Positions 1 through 64,000 of a stretch of DNA of 64,000 nucleotides are shown piece by piece; position 1 is the first letter of the stretch; each line of letters starts with the position of its first letter. The DNA is from Candidatus Coprenecus stercoravium (GTDB lineage Bacteria; Bacteroidota; Bacteroidia; Bacteroidales; UBA932). The position numbers and the translations under genes are program-made. Under the pieces are notes generated by a model, which had not been told where the DNA came from, did no database searches, and was given only the letters and a program-made list of their open reading frames with translations. The stretch is taken from the NCBI GenBank assembly GCA_019116865.1, contig DXAW01000028.1:1-64000 (forward strand). The letters run 5' to 3'.

Positions 1-522
1 GAAAGAGAAGAAGCCCAGCGGCTCATAGCCGGCACCGGTAAGCGTATCCTGTATGATAAGGTTCGGAGGTGTACCGATAAGGGTCATCATTCCGCCCATG
101 CTGCTGGCAAAAGCGAGAGGCATCAGAAGACGGCCGGAGCTGACTCCTGCATTGGCAGCCAGACTCACCACTATCGGCAACATAAGGGCCACCGTACCCG
201 TATTGCTGACAAAGGCTCCTATAGCCGAGGTCACCAGCATCACCAGCAGGAAAAGTCTCAGCTCGCTTTTCCCCGCCAGCTTAAGTATCCTGGCGCTTAT
301 CATCTTGGCCAGCCCTGTCTGGAATATGGCCCCGCCCACAATAAACAGACCGGCCATCATAATCACCACCGAGTTGGAAAAGCCGGACAGAGCTTCGGCC
401 GGTGTCAGGACATGAAATATCAGCAGTGCTATGAGAGCGCACAGAGCCACTATGTCCGAGCGGACTTTGCCCCATACGAAAAATAATACGGAAAGACCGA
501 GAATAATAAGAGTAACCAGCAT
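1..522 (-). CDS. SLC13/DASS-family (Na+/citrate/sulfate-type) permease, N-terminal part, runs off the window edge
   Basis: Reverse-strand reading from ATG at 522: MLVTLIILGLSVLFFVWGKVRSDIVALCALIALLIFHVLTPAEALSGFSNSVVIMMAGLFIVGGAIFQTGLA...ASSMGGMMTLIGTPPNLIIQ. It has the TLIGTPPN motif typical of this family. It is absent from the ORF track because it has no stop inside the window. Confidence 0.85.
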   Translation of the reverse strand, partial: MLVTLIILGLSVLFFVWGKVRSDIVALCALIALLIFHVLTPAEALSGFSNSVVIMMAGLFIVGGAIFQTGLAKMISARILKLAGKSELRLFLLVMLVTSAIGAFVSNTGTVALMLPIVVSLAANAGVSSGRLLMPLAFASSMGGMMTLIGTPPNLIIQDTLTGAGYEPLGFFSF

Positions 523-585
523 AGGATGGAGTGTTTCAGGTGTTATAGAACACAAATATAGCATTTTTATTTATAATTTTGCAGC

Positions 586-1332
586 ATGAAAAATCTGAGA
601 ACAATAGCCATGATACCGGCCCGGTACGGTTCCTCCAGATTTCCGGGCAAGATGCTGGCGCCTCTGGGAGGCAAACCGGTAATAGTAAGGACATGCGAGG
701 CCGCAGCCTCAATGGGTATATTCGATGCCGTATATGTGGTCACCGATGACGCGCGTATACGCAAAGCGGTGGAGGATGCAGGCATCCAGTGCATCATGAG
801 CTGCAAAGAGCACGAGACAGGCAGCGACCGCATAGCCGAGGCCGTGGAGAATGTCGACTGCGACATAGTGGTCAACATTCAGGGCGACGAGCCTTTCACC
901 CGCAGGGACACTATAGAAAAAGTACTGGCTCCGTTCTACGGCAAAGACGGAGACCGCATAGACCTGTGTACGCTTAAGGAGCGCATGACAGACTGGAGCG
1001 ACATAGACAATCCCAACAATGTCAAGGTAATAACCGACATCGATGACTTCGCCGTATATTTTTCCAGAAACCCCATACCATATCCGAGGGACAGGCAATC
1101 CGGAGCGGAATACTTCCGTCACATAGGTATCTACGCCTTCAGGAAGGAAGCACTGATGATGTTCTCCAGATGGCCGATGCGCCAGAATGAGGCATCAGAG
1201 AAAATAGAATGCCTGCGCTTTATAGAGTACGGCCGGAAAATAAAAGTCGTCGAGACATCCGGAATGAAAGTGTCAATCGACACCCCGGAAGACCTGGAAA
1301 AGGCGGAGGAGATACTGAAAAGCCGTGGCTGA
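586..1332 (+). CDS. kdsB: 3-deoxy-manno-octulosonate cytidylyltransferase
   Basis: MIPARYGSSRFPGKMLAPLGGKPVIVRT, VVNIQGDEPF and YFSRNPIPYPR motifs of KdsB. Confidence 0.95.
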   Translation: MKNLRTIAMIPARYGSSRFPGKMLAPLGGKPVIVRTCEAAASMGIFDAVYVVTDDARIRKAVEDAGIQCIMSCKEHETGSDRIAEAVENVDCDIVVNIQGDEPFTRRDTIEKVLAPFYGKDGDRIDLCTLKERMTDWSDIDNPNNVKVITDIDDFAVYFSRNPIPYPRDRQSGAEYFRHIGIYAFRKEALMMFSRWPMRQNEASEKIECLRFIEYGRKIKVVETSGMKVSIDTPEDLEKAEEILKSRG

Positions 1333-1351
1333 TCGCTCAACCACGGCTTTT
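1318..1351 (+). terminator. Intrinsic-terminator-like hairpin between kdsB and the convergent aminotransferase gene, overlapping the kdsB stop
   Basis: aaaagccgtgg (1318-1328) / ccacggctttt (1341-1351), an 11-bp perfect inverted repeat with a 12-nt loop containing the TGA stop. Confidence 0.8.
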
Positions 1352-1373
1352 ATCCGTTTGTCCGGCTTCAGGA

Positions 1374-2570
1374 CTATTTCTTGGCGTCCATCAGCTTCTG
1401 AATAGCGTTGGCCAGTCTCTTCACGCCCTCGAGCATATCCTCGTCGCTCACGTATGAGAAGTTCAGACGGAGTGTGTTCTGACCCTTTCCGTCGCAGAAG
1501 AACACCTCTCCGATAACGAAGGCCACGTTCTCCTTGATGGCGATTTCGAAGAGTTCTCTTGCATCCAGTCCCTCCGGCATGGTTACGAGGAGGAACAGAC
1601 CGCCGTCAGGCCTTGTCCAGGTAACACCCTTAGGCATGTACTCGGTGAGATACTTGTGCATGAGGTCTCTCTTATGCCTGTAAAGCTCGATGGTCTTCTG
1701 GAGATTGACATCGTAGTAACCTTTCTCCATATACCTTGCGGCGACCTCCTGGTTGAAAATAGGTGTGCAGAGGTCAGCTGACTGCTTGGCCACGATGAGA
1801 CGGTCGATAATCTCCTTGGGAGCAAGAACCCAACCCAGACGGAAACCGGGCACGAATGTCTTGGAGAATGTTCCGAGGAGAACTACTCTCTCTGGAGCCA
1901 TTGAATACATGGTGGGATAAGACTCACCCTCATAACGAAGCTCCTTGTAAGGGCTGTCCTCGATGATGATCAGATCATACTTGCGGGCTACGTCGATAAT
2001 CTCCTGACGCCTCTTGAGATCCATGGTGACTCCTGTAGGGTTCTGGAAATCAGGGATAGCATAGATGAATTTGGGTTTCTGACCCACTGCGCAGAGAGCC
2101 GATATCACAGCCTCGGCCTCCTCATCATGCTTGATACCTACGGGACGGCCCTGATATGACCATATGGCCTGAAGGGCACCGAGATAAGAAGGCAATCCGC
2201 AGAGAACTGTATCTCCGGGGCTTACGAAAATACGGGAAATCAGGTCAAGAGCCTGCTGAGATGCCGTGGTGATAAGGATGTTCTCGATATCCACCTTAAC
2301 ACCTTCCTTCTCATATTTCTTGGCGATCTGCTTTCTCAGGGCCACACTTCCCTCTGTGGAGCCGTACTGCAGAACCTTTGCAGGCATCTCGTTCATGATC
2401 TCCATCATGATTTCCTTGAGGTTCTCCACAGGGAATGTCACTGCATTGGGGAAACCGCCTCCGAAAGATATAATCTCGGGCTTGTTGGCCACGTTCAGAA
2501 GGTCGCGGATAGCTGACCTTCTCATGCTTTTAGCATTGTCTGATAAAAATTTAGTAAGATCAAGTGCCAT
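1374..2570 (-). CDS. PLP-dependent aminotransferase (class I/II, LysN/MocR-like fold)
   Basis: GGGFPNAVTFP, IYAIPDFQNPTGVTM, LGTFSKTFVPGFRLGW (PLP-lysine motif). Confidence 0.88.
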   Translation of the reverse strand: MALDLTKFLSDNAKSMRRSAIRDLLNVANKPEIISFGGGFPNAVTFPVENLKEIMMEIMNEMPAKVLQYGSTEGSVALRKQIAKKYEKEGVKVDIENILITTASQQALDLISRIFVSPGDTVLCGLPSYLGALQAIWSYQGRPVGIKHDEEAEAVISALCAVGQKPKFIYAIPDFQNPTGVTMDLKRRQEIIDVARKYDLIIIEDSPYKELRYEGESYPTMYSMAPERVVLLGTFSKTFVPGFRLGWVLAPKEIIDRLIVAKQSADLCTPIFNQEVAARYMEKGYYDVNLQKTIELYRHKRDLMHKYLTEYMPKGVTWTRPDGGLFLLVTMPEGLDARELFEIAIKENVAFVIGEVFFCDGKGQNTLRLNFSYVSDEDMLEGVKRLANAIQKLMDAKK

Positions 2571-2687
2571 AATAATTCAGTATTTATATTTGCACAAAAT
2601 TAGACAATTTGTAATTAAAAGCAAAGTTAAACTTAAAAAGTTATTAACTTTGAGGGTTCATCTTATTTTTAGAGCTTTCAACAGACT

Positions 2688-3131
2688 ATGCCCACTCTGA
2701 GACTCACCAAGGAATTCCGGTTCGAGGGCGCCCACGCCCTGACAGGATACGACGGCAAATGCCGGCACATACACGGACATTCCTATATATTATATGTTAC
2801 CGTAAAAGGTACGCCGTCCAACCCGGACGGCACTCCCAAGTCAGGAATGCTCATCGATTTCACCGACCTCAAGCGGATAGTCAACGACCATATCATAGAT
2901 GTTTTCGACCACGCTCTGATACTCCGGGACTCGGCGCCTATGGCCGGGGAAATAGCCGGAGCCTACCAGAGAGTAATCACCGTGCCGTTCCAGCCCACAT
3001 GCGAGAATCTCATACAGCACTTCGCCGGCATTATCCGCAAGTCACTTCCGGCCGGTGTCAGCCTGCACTCGCTGCGTCTGCATGAGACGGCCACATCCTA
3101 TGTGGAATGGTTCGAATCCGATAACGAATAA
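2688..3131 (+). CDS. queD: 6-carboxytetrahydropterin synthase / 6-pyruvoyl-tetrahydropterin synthase family (QueD)
   Basis: FRFEGAHALTGYDGKCRHIHGHSYIL, MLIDFTDLK, DHALIL and SLRLHETATSYVEW motifs. Confidence 0.9.
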   Translation: MPTLRLTKEFRFEGAHALTGYDGKCRHIHGHSYILYVTVKGTPSNPDGTPKSGMLIDFTDLKRIVNDHIIDVFDHALILRDSAPMAGEIAGAYQRVITVPFQPTCENLIQHFAGIIRKSLPAGVSLHSLRLHETATSYVEWFESDNE

Positions 3132-3139
3132 TAAGCGAC

Positions 3140-5830
3140 ATGAGCGGCAGACTTTTTATCATAGACGGCCACGCCCTGATGTTCAGGATGTACTACGCAT
3201 TTATCCGCCGTCCAATGGTCAATTCCAAAGGAGTGGACACATCGGTCATCTTCGGCTTTTCGAGATACCTTCTGGACCTGATAGCCCGGGAAAAGCCGTC
3301 GCATCTGGCAGTGGCCTTCGACCCGCCGTGCAAGACATTCCGGCACGAGGCCTATCCGGAATACAAGGCCAACCGCAGCGCCGCTCCGGAAGTCATCAAG
3401 GACTCGCTTGAGCCTCTGACCGCCATAGTCAAGTCCATGGGAATCCCGGTACTAATGGTGCCCGGCTACGAAGCCGACGACATAATAGGCTCCATGGCAA
3501 GAGAATGGAGCGGCAAAGGATATGACGTGTACATGGTCTCCCCCGACAAGGACCTGGGACAGCTCGTCTCAGACCACGTATATCAGGTAAAACCGGGCAA
3601 GAACGGCTCGGACGATGAGATAATGGACCGTCAGGCCCTGTGCGGTAAATTCGGCATAAACAGTCCCACACAGATTATCGACATACTTACTATCTGGGGG
3701 GACGCATCAGACAATGTCCCCGGAGTACGCGGCATCGGTGAGGTAGGCGCAAAGAAACTGGTATCCAGATACGGATCAGTGGACGGGATAATGCAGCATA
3801 TCGGAGAGCTGCCTCCGAAACAGGCAGAAGCCATGCGTGAAGCCTCCGATCATCTGGAGATGAGCCGTTTTCTGGTCACCATCAAGACCGATGTGGATAC
3901 AGGATGCAGCGAGGAGGACCTGAGACTGGACATTTCCGACGCTACCGGAGCTGCGGCACTGTTCAACGAATACGAATGTACGTCACTGCTGCCCCTGCTT
4001 CCGTCCGCCGCAGCTGCCGGAAAAGAGACTGCTGCGACAACGGAACAGTCCCGTCATCATTTCGACATCACTTCCGACCACAGGAAATTCGCATCACTGG
4101 CAGAAGACACCGGCGTCGTGGGCATAGTCCTGCAAAAAACAGATGACGCCGCTCATCCGCACTGCTTCCTTGCCGCAGCAGACACGGTTCTGAGCACGGA
4201 CGACCCGGTTTCCGTCAAAGACATACTCGAATCGGAGAAAACAGTAAAGACCGGATACGGGCTCAAGCAATACATACAGATTCTCCGTACCTCCGGTATC
4301 ACTCTTGGCGGTCCTCTGGCCGACATAGAGCTGATGCACTACCTCATCAATCCCGAGACATCCCACCGGCCGGACATATTGGTGCAGTCATATCTGGGTC
4401 TGGACCTCAACGCCTGCCGCACTGCGGAGAACGGGACGGAGGATGACACAGACGCCCCGGAACCGGATCTGTTCTCGTCACCGGCCGCCCCCGAAACCGG
4501 CGATGAAAGCGCAATAGCCTACCGATGCTCCGCCGACGCATCACTTATGCCTCACCTGCGGTCGGCCATATTGAAGGATTACGCAAAAGACCCGTCCCTG
4601 TCCAGAATCTACGACACGATTGAGATGCCGCTGATACGGGTGCTGGCCGACATGGAGTACTGCGGAGTAAGGATAGACACGGCTATGCTGGCAGCATACG
4701 GCAAGGAACTGGGCAAGGAACTGAGCGCCATAGAGGACCGCATACGGGAAGCCACAGGCGAGCCCGGGCTGAACATATCCTCGCCCGTCCAGCTGGGAGC
4801 CGTGCTTTTCGACAAGCTCAAACTGGACCCGAAAGCCAAAAAGAACAAAAAAGGCAATTACTCCACGGACGAGGAGACCCTTACCGCACTGACCGACAGA
4901 CATCCCGTAATCAAGGACATACTCCGGTTCAGAGCCATCAAGAAGCTGCTATCCACATATATCGAGCCATTCCCGTCTCTGATTGACCCACGGGACGGCA
5001 AAGTACACACGACGTTCAACCAGGCATTGACCGCCACAGGACGCCTTAGCTCCACCCACCCCAACCTGCAGAACATCCCCATTCGCACCGAGATGGGCCG
5101 GGAAATACGCAAGGCCTTCGTTCCTTCCGGACCTGACAATGTCATCATATCGGCAGACTATTCACAGATAGAGCTGCGCCTGATGGCCTCAATCAGCGGA
5201 GACAAGGACATGATAGAAGCATTCCGTCAGGGACGCGACATTCACACAGCCACAGCCGCCAAGGTATTCAAGGTAGATGAGAAAGACGTGACCCAGGAGC
5301 AGAGAAGACGCGCCAAGACCGCAAACTTCGGCATCATATACGGCATATCCGCTTTCGGGCTGTCTCAGCGGCTGGAAATTCCACGCAAGGAGGCCAAGGA
5401 GCTGATAGACGAATACTTCCACCACTACCCCGCCATCGCCGAATATATGGAGCGTACCAAGGAGGAAGCCAGAAGCAACGGCTATGTCTCTACCATATTC
5501 GGAAGAAGGAGGTACATCAAGGACATCAACTCAAGGAACGTCACCGTAAGGGGCTTCGCCGAGCGCAACGCCATCAATGCGCCCATACAGGGCAGCGCCG
5601 CCGACATCATAAAGATGGCCATGAACAATGTGGCGGCAGCACTCAAAAACGGAGGATACAGCACGAGGATGATACTTCAGGTACACGACGAGCTGGTCTT
5701 CGACGCACCCAAATCCGAAGCACAGGAGATAATGGCCCTGGTACGCAGAGAGATGGAGGACGTAGTCAGGCTTTCCGTGCCTTTGACAGTCGAGTGCGGA
5801 TGCGGCTCGTCATGGCTGGAAGCACATTAA
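3140..5830 (+). CDS. polA: DNA polymerase I (5' nuclease, vestigial 3'-5' exonuclease and polymerase domains)
   Basis: FEN-like N-terminus, polymerase motifs VIISADYSQIELRLMA, RRRAKTANFGIIYGISAFGLSQ and QVHDELVFD. Confidence 0.95.
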   Translation: MSGRLFIIDGHALMFRMYYAFIRRPMVNSKGVDTSVIFGFSRYLLDLIAREKPSHLAVAFDPPCKTFRHEAYPEYKANRSAAPEVIKDSLEPLTAIVKSMGIPVLMVPGYEADDIIGSMAREWSGKGYDVYMVSPDKDLGQLVSDHVYQVKPGKNGSDDEIMDRQALCGKFGINSPTQIIDILTIWGDASDNVPGVRGIGEVGAKKLVSRYGSVDGIMQHIGELPPKQAEAMREASDHLEMSRFLVTIKTDVDTGCSEEDLRLDISDATGAAALFNEYECTSLLPLLPSAAAAGKETAATTEQSRHHFDITSDHRKFASLAEDTGVVGIVLQKTDDAAHPHCFLAAADTVLSTDDPVSVKDILESEKTVKTGYGLKQYIQILRTSGITLGGPLADIELMHYLINPETSHRPDILVQSYLGLDLNACRTAENGTEDDTDAPEPDLFSSPAAPETGDESAIAYRCSADASLMPHLRSAILKDYAKDPSLSRIYDTIEMPLIRVLADMEYCGVRIDTAMLAAYGKELGKELSAIEDRIREATGEPGLNISSPVQLGAVLFDKLKLDPKAKKNKKGNYSTDEETLTALTDRHPVIKDILRFRAIKKLLSTYIEPFPSLIDPRDGKVHTTFNQALTATGRLSSTHPNLQNIPIRTEMGREIRKAFVPSGPDNVIISADYSQIELRLMASISGDKDMIEAFRQGRDIHTATAAKVFKVDEKDVTQEQRRRAKTANFGIIYGISAFGLSQRLEIPRKEAKELIDEYFHHYPAIAEYMERTKEEARSNGYVSTIFGRRRYIKDINSRNVTVRGFAERNAINAPIQGSAADIIKMAMNNVAAALKNGGYSTRMILQVHDELVFDAPKSEAQEIMALVRREMEDVVRLSVPLTVECGCGSSWLEAH

Positions 5831-5845
5831 ACCTAAGCTATTGCA

Positions 5846-6424
5846 ATGAAAGACAACAAAGAACAGACAGCAACATCGGCCGCTGACGAGAATGAGCTGG
5901 CAATCAAGGCGATGACAGGAGACACCATCGCATTCTCCATTCTGGCGTCGAGATATACCGAGCCTCTGCGCAACTATATCCAAGGCATTTGCTCCAACGC
6001 CACAGACGCCGAGGACATCTGCCAGGAATGCCTGCGGAAGACCTACCTCAATATCAGCCAGTACAACCCTGAGTATCAGTTCAAGACATGGATCTTCTCA
6101 ATAGCCAGGAACACCGCCATAGACCATCTCCGGCGCAAGAGCACATTTTCCACCATCAATATAGGCGAGACCGAGGAGCCGTCGGAGGCCGGGCACGAAG
6201 TGGAGGCTTCCCCGGAGGACAACATGATAGACGGACAATCCTACGACATGTTTGTAAACTCCGTATCCTCCCTGCCCGACAAATACAGGACCATTGCCGA
6301 GCTGCGCCTGCTTCACGGTTACGCTTATCAGGAGATCGCCGACGAGCTGTCCATACCCCTCAACACTGTCCGCACCAGAATACGCCGGGCCAAGGCTCTG
6401 CTTGAAAACATGATGAAAAAATGA
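5846..6424 (+). CDS. RNA polymerase sigma factor, ECF/sigma-70 family
   Basis: DAEDICQECLRKTYLNISQYNPEYQFKTWIFSIARNTAIDHLRR (region 2) and LPDKYRTIAELRLLHGYAYQEIADELSIPLNTVRTRIRRAKALL (region 4). Confidence 0.9.
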   Translation: MKDNKEQTATSAADENELAIKAMTGDTIAFSILASRYTEPLRNYIQGICSNATDAEDICQECLRKTYLNISQYNPEYQFKTWIFSIARNTAIDHLRRKSTFSTINIGETEEPSEAGHEVEASPEDNMIDGQSYDMFVNSVSSLPDKYRTIAELRLLHGYAYQEIADELSIPLNTVRTRIRRAKALLENMMKK

Positions 6425-7062
6425 ACGAGGAACTTATATTCAAGTATTTCCCGGAAATGACTCCCCGGCAGAAAGAACAGACTGCGATGCTCGGTCCTCT
6501 CTACCGGGAATGGAATTCGAAAATCAACGTCATCTCACGCAAGGACATGGACAATCTGTATCTCCACCATGTGCTACACTCATTGTCCCTGGTGCGTTTT
6601 ATCCGGGAAAAGGGACTCAGGCCGGAAAGGATTTTCGACGCCGGCTGCGGAGGAGGATTCCCCGGCATTCCCATGGCCATCGCCATGCCGGAGGTCAGGT
6701 TCACCCTCTGCGACTCCATAGCGAAAAAGATAAAAGTCGTGACGGAAGTGTCTTCTGCTCTGGGGCTGGACAATGTCACACCGCTGTGCAGCCGTTCCGA
6801 AGCCGTGCAGGGACAGAAGTTCGACCTGGTGGTATCACGCGCCGTCACGGATCTGGGAAGTTTCATTCCACTGGTCCGTCATCTCTATACAGAAGGCATA
6901 TTGTATCTCAAAGGAGGAGACCTGGAGGCCGAAATCAGGGACGGGCTGAGAAAATCGAAAATCGACCCGGCCCTGGTCAGCGTTCACGGCATATCCGCTT
7001 TTTTTGAGGAAGATTTTTTCGAAAGTAAAAAGATTATTTGCATTTTCAAGCAAAAGCACTAA
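6421..7062 (+). CDS. rsmG: 16S rRNA (guanine527-N7)-methyltransferase RsmG
   Basis: FDAGCGGGFPGIPMAIAMPEVRFTLCDSIAKKIKVV and VVSRAVTDLGSF motifs; overlaps the ECF gene by 4 bp (ATGA). Confidence 0.93.
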   Translation: MNEELIFKYFPEMTPRQKEQTAMLGPLYREWNSKINVISRKDMDNLYLHHVLHSLSLVRFIREKGLRPERIFDAGCGGGFPGIPMAIAMPEVRFTLCDSIAKKIKVVTEVSSALGLDNVTPLCSRSEAVQGQKFDLVVSRAVTDLGSFIPLVRHLYTEGILYLKGGDLEAEIRDGLRKSKIDPALVSVHGISAFFEEDFFESKKIICIFKQKH

Positions 7063-7067
7063 CTTTG
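7037..7067 (+). promoter_or_regulatory. Bacteroidetes-type promoter for rpmH (TTTG-N19-TAACTTTG)
   Basis: TTTG at 7037-7040, 19-nt spacer, TAACTTTG at 7060-7067. It matches the published Bacteroides -33/-7 consensus (TTTG / TAnnTTTG). The -7 element overlaps the rsmG stop codon. Confidence 0.65.
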
Positions 7068-7102
7068 CGCTCCATTTTACTGACAAATAATAAATAAAGA
7101 AT

Positions 7103-7255
7103 ATGAAACGTACTTTTCAACCGTCTCAGCGCAAGCGTCGCAACAAACATGGCTTCCGTGAGCGTATGTCCACTCCCAACGGACGCCGCGTACTTGCCGC
7201 ACGCCGTCGTCACGGCCGCAAAAAACTGACCGTGTCTTCCGAGGATCTGTTCTAA
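7103..7255 (+). CDS. rpmH: 50S ribosomal protein L34
   Basis: Translated by eye: [50 protein letters not shown]. At 50 aa it falls below the ORF-track cut-off. Confidence 0.97.
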
Positions 7256-7282
7256 ACAGCCTCCTGACAGCGCAAAAGCATA

Positions 7283-7314
7283 GAAAGCCCGACTCTTACC
7301 AGCCGGGCTTTCTG
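7283..7314 (+). terminator. Intrinsic terminator downstream of rpmH
   Basis: agaaagcccg (7283-7292) / cgggctttct (7305-7314) hairpin, T-rich 3' arm. Confidence 0.8.
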
Positions 7315-7334
7315 CTTTGATGGAAAGAACAGAA

Positions 7335-9269
7335 TCAGAAATCGAAGGACAGGCCGCCTATGACATTGGCGCCCGGCATCGGAAAGCCGGCATTGATCTC
7401 ATACTGCCAGTTGAGCAGATTCTCACCGCGTACCCACACCGACATCCAGTCCAGAATCCGGAAAGAGGCCCTCACATTCCACAGCACAAAGTCCTCCTGA
7501 ACTGGATCCGCCCCGGTCTGAGTATACAGCCCCGCTATATACTGCACGCCTGTGGAAGCATACCAACGCCCGTGGGAGAAGGCTCCTCCGACATACAGTT
7601 TGTGCTCAGGAGCAGCCACCACCGGATATTTCATATGCAGATAACTGTAATTGGCATCCACGGACCAGTCCCCGGATATACGCCAGGCCGCCTGCGCCTC
7701 GACACCGGCGTTACGCAAGGCACCTGCATTGACATTCTGCGGTCTGCCGTCCGTCATCTGCGTCATGATAAAATTGTCACCGTCGATATAAAACACATTG
7801 ACTCCGTACGAGAGTCTTCCCCCCAGCAGTTTCTGGGAGACGGCCAGCTCATAGTTCCACATCCGTTCCGGACGGAGGGCGGCATTGGCGCTGCCCCACA
7901 TGAACATCTCACGAATAAGGGGATAACGGAAGCCCTTGCCTGCCGAGAGCTTCACTTCCACGGCATACGGCAGATGCACGGACACGCCTGCCTGAGGCAC
8001 CCACTCTGTACCCACATGGGAATGGTGGTCAACTCTAAGGCCGGCATCCAGTGTCACCCACCTGCCGATATTCTGACGGAAGTCCACATAGCCGGCCACC
8101 TCATGCTGAGTCATGTCTATGATATCGTCCCGCTCTCCGGTACGGTCTCCCTGCACATACTGGTTCCATGCACTGCCCCCGAAGCGGTACCAGTCCACCC
8201 CGGCCGTGAGACGGTTGCCCTTGAAGAGTCTGACACTCTGATATGCGGATATCCCCATCATGTCGTCAATGGAGTTGAAACGATAGTCCAGAGGCTGATT
8301 ATCCGTTGAGTCCAGCGGATGATAGCCGTCATTGACACGGTGGCGTCCCCAGTTGTAAAACACGCTCACGGCGCCTGACGTCCGCTCGTATTCGTTCTCA
8401 ATGGCCAGCGAGGTCATGCCGCGGGTAATGCTCTGGTCCGCATCCGCAAGAGGATTCCCCACCGTTCCGGGATTGGAGGCATTGAAATGAGTCACATTGA
8501 CATCTCCCCTCACCTTCCAGTTACGCTTGAAATCGTAACCAAGCTTGGCATAACCGCCGTACTGCTCGAATCCCATATCCGGACGGTGACCGTCCGTCCT
8601 GTTGTATGAGACGCTGACAATACTCGAGAAACCCTTGTAGCGCACTCTGTTGGTCACTTCTGTCTGGACAGTGTTCCAGGAGCCGTAACCGGCGTTGATA
8701 CTGGTACGCACGCCGTCATGCTCCATTTTGCGGGTAACGATATTGACCACACCTCCCATGGCATTTGAGCCGTAAAGCACGGAAGCCGGTCCGCGCAGCA
8801 CCTCCACCTGCTCGGCCATCAGCGACTGGTATGAGTCCGATATCGGGTGACCGAACATACCCATATACTGAGGATGGCCGTCGATAAGCACCATTACCCT
8901 GCCGGAGCCCCCGCTGAGTCCTCTGATGGAGATATTGCCTGCCGCCCCGTCAGAGACTCCGTAGCCCATGACTCCCCTGGATGTGGAGAAGAAACCCGGC
9001 ACCTGCTCGGTCAGCACTGGAAGCAGTGACGGAGTGTAGGAATATTCTATCGCCGGACGTTCCAGTATACTGACTGTAAGCGGAAGATGACGGATATCCG
9101 TCTTGTTGCGGGTACCTGTGACCACCACCGGAGACAGCTCCTCATTCCAGCCCCGGCCGGTACTGTCGGCATCCGCCCCGTATATTTCCACCGCTTTTGC
9201 ATCAATCCCTGTAATAAGACAAAGCAGCAGGACCGCTGCCGTCCTCAATATTGTTGCCGTATATTTCAT
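7335..9269 (-). CDS. TonB-dependent outer-membrane receptor
   Basis: Plug-domain motifs VTGTRNKTDIRHLPLTVSILER, GGSGRVMVLIDGHPQ, EVLRGPASVLYGSNAMGGVVNIVTR; C-terminal aromatic F. Start placed at the internal Met (MKYTATILRTAAVLLLCLITGIDA, a signal peptide) instead of the 9311 ORF start. Confidence 0.92.
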   Translation of the reverse strand: MKYTATILRTAAVLLLCLITGIDAKAVEIYGADADSTGRGWNEELSPVVVTGTRNKTDIRHLPLTVSILERPAIEYSYTPSLLPVLTEQVPGFFSTSRGVMGYGVSDGAAGNISIRGLSGGSGRVMVLIDGHPQYMGMFGHPISDSYQSLMAEQVEVLRGPASVLYGSNAMGGVVNIVTRKMEHDGVRTSINAGYGSWNTVQTEVTNRVRYKGFSSIVSVSYNRTDGHRPDMGFEQYGGYAKLGYDFKRNWKVRGDVNVTHFNASNPGTVGNPLADADQSITRGMTSLAIENEYERTSGAVSVFYNWGRHRVNDGYHPLDSTDNQPLDYRFNSIDDMMGISAYQSVRLFKGNRLTAGVDWYRFGGSAWNQYVQGDRTGERDDIIDMTQHEVAGYVDFRQNIGRWVTLDAGLRVDHHSHVGTEWVPQAGVSVHLPYAVEVKLSAGKGFRYPLIREMFMWGSANAALRPERMWNYELAVSQKLLGGRLSYGVNVFYIDGDNFIMTQMTDGRPQNVNAGALRNAGVEAQAAWRISGDWSVDANYSYLHMKYPVVAAPEHKLYVGGAFSHGRWYASTGVQYIAGLYTQTGADPVQEDFVLWNVRASFRILDWMSVWVRGENLLNWQYEINAGFPMPGANVIGGLSFDF

Positions 9270-9340
9270 AGTGCGCAAATATACTATATCCGCAGCTGAC
9301 ATTTGTACCAATTTTACAGATTGTATTTATATTTGCAGTC

Positions 9341-10138
9341 ATGAAAAGACCTGTTTTAATGAACATACTGATTGTCATAGCCGTCCTGATCGTCGGCTAT
9401 GTCATCGTCAATCTGTCTCTGAGACTTATCACCAGACACAATCAGGAACTGTCCGTGCCGGATTTCGCAGGTATGAGCCTGGAGGAGGCAGGAGCCGCAG
9501 CCGAAGCCGCCGGACTTAGAATAGAAGTCACCGACTCTGTCTACATAAGAGGTATGGAAAGAGGCTCTGTCTCCAGACAGAATCCTCTGCCGGGAAGCCA
9601 CGTCAAGAAAAACAGACGGATACTGCTGGTCATTAATTCCGTGATACCGCGTCAGTCCACGATGCCGTCTCTTACCGGATATTCCCTAAGACAGGCCAAG
9701 ACCGAGCTGATATCCAACGGACTCAAAGTAGGGAGACTGATCTACCGCCCGGACATGGCCACCAACAACGTTCTGGCTCAGCAATATCATGGAGAGGACA
9801 TAGCTCCCGGCACCAGGCTTGACAGCGGTACGGCCATCGACCTGATACTGGGCCTCAATCCCAACGACAGCACCACATTCGTACCCAATGTGATAGGATA
9901 CAAATACCAGATGGCCACCGAACTGCTGCTGGACAATTCCCTCAATATCTACCGGTGCGAGTTCGACAGCACAGCCGTAACTTACTCCGACTCACTTGAA
10001 GCCTACGTATACAGCCAGTATCCTCCTGCATCGGACTCCATTGCCGTAAGGATAGGATCTTCAGTGGCCCTGTTTCTATCCAAGGACATAACCCGAATCC
10101 CCGTACCGGATGAATCAGACAGCACAGACACTATCTGA
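9341..10138 (+). CDS. PASTA-domain membrane protein (single TM, three PASTA repeats)
   Basis: N-terminal TM helix followed by repeated VPDFAGMSLEEAGAAAEAAGL / MPSLTGYSLRQAKTELISNGL / VPNVIGYKYQMATELLLDNSL units. Confidence 0.9.
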   Translation: MKRPVLMNILIVIAVLIVGYVIVNLSLRLITRHNQELSVPDFAGMSLEEAGAAAEAAGLRIEVTDSVYIRGMERGSVSRQNPLPGSHVKKNRRILLVINSVIPRQSTMPSLTGYSLRQAKTELISNGLKVGRLIYRPDMATNNVLAQQYHGEDIAPGTRLDSGTAIDLILGLNPNDSTTFVPNVIGYKYQMATELLLDNSLNIYRCEFDSTAVTYSDSLEAYVYSQYPPASDSIAVRIGSSVALFLSKDITRIPVPDESDSTDTI

Positions 10139-11174
10139 GGAGTGGGATGACTCCGGAGAGCTGGACAGTCAGGAGATGTTCGAGCACTACAGTCTGACTG
10201 TAGACAAGGGACAGAGCCTGCTCCGCATAGACAAATTTCTCACCGCACATATCGAGGGGGCTTCCAGACACCGCATCCAGCTGGCCATCAGCGCCGGCTG
10301 CGTCTTCGTCAACGGTACTGCCGTCAAGGCCAACTATAAAGTAAAGCCGCTTGACTCCATCAGGATAATGCTGCCGTACAAACGGAGGGGATTCGAAATA
10401 CTGCCTGAGAAGATGGATCTGGACATACGCTACGAAGACGAGGACGTACTGGTGGTCAACAAGCCGGCCGGACTGGTGGTGCATCCCGGATGCGGGCACT
10501 ACACCGGTACCCTGCTCAACGGACTTGCCTGGTATCTGGGACGGAGCCAGGGGCCTGAGGCGGAAGATGACAGAATGGGCATTCTGGTTCACCGCATAGA
10601 CATGGACACGTCAGGAACTCTGCTCATAGCCAAGAACGACACGGCACAGGCCTTTCTGGCGCGCCAGTTTTTCGACCACTCCATCGAAAGAAAATACACG
10701 GCCATTGTCTGGGGCGACATGGAACAGGACTCAGGCACGGTGACCGGCGACATAGGCAGGGATCCCAACGACAGACTTAGATTCAAGGTAGTGGAGGACG
10801 GGACCGGCAAACATGCGGTCACTCATTGGAAGGTAATCGAGAGACTTGGCTACATTACTGTCGTGGAGTGCATCCTTGAGACCGGACGCACACATCAGAT
10901 AAGAGTTCACATGAATCATATCGGGCACCCGCTGTTCAATGACAGCCGCTATGGAGGAGACCGCATACTCAAGGGCACCCTTTACTCGAAATACAGGCAG
11001 TTCATCGACAACTGCTTCGAGATACTGCCGCGTCAGGCACTCCATGCCGGCACAATAGGATTTATCCATCCACGCACCAGACAGAAAATCTCGGTTACGA
11101 GCGAACTGCCGTCAGACATGACTGCTCTGATAGACAAATTCCGTAATTTCGTAAGCAGCCGCCGCAATTCCTAG
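10110..11174 (+). CDS. RluA/RluD-family 23S rRNA pseudouridine synthase (with S4 domain)
   Basis: RIDKFLTAHIEGASRHRIQLAISAGCVFVNG (S4), VVNKPAGLVVHPG, VHRIDMDTSGTLLIAKND (catalytic HRLDxxTSG-like) and TGRTHQIRVHMNHIGHPLFND. Confidence 0.92.
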   Translation: MNQTAQTLSEEWDDSGELDSQEMFEHYSLTVDKGQSLLRIDKFLTAHIEGASRHRIQLAISAGCVFVNGTAVKANYKVKPLDSIRIMLPYKRRGFEILPEKMDLDIRYEDEDVLVVNKPAGLVVHPGCGHYTGTLLNGLAWYLGRSQGPEAEDDRMGILVHRIDMDTSGTLLIAKNDTAQAFLARQFFDHSIERKYTAIVWGDMEQDSGTVTGDIGRDPNDRLRFKVVEDGTGKHAVTHWKVIERLGYITVVECILETGRTHQIRVHMNHIGHPLFNDSRYGGDRILKGTLYSKYRQFIDNCFEILPRQALHAGTIGFIHPRTRQKISVTSELPSDMTALIDKFRNFVSSRRNS

Positions 11175-11177
11175 CCG

Positions 11178-14000
11178 CTACCGGCGGTGAGGAGGAGGGC
11201 CTCCGGGACCGCGTCCGCGCATGCCGCCCATCATCTTGTCGAAGTTGCCGAAACGGTATACCAGGCTGATTATGAAATACTGGCCCAGAGTATTATTGTA
11301 GACGTCCTCGATATAGTTGTCCGTGGTATTGCGGTAATTGTTCCTCGACTGGTTCAATATATCGTAGACCTTGAAGCGGAGGGTCATCTTCTTTTTCAGG
11401 AACTGCTGTGATATCTCTGCGTTCCAAGTCAGATTAGGCTCGCCGAAGCCGTCCTCATAACCGAAATAATAGTTGTAGCGGGCATCTGTTGCTATCTCCA
11501 TGCCCCACGGAAGAGTAGCGGTAACCTCTGCGAAAACGGCATTGTCCCATGTGTCGGAACGCGCCTGAGACGCTATCTCATACCACGCTTTTCGATATGA
11601 CGCCTTCGCACCCAGACGGGTCTCCACATAATCGTTCCTGTAGACAAGAGACAGGTCCTCCGTAAGGGAAAGCGTAGTGGTCCTGCCGGCTATCAGGTCA
11701 TCCATAATCTCGTCCAGGGTCGTGGCAGTGGTATCATTGCCGGTATATGACAGGCTGCTGGTCACAGCACCTCTAGTGAAAGACATGATGGAGAAGCCTG
11801 ACTTGGCTATCTGCGAATTTATCATGAGCATCAGGTCACCGCCCAGTACCGGCTTGTCGGAGTTGACGGGCGCCGTATACTGGACACCCGAGCCGTCATA
11901 CCAGCTGGCGTTGATGATATCGTCCTTCGTATAATTGAATCCTCCCATCAGGGCGAATGTCGAGAAGGTCTTCATGTCAGTATAGTCGTAATGCATCCTC
12001 AGTCTGTGCTGGAATTCCGGACGCAGCGCAGCGTTACCGAGAGAGACATACAGAGGGTCCGAATTATCAGGAACCGGCATCAATTGATTGACAGTAGGCT
12101 CGGAAGTACGGCCCCAGTAGAACATTCTCAGGAACTCATGATCGGAGAAATTGTATTCAAAGCGTGCTGAAGGCGCGAAATTCCACACGGTATAGGACGT
12201 ATCCCTCGCCGCCCCCATCTGCCCTACAGTACGGGTAGTGGACGGCTCGGCGTTGACACCTATCTGCAAGTTGTACTTCTCCTCCTGCTTCATCATGCTC
12301 ACCTGCATCCTGTGACTGGTAAATGTATTCCGCATACGGCTGGAATAATCCTCTATCAATGCCCCGGAGACATTGTCGTAAGTCATTTTCTCGGACTGAT
12401 ACTGACGCCAGTCAAAACGATAGGAACCGAGCAGGAAAAAGTTCCTGCCCAACGGCTCGGTGTAGGTAAGATCCGCAGACACCGAATAGTCCTCGTCTTT
12501 CTGGTCATATCTCTGGTCCACGACCTCGGTTCCGGAAAGAAGATTATCCGCATAGGTATTGGTCTCTGAATAATTGGTTCCGGAATACTCATTGTCAGCC
12601 AACGAGTAATCCACATTAAGGGACAGTGTACGTCCCTTGGTCTCCCCTATCTTCTGCCTTAAAAGCAGACGGCCCCTTGTCCGCCATGAGATACCGTCCG
12701 ACGCGGACTCGCTGGTTCCGTCATTGACTTTTCCGCTTTGTGAATTGTCCGTCGAATATGTGCTCGCCTCATCATAGCGGCTGCGTCCGTAGTTGAACCT
12801 GGGACGGAAAAGCAACGAGGTCTTGTCATTGAACTTATAGTCCAGCTCCACACCGCCGCGGTGACCGTCGCTGAAAAAACGGCTGGTCTCGGAATTGTCC
12901 GTAATCAGACTGGAGCCGTCACTGAGGAAGGTCGTCCTGCTGCTGCGCTCCTCCACGTCCCTTATCGAGCCGCTATAGAGATAATTGCCCCCCAGCTCCC
13001 GGTCCTTGTCTCCCCCGATGTTCATATTGGCGTTTACTCCGGCCATCCACGAGGTCATGATACCTCCTCTGTTTCCTCCGAAGCCCCGTCCGCGCATACC
13101 GCCTCCCATCTCGCTGTTCATATCGTTGAATCCACGGTTGTTGGTATTGTTTCCGTTGAGGATGAAGCTTATCTGATTGTTCTCGGTGAAGCGGCCTATC
13201 ATACCGGAAGCCTGATAACGCGCATCATGTTCTTCTGTCTGAAGGTCATGTCCTCCTCCGGCAGTCACATTGCCGAACCACGCCTCCAGCATACCCGGCT
13301 TGATGCTAAGGTCTATGACCTTCTCCTCATTGCCGTCGTCTATACCGGTGAACTCGGCCTGATCGGACTTCTTGTCCACAATCTTCACTTTCTGGATTAT
13401 CTGGGCAGGAATGTTCTTGGAGGCCAGCGAGGGGTCATCCAGGAAAAACTCCTTGCCGTCTATCAGAATCTTGTTTATCGTCTCTCCCTGATAGGAAATG
13501 GCACCGTCACTGCTCACCTCCACTCCCTGAAGCTTCTTGAGCAGGTCCTCCAGGACATCATTGTCGGACGTCTTGTAGGCGGCGGCGCTGTATTCTATGG
13601 TATCCTTCTTGACCACTATTGGATTACCGACAGCCGAGACGACCACTGCGTCAAGCATCTCTATGTTCTGATTCATGAAAAGCTCTCCCAGATCATTGAC
13701 ACCGTTGCCGACAATTATATTCCGGCCCAGAGTCTTATAGCCCATAAGCTCTGCGATGAAGACATATCTTCCGGCTGGGACGGGAGATATAACACCGACC
13801 CCGTTGCCGTCCGTCATGGCGTAATAGGCGCCGGCCGGAGTGCCGTCCCGGGATACATATATCGTAGCATATGACACAGGCTCCGATGTCAATGAGTCTG
13901 TCAGTTTCACCTTGACCGAACCGCCCCTTTCCTGAGCGGTCATGGCGAAGCTCGAAAAGAAGAGCAGGACAATGAGCGGAATAATGTATTTATGGATCAT
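11178..14000 (-). CDS. Outer-membrane beta-barrel protein with carboxypeptidase-regulatory-like N-terminal domain (TonB-receptor-like family)
   Basis: Signal peptide, CarboxypepD_reg-like domain, DAVVVSAVGNPIVVKKDTIEYSAAAYKTSDNDVLEDLLKKLQGVEVSSDG...INKILIDGKEFFLDDPSLASKNIPAQIIQKVKIVDKKSDQAEFTGIDDG (typical of this Bacteroidetes family). Confidence 0.85.
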   Translation of the reverse strand: MIHKYIIPLIVLLFFSSFAMTAQERGGSVKVKLTDSLTSEPVSYATIYVSRDGTPAGAYYAMTDGNGVGVISPVPAGRYVFIAELMGYKTLGRNIIVGNGVNDLGELFMNQNIEMLDAVVVSAVGNPIVVKKDTIEYSAAAYKTSDNDVLEDLLKKLQGVEVSSDGAISYQGETINKILIDGKEFFLDDPSLASKNIPAQIIQKVKIVDKKSDQAEFTGIDDGNEEKVIDLSIKPGMLEAWFGNVTAGGGHDLQTEEHDARYQASGMIGRFTENNQISFILNGNNTNNRGFNDMNSEMGGGMRGRGFGGNRGGIMTSWMAGVNANMNIGGDKDRELGGNYLYSGSIRDVEERSSRTTFLSDGSSLITDNSETSRFFSDGHRGGVELDYKFNDKTSLLFRPRFNYGRSRYDEASTYSTDNSQSGKVNDGTSESASDGISWRTRGRLLLRQKIGETKGRTLSLNVDYSLADNEYSGTNYSETNTYADNLLSGTEVVDQRYDQKDEDYSVSADLTYTEPLGRNFFLLGSYRFDWRQYQSEKMTYDNVSGALIEDYSSRMRNTFTSHRMQVSMMKQEEKYNLQIGVNAEPSTTRTVGQMGAARDTSYTVWNFAPSARFEYNFSDHEFLRMFYWGRTSEPTVNQLMPVPDNSDPLYVSLGNAALRPEFQHRLRMHYDYTDMKTFSTFALMGGFNYTKDDIINASWYDGSGVQYTAPVNSDKPVLGGDLMLMINSQIAKSGFSIMSFTRGAVTSSLSYTGNDTTATTLDEIMDDLIAGRTTTLSLTEDLSLVYRNDYVETRLGAKASYRKAWYEIASQARSDTWDNAVFAEVTATLPWGMEIATDARYNYYFGYEDGFGEPNLTWNAEISQQFLKKKMTLRFKVYDILNQSRNNYRNTTDNYIEDVYNNTLGQYFIISLVYRFGNFDKMMGGMRGRGPGGPPPHRR

Positions 14001-14052
14001 CGTGGGTCCGTATGGATATATGTACCTTTTGACAACTATAATCTGAAAAAGT

Positions 14053-14613
14053 TTATTGCCTGACCCGGTCCGGATGCGCTTTTATAAACTTCTCCCAGTT
14101 GGTGGAATTCTCCGTATCGGCAAACGGATTGACCAGCTGGTAAAAATGGCACATTGCTATGGCCAAAGCATCCGTAGCGTCCAGAAACTCCGACTTGAAC
14201 TCAGTGGAGAGGGTGCGGGAAAGGATGAGCGCCACCTGTTCCTTTGATGCGGCTCCCTGCCCCGTGACAGCCATCTTCACCTTCCTGGGAGCATACTCGA
14301 ATATAGGGATGTTCCTGGATATGGCGGCTGCGATGGCCGCACCCTGAGCACGGCCCAGCTTGAGCATAACCTGGGCGTTCTTACCATAGAACGGAGCCTC
14401 AACGGCAAGGTCGTCCGGAGAATAACGGTCGATAATACGGCCGACCTCGGTGAAAATAGTGTTGAGCTTTGCGAAATTGTCTCTTTCCTTCCTGAGATCC
14501 AGCACACCCATGTCCACATAATGGACCTTGCGTCTGTCAGCAAGAATAACCCCGTAACCAAGTATCATGGTCCCGGGGTCTATTCCAAGTATTACTCTCC
14601 GGCCTTCTGTCAT
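14053..14613 (-). CDS. ruvC: Crossover junction endodeoxyribonuclease RuvC
   Basis: ILGIDPGTMILGYGVI, LAVEAPFYGKNAQVMLKLGRAQGA, DATDALAIAMCH. Confidence 0.95.
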   Translation of the reverse strand: MTEGRRVILGIDPGTMILGYGVILADRRKVHYVDMGVLDLRKERDNFAKLNTIFTEVGRIIDRYSPDDLAVEAPFYGKNAQVMLKLGRAQGAAIAAAISRNIPIFEYAPRKVKMAVTGQGAASKEQVALILSRTLSTEFKSEFLDATDALAIAMCHFYQLVNPFADTENSTNWEKFIKAHPDRVRQ

Positions 14614-15884
14614 CAGTCTATCCTGATAAATCTGGTGTACTCCTGCAGTACCTTGGGAATATTTATTCCGTCAGGTGTCTGGTTATTCTCCAGAATGGCT
14701 GCGACTATCCTGGGTAAAGCCAGCGAGCTGCCGTTGAGAGTATGGGCCAGATTCATCCTGCCCTCACTATCCTTATATCTGAGTTTGAGCCTGTTGGCCT
14801 GATAAGACTTGAAATTGGACACAGAGCTTACCTCCAGCCATCTCTTCTGGGCCGCTGAATACACCTCGAAATCATAGGTTATAGCAGATGTGAAGCTCAT
14901 GTCACCTCCGCACAGACGGACGATACGGTACGGCAAGTCCAGTGAATTGACAAGCCGCTCCACGTGAAGCACCATCTCGTTGAGAGCACGCTCGGATGCC
15001 TCGGGCAGGGAGAGCTGGACGATTTCCACCTTGTCGAACTGATGCAGGCGGTTAAGACCTCTCACATCCTTGCCGTAGGAACCGGCCTCGCGGCGGAAAC
15101 AAGGAGTATATGCCGTCATCTTAACGGGAAAATCCGACTCGGAGAGTATCGTGTCCCTGTAAATATTGGTCACAGGAACCTCAGCCGTAGGCACAAGATA
15201 GAACTTGTCCTGCGATGCGAAATACATCTGTCCCTCCTTGTCCGGAAGCTGGCCGGTCGCGAACGCCGACGCCTCGTTGACCATCACGGGCGGCTCGATC
15301 TCCATATAGCCGGCCTTTGTGTTGAAATCCAGAAAATACTGAATCAAAGACCTCTGCAACCTGGCGCCCTTTCCTTTATAGACAGGAAAACCGGCGCCCG
15401 TAAGTTTCACGCCCAGATCGAAATCTATTATATCGTACTTTGAGGCAAGTTCCCAATGAGGAAGCGCATCCTCGGAAAGGACCGGAATATCTCCGCCCAT
15501 ACGCACAATGACGTTGTCATCGGCATTCTTTCCAGCCGGAACTATGTCGTCGGGAATATTCGGAAGCTGCACCAGAAGCTCATTCTGCAATCTCTCGCTC
15601 TCCTCCATCCTGGCCTCTATCTTTTTGGAGAGATCTTTCATACCAGCCACCTCTTTCTTGGCGGCCTCGGCCTCATCCTTCCTTCCCTGCTGCATCAACG
15701 CCCCGATTTCCTTAGCCTTGGCTTTCTGAGCCGCCAGCGAGGCGTCAAGCTCTGTCTGGCAGGAACGCCTAACCCTGTCCTGCTCAAGTATTCTGTCCAC
15801 GATTCCGGATGCGTCAAAATTCTTGACAGCAAGCCTTTCCACTACGAATTGGGGATTCTCCCTCAAAAGTTTAAGAGTCAACAT
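14613..15884 (-). CDS. serS: Seryl-tRNA synthetase
   Basis: MLTLKLLRENPQFVVERL..., TAEVPVTNIYRDTI, CFRREAGSYGKDVRGLNRLHQFDKVEIV and LNGSSLALPRIVAAILEN motifs. Confidence 0.97.
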   Translation of the reverse strand: MLTLKLLRENPQFVVERLAVKNFDASGIVDRILEQDRVRRSCQTELDASLAAQKAKAKEIGALMQQGRKDEAEAAKKEVAGMKDLSKKIEARMEESERLQNELLVQLPNIPDDIVPAGKNADDNVIVRMGGDIPVLSEDALPHWELASKYDIIDFDLGVKLTGAGFPVYKGKGARLQRSLIQYFLDFNTKAGYMEIEPPVMVNEASAFATGQLPDKEGQMYFASQDKFYLVPTAEVPVTNIYRDTILSESDFPVKMTAYTPCFRREAGSYGKDVRGLNRLHQFDKVEIVQLSLPEASERALNEMVLHVERLVNSLDLPYRIVRLCGGDMSFTSAITYDFEVYSAAQKRWLEVSSVSNFKSYQANRLKLRYKDSEGRMNLAHTLNGSSLALPRIVAAILENNQTPDGINIPKVLQEYTRFIRID

Positions 15885-15924
15885 CTTTATATCAATTTTT
15901 CAACATGCGAATATATAATAAAAA

Positions 15925-15953
15925 AAGTTCCGAAGGATATTCCTCCGGAACTT
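15925..15953 (-). terminator. Intrinsic terminator downstream of rpmA (minus strand)
   Basis: Inverted repeat aagttccg...cggaactt, with a poly-T run on the minus strand (plus-strand aaaaaa at 15919-15926). Confidence 0.75.
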
Positions 15954-15970
15954 ATTCATTCTCACCGGTA

Positions 15971-16234
15971 CTATTCTGCTCCGGGAGGTACGATAGACAC
16001 ATACGAGCGGTTCTCCCTGGTCTTGCGGAAAGTCACCACTCCGTCCACGAGAGCGTAAAGAGTATGGTCCTTGCCCATGCCTACATTGCGGCCGGGATAG
16101 TGAACAGTGCCTCTCTGACGTACAAGGATGTTTCCGGCCTTGGCCATCTGACCGCCGAATAATTTGAGTCCAAGTCGTTTGCTATGTGATTCACGACCGT
16201 TCTTGGAACTACCGACACCTTTTTTATGAGCCAT
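15971..16234 (-). CDS. rpmA: 50S ribosomal protein L27
   Basis: [62 protein letters not shown]. Confidence 0.98.
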
Positions 16235-16252
16235 AATAAGTCCTCCTTCAAA

Positions 16253-16561
16253 TTAAGCGATCTCTTCAATGAGAATCTGGGTTAAACACTGGCGGTGACC
16301 GTTGAGTTTCTGATATCCTTTACGACGTCTCTTCTTGAATACCAGAACCTTGTCTGCCTTTACATGATCTACGACAGTAGCTTTTACATTGACTCCCTCA
16401 ACGTAAGGAGTTCCTACTTTGACCGAACCGTTGTCATCGGTCAGAAGCACTTTGTTGAAATCCAAAGAAGCACCTTTCTCTCCCTCAAGACGGTTGACGA
16501 AAATCTTCTTTCCTTTCTCAACTTTGAATTGCTGTCCTGCAATATCTACAATTGCGTACAT
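16253..16561 (-). CDS. rplU: 50S ribosomal protein L21
   Basis: MYAIVDIAGQQFKVEKGKKIFVNRL...VLVFKKRRRKGYQKLNGHRQCLTQILIEEI. Confidence 0.97.
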   Translation of the reverse strand: MYAIVDIAGQQFKVEKGKKIFVNRLEGEKGASLDFNKVLLTDDNGSVKVGTPYVEGVNVKATVVDHVKADKVLVFKKRRRKGYQKLNGHRQCLTQILIEEIA

Positions 16562-16724
16562 TTAATAATAATTTTAAAGTTAGCGGCAGTAAGCGGTTAT
16601 TATACTTGCAAATAACTCTTATTCAGTAGCTTAGCAGCCTAAGTCAATATTTTTGGGAGAGCAAAATTAATACTTTTCCTCTTTTTTCACAAATTAAATA
16701 GAAAAAATTTCTATTTTTGAATCC

Positions 16725-17663
16725 ATGGAATCTCCTTTCACGCATAACACCGTCGCCGCGGGCAGCGATTTCCTGGCCAGGAAAAAAGAGCTCGCCCAGC
16801 TTACAGCCAACATATCGTCGAAAACCCATACGGTAATCTACGAGCCTCCACGGACCGGGAAGCAGTCCCTCGTACGCATGGCCCTGTCCCAGTCCACCGT
16901 ACCGGAGGACGGCATCCTGGAGGCGGACCTTCTAAGCGACATAGACTCAGCCAGACTGACAGGCATAGTTGAGAAAGGCAGAGAATACAGGGTCGTCTAC
17001 CTGCGTAATTTTCAGAACGTACTCAAATTCGGAGACTGGGAGAAATGCCTCGGCGCCCTCGGACGGGAAATGCCGGGCGAAGACGCACCTATGTATATAA
17101 TAACAGGCTCCGGTGTGAATGCGATGAAACACATATTCGAGGAAAGGAAGTTTCTGTACCGCCAATTTGAGCGGATACAGCTCTCCCCCATTGATGAGAA
17201 ATCGATTTCAGACCATATAATAAAGACATTTCTGAGAGTAGGCAGAGTCGTGGAGACTTCCCAGACCGAATTTATCTACAACATCACGGACGGACATCCC
17301 TGGTACATATGGCAGATTGCGAACAGCTGTTTCAACCTCACCAAGGGATACCTGAGCAACAATCTTATCACAGAGGCCGTAGAGTCCCTGCTGTACACGC
17401 ACTCCGTGCGCTTTCAGGAGATAGTGGACAATCTGAGCCGCTACCAGCTCTATTTTCTCAGAGCCGTTTTCGACGGCATTACCAAGGCCAGTTCCGCAGA
17501 CGTCATCACCAACTACAATCTCAACTCCTCCGCCAATGTCCACCGCATCAAGGAAGCTCTGACAAAAAAGGAGGTGATAGTGATTGACTCCGGCGACTGC
17601 CCTAAAATCATAGACCCGATATTCCGCCTATGGCTGGAAAAATGTTATTTTACTGATTTATAA
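16725..17663 (+). CDS. Archaeal-ATPase-like (P-loop fold) protein with degenerate Walker motifs
   Basis: FLARKKELAQLTANISSKTHTVIYEPPRTGKQSLVRMAL (Walker A region), VVYLRNFQNVLKF (Walker B region), YNITDGHPWYIWQIAN and IIDPIFRLWLEKCYF, the layout of Bacteroidetes ATP-binding proteins of this type. Confidence 0.75.
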   Translation: MESPFTHNTVAAGSDFLARKKELAQLTANISSKTHTVIYEPPRTGKQSLVRMALSQSTVPEDGILEADLLSDIDSARLTGIVEKGREYRVVYLRNFQNVLKFGDWEKCLGALGREMPGEDAPMYIITGSGVNAMKHIFEERKFLYRQFERIQLSPIDEKSISDHIIKTFLRVGRVVETSQTEFIYNITDGHPWYIWQIANSCFNLTKGYLSNNLITEAVESLLYTHSVRFQEIVDNLSRYQLYFLRAVFDGITKASSADVITNYNLNSSANVHRIKEALTKKEVIVIDSGDCPKIIDPIFRLWLEKCYFTDL

Positions 17664-18349
17664 TGAAAAGATTGGTGGTTCTCTCCGGTGCGGGAGTCAG
17701 CAAGGAGAGCGGAATCAACACATTCAGAGACTCCGGCGGACTGTGGGAGCAATATCCCGTAGAGGATGTCGCCTCCATCGACGGATGGCGGCGGAACCGC
17801 AGTCTGGTACTCGAATTCTACAATGCCCGCAGAAGAGATCTTAAGGACAGGCAGCCGAACGAGGCGCACAGGATAATAGCCGGACTTGAGCGGGATTTCA
17901 AAGTCACGGTCATCACCCAGAATGTGGACAACCTCCATGAGCGGGCAGGCTCGTCCGACATAATTCACCTGCACGGCGAACTCACCAAAGCCCGTGGAGA
18001 ATTTTCTCCCGAGCCGATATATGACATAGGCTACCGGGACATTCACCTCGGAGACAAGGACAGCAGAGGCGAGCAGCTCAGACCGCATATCGTATGGTTC
18101 GGAGAGGCCGTCCCGATGATAGAACCGGCGGCGGAGACAGTATCGGGCTGCGACATCCTGCTGGTCATCGGCACATCACTCAACGTATATCCTGCCGCCG
18201 GCCTCATAAACTACATACGCGGCGGAGTGCCTGTCTTCTTGATTGACCCGCACCCCATGAGCCTCAATTACAAGCACTACACACAGATTCAGGACGTCGC
18301 CACCTCCGGAATGAGAAAATTCAGGGACATCTGTGCCTCACTATTGTAA
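17663..18349 (+). CDS. NAD-dependent protein deacetylase/deacylase, Sir2 family
   Basis: LSGAGVSKESGINTFRDSGGLWEQY, VITQNVDNLHERAGSSDIIHLHGEL, PHIVWFGEAVP and ILLVIGTSLNVYPAAGLI. Confidence 0.93.
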   Translation: MKRLVVLSGAGVSKESGINTFRDSGGLWEQYPVEDVASIDGWRRNRSLVLEFYNARRRDLKDRQPNEAHRIIAGLERDFKVTVITQNVDNLHERAGSSDIIHLHGELTKARGEFSPEPIYDIGYRDIHLGDKDSRGEQLRPHIVWFGEAVPMIEPAAETVSGCDILLVIGTSLNVYPAAGLINYIRGGVPVFLIDPHPMSLNYKHYTQIQDVATSGMRKFRDICASLL

Positions 18350-18398
18350 AATTTGACTATATTCGCAAGATTTTTGAACTAACATAATACTCATACAC

Positions 18399-19718
18399 AT
18401 GAAAAAAGCAATTTATTTTAAAAGCGCTCTGGCAGCTGTCGCCGCAACTCTGGCTCTGACAGTCATGACCGGATGCGAGGACGACAACCAGAAGACTCCT
18501 GGCAATCAGCCTGAATTCACCGCTGCAACAGAAGGCGATATCCAGGCCAATGCAAAAGGAGGCGAGTACAGCATCGAATACAGCCTCACCAACCCCGTTG
18601 AAGGAGGCCGGGTTTCAGCCGCCGTCGAGACAGGATGTGACTGGATTACAGACATCGACTGCGAGTCATCCGATTCCAAAGTCACCTTCACCGTTGAGGA
18701 GAACAAAGGCAACGAGGCCCGTGAAGCCGGCATCACAGTCACCTACTCATACGGTGACGACGAGCGTGTCTCTTTCCGCGTGAACGTACACCAGAACACC
18801 TACGCCGACGATCTCACTGACCTGACTTTCACATTTGACATCAAGCCCAAAGTACACAGCGCCGTAGTGGACATTCATCCCTCCGACCCCGCTGCCCTGT
18901 ACATTGTGAACGCCATCACTGACTCATACTACCAGCAGGGCTACACCGACGAGGCTATCATGCAGTACTTCATCGACTTATATATCAACGCATACGGCAG
19001 CGCATACTCCGACTACCTCTTCTTGGGTGATTTCACCGGCCTCGAGATTACAGGCTGCGAGCCCCACTCTTCCGCATATATCATCGCCTTCGGAGTAGAC
19101 CCCCAGAGCGACAGATACAACTCAGTGCTTGCAAAAGAGGAGTTCACCACCCTTTCCGCTTCCGAGACAGACGCCAGCGTAACAGGTGAGATGTCCAGAT
19201 TCTGGGCTGTTGAGGACCTGGTTGCATACAACTCCGAATATGAGATTCTTGAAGAGTCCTCACAGGACCCTCAGAACGGAGGCTCGCTCTACGCCGCCCT
19301 CGACTTCACCTTCAGCGGTTCGGCTGAAAGAGCATACTTCGCAATCTTCATTCAGACCAACGACATCAACTTCAACAATCTGACTCCGGAGCAGGAGACC
19401 CAGCTTTACAACACCACTCTTTCCAACGGCTCCATGACATACAAGGAGGATCCCGCACAGCTCTTCTTCATGAATCCCGATGAGAACAACCTCCTGTGCA
19501 TCGTAGCGGAAGACTCTATCGGAAATTACTCCGCAATGTACAAGCACATCATCAACCTCAAGGAAGAGAACAAGTCTACGGACTATGCTACATTCGACCA
19601 GGTGTTCAATGATTTCGCCAACTGGCTTACCGGATATTCAGTATCTTCCGTAAGCAAAATCGCCAGCCCTCTGGCAAATAATTCGGTTGTCACACCCAAG
19701 ATCATTACCCTCAAGTAA
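18399..19718 (+). CDS. BACON-domain lipoprotein
   Basis: Lipobox LTVMTGCEDDN; GGEYSIEYSLTNPVEGGRVSAAVETGCDWITDID...TFTVEENKGNEAREAGITVTYSYGDDERVSFRVNVHQ resembles a BACON domain. Confidence 0.75.
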   Translation: MKKAIYFKSALAAVAATLALTVMTGCEDDNQKTPGNQPEFTAATEGDIQANAKGGEYSIEYSLTNPVEGGRVSAAVETGCDWITDIDCESSDSKVTFTVEENKGNEAREAGITVTYSYGDDERVSFRVNVHQNTYADDLTDLTFTFDIKPKVHSAVVDIHPSDPAALYIVNAITDSYYQQGYTDEAIMQYFIDLYINAYGSAYSDYLFLGDFTGLEITGCEPHSSAYIIAFGVDPQSDRYNSVLAKEEFTTLSASETDASVTGEMSRFWAVEDLVAYNSEYEILEESSQDPQNGGSLYAALDFTFSGSAERAYFAIFIQTNDINFNNLTPEQETQLYNTTLSNGSMTYKEDPAQLFFMNPDENNLLCIVAEDSIGNYSAMYKHIINLKEENKSTDYATFDQVFNDFANWLTGYSVSSVSKIASPLANNSVVTPKIITLK

Positions 19719-19740
19719 CCGCATAACGGAATACATAAAT

Positions 19741-19766
19741 AAAGGCCGCCCAATCGGACGGCCTTT
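19741..19766. terminator. Bidirectional intrinsic terminator between the convergent lipoprotein gene and rpmE2
   Basis: aaaggccg...cggccttt inverted repeat flanked by A/T runs. Confidence 0.8.
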
Positions 19767-19793
19767 ATTTTTATCAAAAAAAAGTAAAAAAAA

Positions 19794-20045
19794 TTACTTC
19801 TGTCTGCTCTTGTAACGCTGATAGAACTTGTCCACGCGGCCGGCGGTATCGACGAGCTTCATCTTTCCTGTATAGAAAGGATGGGAGGTGTTCGAAATCT
19901 CGACCTTCACGAGCGGATATGTAACACCCTCAATATCGATGGTCTCCCTGGTATTCACACAGGAACGGGTGATAAACACATGCTCGTTGGACATATCCTT
20001 GAAAGCTACAAGACGGTAGGATTCGGGATGTATACCTTTTTTCAT
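19794..20045 (-). CDS. rpmE2: 50S ribosomal protein L31 type B
   Basis: [74 protein letters not shown]. Confidence 0.96.
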
Positions 20046-20128
20046 GTCGTTTATAATATTGGTTTATAATTCGGGCTGCAAAAGTATATATAATTTATGA
20101 TTGAGGCAAATTAATCGTCTTATTTTTA

Positions 20129-20974
20129 TCAATCCGCATAATAAGTCAGCGTCCTGAGCTCTATGCGCACCGGTGTAGGCGACGAATCGCGGTATGTCCT
20201 TCTGACTGTCCAGTTACCCAGCGAATCCAGTTCATGCTCAAATCTCAGCCTCATCTTCCCTCGCTGGCCGTCGATTTCCGAAGAGACACAGAATCCCATG
20301 TCATCATACTCCGACGACACACTGAGTTCCCCCATGAACACACTGTTCGATGCGACCAATATCCTATGTCCAACGGAATCATAGGCGAATGTCATATCAC
20401 TCATGACACCGCCGCCGGCTCTTGTAACTGAGGAGATGACCCTGCCGACTGAATCATACTCCATTACCCGCTGTCCGGCCGGTTTACCCTCCTTGAATGA
20501 GAACTCCATCACCACGCTGTCCGGGGCATAATACCTGTACTCCTCATATTTTTTCAGACTGTCGTCTTCTCCGGTGAAGCGTTCCGACATAAGGCGGTCT
20601 CCGCTGTACCTGCGCACCGAGCTTTCCAACACACTGCCCAAAGCCGATGTACGCACCGAACCTGTCATATGTCCGTCCGCATCGTATATGTGCCGCATGT
20701 CTGCCACATGCTCGTTCTTACTGTTGTAATAGCGCTGCAGGGTAATTCTGCCGTCCCTGTCAAATTCCACATAGGTGTTCTCAGCCGTAATATCTATACC
20801 GGACATCTCTCCGCTGACAGAATCCACTGTATAGGGCACTGTCCTCATTGAAGCCACAGGGCCGCTGAGCTCATACTTTAGAAAATCCGGTTCTACGGCC
20901 GGAGTCCATGAAGACGTGCAGGACACCGGCAGCAATGCCGCCGCAAATATCGCTAAATGAAAATATTTCCTCAT
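20129..20974 (-). CDS. Lipoprotein with RHS/YD-like repeats
   Basis: Lipobox LLPVSCTSS; repeated FDRDGRI, YDADGHM, YDSVGRV, YDSVGHR, YDDMGFC, LDSLGNW units. Confidence 0.65.
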   Translation of the reverse strand: MRKYFHLAIFAAALLPVSCTSSWTPAVEPDFLKYELSGPVASMRTVPYTVDSVSGEMSGIDITAENTYVEFDRDGRITLQRYYNSKNEHVADMRHIYDADGHMTGSVRTSALGSVLESSVRRYSGDRLMSERFTGEDDSLKKYEEYRYYAPDSVVMEFSFKEGKPAGQRVMEYDSVGRVISSVTRAGGGVMSDMTFAYDSVGHRILVASNSVFMGELSVSSEYDDMGFCVSSEIDGQRGKMRLRFEHELDSLGNWTVRRTYRDSSPTPVRIELRTLTYYAD

Positions 20975-20985
20975 ATCTGTTGATT

Positions 20986-22128
20986 TTAGTTTACTGACTT
21001 GAATGTTTTGACTCTGGACAACTGATCATCGTAGAGCATATACCGCTTCGCCTTGCGTATCCACTTCTGTTCCTCGACCTTGACATGCTCTTTCAGCTCA
21101 TCCCATGTCGTCCTGCCGTGTACGAATGAACACATAATCTCATCCCCAGCCACAGCGGAAAGAGCCGAGACATCTGTACCGGCTCCGTCCTGTACAAGCT
21201 TACGGATAATCCTGAGAGCATGCGCTACTGAATGATACGGCACTCCCGGCTTGGGCAGAAGCTGAAAGCCGAAGCACTTCTGTCCCTCATACCGGCCTTT
21301 CCGAGGCACAAACACCGCCTTACGGAGAAAAACACCCGAGTCCGAAAATCCAGACGAATCGGTATCCCTCATGTACTCGGACAGGTAAGGTGCTCCAAAA
21401 AATTCATACGGGCGGGATGTCCCCTCCCCGGAACTCAAGTCAGTTCCTGAGAGCAAGACCATGCCGCAATAGAAATTGGAAGTGAAAAGCCCGGGAATAT
21501 CAGGTCGTGGAGGTATGCTCCACGGCATCATATACTGAGTAGCAGGACGGACGAGATAGGATATTATATGCAGCGGAAAACGCGCACCTGTCTCCGAATA
21601 GAACAGATTGGCCAGTTCTCCCAGCGTAAGACCGTGACGGTGAGGTATCCCCTCTATTCCGGCAAGGCCTGAGGCTCCGGAACCAAGAGCCGTACCCTCC
21701 ACCCATCTGCCGCACATATTCTCCCTGTCCAGTATATACACCGAAACTTGCATTCCATTATGATGCAGGGTTTGAAACACCTCATAAAGGACAGCCGTAA
21801 GGGAGTCGTACCTTGATCCGGTATCCTGAAAATCCACGACCAGAGCATCTATTCCTTCCAGCATTCCGGCGTCCACAGGAGACTTTCCTCCAGCGTCCGT
21901 GCTGAACGGAACAAGCGTACAGCCGTCAAGGCCGAGACTGCCGAACACAGACGACGTACCCTCGGGATACAGTACTTTTTTCAAGTTACCGTTGCGGAAA
22001 AGAGACTCCACCAGATATTCCTCCCTGTCAGGATTCCAGGCCGACTGATTGCAAAGCACCCCTAGACGGCCTTTGCGGAGCACCATATCTTCCTGATGAT
22101 CAAGCGGTGTAGTTCTGAATGAAAACAT
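20986..22128 (-). CDS. DUF1343/NamZ-family (exo-beta-N-acetylmuramidase-like) protein
   Basis: RLGVLCNQSAW, LVVDFQDTGSRYDSLTAVLYEVFQ, VYILDRENMCGRWVEGTAL...GIPHRHGLTLGELANLFY and GTDLSSGEGTSRPYEFFGAPYL, all typical of DUF1343. Confidence 0.85.
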   Translation of the reverse strand: MFSFRTTPLDHQEDMVLRKGRLGVLCNQSAWNPDREEYLVESLFRNGNLKKVLYPEGTSSVFGSLGLDGCTLVPFSTDAGGKSPVDAGMLEGIDALVVDFQDTGSRYDSLTAVLYEVFQTLHHNGMQVSVYILDRENMCGRWVEGTALGSGASGLAGIEGIPHRHGLTLGELANLFYSETGARFPLHIISYLVRPATQYMMPWSIPPRPDIPGLFTSNFYCGMVLLSGTDLSSGEGTSRPYEFFGAPYLSEYMRDTDSSGFSDSGVFLRKAVFVPRKGRYEGQKCFGFQLLPKPGVPYHSVAHALRIIRKLVQDGAGTDVSALSAVAGDEIMCSFVHGRTTWDELKEHVKVEEQKWIRKAKRYMLYDDQLSRVKTFKSVN

Positions 22129-22131
22129 AGC

Positions 22132-23520
22132 CTACTCCGTTATCTTCTTTACAATAGACATTACCTCGCCGGCAATCTGCTCCGCCTTTATCTCGTCGGA
22201 AGCCTCCGAATAGACTCTTATTATCGGCTCGGTATTGGATTTACGCAGATGAACCCACATTCTCTCCTTATCAAAATCTATTTTCACTCCATCTATGTCC
22301 GTGATTCTCTCCGATGCGTATATCTCCTTTATCTCCCTGAGCACCTTGTCTATAAGAGCAGAGTCCGAAAGTTCTATCCTGTTTTTGGAAATGGAATACC
22401 TGGGAAGGGAAGCACGCAGATCCGAGACTTTTTCTCCATTCTCCGCAAGTCTGCTGAGGAAAAGTGCAATGCCGATAATAGCATCCCTGCCGTAATGCAG
22501 GTCGGGAACGATGACTCCTCCGTTTCCCTCTCCGCCTATGACTGCTCCGGTACGTTTCATCTCAGCAGTCACATTGACCTCACCGACAGCCGAAGCCGTA
22601 TACGTGCATCCGTGCGCCTCGGTCACATCACGCAGGGCCCTGGATGAGGAAAGATTGGACACAGTAGGCCCGGGCTTATGCGAAAGCACATAGTCAGCGA
22701 CCGACACCAGCGTGTACTCCTCTCCGAAAAACGTACCGTCCTCGCATACCAGCGCCAGTCTGTCGACATCAGGATCCACTGCGATTCCCAGATCGGCCCT
22801 GCATTCAGCCACGGCTCCGCACAACTCCATCAGATGCGACGGCAGCGGTTCCGGATTATGTGCGAACTGTCCTGTAGGTCCGCAGTTGATTTCCACACAC
22901 TCGGCGCCGAGCGCTTTCAACAACTCGGGCACTATTATGCCTCCAACCGAGTTGACGGCATCCACCACCACTTTGAAATGTCTGGCCCTCACCGCTTCCA
23001 CATTGACAAGAGGATATGAGAGCACCGCCTGTATATGTCTGGCTGTAAAGTCCTTTTCCTCATAGCCTCCCAGAGAGTCCACGTCGCAGTAGGTGAACTC
23101 CTCTTTCCCGGCTATGGACACAAGCTCGGCCCCCTCCTCAGCATTGAGGAACTCACCGCGGCTGTTGAGCAGCTTGAGGGCATTCCACTGCTTGGGATTG
23201 TGCGATGCTGTCAGAATGATACCGCCGTCGGCATTCTCGAAGACCACCGCCATCTCCACAGTCGGTGTGGACGCCAGACCGGCATTGACCACATCAATAC
23301 CGCAGGCCCTCAATGTGCCGCAGACTATCTCCTCCACCATGGGGCCTGATATGCGGGCGTCTCTGCCCACCACTACTTTTTGACGTTTTCCCTGCGCACC
23401 CCGTCCGAGCATGGACGCATATGCCGATACGAACTTTACGATATCCAGCGGAGTCAACGCCTCACCGCATACACCTCCGATCGTACCACGGATACCGGAA
23501 ATTGATTTTATAAGTGTCAT
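22132..23520 (-). CDS. glmM: Phosphoglucosamine mutase / alpha-D-phosphohexomutase
   Basis: SISGIRGTIGG, ILTASHNPKQWNALKLL, DPDVDRLALV, GEGNGGVIVPDLHYGRDAI and RKSNTEPIIRVYSEA. Confidence 0.88.
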   Translation of the reverse strand: MTLIKSISGIRGTIGGVCGEALTPLDIVKFVSAYASMLGRGAQGKRQKVVVGRDARISGPMVEEIVCGTLRACGIDVVNAGLASTPTVEMAVVFENADGGIILTASHNPKQWNALKLLNSRGEFLNAEEGAELVSIAGKEEFTYCDVDSLGGYEEKDFTARHIQAVLSYPLVNVEAVRARHFKVVVDAVNSVGGIIVPELLKALGAECVEINCGPTGQFAHNPEPLPSHLMELCGAVAECRADLGIAVDPDVDRLALVCEDGTFFGEEYTLVSVADYVLSHKPGPTVSNLSSSRALRDVTEAHGCTYTASAVGEVNVTAEMKRTGAVIGGEGNGGVIVPDLHYGRDAIIGIALFLSRLAENGEKVSDLRASLPRYSISKNRIELSDSALIDKVLREIKEIYASERITDIDGVKIDFDKERMWVHLRKSNTEPIIRVYSEASDEIKAEQIAGEVMSIVKKITE

Positions 23521-23537
23521 AGATTTTATAGTATAGT

Positions 23538-24293
23538 TTAAATTATTTCCAATCCTTTACTTTCCATCCAGCCCTGCCTTCCGTCCGAAAGTTCTATGCG
23601 GGTCCATTCCCCCAGTCTGTCCAGCACCTCGACACCGGTCCCCTCATGCAGGATGAACAGAGACTGGTCCGTAGAGCCGGGAGAACTTTTGACGCTGCTG
23701 ACAGGGACGGTAACAACAGCCCTGTTGTCCATGGAATGGGCGAGACTGAATGCGGATATCAGCGCCACTATGGTCAGAATAAGAGAGACTACGCCCATAC
23801 CGAAAGCGGTCTTGCGCAGAGCCAGTGATGCGGCGAAACGGAAAATGAGAACCATGACGGCTGTCACGAGAAACAGTGCCAAAGCAGTCCACGCCCATGC
23901 GTCGGACGGCATTATGTCCCTTACCGCCTTGAGCCAGGTCAGGAGTATGAACTCCGGCACGGTCTCGATCCTGTCCACCGCCAGCTCCCGTGCTATCTCC
24001 AGATTCACCTCGGCGTCCTCAAACGAAGGATCCAGTTTCAATGCCCTCTCATAATACAAAATGGATTTGCCGACATAGTTGCCCAATTTATAATAGCAGT
24101 CGGCGATATTGTAATACAGAGCCGCCGACTCATAACCCAAATCCTCAATAGCTGAAAAACCATTCAGGGCCGTCTGATAATCCTGCTCAGTATAAGCCTG
24201 TACGGAGCTGTTCCACAACGAGTCCACCTCTCCGGCCGACAGAAGCCGGATCGAAAAAAACAGGACTGCCAACGATAATATAAATCTTCTCAT
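23538..24293 (-). CDS. batE: BatE-like TPR and SH3-domain protein
   Basis: TPR units (ALYYNIADCYYKLGNYVGKSILYYERALKLDPSFEDAEVNLEIAR), two TM helices, C-terminal SH3 (TGVEVLDRLGEWTRIELSDGRQGWMESKGLEII); position at the end of the Bat operon. Confidence 0.8.
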   Translation of the reverse strand: MRRFILSLAVLFFSIRLLSAGEVDSLWNSSVQAYTEQDYQTALNGFSAIEDLGYESAALYYNIADCYYKLGNYVGKSILYYERALKLDPSFEDAEVNLEIARELAVDRIETVPEFILLTWLKAVRDIMPSDAWAWTALALFLVTAVMVLIFRFAASLALRKTAFGMGVVSLILTIVALISAFSLAHSMDNRAVVTVPVSSVKSSPGSTDQSLFILHEGTGVEVLDRLGEWTRIELSDGRQGWMESKGLEII

Positions 24294-24298
24294 CTTTC

Positions 24299-26095
24299 TT
24301 AGCTCTCTATTTCTGAAATTATTTTCGCCGCCTGACGGTAATGGCGGTCCATCGCATCCGAGCCTTCCGCCGGAGCATACCTGGCATATTCGCAGGCATC
24401 CATCAACTCAAAAAGCTCTTTTATGACATTTTCATCCTTGTTCCTGGAGCGCAGTTCCTCCTCTATCCTATCCCTGGAAAGTTCCGATGCAGGCAGCATG
24501 AGTTTATCGGAGATATAGCCTCCGACAGCTTTGTGAAGCTCCTCGTAAAATGCGCCGGGAAGATTCTGCTTCAGATAAATCGAAGCACTTCTAAGCCTTG
24601 CCTTCGCCACTTTAAGAGCTTTGCGGTTACGGGTACCGGCCACATCCGCACGCCTTACAGCCATACGCCCCAGCATCATCCACGCAGCCGCCGTCAGCAA
24701 CAGTATGACTGCCGGTACGATATAAATCACGGGCGTATCCACCAGCAGTTTCCCAGCCCTGCGGAGTCCGGCCTGAGACGTCTCGATAAAACGGATATCC
24801 TCTCCCAGACTTCTCACACTTTGCTTGCTTACGCCGGACGGCACTACAGCGGATACATCCTGACTTCCCTGTCCGACTTTCAATACCAGAGGCCCGGATG
24901 ACAATGTTCTGTAACGTCCCGATTTTATATCATAATACGAGAGTTCCACCGGAGCTGTCTCGAAAACCCCTGGGACTCTCGGGATGAACGGAAACTCAAA
25001 GGTGACTGTTCCTGAAGCACCTGACGTACCGGTGGTGATATTCTCCGTCTTCTTGACATCGTAGGACTCGAAATCAGCAGGAAGACGTACCTCCGGAGCA
25101 CTTATGAGATTGATATTGCCGGCACCGGAGACAGTGACCCTAAGGGAAGCCGCCTCATGAGCGTCCACACTGTCCGAACTGAAGGCGGCCGTCATACGGA
25201 ACTCACCCACTCCGCCGGTAAACGAAGCGGGAACTCCGGCCGGAAGAGGAGCGACATCTATCACTACCGGCTTTGTGGCTACCCTTTTACGGATAGTCCT
25301 GTACGAATCGAAGAAATCGTCAAAAATGGAACGGGAGCCTGACGACTGCACCCTTTCCCGCACCAGGCACACTATCTCGGCAGGTTCCACCGTAATCTTA
25401 CCTGTCTGCTGGGGCAGAAGCATATAACGGCGTATCAGCGCCGAATTGTATACCTGACCGTCGTAATTCTCCCGCACGAACTGAATATTCTGCGGAGCGT
25501 CTATCTCCTGACTCCAGAATCCGTCGAATGAAGGGAAACGGACATCCTCGAATCCGCCTATGGCCGAATTCTGAACATACAGCTTCAATGTGACGACTAT
25601 AGGTTCTCCTACCACGGCAGACGTCTTGCTTACACTCATACGCAGCATCAGGTCGTCGCCCGCCCTGGTCCCCGAAACCGCCTGTTCATTTCCGACAGCA
25701 CCTTCAATGACCTCAACTGCGGCGGGATCAGTATTGAACGTTTCCTTTCCTATCCTCACCGATGCAGGTTCTATGACAAACTTACCTTTTTCAGAAGTGC
25801 GCAGCACAAATGTATAGCTGTTGGAACGTGACTGAGTCGTCTTTCCGTTAATCATCTGAAAACTGGAGGACGTAGACTGGAGAGGGCCCGCAAGCACTTC
25901 GAATCCACTGAATGCCGGAGCTTTAAAGTCAGACACCTTACCATCCCCGGTAGCCGTGAACACCACCCTGAACTCCTCTCCCAGAGACACCACCGCCGGC
26001 ACATCAGCCGTAAAGCTGCTCTGGGCCGCCGCCGACATGCAGCCGGCGACTGCGAATATTGACAATAACAAGCCGCGCAATAATAACTTTCTCAT
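24299..26095 (-). CDS. batD: BatD family protein
   Basis: QSSFTADVPAVVSLGEEFRVVFTATGDGKVSDFKAPAFSGFEVLAGPLQSTSSSFQMINGKTTQSRSNSYTFVLRTSEKGKFVIEPASV. Confidence 0.9.
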   Translation of the reverse strand: MRKLLLRGLLLSIFAVAGCMSAAAQSSFTADVPAVVSLGEEFRVVFTATGDGKVSDFKAPAFSGFEVLAGPLQSTSSSFQMINGKTTQSRSNSYTFVLRTSEKGKFVIEPASVRIGKETFNTDPAAVEVIEGAVGNEQAVSGTRAGDDLMLRMSVSKTSAVVGEPIVVTLKLYVQNSAIGGFEDVRFPSFDGFWSQEIDAPQNIQFVRENYDGQVYNSALIRRYMLLPQQTGKITVEPAEIVCLVRERVQSSGSRSIFDDFFDSYRTIRKRVATKPVVIDVAPLPAGVPASFTGGVGEFRMTAAFSSDSVDAHEAASLRVTVSGAGNINLISAPEVRLPADFESYDVKKTENITTGTSGASGTVTFEFPFIPRVPGVFETAPVELSYYDIKSGRYRTLSSGPLVLKVGQGSQDVSAVVPSGVSKQSVRSLGEDIRFIETSQAGLRRAGKLLVDTPVIYIVPAVILLLTAAAWMMLGRMAVRRADVAGTRNRKALKVAKARLRSASIYLKQNLPGAFYEELHKAVGGYISDKLMLPASELSRDRIEEELRSRNKDENVIKELFELMDACEYARYAPAEGSDAMDRHYRQAAKIISEIES

Positions 26096-26096
26096 C

Positions 26097-27821
26097 TTAC
26101 CAATTTTTCTCCTTCTCTTTTGATTTCTGCTTCAAGGCCTTGGCCTTCTTTACCTTATCCTGTGTCTGCCTCTCCTTGTCCTCTATGGCCTGCAACATCT
26201 GCTGAGCAGCCTGAGGAGAGATCTGAGGCTGTTCCTGCTGCTGTTGCTGATTCTGGTTCTGTTGATTCTGGTCCTGACTGTTCTGATCCTGACTCTGCTG
26301 ATTTTGATTCTGCTGCTGATCCTGGTTCTGCTGCTGGTCCTGATTCTGGTTTTGCTGCTGTTGCTGATTCTGCTGTCGCTGCTGATCTTCCAGCATTTTC
26401 TGGGCATAGGCCAGATTGGCCTTCGTCTCGAAATTATCAGGCATCAGTCTCAGAGACTCCTTGTAGGCATCCACAGCCTCCTGATACTTCTTTTGTTTCA
26501 AGGCCAGATTTCCGCTATTGTGGAAATAATCCGAGGCCATGGCAGGAGAAAGACGCTTCAATGTATCTCCAAGTCCCTTGAAATACAGTTCCGCCTCATT
26601 GTAACCCTCCATTCTGTAAAGGGCGTTGCCGAGATTGTACTTGGCAATAACAGAAGAAGAGTCCTTTACCAACGCCCTCTTGTAATCAAGCTCCGCCTCC
26701 CTGAACTCTCCCTTGCTGAATTCCCTGTTGCCGGCCCTGACCTCCGAACGGTCGTTCTGAGCCTGAGCTGCAAGAGGAGAAGCCAACAGAAGCGCCAGAG
26801 CCAGAACAGTACCCTTACTGCGCCCGAACAGTGTCCGACGGCTGCGGGTATCCGGAATAAATGATTCTATCAACATAAACATCAGGGCTATAGCCAGAAA
26901 ATACATATACTGTTCATCATATTCTTCGAATACCACGGACTGAAAATCCTTGTCGTCGAGACTGCGTATCTCATCCACTATGGGATTGAGACCGAACTCG
27001 GTATTACCGGCCCTGACATAAGCTCCGTTACCGGCTCTGGCCGTCTCCATAAGAGTTTTCTCGTCCAGACGTGTCACCACGATGTTGCCGTCCTTGTCCT
27101 TTAGGAGCTCTCCGTTCATAGGCACCGGCTTTCCTTCAGGTGAGCCTACTCCGATACAGAACACCCTTGCCCCCATATCCACCGCATCCTTCGCCGCAGC
27201 GACCGGATCATCCTCATGATTTTCCCCGTCAGTAATCAGGATTATGGCCCGGCTGCCCTCGCTCTCCATGGTGAAACTGCGCACTGCGGTCCTTATAGCC
27301 TCGCCCATTGCCGTTCCCTGTACGGGCACAGACTCAGTAGTGATAGAATTTAGAAATATCTTGGCCGAGACATAATCTGACGTGACAGGAAGCTGTACAA
27401 AAGACTCTCCGGCGAAAATTATCAGGCCTATCCTGTCTCCCTGCAGTTCGTCCACCAGTCTGGACACAGCCAGTTTTGCTCTCTCCAGACGATTGGGGGA
27501 ATAGTCCTCGGCAAGCATGGAATTGGAAACATCCAGCACCACCATGATCTCCGCCCCGCGCACCTGTTTCTCCTTTAGTATTGACCCGAGCTGAGGACGA
27601 GCCATACCTATCGAGAAAAAAAGCAGGGCCAGCGAGAGCATGGTCAGTTTGAGCCATCCCTTCCGCCTGGGTACCAGTGGAGTAAGTCTGTCCACCAGTT
27701 CCAGGTCCCCGAAACGGGCCGCACGCTTCCTCCTCACCCTGCGCATCAGCCAATAGGCCAAATACATCAAGGGTATAAGAAGTATCAACAACAAATATAA
27801 AGGTTGTGCCAGATATATCAT
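26097..27821 (-). CDS. batB: BatB (VWA domain) - BatC (TPR, Q/N-rich) fusion protein
   Basis: N-terminal VWA MIDAS (VVLDVSNSMLAEDYSPNRLERAK) with TM helices, then GTVLALALLLASPLAAQAQND, TPRs, and a Q/N-rich tract followed by AAQQMLQAIEDKERQTQDKVKK (BatC-like tail). Confidence 0.88.
   Translation of the reverse strand: MIYLAQPLYLLLILLIPLMYLAYWLMRRVRRKRAARFGDLELVDRLTPLVPRRKGWLKLTMLSLALLFFSIGMARPQLGSILKEKQVRGAEIMVVLDVSNSMLAEDYSPNRLERAKLAVSRLVDELQGDRIGLIIFAGESFVQLPVTSDYVSAKIFLNSITTESVPVQGTAMGEAIRTAVRSFTMESEGSRAIILITDGENHEDDPVAAAKDAVDMGARVFCIGVGSPEGKPVPMNGELLKDKDGNIVVTRLDEKTLMETARAGNGAYVRAGNTEFGLNPIVDEIRSLDDKDFQSVVFEEYDEQYMYFLAIALMFMLIESFIPDTRSRRTLFGRSKGTVLALALLLASPLAAQAQNDRSEVRAGNREFSKGEFREAELDYKRALVKDSSSVIAKYNLGNALYRMEGYNEAELYFKGLGDTLKRLSPAMASDYFHNSGNLALKQKKYQEAVDAYKESLRLMPDNFETKANLAYAQKMLEDQQRQQNQQQQQNQNQDQQQNQDQQQNQNQQSQDQNSQDQNQQNQNQQQQQEQPQISPQAAQQMLQAIEDKERQTQDKVKKAKALKQKSKEKEKNW
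26229..26387 (-). repeat. Q/N-rich low-complexity coding tract (about 53 codons) in the BatC part
   Basis: DQQRQQNQQQQQNQNQDQQQNQDQQQNQNQQSQDQNSQDQNQQNQNQQQQQEQ. Confidence 0.9.
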
Positions 27822-28816
27822 GCTATCCTCCTTGCTGCTAAAATTCTCAAAATTATCTCAAGCAGGAATGCGGCGAGCGCCCATACCGCAAACTTGCCGA
27901 ACTCCTCTGAATAGACAGGGAAAGAGTCCACTTTTATCCTGACCTTCTCCATCTGATTTATCTCACCGTAAATCTGCATCAGCTTGGTATTGTCGGTAGC
28001 CCTGAAATAAGAGCCTCCGGTCTGTTCCGCTATCTGACGCAGGAGATCCTCGTCTATTTCCACCTTGACGTCCATTTCCCTGACTCCGAACGGCGTCATC
28101 ACCGGATAAGGCGCCGTTCCCATGGCTCCGACTCCTATGGTATATACCCTGATTCCGTATGTCGAGGCTATCTCCGCCGCCGTCAGAGGCGTGACCTCAC
28201 CTCTGTTGTTGACTCCGTCAGTGAGCAGTATCACCACCTTGCTCTTGGCCTGCGAGTCCTTGAGTCTCGCAACAGCTGTTGCAAGTCCGTTTCCTATAGC
28301 GGTACCGTCATCAATCAGACCGCACTCTATCTCCTTTATGAGATTGATGAGAGTGGCCCTGTCTGTAGTCAGCGGAGACTGCGTATAGCTCTCTCCGGCG
28401 AAAACCACGACGCCTATCCTGTCGGAAGGCCTCTGGGAGATGAATTCTATGGCGATATTCTTGGCCGCCTCTATACGGTCCGGGGTAAAGTCCCTGGCCA
28501 GCATACTGGTCGAAACGTCCAGAGCCAGAACTATGTCAATACCCTCCGAGTCTGTTCTGGTAAGGTTGGACGATGTCTTGGGCCGGGCTATCGCCACTAT
28601 GAGCAAGGAGACGGCCGCCATTCTGAGCACAAACGGCAGATGCCTCAGCACTCCGGCAGCACCGGCGTCACGTCCGCCGAGAGGAGCCGTGGTCGATACT
28701 ATGACATACGGACGGCGGGAACGCAACTGCTTCCAGACGTAATAAGCCGCCATAGGAACCAGAACCAGCTCCAGCCACAGCACCCAGGGATATTCAAAAA
28801 AAAGACTGTTCATCAC
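27818..28816 (-). CDS. batA: BatA-like VWA-domain membrane protein
   Basis: IDIVLALDVSTSMLARDFTPDRIEAAKNIAIEFISQRPSDRIGVVVFAGESYTQSPLTTDRATL; overlaps batB by 4 bp. Confidence 0.9.
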   Translation of the reverse strand: MMNSLFFEYPWVLWLELVLVPMAAYYVWKQLRSRRPYVIVSTTAPLGGRDAGAAGVLRHLPFVLRMAAVSLLIVAIARPKTSSNLTRTDSEGIDIVLALDVSTSMLARDFTPDRIEAAKNIAIEFISQRPSDRIGVVVFAGESYTQSPLTTDRATLINLIKEIECGLIDDGTAIGNGLATAVARLKDSQAKSKVVILLTDGVNNRGEVTPLTAAEIASTYGIRVYTIGVGAMGTAPYPVMTPFGVREMDVKVEIDEDLLRQIAEQTGGSYFRATDNTKLMQIYGEINQMEKVRIKVDSFPVYSEEFGKFAVWALAAFLLEIILRILAARRIA

Positions 28817-29751
28817 TCTATCTCCTGCATGTATGTATCATTGACAAATCTCACGGCCGACGGTACGGCGTTCTCATTCTCAGCATCTCCGGCAGTATAT
28901 TTGGCGAACTTCACCAGATCTGCAAGTCCGAACAAATCTTTAAGCAACTCATAGTCAGAAGGAGACATCCGGCATGCCGACAAGTCGGCAAGTATCTCGT
29001 TGGAGGTACGCTCCATAGTCTTCACTCCGAAACGGCTCTCGATATACTGCCGGAGCGTGTCCGTTATCTCCGTATAATACTGCTTCTGTCCGCCTTTCTG
29101 CCACAGTTTTTCCTCCCGTATACGGTCCAGACTCCGCAGGGCCGTTATATGCGGCGGTTCATCCGGGACGGGTTTCTCATAATCAATACGCCTTCTTCTG
29201 CGCCGCCTTACCGCCAGCACCACCAGGACCGCCAAAGCGGCCAGCACTACCGCCAGAAGCACCCAGGGCAGGACTTCCCCGAACGTCACCGGATACCTGA
29301 ACTGAGGTCTGATATCGTACATCTCAAACGACGCCGTATCCACCGGCACTGTAGTCACCTCCAACGGCACCGCCCGCATCCGGAGCGTATCAGCCACATC
29401 TCCGTCCCGGCATACATACACGACAAGCGGAGGAAGCACATAGCTTCCGCTGTCGAACGACGTTATGACGGCCTTTGTCTCCAGAGTCGAGACCGCCCCT
29501 TCCGTTCTCACCGTATCAGTATGGAAATCCTTTATCAGCTCCACCCCCGGCACCACGTAGCCGGACATCGGATCAATCTCAACGGTCATGCCCTCCGGCA
29601 CCCTTATCTCCGATTTCCACTCCACCTGGTCACCTATAAGTATCGTATCCCTGGACACAGTAGTGTACACCAAGTCCTGCGCCACCGCATCCGGAGAGAA
29701 GAAGACAGCGGTCAACACCGCCCCTATATACACTGCAATCTTTCTCATCAT
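28813..29751 (-). CDS. Bat-operon membrane protein with signal peptide and one C-terminal-half TM helix (DUF4381-like)
   Basis: MMRKIAVYIGAVLTAVFFSPDAVAQ signal peptide; VLPWVLLAVVLAALAVLVVLAVRRRRRRR TM; YTEITDTLRQYIESRFGVKTMERTSNEILADL tail. Start placed at an internal Met. Confidence 0.75.
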   Translation of the reverse strand: MMRKIAVYIGAVLTAVFFSPDAVAQDLVYTTVSRDTILIGDQVEWKSEIRVPEGMTVEIDPMSGYVVPGVELIKDFHTDTVRTEGAVSTLETKAVITSFDSGSYVLPPLVVYVCRDGDVADTLRMRAVPLEVTTVPVDTASFEMYDIRPQFRYPVTFGEVLPWVLLAVVLAALAVLVVLAVRRRRRRRIDYEKPVPDEPPHITALRSLDRIREEKLWQKGGQKQYYTEITDTLRQYIESRFGVKTMERTSNEILADLSACRMSPSDYELLKDLFGLADLVKFAKYTAGDAENENAVPSAVRFVNDTYMQEIE

Positions 29752-29752
29752 C

Positions 29753-30640
29753 CTATGCTCTTGTCTTGAAAAGGGCCACCAGGCTTCTGACATAGTCCTG
29801 GTCAGTCCTTATACTTACCGAATCCACTTTATATTTCCTCAGCATTATTATTGTCTCCGCATACGCCTTACGGGCCCAGTCCCCGTATTCTTCCCTGACC
29901 CGCCTCAACGAAGTGTTGACATAGACGGTCCTGCCTGTCTCGCTGTCCCTGACAGGGATAAGACCCACATCCGGCAGCGAGCGGTCCCTCTCGTCGTATA
30001 TATTGATGACAGAAATATCATGACGTCCGGCAGCCACTTTCAAGGCCTCCTCATAATTAGGGCGCCGTGTAAGTCTGTCCACATCCAGCATATCCGACAG
30101 GAGAAATGCCGTACAACGCTTTTTCAAAGCATTGGTGAGGAATCTCAAGGCCTCCCCTATGTCCGTTCCCTTATCCTTCGGCTGAAATTCCAGAACCTCC
30201 CTGATAATCCTCAGCAGATGACTGCGGCCCTTCTTCGGAGGGATGAACTTCTCCACCTTGGAGCTGAAGAACAAGGCTCCCACCTTATCATTGTTGATTG
30301 ATGCGGAAAAAGACAGTACCGCCGCTATCTCCGCCGTAAGCTCTTTCTTGGTCTTGGACATGGTGCCGAAAATCCCGGAACCGCTGGCGTCTATAAGAAG
30401 CATCACGGTAAGCTCCCGCTCCTCCTCGAACACTTTGACATAAGGCGTACCGGTACGGGCCGTCACATTCCAGTCCATATTGCGGACATCGTCTCCTATC
30501 TGATACTCACGCACCTCGCTGAAAGCCATTCCGCGCCCCTTGAACGCCGAATGGTACTCACCGGCGAATATCTGACTGGACAAGGCCCTGGTCCTTATCT
30601 CTATCTTCCTGACTTTTTTCAACAGGTCGTTGCTGTCCAT
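29753..30640 (-). CDS. DUF58 domain protein (Bat operon)
   Basis: FAGEYHSAFKGRGMAFSEVREYQIGDDVRNMDWNVTARTGTPYVKVFEEERELTVMLLIDASGSGIFG. Confidence 0.93.
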   Translation of the reverse strand: MDSNDLLKKVRKIEIRTRALSSQIFAGEYHSAFKGRGMAFSEVREYQIGDDVRNMDWNVTARTGTPYVKVFEEERELTVMLLIDASGSGIFGTMSKTKKELTAEIAAVLSFSASINNDKVGALFFSSKVEKFIPPKKGRSHLLRIIREVLEFQPKDKGTDIGEALRFLTNALKKRCTAFLLSDMLDVDRLTRRPNYEEALKVAAGRHDISVINIYDERDRSLPDVGLIPVRDSETGRTVYVNTSLRRVREEYGDWARKAYAETIIMLRKYKVDSVSIRTDQDYVRSLVALFKTRA

Positions 30641-30643
30641 ATG

Positions 30644-31636
30644 CTACGGAACCTCCACTGCGTTGATTATGTCGGAAATAATATTCTCTGTCGTCACATT
30701 CTCAGCCTCGGCCTCATATGTCAGGCCTATACGGTGACGCAGAACCTCGTAGCACACAGCGCGCACGTCCTCAGGTATCACATAGCCCCTGCGCTTGATA
30801 AATGCATAGGCCTTGGCCGCCATCGCCAAAGAGATGGACGCACGTGGAGACGCACCGTATGAGATCATATCCTTGAGAGAATTGAGTCCATAATCCCCAG
30901 GGGTACGGGTCGCATAGACCATATCCACTATATAGCGCTCTATCTTCTCGTCCATATACACCTCACGCACCACCGAGCGGGCTTTGACGATATCCTCGGG
31001 CTGGAGCACCTGAGATGCCTTCGGAAAGTTTCCGCCATTGTTCATCCTGATTATCAGCTTCTCCTCTTCCTTCCTGGGATAAGTCACCACTACCTTCAAC
31101 ATAAAACGGTCCACCTGTGCCTCGGGAAGAGGATATGTACCCTCCTGCTCGATAGGGTTCTGGGTCGCCATCACCAGGAACGGCTCGGGGAGCGGGAATG
31201 TCTGGTCGCCTATGGTCACCTGACGTTCCTGCATGGCCTCAAGCAGTGCGGACTGCACCTTGGCCGGAGAGCGGTTAATCTCATCAGCCAGCACGAAGTT
31301 GGCGAAGACAGGCCCTTTCTTTATCTGGAACTGCTCGCTTTTCTGACTGTAAATCATGGTGCCTATGAGGTCCGCCGGAAGAAGGTCCGGAGTAAACTGA
31401 ATCCTGCTGAACTTTGCGTTGATACAAGACGCCAAGGTATTAATCGCCAATGTCTTCGCCAGACCTGGAACACCTTCCAGCAGAATATGGCCGTTGGCGA
31501 GAAGACCGATTAGAAGATTCTCCACCAGATGCTTCTGCCCGACTATAACCTTCGTCATCTCCATTGAGAGAATATCTACGAACGCACTCTCCTTCTGAAT
31601 CCGCTCATTTAATTCCTTTATGTTTACCGTGTCCAT
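30644..31636 (-). CDS. MoxR-family AAA+ ATPase
   Basis: HILLEGVPGLAKTLAINTLA, RIQFTPDLLPADLIGT, FVLADEINRSPAKVQSALLEAMQERQVTIGD and VMATQNPIEQEGTYPLPEAQVDRFM. Confidence 0.95.
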   Translation of the reverse strand: MDTVNIKELNERIQKESAFVDILSMEMTKVIVGQKHLVENLLIGLLANGHILLEGVPGLAKTLAINTLASCINAKFSRIQFTPDLLPADLIGTMIYSQKSEQFQIKKGPVFANFVLADEINRSPAKVQSALLEAMQERQVTIGDQTFPLPEPFLVMATQNPIEQEGTYPLPEAQVDRFMLKVVVTYPRKEEEKLIIRMNNGGNFPKASQVLQPEDIVKARSVVREVYMDEKIERYIVDMVYATRTPGDYGLNSLKDMISYGASPRASISLAMAAKAYAFIKRRGYVIPEDVRAVCYEVLRHRIGLTYEAEAENVTTENIISDIINAVEVP

Positions 31637-31699
31637 TATTAAAATATTTGTATTTTTGCTGTCTAAAATTACAAAATTAACGATTTTCTCCGATACCCG

Positions 31700-32485
31700 A
31701 TGAGGTTTTTCGCATCAATATCGTACAATGGCTCAGGATACAGCGGCTGGCAGATACAGGACAACGCCCCGAGTATTCAAAATGAAGTCCAGAAAGCCCT
31801 GTCGGCCATTCTCGGTGAGAAAATCGACGTAACCGGCGCCGGACGCACGGACACCGGTGTCAATGCTTCTGACTTCACCGCTCACTTCGACTCTGACGAC
31901 GACCGCATAATCAAAGAGCACGGGAAGATAATCTACAAAATAAATGCCATCCTGCCTGCCAATATAGTCGTCAATTCCATCACCAGGGTAAGAGAAGACG
32001 CCCATGCCAGATTCGACGCCGTAAGCCGTACCTACAAATACTACATACACAGCAGCAAGGACCCCTTCGCCCCGCATTTCTCATGGTACTGCAAATTCCC
32101 GCTCGACATCCGGGCCATGAATGCGGCGGCCAGCCTGTTGACAGGGAAAAAGGACTTCAGCTGCTTCGAGAAAACCGGAGGCTCGCAGGTCTCGCCCATA
32201 TGCGACATATCCACCGCTTACTGGGACACCTACACCCCGTCCATAACCGCACTGCCCGGCACAGATTATCTGGTATTCACCATTACCGCCAACCGTTTTC
32301 TGCGCAATATGGTGAGAGCCATCGTCGGCACCATGGTGGAGATAGGCCGCGGCCGGCACACCCCGGAGTGGATGGAGGAAGTCCTGAGCTCCAGGGACAG
32401 AGGCCAGGCCGGTCAGTCAGTACCCGGCCATGCCCTCTTCCTCACAAACGTACGCTACCCTGAAGACATATTCAAATTACAATAA
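31700..32485 (+). CDS. truA: tRNA pseudouridine(38-40) synthase
   Basis: ISYNGSGYSGWQIQ, GAGRTDTGVNASDFTAHFD and FLRNMVRAIVGTMVEIGRGR. Confidence 0.95.
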   Translation: MRFFASISYNGSGYSGWQIQDNAPSIQNEVQKALSAILGEKIDVTGAGRTDTGVNASDFTAHFDSDDDRIIKEHGKIIYKINAILPANIVVNSITRVREDAHARFDAVSRTYKYYIHSSKDPFAPHFSWYCKFPLDIRAMNAAASLLTGKKDFSCFEKTGGSQVSPICDISTAYWDTYTPSITALPGTDYLVFTITANRFLRNMVRAIVGTMVEIGRGRHTPEWMEEVLSSRDRGQAGQSVPGHALFLTNVRYPEDIFKLQ

Positions 32486-32508
32486 CCCATTAACAAAAGT
32501 TTCAAATC

Positions 32509-33210
32509 ATGCTCACACTACTGCAAGCAAGCTCAGATGTTCTCATCCAGGAGGCAGCCGCTCCGGAGAAAATGTCCTTAATAAAAATGGCCGTCGCCGG
32601 AGGATGGCTGATGATAGTTCTCCTGCTTCTGTCCATCGTCGCCATTTACATCTTCGGAAGCCGTTGGTGGGCCATTCGCAAGGCATCCAAGACCGACCCT
32701 GACTTCATGAGAAACATCCGCGACCTCCTTCACGAAGGCAAGGACAAAGCCGCACTCGCTCTATGCAGGGACAATGATACCCCGGCAGCCCGTCTTATAG
32801 AAAAAGGCATCGAGAGACAGGGACGTCCGCTTCAGGACATCCAGGCCGCCGTGGAGAATGTCGGCAACATCGAAGTAGCCAAACTCGAGAAAGGACTGCC
32901 GATGCTGGCCACCGTCGCAGGAGGCGCCCCGATGATAGGATTCCTCGGAACAGTACTGGGCATGATACAGGCATTCTTCAACATGTCCCAGGCAGGCAAC
33001 AATATTGACATCACCCTGCTGTCAGGCGGTATATATACTGCCATGGTAACTACCGTAGGAGGTCTGTTTGTAGGAATTATAGCTTATTTCGGATACAACT
33101 ACCTCACCACCAAGATTAACGACATAGTATTCAAGATGGAGAGCGACACCATCGAGCTGATGGATGTGCTCGGCGGCAAGGAAGCCGCTGAAATCAATCT
33201 GGAGGACTGA
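32509..33210 (+). CDS. exbB: MotA/TolQ/ExbB proton channel family protein
   Basis: LEKGLPMLATVAGGAPMIGFLGTVLGMIQAFFNM...LLSGGIYTAMVTTVGGLFVGIIAYFGYNYL. Confidence 0.92.
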   Translation: MLTLLQASSDVLIQEAAAPEKMSLIKMAVAGGWLMIVLLLLSIVAIYIFGSRWWAIRKASKTDPDFMRNIRDLLHEGKDKAALALCRDNDTPAARLIEKGIERQGRPLQDIQAAVENVGNIEVAKLEKGLPMLATVAGGAPMIGFLGTVLGMIQAFFNMSQAGNNIDITLLSGGIYTAMVTTVGGLFVGIIAYFGYNYLTTKINDIVFKMESDTIELMDVLGGKEAAEINLED

Positions 33211-33212
33211 CG

Positions 33213-33626
33213 ATGGCCATAAAACGCAGAACCAAGGTAGAGCCGGCTTTCTCGATGTCGTCCATGACGGACATCGTCTTCCTGCTGCTCATTTTCTTCC
33301 TTGTCACCTCCACGCTGATCAATCCGAACGCCCTAAAGCTGCTGCTGCCCAAAAGCACCAACCAGATATCCACAAAGGCCTCCGTCAGCGTATCCATTAA
33401 GCACTATCCGGAGCGGAATACTTTCTCATACCACATCAACGGTGAGGAAATGCCGGTTCCGTTCAGCGAGATAGAGCCTTCGCTCCAGGAGCTGCTCCAG
33501 GATTCGGACGACCCCACATTCTCCATATACGCCGACAAGACAGTTCCTATAGAGGAAGTGGTGAATCTCATGAATATAGCCAAGCGCAATAAATACAAGG
33601 TCATACTGGCCACATCCCCCGAATAG
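33213..33626 (+). CDS. exbD: Biopolymer transport protein ExbD/TolR
   Basis: AFSMSSMTDIVFLLLIFFLVTSTLINPNALKLLLP. Confidence 0.92.
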   Translation: MAIKRRTKVEPAFSMSSMTDIVFLLLIFFLVTSTLINPNALKLLLPKSTNQISTKASVSVSIKHYPERNTFSYHINGEEMPVPFSEIEPSLQELLQDSDDPTFSIYADKTVPIEEVVNLMNIAKRNKYKVILATSPE

Positions 33627-33628
33627 CG

Positions 33629-34393
33629 ATGAACGGGAAGCCCAAATATGCCGGCGCCATACTTACCGCCGCAGTGCACTGCCTCCTGCTGTTGTTGCTT
33701 GTCTCCGCAGACATAAGCAGCGCACCGGCCCCGCAGCGCACTGAAGGCATGCTTATAGAATTCCCCGAAGAGGAGCCGGAACCTGTAAAAAGCGAGCCGG
33801 TCCCTGTAAGGACTGCCGTAGGCATAGAGCCACGTGCCGCCGAAGCATCTCCGAAAGAGGAAGCAAGGCTCGTCCAGCGTTCCGAATCACCGGCAGAGGC
33901 CATTGCAGAAAATATCAATTCAGAAGCGACGGTAGCTGATGACGGGGACGTGGAGATTCCTGAGCCTCCGAGAGAGAAGCCTGTCAACCGCAGAGCCCTG
34001 TTCCCGGGCAGCGGAAGCAGCAAAGATACAACTGCCGTACACACAGCGGAAAAGGCCTCTTTCAAGCTGCACGCCGGACACCCTCAAGGCAATACCGGGG
34101 AGGGTAATCCGGACGGGAAACCGACGGCGCGGCTGGAAGGCCGTACAGTAATGGGGAATCTGCCTCTGCCTGAATACAGTGTGGAAAAATCCGGAACAGT
34201 CGTAGTCCGCATCCTGGTGGATCAGTACGGCAATGTCACAAGCGCCACCCCCGGAATCAAAGGGACCACAGTTCAGGATGCCGTACTATGGGAAGCCGCC
34301 AAGGAAGCGGCTCTTAAGGCCAAGTTCAACCTGAGCGCAGATGCACCGGCGGTTCAGGAAGGCAGCATCTCGTATGTGTTCACCTTACGGTAA
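33629..34393 (+). CDS. tonB: TonB-family energy transducer
   Basis: N-terminal TM, P/E-rich linker (FPEEEPEPVKSEPVPV), C-terminal SGTVVVRILVDQYGNVTSATPGIKGTT...AKFNLSADAPAVQEGSISYVFTLR. Confidence 0.9.
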   Translation: MNGKPKYAGAILTAAVHCLLLLLLVSADISSAPAPQRTEGMLIEFPEEEPEPVKSEPVPVRTAVGIEPRAAEASPKEEARLVQRSESPAEAIAENINSEATVADDGDVEIPEPPREKPVNRRALFPGSGSSKDTTAVHTAEKASFKLHAGHPQGNTGEGNPDGKPTARLEGRTVMGNLPLPEYSVEKSGTVVVRILVDQYGNVTSATPGIKGTTVQDAVLWEAAKEAALKAKFNLSADAPAVQEGSISYVFTLR

Positions 34394-34411
34394 CACATAC
34401 GAGATGCTGCT
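34361..34411. terminator. Long hairpin (19-bp perfect stem, extendable inward) overlapping the tonB stop codon
   Basis: gcagcatctcgtatgtgtt (34362-34380) and its reverse complement aacacatacgagatgctgc (34392-34410); inner ACC/GGT pairing with a ttac loop. Confidence 0.7.
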
Positions 34412-34521
34412 GCGCAGCTTTATCCACCCTCTCCCAAACCCTCTCCAAGGAGAGGGCTCAGTCGCTTCGCTCCGGGCTGTGTTCACCTTACGGTAACACA
34501 TACGAGATGCCGCTGCGCAGC
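34375..34521. repeat. 44-bp direct repeat (34375-34418 and 34478-34521, 43/44 identical) flanking a 59-bp palindromic insert
   Basis: tgtgttcaccttacggtaacacatacgagatg(c)(t/c)gctgcgcagc present twice with a 103-bp period; insert 34419-34477 contains ccctctcc-aa-ggagaggg (34439-34456). Confidence 0.9.
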
Positions 34522-34525
34522 CGGG

Positions 34526-35023
34526 TCAGACGGTAGTGCGCGCCAGCGCCTCGTAGAGCGGTTCGCGCTCGTGATAGAGATGTTCGATGACCTGACGCAG
34601 AGAAGCGTCACCACGGTTTTCAAGAAGTGTTCGTCCGCCGGTATCCTTCGAAAGACGCTCGAACAATGTATCCACATCGGCCTTGACATACACACAATAG
34701 GTAAAACGGGAAATAAGGTCCCGGCAGCCGGGAGTGGTGACTATACCTCCGCCCAAAGACAGCACCAGGGTACAGTGCGTCATGTCTTCCAGGGTCTCGG
34801 GATGCTGCGAGACATGCTCTTCCAGAATGCCCTCCAGGCATTCTTCCTCGATGCGGCGGAAACCGGATTCTCCGTCGGAGGCGAAAATCTCAGATATAGT
34901 CCTGCCCTCCCGTTCTTCTATGTATGCGTCGGTATCAATCAGCGGCGCCCCTAATTTGGCGGAAAGTTCCCGGCCCATAGTCGTCTTGCCGGCCGCCATA
35001 AATCCTATAAGAGAAATAATCAT
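34526..35023 (-). CDS. aroK: Shikimate kinase
   Basis: MIISLIGFMAAGKTTMGRELSAKLGAPLIDTDAYIEEREGRTISEIFASDGESGFRRIEEECL and LSLGGGIV. Confidence 0.95.
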   Translation of the reverse strand: MIISLIGFMAAGKTTMGRELSAKLGAPLIDTDAYIEEREGRTISEIFASDGESGFRRIEEECLEGILEEHVSQHPETLEDMTHCTLVLSLGGGIVTTPGCRDLISRFTYCVYVKADVDTLFERLSKDTGGRTLLENRGDASLRQVIEHLYHEREPLYEALARTTV

Positions 35024-35035
35024 ACCGGAAAGGTG

Positions 35036-37828
35036 TTAGAACAGAGTGGGTTCATCGTCGTCATGGTAGTCTGTATTGCCGTCAGACTGGAAAAGGTCAA
35101 TGTTCAGTTCTACGACTTCACCGGCACTGTGCCCGGAAGCGGCATCCGAAAGGTGCATGTCCGGGGAGTCCGCACGGTCAGCGATAGATTGAGGCGCAGG
35201 GCCGTCAGTAAGCGCAGAGGCATCTTCGTCCGGCAGATCCAGAGAGTATACCGGCTCTTCTTCTGTTTCTTTGACCAGCGGCTCTCCGAATACGATAGAG
35301 GCTATCTTCTCTCCGGCTCTCTTGCCTTTGGCCCGGAAACTCTTGACCCCGATGAATTCCCCGGCATCGATGACGGCAGGCTCCTTGGGCTTGGCGCCCG
35401 AAGGGATAAACTCCACAAGCACGGACGGCCACCTGTCCTCCGAGACTGCGACAAGACGCGCTCCCTCGTCCACGGGAATGAAATTCTGCGAGGTATTGTC
35501 ACTAAGTTCGAAGCAGAAACGCTTGATATAGTAGTAGCCCGAGACCTTGTCCCAATATATGGCTGTGAATACTTTTTCCGGATCGAATTTCTCCACCAGC
35601 AGCAGGTCTCCCTGAAATCTCGTGCTCAGATCCAGCCCCGTGGTATAGAACGAACCGTCCTTGCATACAGCCAGGATATGCTCGTCTCCGCGGAACTCTC
35701 CCAACAGGTCTCCACGGCCGTCCTCATTGAGACGGTCTATATCCCTGTCGAACCACATACGCTTGCCGCCTATGGTGGACACTCCGGCCGACTTGAGCAG
35801 TATCTTCTGCACCTGATGCTTGGTCACGATATTTCCCATGGAACCGCGGCCCTTGATGGCCAGTCCCGAGAAATCAAAATCTATGATTAGTTTCTTGATA
35901 TTCTGTCTGTTGCGCAGGTATATCTTCACTGTCTCCGCCTCACCGTTGGAGTTGGCCGTCAGCCAGTATACCTGAGACTCAGGAGTACCCTTGGTCAGGT
36001 CATACCAGCGGTCTCTTATAATGCCTGTGACAGCGAAACGCTTGCCGTACATATAGCCGGCCTTTCCGTCACGGTATATCGCATTGTATATGGTCCTGGT
36101 ATCTCCGCGCTTGAAGACGGCCGCATGGATTATGTTCTTCTCGACAAACTGCTTGTCGGATATCTTGCGCAGTGTATAGCGTCCGTCCTTGAGGAACACT
36201 ATCACCTCGTCGATATCGGAGCAGTCACAGACGTACTCGGCCTCCTCTATCTTCTTGGCAGATGTACCGATAAAGCCCTCCGAGCGGTTGATATAAAGCT
36301 TGGCGTTTGATGCCACTACCTTGGATGCCTCGATATTCTCGAACGATGTGATTTTTGTCCTTCTGGGATGCTTGTCCCCGTATTTGTCTTTCAAGGACTG
36401 GAAATAGTCGATGCAGTATTCCGTAAGATGCTCCAGATGGTATCTGAGCTCCGCCTCTTTCTTCTCTATGGCCTTTATCTTATCAGTAACGGCCTTGATA
36501 TCGAATTTGGATATTTTCTTGACAGGTTTCTCCACCAGACGGACTATATCCTCGTCGGTTATCTCCTTTCTGAGCAGATGCTGATAAGCCTGCATCGCCG
36601 TCTTCACGTCTCCCAGCTGCTTTTCCCAGCTGCGGGCATCGTTCTCCAGCACCTTGTATACCCTGTTCTCGAAAAATATTTTCTCCAGCGAAGTATAATG
36701 CCACTCGGTCTCCACCTCTCCAAGACGGATGGTAAGCTCCCGCCGCATCAGCTCCCGGGTACGCTCGGTGTTGTCCCTGAGAATATCGTCCACACCAAGG
36801 AACTGCGGACGCTTGTCCTTAATCACGCATGTGTTGGGCGATATGCTTACCTCACAGTCCGTGCAGGCATAGAGAGCGTCGATAGTCTTGTCCGGAGACG
36901 TATCGCTGTAAAGCTGTATCACTATCTCGACATGCTCGGCCGTATTGTCGTCGATTTTTCGTATCTTGATCTTTCCCTTGTCGTTGGCCTTGAGTATGGA
37001 ATCTATGATATCCCCGGTTGTGGTGCCGTATGGAATCTCCGTAATGACCAGAGTGTTCTTGTTTACTTTCTGGATATTGGCCCTTACCCTCACCTTTCCT
37101 CCGCGCAGACCTCTGTTGTAGGCGGAAGTATCCGCGAATCCTCCGGTAGGAAAATCCGGCTCCAGGACAAAATCCTCGCCTTTGAGCACGGCAATGGACG
37201 CATCCAGCAGCTCGTTGAAATTGTGCGGTAATATCTTGCAGGCCAGACCTACGGCGATACCCTCCGAGCCCTGAGCCAGCAGGAGCGGAAACTTAACCGG
37301 CAGATTGACAGGCTCCTGATTACGGCCGTCATATGAGTTGACCCACTCGGTGAGCTTGGGGTTGTAAAGCACCTCATTGGCAAACGGAGTAAGACGGGCC
37401 TCTATATACCTGCCCGCAGCCGCCGGGTCACCGGTGAGGATATTACCCCAGTTCCCCTGACAGTCGATGAGCAGGTCCTTCTGACCAAGCTGGACCAGTG
37501 CGTCCTTGATTGAAGCGTCACCGTGAGGATGGTAAGGCATTGTGGCGCCCACAAGGCTGGCCACCTTGTTGAAACGTCCGTCATCCTCGGTCTTCATGGC
37601 ATGCAGAATCCGTCGCTGGACAGGCTTCAGTCCGTCCTCGATGTGAGGCACGGCCCTTTCCAGAATCACATACGAGGCATAGTCGAGAAACCACTCCCTG
37701 TACATGCCGGAGAGCTTATATTTCTTGGTTCCGTCAGAAATCACCTTGTCGAACTTACCGGATCCGGAACTGTCGTCTCCGGCCTCGTCCACCACTACAT
37801 CGTCTATGTCTTCGTCTTCTCTGCTCAT
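35036..37828 (-). CDS. parC: Type IIA topoisomerase subunit A (Bacteroidetes topoisomerase IV/gyrase A type)
   Basis: YREWFLDYASYVILERAVPHIEDGLKPVQRRILHAM, ATMPYHPHGDASIKDALVQLGQ, GNWGNILTGDPAAAGRYIEARLT. Confidence 0.9.
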   Translation of the reverse strand: MSREDEDIDDVVVDEAGDDSSGSGKFDKVISDGTKKYKLSGMYREWFLDYASYVILERAVPHIEDGLKPVQRRILHAMKTEDDGRFNKVASLVGATMPYHPHGDASIKDALVQLGQKDLLIDCQGNWGNILTGDPAAAGRYIEARLTPFANEVLYNPKLTEWVNSYDGRNQEPVNLPVKFPLLLAQGSEGIAVGLACKILPHNFNELLDASIAVLKGEDFVLEPDFPTGGFADTSAYNRGLRGGKVRVRANIQKVNKNTLVITEIPYGTTTGDIIDSILKANDKGKIKIRKIDDNTAEHVEIVIQLYSDTSPDKTIDALYACTDCEVSISPNTCVIKDKRPQFLGVDDILRDNTERTRELMRRELTIRLGEVETEWHYTSLEKIFFENRVYKVLENDARSWEKQLGDVKTAMQAYQHLLRKEITDEDIVRLVEKPVKKISKFDIKAVTDKIKAIEKKEAELRYHLEHLTEYCIDYFQSLKDKYGDKHPRRTKITSFENIEASKVVASNAKLYINRSEGFIGTSAKKIEEAEYVCDCSDIDEVIVFLKDGRYTLRKISDKQFVEKNIIHAAVFKRGDTRTIYNAIYRDGKAGYMYGKRFAVTGIIRDRWYDLTKGTPESQVYWLTANSNGEAETVKIYLRNRQNIKKLIIDFDFSGLAIKGRGSMGNIVTKHQVQKILLKSAGVSTIGGKRMWFDRDIDRLNEDGRGDLLGEFRGDEHILAVCKDGSFYTTGLDLSTRFQGDLLLVEKFDPEKVFTAIYWDKVSGYYYIKRFCFELSDNTSQNFIPVDEGARLVAVSEDRWPSVLVEFIPSGAKPKEPAVIDAGEFIGVKSFRAKGKRAGEKIASIVFGEPLVKETEEEPVYSLDLPDEDASALTDGPAPQSIADRADSPDMHLSDAASGHSAGEVVELNIDLFQSDGNTDYHDDDEPTLF

Positions 37829-37888
37829 CTTTTTGTACGTTTACCTGTCGGCAAAATTAAAAAATATTTCGGTAACGCCATCCGGACG

Positions 37889-38773
37889 TCAATACCCGAA
37901 AGCGGCAAGTTTCCGCTTGTCGTCCCTCCAGTGGGGAGCCACTTTCACATAAAGCTGGAGGAATACTTTTTTCTGGAAGAAATCCTCCATGTCCATACGG
38001 GCCTGAGTACCCACACGTTTGAGCGCACTGCCCCTGGAACCGATGATAATCCCCTTCTGCGAATCCCGCATGACGTTGATTACCGCCCTGATGTCGTAGC
38101 GGTCCTCGTTTTCCCTGAACTCCTCTATCACCACCTCCGTACAGTATGGAATCTCCTTGTCATAATTGGTGAGTATCTTTTCCCGGATTATCTCCGAGGC
38201 GAAGAAGCGCAGGTTGCGGTCAGTGAAAAAATCCTTGTCATACCACGGTTCCCCTTCCGGAAGCAGTTCCAATATGCGGTTGAAGACAGCCTCCAGACCG
38301 AATTTTTCCAAAGCCGAAGCAGCGAATATCTCAGCATGGGGCACCTCTTCCCCCCATTTGGCGGCAAGGGCCGAGACAGCGGCCTGGTCACTGAGGTCTA
38401 TCTTGTTTATGACTATAAGTACGGGACATGAGACTTTATTGAGCTTGTCCACATATTCCCTGTTCTTGTCTCCCTTCTCCACCACATCCGTCACATACAA
38501 TATGACATCCGCATCGCCTATGGCGGTGTCCACATATTCCATCATGCTCTGCTGCAGGGAATAGGCCGGCTTGAGGATGCCGGGGGTATCAGAATATACT
38601 ATCTGGTAGTCCTCGCCGTTGACGATACCCATAATCCTGTGCCGCGTGGTCTGGGCTTTCGATGTGATGATTGAAAGCCGCTCGCCTACCAGAGCATTCA
38701 TCAGTGTGGACTTGCCCACATTGGGATTGCCGATGATATTGACAAATCCGGCCCTGTGCGGAGCACTACTCAT
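37889..38773 (-). CDS. era: GTPase Era
   Basis: GFVNIIGNPNVGKSTLMNALVGERLSIITSKAQTTRHRIMGI, DTPGIL, NKIDLSD and a KH-domain-like C-terminus (IIIGSRGSALKRVGTQARMDMEDFFQKKVFLQLYVKV). Confidence 0.96.
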   Translation of the reverse strand: MSSAPHRAGFVNIIGNPNVGKSTLMNALVGERLSIITSKAQTTRHRIMGIVNGEDYQIVYSDTPGILKPAYSLQQSMMEYVDTAIGDADVILYVTDVVEKGDKNREYVDKLNKVSCPVLIVINKIDLSDQAAVSALAAKWGEEVPHAEIFAASALEKFGLEAVFNRILELLPEGEPWYDKDFFTDRNLRFFASEIIREKILTNYDKEIPYCTEVVIEEFRENEDRYDIRAVINVMRDSQKGIIIGSRGSALKRVGTQARMDMEDFFQKKVFLQLYVKVAPHWRDDKRKLAAFGY

Positions 38774-39845
38774 AAAAGTTGTTTTTAAGCATTACCACCT
38801 CCTCGTCGCTGAGGAATCTCCACTGGCCTCTGCGCAGATTCTTCTTGGTAAGACCGGCGAAATACACTCTGTCCAGTTTACGCACCTTATATCCGAGAGC
38901 CTCGAACATTCTCCTGACAATACGGTTCTTGCCCGAATGTATCTCTATTCCGACTATGCTTCTGTCATCTCCGTTGTAAGCCACCTCGTCCGCATAGGAG
39001 ACACCGTCTTCGAGGGAGACTCCCTTCACCAGCCGGTCCATATCCTCCTGTTTCACATTCTTGTCCAGAGTGACCTGGTATATTTTCTTCTTCTGATATG
39101 ACGGATGAGTAAGTCTCTCGGCCAGCTCTCCGTCATTGGTAAGCAGCAGCACTCCCGTCGTGGACTTGTCCAAGCGTCCTACCGGAAATATCCTCTCCGG
39201 GCACAGAGTGCGGCTTATCAGCTGCATCACATTCTTCTCCGCATGAGGATCGCTCGTCGTGGTCACATAGTCCTTCGGTTTGTTCATCAATACGTATACT
39301 TTCTTCTCACCACGAAGCCTCTCCCCGTTGAAGCGGATATCATCGCCCGGCTTCACCTTCACTCCCAACTCAGTCACCACCTCTCCGTTGACGGTCACCA
39401 GACCGGCAGAAATATACTCGTCCGCTTCCCTGCGGGAGCATACACCTGAATTGGCGATGAATTTATTGAGGCGGACAAGTCCGTCATCCTCCTTTATAAT
39501 AATAGGTGCGGCGGGTGCTGTCCTCGGAGCGGACGGCCTCCTGCGGTCTGTCTTGAATCCGTTCCGGGATCTTTCCGTGCGCTCATGCCGGGTTCCGTGT
39601 CCCTGGGCCCTTCCGTAGCCCTGGGATCCGCCGTGCTCCTGCGGTCTTCTCCTATTGCCGTAAGCAGGCTTATCTTCCTGTCCTGCCCGGCTCCTGCGCC
39701 TGTCCGGCCTGTCTTCTCCGGCACGTTTCCCTTCAGGTCGGCGGTTATCCTCCCTGCGGGGTCTGCTGTCTTTATTTCTGTGACTTTTCTGTCTGTCCTG
39801 ATCATGCCCGTCCCGGGTAAATGATCTCTTAATCCGTGGTCTCAT
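38766..39845 (-). CDS. RluB/RsuA-family pseudouridine synthase with long basic disordered N-terminus
   Basis: VRLNKFIANSGVCSRREADEYISAGLVTVNGEVVTELGVKVKPGD (S4), FPVGRLDKSTTGVLLLTNDGELAERLTHPSYQKKKIY, preceded by about 115 R/K/D/G-rich residues. Confidence 0.92.
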   Translation of the reverse strand: MRPRIKRSFTRDGHDQDRQKSHRNKDSRPRREDNRRPEGKRAGEDRPDRRRSRAGQEDKPAYGNRRRPQEHGGSQGYGRAQGHGTRHERTERSRNGFKTDRRRPSAPRTAPAAPIIIKEDDGLVRLNKFIANSGVCSRREADEYISAGLVTVNGEVVTELGVKVKPGDDIRFNGERLRGEKKVYVLMNKPKDYVTTTSDPHAEKNVMQLISRTLCPERIFPVGRLDKSTTGVLLLTNDGELAERLTHPSYQKKKIYQVTLDKNVKQEDMDRLVKGVSLEDGVSYADEVAYNGDDRSIVGIEIHSGKNRIVRRMFEALGYKVRKLDRVYFAGLTKKNLRRGQWRFLSDEEVVMLKNNFYE

Positions 39846-39933
39846 ATTAATTTTTTGTCAGATTTGGCTGCAAAGGTATGTCAATCGGAGATAATTTCCT
39901 ATTTTTACTCCGCGAATTACAAGTGAGGCAGTT

Positions 39934-41169
39934 ATGAAGAGGAGAACAAGGCTGGCGGAGAACGCCGGCATCGCAGTCAGATCCATCAAATCCAACAAAT
40001 TACGCTCGGCCCTGACGATAACAATCATCGCCGTGGGAATAACATCCCTGGTAGGTGTGCTCACAGCCGTCGACTCCATGGACGCCTCGCTGAGGGACGC
40101 CTACAGCAGACTCGGCGCCGGAAGTATCCGCATCCGGTCCATGCACTCCTTTCCTCCGGACATGCACAGAATAATTAATCAACTGGAAATATCGGAGGCC
40201 CAGGCGGAAATGTTCGCCAGAAATTATGACATTCCGTCCACTGTAACGATATTCTCACTGGTTGCGGACAATACAAGCATAGAATCCGGTTCGAGAAAGA
40301 CCAACCCAGTGGCCAGAATCGTAGCCGTCGATGAGAATTACCTGAGATACAACATCTACGACGTTGCATACGGGAGGAATTTCTCAAAAGAGGATATCCG
40401 CGGCGGGCGGTCCGTGTGTATCATGGGAGCGGAAGCGGCCGGCTCCTTGTTCCCGGACGGGCAGGCTCTTGGCAGGACAATAGCAGCTGAAGGATATGAA
40501 TGCACGGTAACGGGGGTGGCCGACAGGACCGGTTCGACAGCTGACGGAGGCATGGACTGGAGCATACTGGTCCCCTACACACATCCCCTGGCCCGTTCAG
40601 GGAGCCGGACAGCGGACTTCGCCATAGGCATACTTCCTGACTGCGGAATATCTCCGGACAAGGCAGCCGACAGAGCCGAGGCCGTATTCCGTTCTGCAAG
40701 ACGCCTTTCCCCCGCCGACAAGACCGACTTCCGCATCACCAGAAGCGAGACCGCCCTGAAAGAGATGGAGACCTCTATCAGGGACCTCACAGTGACCGCA
40801 GTAGTCATAGGCCTGATAACCATACTAGGCGCAGCCGTCGGTCTGATGAACATAATGCTGGTGTCAGTCAAAGAAAGAACCGGAGAAATAGGTCTGAGAA
40901 AAGCTGTCGGAGCCACCTCCGTAGCCATACGCAACCAGTTTCTTCTGGAAGCCGCCGTCATAGGCGAAAGCGGAGGCATCATCGGAATTGCGGCGGGCAT
41001 CACCGCCGGCAACATCATAGCCGCAGTCATGGAATCCGCATTCGTCATACCGTGGTTGTGGATATCGGCTGCGGTACTGCTCTGCCTTATCGTAAGCATC
41101 CTGTCCGGATATATCCCGGCACGGCGCGCCGCAGCCATGGATCCGGTCACCTGCCTCCACCACGACTGA
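39934..41169 (+). CDS. FtsX/MacB-like ABC transporter permease
   Basis: AVRSIKSNKLRSALTITIIAVGITSLVGVLTAVDSM, MNIMLVSVKERTGEIGLRKAVGATSVAIRNQFLLEAAVIGESGGIIGI and GYIPARRAAAMDPVTCL. Confidence 0.88.
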   Translation: MKRRTRLAENAGIAVRSIKSNKLRSALTITIIAVGITSLVGVLTAVDSMDASLRDAYSRLGAGSIRIRSMHSFPPDMHRIINQLEISEAQAEMFARNYDIPSTVTIFSLVADNTSIESGSRKTNPVARIVAVDENYLRYNIYDVAYGRNFSKEDIRGGRSVCIMGAEAAGSLFPDGQALGRTIAAEGYECTVTGVADRTGSTADGGMDWSILVPYTHPLARSGSRTADFAIGILPDCGISPDKAADRAEAVFRSARRLSPADKTDFRITRSETALKEMETSIRDLTVTAVVIGLITILGAAVGLMNIMLVSVKERTGEIGLRKAVGATSVAIRNQFLLEAAVIGESGGIIGIAAGITAGNIIAAVMESAFVIPWLWISAAVLLCLIVSILSGYIPARRAAAMDPVTCLHHD

Positions 41170-41173
41170 CGGA

Positions 41174-41965
41174 CTATATCTGCGGACCGAGAACGATACG
41201 GTATGTGGCCTGAGCCTGAAGACGAAGCCATACCTGACCGGAGACGTAACGCCGGCACTGAACATGATTCAGGGAAGGAGACTTGTACGAGGCCTCCACA
41301 ATCGCTTTTCCGGAGAATATATCAGAATAAGCGGACAACAGCCGGACAATCTCCTCAACCGGCTCAGGCAAAGTATAGATGACAACATCGGCGTCAGCCA
41401 CTGTTTTCTCAAGACGAGACAGACACTCCGGCTCCACTGTTCCCGCACAGCGGCCGGAGAAGCGCAGATGTGACGCAAAATCCTCAGCACGGCTCAGCGT
41501 GCGGTTACATATAATTGTCCGCATACCGGAATCATAGGCCGCCGCCGAAGCAGCTTTTCCGGCTCCGCCACAGCCTATTACCACGGCATTAAGACCTTCC
41601 GTGCCCTGAAACTCCAGACGCAGAATCTCCCTTACCGCCTCAAAATCCGTATTATATGCCCTGATTCCCTGATTTTCTTTTACAAGCAGATTGGATGCCC
41701 GGCACAGCACCGCAGCTCTGTCATGACTGTCCGCCGCACGATAAGCATCCTCCTTGAACGGAGCCGTTACATTGACGGCCAGATAATCCCGGAGAAACAC
41801 AGCATATGCGTCCTGAAAACGGGAGCAGTCGATCAAGTCATATGAATAGCGGGACAATATGTCCGGCCTGCCGGAGAAATACTCCAGGAAAAGTGCCGGA
41901 CTCTGACTGTGGCTGACAGGACAGCCCATAAGCCCGAGTTTATGCGATGCTTTCTCACTTTGCAT
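41174..41965 (-). CDS. aroE: Shikimate dehydrogenase
   Basis: LGLMGCPVSHSQSPALFLEYF, AVNVTAPFKEDAYRAAD, AYNTDFEAVREILR and VVIGCGGAGKAASAAAYDSGMRTIICNR. Start placed at the internal Met of the 42094 ORF. Confidence 0.85.
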   Translation of the reverse strand: MQSEKASHKLGLMGCPVSHSQSPALFLEYFSGRPDILSRYSYDLIDCSRFQDAYAVFLRDYLAVNVTAPFKEDAYRAADSHDRAAVLCRASNLLVKENQGIRAYNTDFEAVREILRLEFQGTEGLNAVVIGCGGAGKAASAAAYDSGMRTIICNRTLSRAEDFASHLRFSGRCAGTVEPECLSRLEKTVADADVVIYTLPEPVEEIVRLLSAYSDIFSGKAIVEASYKSPSLNHVQCRRYVSGQVWLRLQAQATYRIVLGPQI

Positions 41966-42800
41966 GGTGTGATATCTTACGCTGACGAAGAGCCTCGTAA
42001 CAGAGCACAGCCATGGAGACGGATACGTTGAGCGAGTCGATAGCTCCCAGCATCGGTATACGGACATGTGCGTCAGCGGCCTGTCTCCAGGCATCGGAAA
42101 GGCCGGTGGACTCGGTTCCGAACACCAGGGCCGTACCTCCGGTCATATCCGTATCGTAATAAAGCTCCGAATCCTGAAGCTGAGCCGTAATGATGCGGAC
42201 TTCTCTGGACTTGAGCCAGGCTATGGCTTCGGATGAAGTACACACGGCTATATTCCGGGTGAACACTCCACCCAGGCTGGAGCGGATAAGATTGGGATTG
42301 TACAGGTCCGTATGCGGGTCGCAGATTATTACCGCAGATACTCCGGCACCGTCGGCGGTACGGAGCATTGCTCCCAGATTGCCCGGCTTCTCCACCGACT
42401 CGACGACCGCAATCAGAGGTCCTGTACTGTCACCCGTACCGGAACCGCCATACAGGATGCGGTCCAGAGCCTCCAGCGACCTGTCCCGCACATCTCCGCG
42501 CACCACCGCCAGTATTCCCTCTGTCCCGCCACGATAAGCCATTTTGCCATACACTGCCGCTGAGACCTCAAACACCCTCGCTCCTTCGGAAAGGGGCACC
42601 TGAGGTTGAGGACAGACGGACGGGCAATAGAACAGCGAGCGGAGAGCGAAGCCGCTCTCCATGCAGCGCTCCATCTCCCGGCGGCCCTCAACGACAAACA
42701 GCCCCTTCTCCCTGCGGAGAGAGGAGCTGCTCTGAAGGGCCGTCACCTCCTTGACCTTGGGGTTCTGAAGGGAGGTTATGGTCTCTATGCTGTTATTCAT
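41955..42800 (-). CDS. TrmH/SpoU-family RNA 2'-O-methyltransferase
   Basis: [74 protein letters not shown] and [27 protein letters not shown]. Confidence 0.93.
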
Positions 42801-44346
42801 TATTCTCAGCGGCATCCGTTTCCTGGGACACAGCTTTCTTCTCAGGCCTCATCTGCGGGAAGAAAAGCACGTCCTGAATGGAGGGAGAATCTGTCATGAA
42901 CATGGTAAGACGGTCTATGCCCATGCCGAGACCGGATGTCGGAGGCATACCGTACTCCAGGGCACGGACAAAATCCATATCTATGTACATGGCCTCATCG
43001 TCTCCTTTATCCTTGAGTTTGAGCTGCTCCTTGAAACGGTAAAGCTGATCGATGGGGTCATTGAGCTCACTATAGGCATTGGCCAGTTCCTTGCCGTTGA
43101 CAAACAGCTCGAAACGCTCGGTCAGGGACGGATCGCTGCGGTGACGCTTGGTCAGAGGCGATGTCTCCCATGGATAATCGGTGATGAACGTAGGCTGTAT
43201 CAGATGCTTCTCGCAGTACTCCCCGAATATGGAGTCGATGAGCTTGCCCACACCCATAGTCTTGTCCACCTCCACATGCAGGTCGGCGCACACCTTCCGC
43301 AAAGCTTCCTCATCCATACCGCGCACATCCACTCCGGCATATTCCTTGATGGCGTCCAGCATGGGCAGACGGCGGTAGGGCTTCTTGAACTCCACCTCGT
43401 TGCCGCCGATGGTCAGCCTGGTCTTTCCGTTGACAGCCACAGCCACCTTCTCCAGCAAGTTCTCCACGAACTCCATCATCCATATATAGTCCTTGTACGC
43501 CACGTATATCTCCATGCAGGTGAACTCCGGATTGTGGGATTTGTCCATTCCCTCGTTGCGGAAGTCCTTGGCGAACTCATAGACTCCGGCGAATCCTCCC
43601 ACTATCAGTCTCTTAAGGTACAGTTCATTGGCAATACGCAGATACAGAGGAATATCCAGAGCATTGTGATGGGTGATGAAAGGACGGGCATTGGCGCCTC
43701 CGGGAATCGGCTGAAGTATGGGGGTCTCCACCTCAAGATAGCCGAATGAGTTGAAATACTCCCTCATGGTCTGCATGATGCGTGTCCTTTTTACGAATAC
43801 GTCCTTGACCTTGGGATTGACCACCAGGTCCACATAACGCATACGGTAACGCAGCTCGGGATCGGAGAAGGCATCATAGACCTCTCCCTCCTTTTCCTTG
43901 ACTATAGGAAGCACCCTCAATGACTTGGAAAGTACAGTGAGCGACTTGGCATGAATGGAGAGCTGTCCTGTCTGCGTGATGAACGCATATCCCTTCACAC
44001 CGATGAAATCACCGATATCCAACAGTTTCTTGAACACCGTATTGTACATGGTCTTATCCTCGCCGGGACATATCTCGTCACGTTTGACATAGACCTGAAT
44101 CCTGCCCTCGGAATCCTGCAGCTCAATGAAAGAGGCGGCGCCCATGATACGGCGGCTCATCATCCTGCCGGCAATAGACACCTCGGCAAACGGACATTTT
44201 TCGGGGTCGTATTTCTCCTTTATCTCCGTCGTGGTCGTATTCACATCGTAAAGCGCGGCGGGGTAAGGCTCTATTCCGAGCTCCCTCAACTTCACAACCG
44301 CATCACGCCGGTTTTGTTCCTGCTCATTAAGCTCTGTATTTTCCAT
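42793..44346 (-). CDS. lysS: Lysyl-tRNA synthetase (class II)
   Basis: [78 protein letters not shown] and [32 protein letters not shown]. Confidence 0.97.
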
Positions 44347-44419
44347 ATTTAAAAACTTTAAACTTTGAATTGGCAAATTTAACTTTTTTTCTAATAATAA
44401 TTGTTATAATTTTGCAGTT

Positions 44420-46150
44420 ATGGCAATTGAAAAAAAATGGATAGTTAAAGAGCAGGGCAATCCAGCCACGGTCAGGGCGCTCTCAGCAGAGCTGGGAATA
44501 GATCAGGTGCTGGCCAACCTGCTGGTCCAACGCAATATAACCACAGCCGAACGAGCCAGGGAATTCTTTAAGCCCGACTTGTCCAAACTCCACGACCCTT
44601 TCCTCATGAAAGACATGGACAAGGCTGTCCAGCGTCTTATCGACGCCATCTCCTCCGAAGAAAAAGTACTCATATACGGTGATTACGATGTGGACGGAAC
44701 CACGGCTGTCGCCCTAATGTACACATTCATCCGCAACTTCAATCCCAATGTGGAGTACTACATACCGGACCGCTATGACGAAGGCTACGGAATCTCGTAC
44801 AAAGGCATCGACTGGGGACATGAGAACGGATATACCCTCATCATCGCCCTCGACTGCGGAATAAAGGCCGTGGAGAAAGTCGCATACGCCAAGAGTCTGG
44901 GCATAGACATCATCATCTGCGACCACCATCTTCCAGACGAGGAACTTCCCGCTGCGGCAGCGATTCTGGACCCCAAACGCAATGACTGCAACTACCCTTT
45001 CGATGACCTGTCAGGATGCGGGGTGGGATTCAAGCTGATACAGGCCTACGCCATACGCAAGTCGCTTCCTTTCGCATGGGTGGAGTCCTTTCTCGACCTG
45101 GTGGCGGTAAGCATAGCCGCCGACCTGGTGTCAATGACAGGCGAGAACCGCATACTTGCATACTACGGACTCGAAAGGCTCAACCACTCCCCGCGCAAGG
45201 GGCTGCAGTCGATTATCAAGCTCTCCGGACTTGAAAACCATAAAATCACCGTAGACGACATCGTATTCAAGATAGGTCCGCGCATCAATGCCGCAGGCAG
45301 GATGGAATCCGGACGCACGGCCGTTCATCTTCTGGTCTCCCGCAATGACGACGAGGCCCAGAGCATAGGAAAGATTATCGACCTGCACAACAAAGAGCGC
45401 AAGAGCGTGGACAAACAAATCACCAAGGCCGCGATAGAGTCGGTGATGAACGACCGGCACTTCATGGACCGCAAGTCCACAGTGGTATTCGACCCGAAAT
45501 GGAACAAGGGAGTCGTAGCCATCGTGGCCTCCCGTCTGGTGGAGGCGTTCTACCGCCCCACCATTGTGCTCACAGAGTCCAACGGACTGATTACCGGCTC
45601 AGCCAGAAGCATAGCCGGCTTCGACCTGTACGAGGCCATAAAAGAATGCTCCGAATATCTGGAGAACTACGGCGGACATATGTATGCGGCGGGACTGACA
45701 CTCAAAAAGGAGAACCTGCTGCCGTTCGAGGAGAAATTCGAGAAAGTGGTCGCCGAAAAAATCACAGAAGACATACTCACCCCTGTCGTTCAGATAGACA
45801 CATATCTGGACTTCAAGCAGATAACACCTAAATTCTTCCGTATACTCAAACAGTTCCAGCCGTTCGGTCCAGGAAACCAATCCCCTGTGTTCATCACCGA
45901 GAATGTCTACGACAACGGCAACGGACGCCTCGTCGGCTCCGGCAACGGACACATGAAACTGGAGCTTATCCAGGAAGACGAGCCGTACCGGTACATATCT
46001 GCCATTGCTTTCAACCGCTCAGAGCATTTCGAGCACCTGCACGCAGGCAATCCGGTAGACATCTGCTACTCAATAGCCGAGAACTACTACCGGGGCATTG
46101 CCAACATACAGCTGCGAGTCAAGGACATACATAAAAAAGAACTGTTTTAA
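44420..46150 (+). CDS. recJ: Single-stranded-DNA-specific exonuclease RecJ
   Basis: VLIYGDYDVDGTTAVALMYTF, IALDCGIKAVEKVAYAKSLGIDIIICDHHLPDEELPAAAAILDPKRNDCNYPFDDLSGCGVGFKL and GPRINAAGRMESG. Confidence 0.96.
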   Translation: MAIEKKWIVKEQGNPATVRALSAELGIDQVLANLLVQRNITTAERAREFFKPDLSKLHDPFLMKDMDKAVQRLIDAISSEEKVLIYGDYDVDGTTAVALMYTFIRNFNPNVEYYIPDRYDEGYGISYKGIDWGHENGYTLIIALDCGIKAVEKVAYAKSLGIDIIICDHHLPDEELPAAAAILDPKRNDCNYPFDDLSGCGVGFKLIQAYAIRKSLPFAWVESFLDLVAVSIAADLVSMTGENRILAYYGLERLNHSPRKGLQSIIKLSGLENHKITVDDIVFKIGPRINAAGRMESGRTAVHLLVSRNDDEAQSIGKIIDLHNKERKSVDKQITKAAIESVMNDRHFMDRKSTVVFDPKWNKGVVAIVASRLVEAFYRPTIVLTESNGLITGSARSIAGFDLYEAIKECSEYLENYGGHMYAAGLTLKKENLLPFEEKFEKVVAEKITEDILTPVVQIDTYLDFKQITPKFFRILKQFQPFGPGNQSPVFITENVYDNGNGRLVGSGNGHMKLELIQEDEPYRYISAIAFNRSEHFEHLHAGNPVDICYSIAENYYRGIANIQLRVKDIHKKELF

Positions 46151-46162
46151 GACCTCACATAC

Positions 46163-47188
46163 ATGCTCAATTTCGAATGTGACTACATGAGAGGAGCCTG
46201 TCCTGAAGTGCTCGACAGACTCGTCAAGACCAATATGGACGAAACCCTGGGCTACGGAGACGACCCCTACTGCAAATCGGCGGCCGGACGCATCAGGGAG
46301 ATATGCGGCTGTCCTGATGCCAGGGTATATTTTCTCGTGGGAGGCACACAGGTCAATGCCACAGCCATATATGCCGTACTGAAGCATTGTCAGGGCGTGA
46401 TATCTCCTGTCACGGGACACATCAATCATCATGAAGCAGGAGCCGTGGAAGCCACCGGGCACAAGGTCATATCCCTGCCCGGGCGCGACGGCAAACTTGA
46501 TGCGACAGAAGTAAGAAACTATCTGAAGGCCTATTGGAATGACGAGAATTACGCCCACATAGTCGAGCCGGGCATGGTGTACATCACCCATCCTACCGAA
46601 CTGGGCACACTGTACAGCCTCAGAGAACTTCAGGATATGGCAGCGGTATGCCGGGAATACCACATCCCTCTATACCTTGACGGAGCCAGGCTGGCATACG
46701 CCATAGCGTCGGACAAGACGGACGTCACACTAAGGGACATCGCCTCGCTGTGCGACATTTTCTACATAGGAGGAACCAAATGCGGAGCCCTCTTCGGAGA
46801 GGCCCTGGTCATTCCGCGCCCGGAACTGACAGGCGATTTGTTCTCCATCATCAAACAAAGAGGCGCGATGCTGGCCAAGGGCCGCCTTCTGGGACTTCAG
46901 TTCGACACTCTGCTGGCTGACGGCCTGTATGAACGGAACGGCCTCAACGCCATCCGGACAGCCGGTCTGCTCGCCAAAGGACTTCAAGCCAAGGGCTACC
47001 GCTTCCTGATACCGCCGCAGACCAACCAGTTGTTCGTCATCATGGGCAATGCCGGGATCGAGCGGCTGCGCAAGAAAGTCTCATTCTCACTGTGGGAGCA
47101 TGTGGATGCAGACCACAGCGCCATACGTCTGGTGACAGACTGGGCTACCTCCGAGGCCGATGTCGAGGCGCTGCTGTCGCTTCTTTAA
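46163..47188 (+). CDS. Low-specificity L-threonine aldolase / beta-eliminating lyase
   Basis: CDYMRGACPEVLDRLVKTNMDETLGYGDDPYC, FLVGGTQVNATAI, HEAGAVEATGHKV and DIFYIGGTKCGALFGEALV. Confidence 0.9.
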   Translation: MLNFECDYMRGACPEVLDRLVKTNMDETLGYGDDPYCKSAAGRIREICGCPDARVYFLVGGTQVNATAIYAVLKHCQGVISPVTGHINHHEAGAVEATGHKVISLPGRDGKLDATEVRNYLKAYWNDENYAHIVEPGMVYITHPTELGTLYSLRELQDMAAVCREYHIPLYLDGARLAYAIASDKTDVTLRDIASLCDIFYIGGTKCGALFGEALVIPRPELTGDLFSIIKQRGAMLAKGRLLGLQFDTLLADGLYERNGLNAIRTAGLLAKGLQAKGYRFLIPPQTNQLFVIMGNAGIERLRKKVSFSLWEHVDADHSAIRLVTDWATSEADVEALLSLL

Positions 47189-48562
47189 TCAACGCCCTCC
47201 CGCCTTCTCGTCCAGCCCCAGCTCAGGATGACGGTCAGACGAGCGGCTCAGCAGCACAGCCGTAACAATCGCACACACTGACATGCCGATAAAGAAATAC
47301 TCGGCAACTACCGGAGACGATGCCCTGTCCATAATATGTCCCACGACTATGGGCACAGTAAAGAGGCCGATATTCTGTACCCAGTAAACCAATGAGAATG
47401 CCGTACCCAGTTTATTCTCCGCAATGATTTTAGGCACCGATGGCCACATGGCCGCGGGAACCAGCGAATAGCCCAGACCGAGGACACCTATGGCAATGAA
47501 GCCGAAGACCGGCAAGCCAGGTGCAAAAGCCACTGTCAGATGCGATAGAAGTATCATACCGGAACCCAGTATCATTATCTTCGTGCCGCGTCCCACCTTG
47601 TCCACGACAGCTCCGAACAGCGGAGCGAAAACCAGGGTGAAGAACGGTATCATGGCCACCATCACCGAGGCCACATTACTGTCTATACCGAATCTGGGCA
47701 TCAGTATGGCCGTGGCGAACTTGCGGAACGACACCACGCAGCAGTAGAAAAATACGCAGAGCAGAGATATGAGCAGGAAATGACGGTTGGTAATCACCTT
47801 TATCACGTCCCTGAAACGAAAACGGTCCTCTTCCTGCACCCCTCCGGCCTGAGCCGCCGGCTCTCCCTTTCTGTCGGCGCCGTAGTCCATCAGCACGAAC
47901 AAGCCCCAAAGAAGCAGGGCGAAGAGCAATAACGTCAGTCCTACCACAGCAGGACGGGACGTCTCCGAGAACGGGATATAACCGTCCAGTTCCACAATAC
48001 GCGGTACAACTATAAGAGCCACGGCAGTGCCCAGACGGGCCAGAGCCAGCTGCAATCCCATGGCGAAAGCGATCTCCTTACCCTTGAACCACTTTGCGAT
48101 AGCCCTGTTGACAGTCACCCCCGCTATCTCGCTGCCCAGGCCGAACATGGCGCACCCGGCGTAGGCCAGCGACAGAGACGGTTTGGCGGACACCCCGGAA
48201 AGCAATGCGTACAAACGGCTGCCGGCAAATCCCTCCGATATGGCATAGGTAATCAGCGCGGCACCGCCTACCATCAAGCCGACGAATATCGAGCCTGTAA
48301 GCCTAACACCCCAGCGGTCAAGCAACATTCCGCAGATTATCAGTCCGCCGAATATGCACAGCAGCGAATAGGCACTGCGGTAAAAGCCGTAATCGGTCAT
48401 CGACCAGCCAAGGGCCACCATCGACGGATCCTCGAACTCCTGGTTGATAGTCGAGAATATGTCATCGAAAAAGTACGATGCGAACATCGGAAGGGCAAGA
48501 CACAAAAGGGCCACCCATCGGATGGCCCCTTTATCTCTAAGCGTCTTAAGCAGTCTGCTCAT
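47189..48562 (-). CDS. MFS transporter (paralogue 2)
   Basis: 12-TM-like hydrophobicity; GWSMTDYGFYRSAYSLLCIFGGLIICGMLLDRWGVRLTG and NRAIAKWFKGKEIAFAMGLQLALARLGTA, closely parallel to the 48572-49948 product. Confidence 0.88.
   Translation of the reverse strand: MSRLLKTLRDKGAIRWVALLCLALPMFASYFFDDIFSTINQEFEDPSMVALGWSMTDYGFYRSAYSLLCIFGGLIICGMLLDRWGVRLTGSIFVGLMVGGAALITYAISEGFAGSRLYALLSGVSAKPSLSLAYAGCAMFGLGSEIAGVTVNRAIAKWFKGKEIAFAMGLQLALARLGTAVALIVVPRIVELDGYIPFSETSRPAVVGLTLLLFALLLWGLFVLMDYGADRKGEPAAQAGGVQEEDRFRFRDVIKVITNRHFLLISLLCVFFYCCVVSFRKFATAILMPRFGIDSNVASVMVAMIPFFTLVFAPLFGAVVDKVGRGTKIMILGSGMILLSHLTVAFAPGLPVFGFIAIGVLGLGYSLVPAAMWPSVPKIIAENKLGTAFSLVYWVQNIGLFTVPIVVGHIMDRASSPVVAEYFFIGMSVCAIVTAVLLSRSSDRHPELGLDEKAGGR
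48504..48532 (-). terminator. Terminator-like hairpin located inside codons 11-20 of the second MFS gene
   Basis: Minus strand: AAAGGGGCCATCC-GAT-GGGTGGCCCTTTT; 13-bp stem including two G-U pairs, 3-nt loop, T-rich 3' side. Confidence 0.55.
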
Positions 48563-48571
48563 AGCCGCAGA

Positions 48572-49948
48572 TTATTCTTCTTTCTTCACCACGTTCGGCA
48601 GCTCCAGACCGTATTTCTTCCTGCGGTCCTCGGCTTTGAGGAGGAAACTCAGGATAAATGCCAGAACACCGAAAGATGAGAATATTATCATAGGCGCAAG
48701 ATATCCTCCTGTCGACTGGAGCACCTTGCCTATCAGCAGAGGCACAAGGCAGAGACCGATGTTCTGCACCCAGAAGATAAGGCAGTATGCGCTGCCGAGT
48801 ATCTTCTCGTCGATAATCTTGGGCACCGAGGGCCACAGTGCGGCCGGCACGAGGGAGAAGCTGACACCGAGTACGGCAATCAGAGTAACTGCCAGCCACT
48901 TATGAGGATATACAGGCAGGATGAATGCAAATGAAAGATGGCATACTATCATGATGATGGCTCCAAGCATCAGCATCGTGGCGCCCTTGCCCTTGCGATC
49001 CAGGAAGATACCGAGCAGAGGCGTGAGGCACATGGCCAGAATGGGGAAGAAACTGAAGAGCTGGGAAGCCGTGGCATTGTCAACTCCGAGGGTCACCTCC
49101 AGATAGTTCGGTGCATATCTCTGGAAGGGGAATATGGCTGAATAATAAAGTACGCAGAGCAGGGCTACCAGCCAGAACATTTTGCTTGAGAATATCTTAC
49201 CGAGATCCCTGAGATGGAACTCGTCCTCAGGGGATTTCTCCTCAGTGGCCATGCCGGCCGCCACGAGCTGCCTGTCGAACTTGGTATCCATCACCGAGAA
49301 TACTATGTAGTTGATGAGTCCTATCAGAAGCAGCACCGTACAGAAACCGACGGGAGCCACCACAGAATGGTCGAACTTATTGGAGATGATAGGAGCCAGC
49401 CACATGACGGCGAACACACCGAGACGGGCGATAGCCATCTCAAGACCCATTGCCAGAGCCATTTCCTTGCCTTTAAACCACTTGGCAATGGACTTGGACA
49501 CTGTGGTACCGGCCATCTCGCAGCCGCAGCCGAAGACCATGAAACCGAGGGAAGCCATCTTGGCGCTGCCGGGCATTGCAGTCCACCAGCTGTCCAGCCA
49601 GGCGCACATGCCGGTGGTCTGGAACCATTCGCTTATACCTACGAACTTAATGCTTGCTCCGATTACCATAAGTGAGGCGGAGAGCACTCCGGTGAAACGG
49701 ATGCCCATCTTGTCCAGGATAATACCGGCCAGAATCAGGAAGCCGCACACATTGAGGATATACTCCGATGCCGCATAAGTTCCGAACGCTCCGCTGTCCC
49801 AGCCTCTGGCCGACTCCACCAGCGACTTCAGGGGAGACATCACGTCCACGAACATATATGCGAAAAACATCATCAGCGCGATGAGAATCAACGCGGCCCA
49901 ACGCGCCACTACGCTGTCGTTGAGCATCTTTGCTACTTTTTGTTGCAT
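48572..49948 (-). CDS. MFS transporter (paralogue 1)
   Basis: KMGIRFTGVLSASLMVIGASI, SKSIAKWFKGKEMALAMGLEMAIARLGVFAVMW and FSLVPAALWPSVPKIIDEKILGSAYCLIFWVQNIGL. Confidence 0.88.
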   Translation of the reverse strand: MQQKVAKMLNDSVVARWAALILIALMMFFAYMFVDVMSPLKSLVESARGWDSGAFGTYAASEYILNVCGFLILAGIILDKMGIRFTGVLSASLMVIGASIKFVGISEWFQTTGMCAWLDSWWTAMPGSAKMASLGFMVFGCGCEMAGTTVSKSIAKWFKGKEMALAMGLEMAIARLGVFAVMWLAPIISNKFDHSVVAPVGFCTVLLLIGLINYIVFSVMDTKFDRQLVAAGMATEEKSPEDEFHLRDLGKIFSSKMFWLVALLCVLYYSAIFPFQRYAPNYLEVTLGVDNATASQLFSFFPILAMCLTPLLGIFLDRKGKGATMLMLGAIIMIVCHLSFAFILPVYPHKWLAVTLIAVLGVSFSLVPAALWPSVPKIIDEKILGSAYCLIFWVQNIGLCLVPLLIGKVLQSTGGYLAPMIIFSSFGVLAFILSFLLKAEDRRKKYGLELPNVVKKEE

Positions 49949-50055
49949 TTGATTTCAGGTATTAGGATTAATCAGGATTCAAAAGTACCGTTTTTTGGCT
50001 GAAATGGCAAAAAATAATGCTATCTTAGCAGTCCGAATTTTAATTAATCCTTATT

Positions 50056-50547
50056 ATGTCATTGAACAAAGTCCTACTTATAGGAAATGCGGGAAGAGAT
50101 CCCGAGGTTAGACATCTGGAAAGCGGGGCGATGACCGCCACTTTTTCCCTGGCCACCACCGAGCGTTACAGGGACCGCAGCACCGGAGAACCGAGAGAGC
50201 AGACAGAGTGGCACAACATCGTATGCTGGAGAAATCTGGCTGAGATAGCGGAGAAATACGTCAGGAAAGGCACACAGCTTTTCATCGAGGGACGCATACG
50301 GACCCGCTCCTACAACGACAAGGACGGCAACACAAAATATGTCACCGAGATCGTGGCGGACAACTTCCAGCTTCTCGGACGCAAGTCGGACAACCCCGCC
50401 ACCCCGGTGCAGTCAGGAAGACCCGCCCAGGCTCCATCCTATCAGCAGAGCTATAACACGCCTCAGTATTCAGCTCCGGCACAGCCTGCCCAAACAGCTC
50501 CCGCCGATGTCCAGAACGATGAGATAGGAGACGACCTTCCGTTTTAA
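50056..50547 (+). CDS. ssb: Single-stranded DNA-binding protein
   Basis: MSLNKVLLIGNAGRDPEVRHLESGAMTATFSLATTERY...TEWHNIVCWRNLAEIAEKYVRKGTQLFIEGRIRTRSY, acidic tail DEIGDDLPF. Confidence 0.97.
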   Translation: MSLNKVLLIGNAGRDPEVRHLESGAMTATFSLATTERYRDRSTGEPREQTEWHNIVCWRNLAEIAEKYVRKGTQLFIEGRIRTRSYNDKDGNTKYVTEIVADNFQLLGRKSDNPATPVQSGRPAQAPSYQQSYNTPQYSAPAQPAQTAPADVQNDEIGDDLPF

Positions 50548-50570
50548 TTTTTCCATACGCATTCGCAGAT

Positions 50571-51851
50571 ATGAAAAACAATAAAGCAAAAGTAGACGTA
50601 GTCCTCGGCCTCCAGTGGGGCGACGAGGGTAAAGGCAAGATTGTAGATGTTCTTGCCGACAGATACAATATCATAGCAAGATTCCAGGGCGGTCCCAACG
50701 CAGGTCACTCGATACAGTACGGAGACAAGAGCTTCGTGCTCCATTCGGTACCCTCCGGAATATTCAGGGAAGGGACAGACAACATCATAGGCAACGGAGT
50801 GGTTCTGGACCCCATTATTTTCCAGAAAGAATGCACGGACCTTGAGAAGACCGGAGTCCCTGTGAGGAACCGCATACGCATATCCAAGAAAGCCCATCTG
50901 ATCACTCCCACCCACAGGATTATAGACGCTGCGTCGGAAGCTGCCAAAGGCAAGTCCAAGATCGGCTCCACACTCAAGGGCATAGGACCGGCCTACATGG
51001 ACAAGACAGGCCGCAACGGCTTGAGAGTAGGCGACATCCTGGCTCCCGACTTCCAGACCAGATTTGACAATCTTAAAAAGAAGCACATCGCTTTTCTCAA
51101 ACAGTTTGACTACACCTACGATCCCGACATGGACGTGGAGAAATGGATGTCGGCCGTCGAATATCTGAAGACATTCGACCTGGTGGACGGAGAATACTAT
51201 ATCAACTCCAGACTTGACGCCGGAGCCAGCGTACTGGCCGAAGGTGCCCAGGGTTCTATGCTGGATGTGGATTTCGGCTCCTACCCTTTCGTAACTTCCT
51301 CCACCACCATCTGCTCCGGCGCATGCCTCGGCTTAGGCGTCGCCCCCGGTTCCATAGGCAGCGTATACGGCATCTTCAAGGCCTACTGCACCCGAGTCGG
51401 CAGCGGTCCATTCCCCACCGAGCTGTTTGACGCCACCGGCGAGGAGCTGCGCACCAAGGGGCATGAGTTCGGCGCCACCACCGGACGCTCCCGTCGTACG
51501 GGATGGCTGGACATGGTAGCTCTCAAGTACGCCGTGATGCTCAACGGTGTGACTGAGCTGATCATGATGAAAGCCGACGTCATGGACACATTCGACACGA
51601 TAAAAATAGCCACCGGCTACATCGTGGACGGACAGAGGCAGGACAGCGTACCCTATGACACTTATGCGGAGATAACCCCTGTATACAAGGAGTTCAAGGG
51701 ATGGAAAGCCGACCTTTCAAAGATAAGGGACGAGAAAGACCTGCCTGCTGAATTCAAAGAATACATATCATTTATAGAACAAGAGACCGGCGTTCCTGTT
51801 ACCGTCATCTCGCTCGGCCCGGACCGCGCAGAGACTATTTTCAGGAAATAA
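50571..51851 (+). CDS. purA: Adenylosuccinate synthetase
   Basis: VVLGLQWGDEGKGKIVDVLADRYNIIARFQGGPNAGHSI, IGSTLKGIGPAYMDKTGRNGLRVGDI and GATTGRSRRTGWLDMVALKYA. Confidence 0.98.
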   Translation: MKNNKAKVDVVLGLQWGDEGKGKIVDVLADRYNIIARFQGGPNAGHSIQYGDKSFVLHSVPSGIFREGTDNIIGNGVVLDPIIFQKECTDLEKTGVPVRNRIRISKKAHLITPTHRIIDAASEAAKGKSKIGSTLKGIGPAYMDKTGRNGLRVGDILAPDFQTRFDNLKKKHIAFLKQFDYTYDPDMDVEKWMSAVEYLKTFDLVDGEYYINSRLDAGASVLAEGAQGSMLDVDFGSYPFVTSSTTICSGACLGLGVAPGSIGSVYGIFKAYCTRVGSGPFPTELFDATGEELRTKGHEFGATTGRSRRTGWLDMVALKYAVMLNGVTELIMMKADVMDTFDTIKIATGYIVDGQRQDSVPYDTYAEITPVYKEFKGWKADLSKIRDEKDLPAEFKEYISFIEQETGVPVTVISLGPDRAETIFRK

Positions 51852-51855
51852 ACGC

Positions 51856-53715
51856 ATGTCACTTCTAGAACAAGTCAACAGCCCCGAGGATATTCGGGGC
51901 TTCTCTGTCAAACAGCTGGAGACACTGTGCGGCGAGATACGCCGGTACATGATAGACTGCTGTGCCAAAAACCCGGGGCATCTGGGCGCAAGTCTCGGCG
52001 CAGTGGAGCTGGCCGTAGCCCTGCACTATGTCTACAACACCCCAGTGGACAAAATCGTCTGGGACGTAGGTCACCAGGCATACGCCCATAAAATAATCAC
52101 CGGACGCAGGGAGGCCTTCAAGACCAACCGTACATACAAAGGCATCAGCGGCTTTCCCAAGATGTCCGAAAGCATATTCGACACATTCGGCGTCGGACAT
52201 TCCTCGACATCCGTATCCGCCGCCCTGGGCATGGCCGTTGCGTCAAAACTATCCGGCATCGATGAGAAAATCGTAGCCGTAATCGGAGACGGCGCCCTGA
52301 CCGGAGGCATGGCCTTCGAGGGCCTTAACAACGCCGGCTCGATGAAGACAGACATTCTCGTCATTCTCAACGACAACCACATCTCCATAGACGAGGGCAT
52401 GGGAGCCATGCACAACTACCTGCTCAAAATCTCCACTTCCGAGACATACAACAGGATAAAGAACCACGTCTGGGACATCATCGGCTCAGCCCGCCTGCGC
52501 AGGGGAGTACAGAAATTCATGTTCAGCACGAAAATGGCGGTACTCAAGAGCGGATCGCTGTTCGAGTCCATGGGATTCCGCTATTTCGGAGCCATAGACG
52601 GCAACGACATAGGCCAGCTCACCACCACCCTTGCGTCTCTTAGGAACATCAAAGGGCCCAAGCTGCTGCACGTCATCACCAAGAAGGGCAAAGGATACAA
52701 ACCGGCCGAGGAGAATCAGACAGTGTGGCACGCACCGGGAACATTCGACCCGGTAACAGGAAAGCGCAGCATAAGTGCCGGAACAAGCGCCGCCAAATAC
52801 CAGGACGTTTTCGGCGAGACTCTTCTGGAACTGGCCAGGGCCGACAAGAAAATCGTGGCAGTGACTCCCGCCATGGCGTCCGGATGCGGCATGAACATCA
52901 TGATGAGAGAGATTCCGGAAAGGACTTTCGATGTCGGCATCGCCGAGCAGCACGCCGTAACATTCTCGGCCGGCATGGCCGCTTCCGGCCTGCTACCGTT
53001 CTGCAACATATACTCGTCATTCATGCAGCGCGCCTACGACAGCGTCATACACGACGTAGCCCTGCAGAACCTGAAAGTCGTTTTCTGTCTCGACAGAGCC
53101 GGACTGGTCGGAGAAGACGGAGCCACACACCACGGAGTATTCGACATGGCCGCATTCAGGCCGGTTCCCAATCTTATCATCGCCTCTCCCCTCAATGAAC
53201 TGGAGCTGCGCAACATTATGTATACAGCATCCCTCCCGGACATACACGCACCTATTATAATAAGGTATCCGCGCGGAACCGGCGAAGGCGTCGACTGGAG
53301 AGACAAGGAGTTCGTTCCCGTCCCGATAGGAAAAGGACAGCTTCTTCACAACGGCTCCGGTACGGCCGTGCTTACCATAGGTCCCGTCGGCAATATAGCC
53401 GCCGAAGCCGTACGTATTGCAGAAGAGCGCGGCTTCTCCGTCCTGCACTACGACATGAGGTTCCTCAAACCTGTAGACACGGATATTCTGAAAGACGTGT
53501 GTGCGAATGCTAACAGGATCATCACCGTAGAGGACGCCTCTGTAATAGGAGGGCTGCACGACGCCGTATGCTCCTACGTGGCAGAACACGCACCGGGACT
53601 GCCTGTCATCGGGCTCGGCGTGCCGGACAGATTCGTCGAACAGGGCACTGTAAAGCAGCTGAGACATGAGTGCGGCTTCGACACAGAAGATATTCTTAAC
53701 GCAATTATTGAATAA
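51856..53715 (+). CDS. dxs: 1-deoxy-D-xylulose-5-phosphate synthase
   Basis: GHLGASLGAVELAVALHYVYNTPVDKIVWDVGHQAYAHKIITGR, GDGALTGGMAFEGLNNAG and FDVGIAEQHAVTFSAGMAASGLLPFCNIYSSFMQRAYDSVIHDVALQNL. Confidence 0.97.
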   Translation: MSLLEQVNSPEDIRGFSVKQLETLCGEIRRYMIDCCAKNPGHLGASLGAVELAVALHYVYNTPVDKIVWDVGHQAYAHKIITGRREAFKTNRTYKGISGFPKMSESIFDTFGVGHSSTSVSAALGMAVASKLSGIDEKIVAVIGDGALTGGMAFEGLNNAGSMKTDILVILNDNHISIDEGMGAMHNYLLKISTSETYNRIKNHVWDIIGSARLRRGVQKFMFSTKMAVLKSGSLFESMGFRYFGAIDGNDIGQLTTTLASLRNIKGPKLLHVITKKGKGYKPAEENQTVWHAPGTFDPVTGKRSISAGTSAAKYQDVFGETLLELARADKKIVAVTPAMASGCGMNIMMREIPERTFDVGIAEQHAVTFSAGMAASGLLPFCNIYSSFMQRAYDSVIHDVALQNLKVVFCLDRAGLVGEDGATHHGVFDMAAFRPVPNLIIASPLNELELRNIMYTASLPDIHAPIIIRYPRGTGEGVDWRDKEFVPVPIGKGQLLHNGSGTAVLTIGPVGNIAAEAVRIAEERGFSVLHYDMRFLKPVDTDILKDVCANANRIITVEDASVIGGLHDAVCSYVAEHAPGLPVIGLGVPDRFVEQGTVKQLRHECGFDTEDILNAIIE

Positions 53716-53728
53716 TTTTCTAAATTCT

Positions 53729-53759
53729 TTTGTATTTTTTAAGAAAAGATATATCTTTG
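53729..53759 (+). promoter_or_regulatory. Bacteroidetes-type promoter of the tRNA/tuf cluster (TTTG-N19-TATCTTTG)
   Basis: TTTG at 53729-53732, 19-nt spacer, TATCTTTG at 53752-53759, about 20 nt upstream of the first tRNA. Confidence 0.7.
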
Positions 53760-53779
53760 CAGTCCCAAAAATAAGCGTT

Positions 53780-53853
53780 GCCGATATAGCTCAGTTGGCC
53801 AGAGCAGCTGATTTGTAATCAGCGGGTCGTGGGTTCGAATCCCTCTATCGGCT
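53780..53853 (+). tRNA. tRNA-Thr (anticodon TGT)
   Basis: Acceptor gccgata/tatcggc; anticodon arm gctga-tttgtaa-tcagc; T-arm gtgggttcgaatccctc; CCA not encoded. Confidence 0.95.
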
Positions 53854-53886
53854 CAAGTCCTTTGAAATAAGTATTTTACAAAATAC

Positions 53887-53969
53887 GGGGAGATACCAAA
53901 GTGGCCAACTGGGGCAGACTGTAAATCTGCTGGCGCACGCCTTCGGAGGTTCGAATCCTTCTCTCCCCA
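53887..53969 (+). tRNA. tRNA-Tyr (anticodon GTA)
   Basis: Acceptor ggggaga/tctcccc; anticodon arm gcaga-ctgtaaa-tctgc; long variable arm (class II). Confidence 0.95.
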
Positions 53970-54018
53970 CACATATACGAAGAGGCATCCGCAGAAGATG
54001 CCCTGAATGAACGAGAGG

Positions 54019-54137
54019 TTTTTCGTTTTGAAGGGGGAGATTCAAGGAACGTGAGGAGAGAGCACCGGAGTTTACTTGTGTAAATGAGGATGCGAGCGAC
54101 AAGCGGTGACGCAGAAGATGCCCTTCAAAACGAAAAA
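54019..54137. repeat. Structured spacer element, copy A: 119 bp bounded by a perfect 17-bp inverted repeat
   Basis: tttttcgttttgaaggg (54019-54035) / cccttcaaaacgaaaaa (54121-54137); core gattcaaggaacgtgaggagagagcaccggagtttacttgtgtaaatgaggatgcgagcgac...gacgcagaagatgcc shared with copy B. Confidence 0.85.
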
Positions 54138-54138
54138 G

Positions 54139-54211
54139 GCGGAAGTAGCTCAGTTGGTAGAGCATCAGCCTTCCAAGCTGAGGGTCGCGGGTTCGAACCT
54201 CGTCTTCCGCT
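54139..54211 (+). tRNA. tRNA-Gly (anticodon TCC)
   Basis: Acceptor gcggaag/cttccgc; anticodon arm tcagc-cttccaa-gctga; T-arm gcgggttcgaacctcgt. Confidence 0.95.
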
Positions 54212-54217
54212 CTTAAA

Positions 54218-54289
54218 GCCAGTGTAGCTCAGGGGTAGAGCGCTTCCTTGGTAAGGAAGAGGTCATGAGTTCAAATCTCATCACCGGCT
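54218..54289 (+). tRNA. tRNA-Thr (anticodon GGT)
   Basis: Acceptor gccagtg/caccggc (one A-C mismatch at pair 4-69); anticodon arm cttcc-ttggtaa-ggaag; T-arm atgagttcaaatctcat. Confidence 0.92.
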
Positions 54290-54324
54290 CAATTTATTAT
54301 ATACATTAAATTAAATCTCACATT

Positions 54325-55512
<1,188 letters not shown>

Positions 55513-55538
55513 TTATCCCCTAACAGGGAAATAATAAA

Positions 55539-55566
55539 TAAAGGGGGTCTACTCGGCCCCCTTTTT
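55539..55566 (+). terminator. Terminator-like hairpin downstream of tuf
   Basis: aaaggggg...cccccttttt hairpin followed by T residues. Confidence 0.75.
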
Positions 55567-55622
55567 AAAGTAACCGAGTAGAAAGGGCCACAGACGGCAC
55601 AGAATCTGATCGAACCTCTGAC

Positions 55623-55671
55623 TTTTTTAGGGCTTAGGGCCGGCAGATTCAAGGAGCGCGAGGAGCGAGCA
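55623..55671. repeat. Structured spacer element, copy C (5' half only)
   Basis: ttttttagggcttagggccggcagattcaaggagcgcgaggagcgagcacc; same order and spacing as the 5' half of copy B, then diverges (aaaggaactgacg...). Confidence 0.75.
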
Positions 55672-55698
55672 CCAAAGGAACTGACGTACCTTAGACCT

Positions 55699-55824
55699 CT
55701 TTTAGGGTTATGGGGCGGCAGTTTCAAGGAGTGCGACGAATGAGCACCGGAGCTTACTTCTGTAAGTGAGGATGCGAATGAGGAGCAGCGACGCCGAAAA
55801 TGCCGTCCTAGAACCCTAAAAAAG
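55699..55824. repeat. Structured spacer element, copy B: about 126 bp bounded by an imperfect inverted repeat
   Basis: cttttagggttatggggcggca (55699-55720) pairs with tgccgtcctagaaccctaaaaaag (55801-55824); core tttcaaggagtgcgacgaatgagcaccggagcttacttctgtaagtgaggatgcgaatgaggagcagcgacgccgaaaatgcc. Confidence 0.8.
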
Positions 55825-55893
55825 GGACATAGTTCAAGGGTAGAATAGCGGTCTCCAAAACCGTTGATGGGCGTTCGAATCGCTCTGTCCCTG
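55823..55893 (+). tRNA. tRNA-Trp (anticodon CCA)
   Basis: Acceptor agggaca/tgtccct; anticodon loop ctccaaa in gcggt-ctccaaa-accgt; T-arm gggcgttcgaatcgctc. Confidence 0.92.
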
Positions 55894-55976
55894 CAAGATA
55901 CCGGATTGTTACGGATCCGGCATTTTAACGACGGCTCGAGGCAAGCTTCCGGCTGACAGCCGACAAAACATTAAAA

Positions 55977-56171
55977 ATGAGCAAAGTATCAGTTTACGTA
56001 AAAGAGTCGTACAAGGAGCTGACTCAAAAGGTCAGCTGGCCGTCATGGAACCAGCTTCAAAGTTCGGCTATTGTCGTGATGGTGGCATCTGTCATCCTCG
56101 CTGCGATAATTTTCCTTATGGACTTCGTGTTCAGACATTTGATGACCACGATCTATAATTTATTGTATTAG
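55977..56171 (+). CDS. secE: Preprotein translocase subunit SecE
   Basis: MSKVSVYVKESYKELTQKVSWPSWNQLQSSAIVVMVASVILAAIIFLMDFVFRHLMTTIYNLLY. Confidence 0.95.
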   Translation: MSKVSVYVKESYKELTQKVSWPSWNQLQSSAIVVMVASVILAAIIFLMDFVFRHLMTTIYNLLY

Positions 56172-56176
56172 ACGCA

Positions 56177-56731
56177 ATGGCTGAGCTGGAAAAGAAATGG
56201 TATGTCATCCGGGTCGCCGGAGGTAAGGAGAAAAAGGCTAAGGAATATATTGAGAGCGAGTTGAAAGCACTCGGTCTCGATAATTACGTATCCCAGATTC
56301 TCATTCCCACCGAAAAGATCTATCAGGTACGCAACGGTAAGAAGGTAAGCAAGGAAAGTATATTCTTCCCCGGCTATATTCTTATTGAGGCGCACTTGAC
56401 CGGCGAGCTGCAGCACATCATCAGAAACATTCCGCACGTATCCGGATTCCTCACGGAAAGACAGGGCAAGGACAAGGAGCCTATCCCTCTCAGACCCTCC
56501 GAGGTCAACCGCATACTGGGAATCGTAGACGAGCAGCTCGAGCAGGATGAGGAAAACATCACTCCGTTTGTCATTGGCGAGGCTGTCAAGATTACCGACG
56601 GACCTTTCAACGGTTTCGACGGTACTATTGAGGAGATTCTCCAGGACAAGAAGAAGCTCAAAGTGATGGTCAAGATTTTCGGACGTAAGACTCTTTTGGA
56701 ACTCAACTTTGTTCAAGTAGTTAAAGAATAA
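56177..56731 (+). CDS. nusG: Transcription termination/antitermination protein NusG
   Basis: [24 protein letters not shown]...[12 protein letters not shown]...[49 protein letters not shown]. Confidence 0.97.
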
Positions 56732-56745
56732 ATCTAGTAGTAATT

Positions 56746-57192
56746 ATGGCCAAAGAAATTGCCGCATTTATTAAATTGCAGATAAAAGGCGGTGCCGCGA
56801 ATCCCTCACCTCCAGTAGGACCGGCTCTCGGTTCGAAGGGCGTGAACATCATGGATTTCTGCAAACAATTCAATGCCCGTACTCAGGACAAAGCCGGAAA
56901 AGTGCTGCCTGTGATTATTACAGTCTACAGCGATAAATCCTTTACATTTGTTGTAAAGCAGCCCCCTGTAGCCGTACAGATCAAAGAGGCCGCAAAACTG
57001 TCCAAAGGCTCTGCCGAGCCCAACCGCAGCAAGGTCGGCTCGCTTACCTGGGAGCAGGTAAAGGCTATCGCTCAGGACAAGATGCCTGACATGAATGCAT
57101 TCACACTCAAGTCTGCAATGAAAATGGTAGCTGGTACTGCCAGAAGCATGGGTGTTACTGTAACGGGAACATTTCCTGAAGATATAAAATAA
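56746..57192 (+). CDS. rplK: 50S ribosomal protein L11
   Basis: [53 protein letters not shown]. Confidence 0.99.
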
Positions 57193-57201
57193 TCACGCGC
57201 T

Positions 57202-57903
57202 ATGAGTAAATTGACTAAAAACCAGAAGACAGCTGTCGAGAAGGTTGATTTCGGGAAACAGTACAGACTCTTGGAGGCCTGCAAGCTGGTCAAGGAGACC
57301 AACTATGCCAAATTTGACGCCTCTGTGGACATGGCTGTACGTCTCGGAGTCGATCCCCGTAAGGCTAACCAGATGGTACGTGGCGTCGTGACCCTTCCTC
57401 ACGGAACAGGAAAAGTGACCCGCGTACTCGTATTGTGCACCCCCGATAAGGAGAATGAAGCCCGTGAGGCTGGTGCCGACTATGTAGGTTTGGATGAATT
57501 CGTTGAGAAAATCAAAGGAGGCTGGACCGATGTGGATGTTGTCATCTGTACTCCCTCTGTCATGGGTAAGGTAGGTGCCCTCGGCCGTATCCTCGGTCCG
57601 CGCGGCCTGATGCCTAACCCCAAGACAGGTACTGTGACAATGGAAATCGGAAAGGCTGTAAAAGAAGTGAAAGCCGGTAAAATCGACTTCAAGGTGGACA
57701 AGACCGGTATCGTTCACGCAGCTATCGGCAAGGTTTCATTCGAAGCCGAGCAGCTCGCCGAGAACGCACAGGAGCTTCTCAACACAATCGCCAAACTGAA
57801 ACCTCAGTCCCTGAAAGGAACTTACGTGAAGAGTGTTTTCATCTCTTCTACTATGAGCCCCGGTATTTGCATAGATTCCAAAACTTTCAGTGCTGCTGAA
57901 TAA
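57202..57903 (+). CDS. rplA: 50S ribosomal protein L1
   Basis: [36 protein letters not shown] and [19 protein letters not shown]. Confidence 0.99.
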
Positions 57904-57918
57904 TTAATTTAGAGTATC

Positions 57919-58443
57919 ATGAGAAAAGAGGAAAAAGCACAGATTATAGATCAGGTTGCGGCTCAGTTGTCTGAGACTCCCAACTTCTATGTAACCGACA
58001 TATCGGGCCTCAATGCGGAAAATACAACAGCTCTCCGCAGGGCTTGCTTCGAGAAGGAAGTAAAATTGATGGTCGTTAAGAACACTCTGTTCATCAAGGC
58101 TCTTGAGAAGATTGAGGGACAGGCTGTAGAGGCCATCAAGCCCATCATGGAAGGCTCATCCGCTATAATGTTCACTACTACCCCCAACACCCCCGCCAAA
58201 CTCATCAAGGAATACGGAGAAAAGATGGGCAAGCCGGTGCTGAAGGGTGCGTATGTTCAGGATTGCGCATATATCGGCGCCGAGAATCTTGAGGTTCTCG
58301 TCAACATCAAGTCCCGTGAGGAACTCATCGGTGAAATCATCGGTCTGCTGCAGTCTCCTGCACGCAACGTTATCTCCGCTCTGCAGGCTTCTGCCGGCGG
58401 AAAAGTCGCAGGACTTGTCAAGACCTTATCGGAAAAAGAATAA
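57919..58443 (+). CDS. rplJ: 50S ribosomal protein L10
   Basis: MRKEEKAQIIDQVAAQLSETPNFYVTDISGLNAENTTALRRACFEKEVKLMVVKNTL. Confidence 0.97.
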   Translation: MRKEEKAQIIDQVAAQLSETPNFYVTDISGLNAENTTALRRACFEKEVKLMVVKNTLFIKALEKIEGQAVEAIKPIMEGSSAIMFTTTPNTPAKLIKEYGEKMGKPVLKGAYVQDCAYIGAENLEVLVNIKSREELIGEIIGLLQSPARNVISALQASAGGKVAGLVKTLSEKE

Positions 58444-58475
58444 AAATAAAACAAACAATTTAATAATTAGAAATC

Positions 58476-58853
58476 ATGGCAGATATCAAAAAATTTGCGG
58501 AAGAATTAGTTAACCTTACAGTTAAAGAAGTTCATGAACTCGCACAGGTACTGAAGGAGGAATATGGAATCGAGCCTGCAGCAGCCGCTGCAGTAGCAGT
58601 AGCCGCTCCCGCAGCAGGCGGAGCAGCAGCTGAGGCTGAGCAGACACAGTTCGATGTTATCCTGACCTCTGCCGGACAGGCTAAACTCCAGATTGTAAAG
58701 GTCGTTAAGGAGATTACCGGTCTCGGACTGAAGGAAGCTAAAGACCTCGTAGACAAGGTTCCTGCTCCCGTAAAGGAGAAAGTATCCAAAGCTGAAGCTG
58801 AACAGGTAAAAGCACAACTCGAAGAAGCAGGCGGAGAAGTTGAAGTTAAATAA
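58476..58853 (+). CDS. rplL: 50S ribosomal protein L7/L12
   Basis: [67 protein letters not shown]. Confidence 0.99.
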
Positions 58854-58883
58854 ACATACTCTATCCCGCTGACGGGAAAATTC

Positions 58884-58918
58884 AGGTTTAGGGTCCTCCC
58901 GGGACTCTAAACCTTTTT
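58884..58918 (+). terminator. Attenuator/terminator-like hairpin between rplL and rpoB
   Basis: aggtttagggtcc (58884-58896) / ggactctaaacct (58902-58914), 13-bp stem with one G-U, 5-nt loop, followed by tttt. Confidence 0.75.
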
Positions 58919-58956
58919 GTCGTTTTCAAAGTTTATCTTCAACAAAACCGGATACA

Positions 58957-62778
<3,822 letters not shown>

Positions 62779-62798
62779 TTTTTGTATTGGATAAATAG

Positions 62799-64000
<1,202 letters not shown>

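Follow-up and report, generated by a model that had tools for sequence, protein, structure and literature searches.

The tRNA and tuf region of Candidatus Coprenecus stercoravium carries a small structured element in two of its spacers. The draft genome has a completeness of 81.6% and a contamination of 5.8%, and its tRNA/tuf locus is syntenic in related genomes. Within the window, by which we mean the whole 64-kb stretch of DNA that was analysed, one complete element (copy A) lies between tRNA-Tyr and tRNA-Gly and another (copy B) between tuf and tRNA-Trp, and of a third element (copy C) the left half is present. As the preliminary description had stated, copy A is bounded by a perfect inverted repeat, with arms of 17 nt each that are 100% complementary; it ends 1 nt before tRNA-Gly (54137 and 54139, respectively), and the interior motifs are present as described. 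Two perfect inverted repeats of at least 17 bp with a loop of at most 150 were found in the 64-kb window, copy A being one of them, and 20 Markov surrogates contained no inverted repeat of at least 15 bp. Folding of copy A gave -42.4 kcal/mol in comparison to -27.0 +/- 3.0 for shuffled sequences (z -5.2), and two covariance models, R1 and R2, matched positions 54031-54128 with 55.5 and 64.2 bits. The element, which is smaller than 200 bp and has terminal inverted repeats, contains no conserved reading frame.

Table 1. Positions of the elements, their parts and the neighbouring tRNA genes in the window.
Feature	Position	Strand	Basis or remark
tRNA-Tyr, upstream neighbour	53887..53970	+	
Remnant of a second, tandem element 5' of copy A, GGCATC-CGCAGAA-GATGCC	53984..54004	+	
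Copy A, complete element, tRNA-Tyr/tRNA-Gly spacer	54019..54137	+	inverted-repeat check, folding, covariance models
Copy A left outer arm TTTTTCGTTTTGAAGGG	54019..54035	+	arm comparison
Copy A motif 1 left side CAAGG	54043..54047	+	conserved across phyla, outside search pattern
Copy A motif 2 left side CCGGAG	54065..54070	+	
Copy A apical hairpin TTTAC-TTGT-GTAAA	54071..54084	+	folding
Copy A motif 2 right side TGAGGA	54085..54090	+	
Copy A motif 1 right side ACGCAG	54109..54114	+	
Copy A right outer arm CCCTTCAAAACGAAAAA	54121..54137	+	arm comparison
tRNA-Gly, downstream neighbour of copy A	54139..54212	+	
Copy C, third element, left half, from a partial tandem duplication	about 55623..55673	+	BLAST
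Copy B, complete element, tuf/tRNA-Trp spacer	55700..55822	+	BLAST, folding, covariance models
tRNA-Trp, downstream neighbour of copy B	55823..55894	+	

The interior of copy B is closely similar to that of copy A, whereas its arms are wholly different, yet mutually complementary. Copy B abuts tRNA-Trp (55823) with no gap, folds at -56.8 (z -6.0) and was matched at 55713-55810 by R1 with 68.4 bits and by R2 with 76.5 bits; in the window, R2 matched copies A and B only. Copy C shares 88% identity with copy A (BLAST, E 1e-4), and sequence comparison revealed that its duplication is missing in two relatives (G013/G017). The short hairpin 5' of copy A had been noted as a loose 14-bp copy of the element end; the repeat exists, but it is an exact 15-bp copy, at 53990-54004. 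Less-decayed, longer homologs of the hairpin are kept in two relatives (L158 and L160), and it is what a deletion left of a tandem element upstream of copy A. BLAST of the source genome returned five similarities, local or dispersed, and the covariance model identified five complete copies, namely A, B and those at C146:972 (L003), C68:39685 (L004) and C99:7351 (L272). Two of the five lie next to tRNAs and three away from them; L004, based on a reading of its flanks, is antisense between rpsN and rpsH. L272 (152-250) adjoins a cobalamin riboswitch (325-401, minus strand).

From the outside in, the element consists of variable arms, a CAAGG/ACGCAG loop (motif 1), a variable stem of ~17 bp, a CCGGAG/TGAGGA loop (motif 2) and a YNTAC-N4-GTANR cap, and the length of the core is constant across phyla. 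The core pattern implemented for searching, CACCGGAGNNTACNNNNGTANNTGAGGA, has 20 fixed bases, so that ~0.5 chance exact matches are expected in 264 Gb; it fixes motif 2 by construction and leaves motif 1, the spacings and the pairing outside the cap free. Although outside the search pattern, motif 1 (CAAGG ... ACGCAG), the 17-19-nt spacings and the pairing outside the cap are conserved. When each arm was folded with its own or with a swapped partner in 42 non-redundant copies, the middle arms gave -13.2 vs -5.4 kcal/mol and the outer arms -9.0 vs -4.9 kcal/mol. In the gap-free alignment A2 of 15 sequences, 85.7% of cells were paired, compared with 60% after shuffling, and the pairing collapsed on a one-column slide; double changes affected 27 of the 34 pairs, a number reached in none of 500 shuffles. 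Alignment A3 (69 copies) had double changes at 33 of 34 pairs, but it was aligned by covariance model and is hence biased toward structure. From the MAFFT alignment A1, in which the arms are out of register, RNAalifold recovered the apical stem alone. These comparisons indicate that the core is kept by compensatory change across phyla. The mismatches are one-sided: the middle stem contained 69 A.G/G.A against 4 C.T/T.C mismatches, the outer arms had 43 G.U against 16 A.C, and the plus strand was the better folder in 38 of 39 copies. Such asymmetry indicates that selection sees one strand in single-stranded form, either RNA or ssDNA.

Given the conservation of the core, its distribution was followed beyond the source genome. 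A strict pattern (at most one mismatch) found only the source genome among 397 genomes of the phylum, and a wider pattern together with covariance models was needed to reveal the spread. Among the GTDB species genomes, the core pattern had matches in at least 114 stretches from many phyla, including Bacteroidales, Bacillus/Cytobacillus and relatives, Clostridia, Listeria, Kurthia and Pseudomonas, as well as Pantoea, Enterobacter and relatives, Burkholderiales, Myxococcales and Chryseobacterium. Among Bacteroidales, 33 of 118 genomes were positive, several of them with at least 34 copies; at a stricter cut-off, 16 of 99 genomes across the phylum were positive, mostly owing to one further family (f43) outside the class. 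The earlier remark on similar sequences in other Bacteroidetes was thus sound for the Bacteroidales, but too narrow, as several phyla carry them. Near-identical copies occur at ten enterobacterial loci, of which one was examined (Siccibacter, L047) and lies between alr and dnaB, and Pantoea (L046) has two tandem copies in the dnaG-rpoD spacer. Over 51 non-redundant copies, in 12 of 32 cases the right end of the element, 40-75 nt from the core, coincided with the stop codon of a gene on the opposite strand, compared with 3 of 25 for the left end; this excess may arise from stop codons within the terminal repeat.

ERIC (enterobacterial repetitive intergenic consensus, also named IRU or RU-1) has been used as a typing tool since about 1990, and it has been described as a gammaproteobacterial MITE and a curiosity of unknown origin. 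It was reported from Enterobacteriaceae and Vibrionaceae, to which reviews restrict its range (PMC10969869), has its own 7-bp TIR with TA ends (PMC2229807), and is reported to be co-transcribed as an orientation-dependent RNA hairpin, with destabilisation via an RNase E site (PMC2229807, PMC10969869). Like the family analyzed here, ERIC is an imperfect palindrome of about 120-127 bp that is intergenic, non-coding and mobile, and it shares the loop motifs at equal spacing (AAGG+18 ... 18+ACGCA). The ERIC query was confirmed with 88% over 127 bp in 4001 of 5426 E. coli genomes. Model R1, trained on 15 non-ERIC copies, matched E. coli ERIC in register with 21-22 bits and ERIC of Salmonella and Rahnella with 25-29 bits, while R2, trained on 69 non-ERIC copies, gave 36.7 bits for Rahnella ERIC (E 7e-8) and 27.8-28.8 bits for E. 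coli ERIC (E 1-2e-5), the E-values of the covariance models being rough. Motif 2 reads CC-G-GAG/TGA-GG in the window copies and CCAG-GAG/TGA-CTGG in ERIC. In contrast to ERIC, the window copies have different arms and a host in Bacteroidota: the terminal repeats of ERIC (TATACCC-type, TA ends) are missing from A, B and L003, whose arms read TTTTTCG..., TTTTAGGG... and CTTCGGGATTT..., respectively.

Two further results set limits on the naming of the elements. Both models missed four of the eight ERIC copies tested, and the reciprocal search with the Rfam model V_AS5 found no match in the copies of the source genome and, among the controls, matched E. coli only. For these reasons, we name the window elements ERIC-type rather than ERIC. 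V_AS5 matched E. coli ERIC (L146/L147, 1500-1623) over all 129 positions (E 1e-8), which makes RF02818 in effect an ERIC model; this entry, listed as 'Vibrio RNA AS5, antisense', apparently describes the ERIC repeat by a different name. It is conceivable, given the different terminal repeats, the failed reciprocal search and the missed copies, that ERIC and the present family are convergent hairpins of non-homologous origin. We consider this unlikely, since the unpaired residues of both internal loops are held in common at equal spacing, the matches are in exact register with E-values down to 7e-8, and one copy of the source genome, L272, carries an ERIC-style motif 2 (GGAG-TTTAC...GTAAA-TGACTGAG). 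L272 is a possible intermediate toward ERIC, and from the sequence comparison the classic E. coli ERIC appears to form one branch within a family that extends over several phyla.

Other known systems resemble the element in part. The preliminary description could name no family for it, and at gathering score no Rfam family matched the element in the window and related loci, including RF02818, which matched neither in the window nor elsewhere in the source genome; nevertheless, ERIC, which V_AS5 does match, is related. Bacterial MITEs (NEMIS/Correia, RUP, YPAL/RU-2) are likewise small and non-coding, with inverted repeats and target duplications, and are transcribed into stable hairpins (PMC2229807). 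Unlike usual MITEs, the present elements have one core in common across several families, whose termini are unrelated and whose duplications measure 4, 6 or 8 bp. Bacillaceae-1 RNA (RF01690) is similarly located in rRNA spacers of Bacillaceae, but it is a separate stretch with a separate model and has zero overlap with the element; at L060 (5639-5706, minus strand) it adjoins an element copy in a Kurthia 23S-5S spacer. REPs are palindromic, intergenic and repeated like the element, but they measure 20-40 bp with GTAG/CGTC tags (PMC3733652), whereas the core spans ~100 nt and this tag is absent in A and B. A second, unrelated repeated hairpin that is REP-like, ATCTCGTATGTGTT-CACCTTACGGT-AACACATACGAGAT, lies at 34362-34410 of the window and recurs in part 120 nt further downstream (about 34482-34530); the element model does not match it. 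No paper was found that gives the core strings in a relevant context, in a search mostly without subscription papers, and an earlier description is possible.

High-copy genomes of Bacteroidales provided the evidence for mobility. Each of three genomes had one terminal repeat in many copies, about 235 in G528, about 85 in G548 and about 50 in G543, and copies at separate loci were identical between the ends, with nothing in common outside. Flanking direct repeats were of 8 bp in G528 (6 of 8 copies), 6 bp in G548 (4 of 4) and about 4 bp in G543 (at least 4 bp in 18 of 20), compared with 5-28% in swapped controls (17% for G548). This pattern indicates that the related Bacteroidales families transpose with target-site duplications. 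The option of a MITE-like or REP-like repeat, raised in the preliminary description, was therefore right in kind, given the dispersed copies, the target duplications of related families and the presence or absence among close relatives. At copies A and B themselves, comparison with empty sites revealed no clear target duplication. The element ends differ among the high-copy genomes (GGGGACTTCTAAAAAT, GGC(G/A)TTTTTCATAA and GTGTCAGCAAGAAAA), and thus different transposases appear to move elements that share one core. The unrelated terminal repeats with 4-, 6- or 8-bp duplications indicate that the core is an insert common to several MITE families. Searches of G543, G528 and G548 with TIR patterns found, among the matches listed, neither a transposase nor an autonomous element whose ends match. 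In G543, a core-less form of 60 bp was present at three loci (G543:C151:15337, C194:10182 and C218:1311, i.e., L267-L269) with apparent target duplications, so that movement probably does not require the core.

The core-less form also bears on whether the fold acts as ssDNA, in a transposition or replication intermediate such as the hairpins of IS200/IS605, REP/RAYT or attC, instead of as RNA. The mismatch asymmetry fits ssDNA as well as RNA, and the core is central in palindromic mobile units; however, the duplications (4, 6 and 8 bp) are indicative of DDE-type transposases that make staggered cuts, not of Y1 or integron chemistry, and the 60-bp element has reached three sites with its core missing. 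Based on these observations, an ssDNA role seems rather improbable to us.

In contrast to the tRNA spacers of the window, most copies elsewhere lie between protein genes. The suggestion that the element favours tRNA spacers does not apply generally. Two of the five copies in the source genome are at tRNAs, but a general targeting of tRNAs was rejected because protein-gene spacers contain most copies. The exception to the protein-gene spacers is the Bacillaceae, with copies (L036, L032, L045 and other loci) directly 5' of 16S, 23S and 5S rRNA; a single Cytobacillus or Sporosarcina genome has copies at several of its own rRNA operons. Within protein operons, 13 copies were sense and 18 antisense. 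This near equality argues against an RNA role that is needed at most sites; such a role is probably not essential for every individual copy, and the element itself may be what benefits from it.

The two tRNA sites were compared within the genus, which is Candidatus Coprenecus-like (L044 is Ca. C. avistercoris). The Tyr-Gly spacer is empty and of 6-9 nt in G013, G016, G010, G014, G009 and G005, contains a full element within 168-194 nt in G000, G018, G007, G012, G003 and G002, and has an internally deleted element that lost the apical core in G017, G015 and G006. Outgroups are empty at this site, and full and empty forms are adjacent on the tuf tree, several forks of which are weakly supported. 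Site B is filled in G000, G003, G014, G013 and G017 and empty in the remaining members of the genus, and orthologous B copies have paired differences in the arms and cap. The element at site A is dispensable. Since the empty spacers are only a few nt long, any tolerated insertion must abut a tRNA, and the adjacency needs no targeting; the Bacillaceae copies before rRNA are compatible either with the same short-spacer argument or with a genuine tolerance that depends on processing.

A role in tRNA processing or stability, which had been named as one option for copy A, is not supported, since there are close relatives in which the copy is absent or internally deleted and the tRNA clusters are intact. 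In its fuller form, this explanation holds that A and B are cis-acting hairpins of the tRNA precursor that insulate the 5' end of the following tRNA or help to cut it, and are kept for that purpose. It draws on their position, 0-1 nt before a tRNA and on the tRNA strand, on the Bacillaceae copies directly before 16S, 23S and 5S rRNA, and on the compensatory changes in the site-B arms between relatives. We give it little credence, as close relatives, among them G013 and G014, have nothing at site A, an internal deletion has removed the apical core in three relatives, most of the genus is empty at site B, the shortness of the empty spacers accounts for the abutment, and three of the five copies in the source genome are away from tRNAs, one of them antisense between ribosomal protein genes. 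Least probable of all, in our view, is a gene for a small RNA that, once mature, would act in trans on targets of its own, for although the fold is strong, conserved and asymmetric between strands, genomes carry many near-identical copies with target duplications, arms differ fully between copies, and beyond the motifs no loop sequence is conserved for target pairing.

We therefore consider it likely that copies A and B belong to a family of small non-autonomous MITEs that crosses phyla and is built around a conserved single-strand fold. Under this explanation, A and B would have entered the compact spacers of the tRNA/tuf operon as MITE insertions, would be transcribed in sense with the tRNAs and would fold into a long hairpin. 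RNase P, and probably also RNase III acting in the arms, would remove them during tRNA maturation, and it is possible that they are tolerated in tRNA spacers because of this removal. As has been reported for Yersinia ERIC, the core may act as RNA in one orientation, e.g., as a ligand of an RNase or RNA-binding protein of the host, and this RNA action, rather than transposition, may keep the core loops conserved. More tentatively, and with appreciable doubt, we propose that an RNA-acting core with two fixed loops, present in at least four phyla inside MITEs with unrelated ends and with ERIC as its enterobacterial branch, is itself under selection, for instance because it recruits an RNase or RNA-binding protein that is widely conserved among hosts, and has been passed as a module between transposon families.

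What appears new here, at the level of sequence, is an ERIC-type core common to several phyla and to several MITE termini. If ERIC is a branch of a cross-phylum family with a common fold, it becomes possible to search for its origin and for its partner protein, and the constant loops and spacing would define a testable RNA (or ssDNA) ligand. The high-copy Bacteroidales genomes would then supply recent insertions with target duplications. In addition, the rRNA sites of Bacillaceae and the tRNA sites of Coprenecus are natural presence/absence pairs for the effect of a folded insert on the maturation of stable RNAs.
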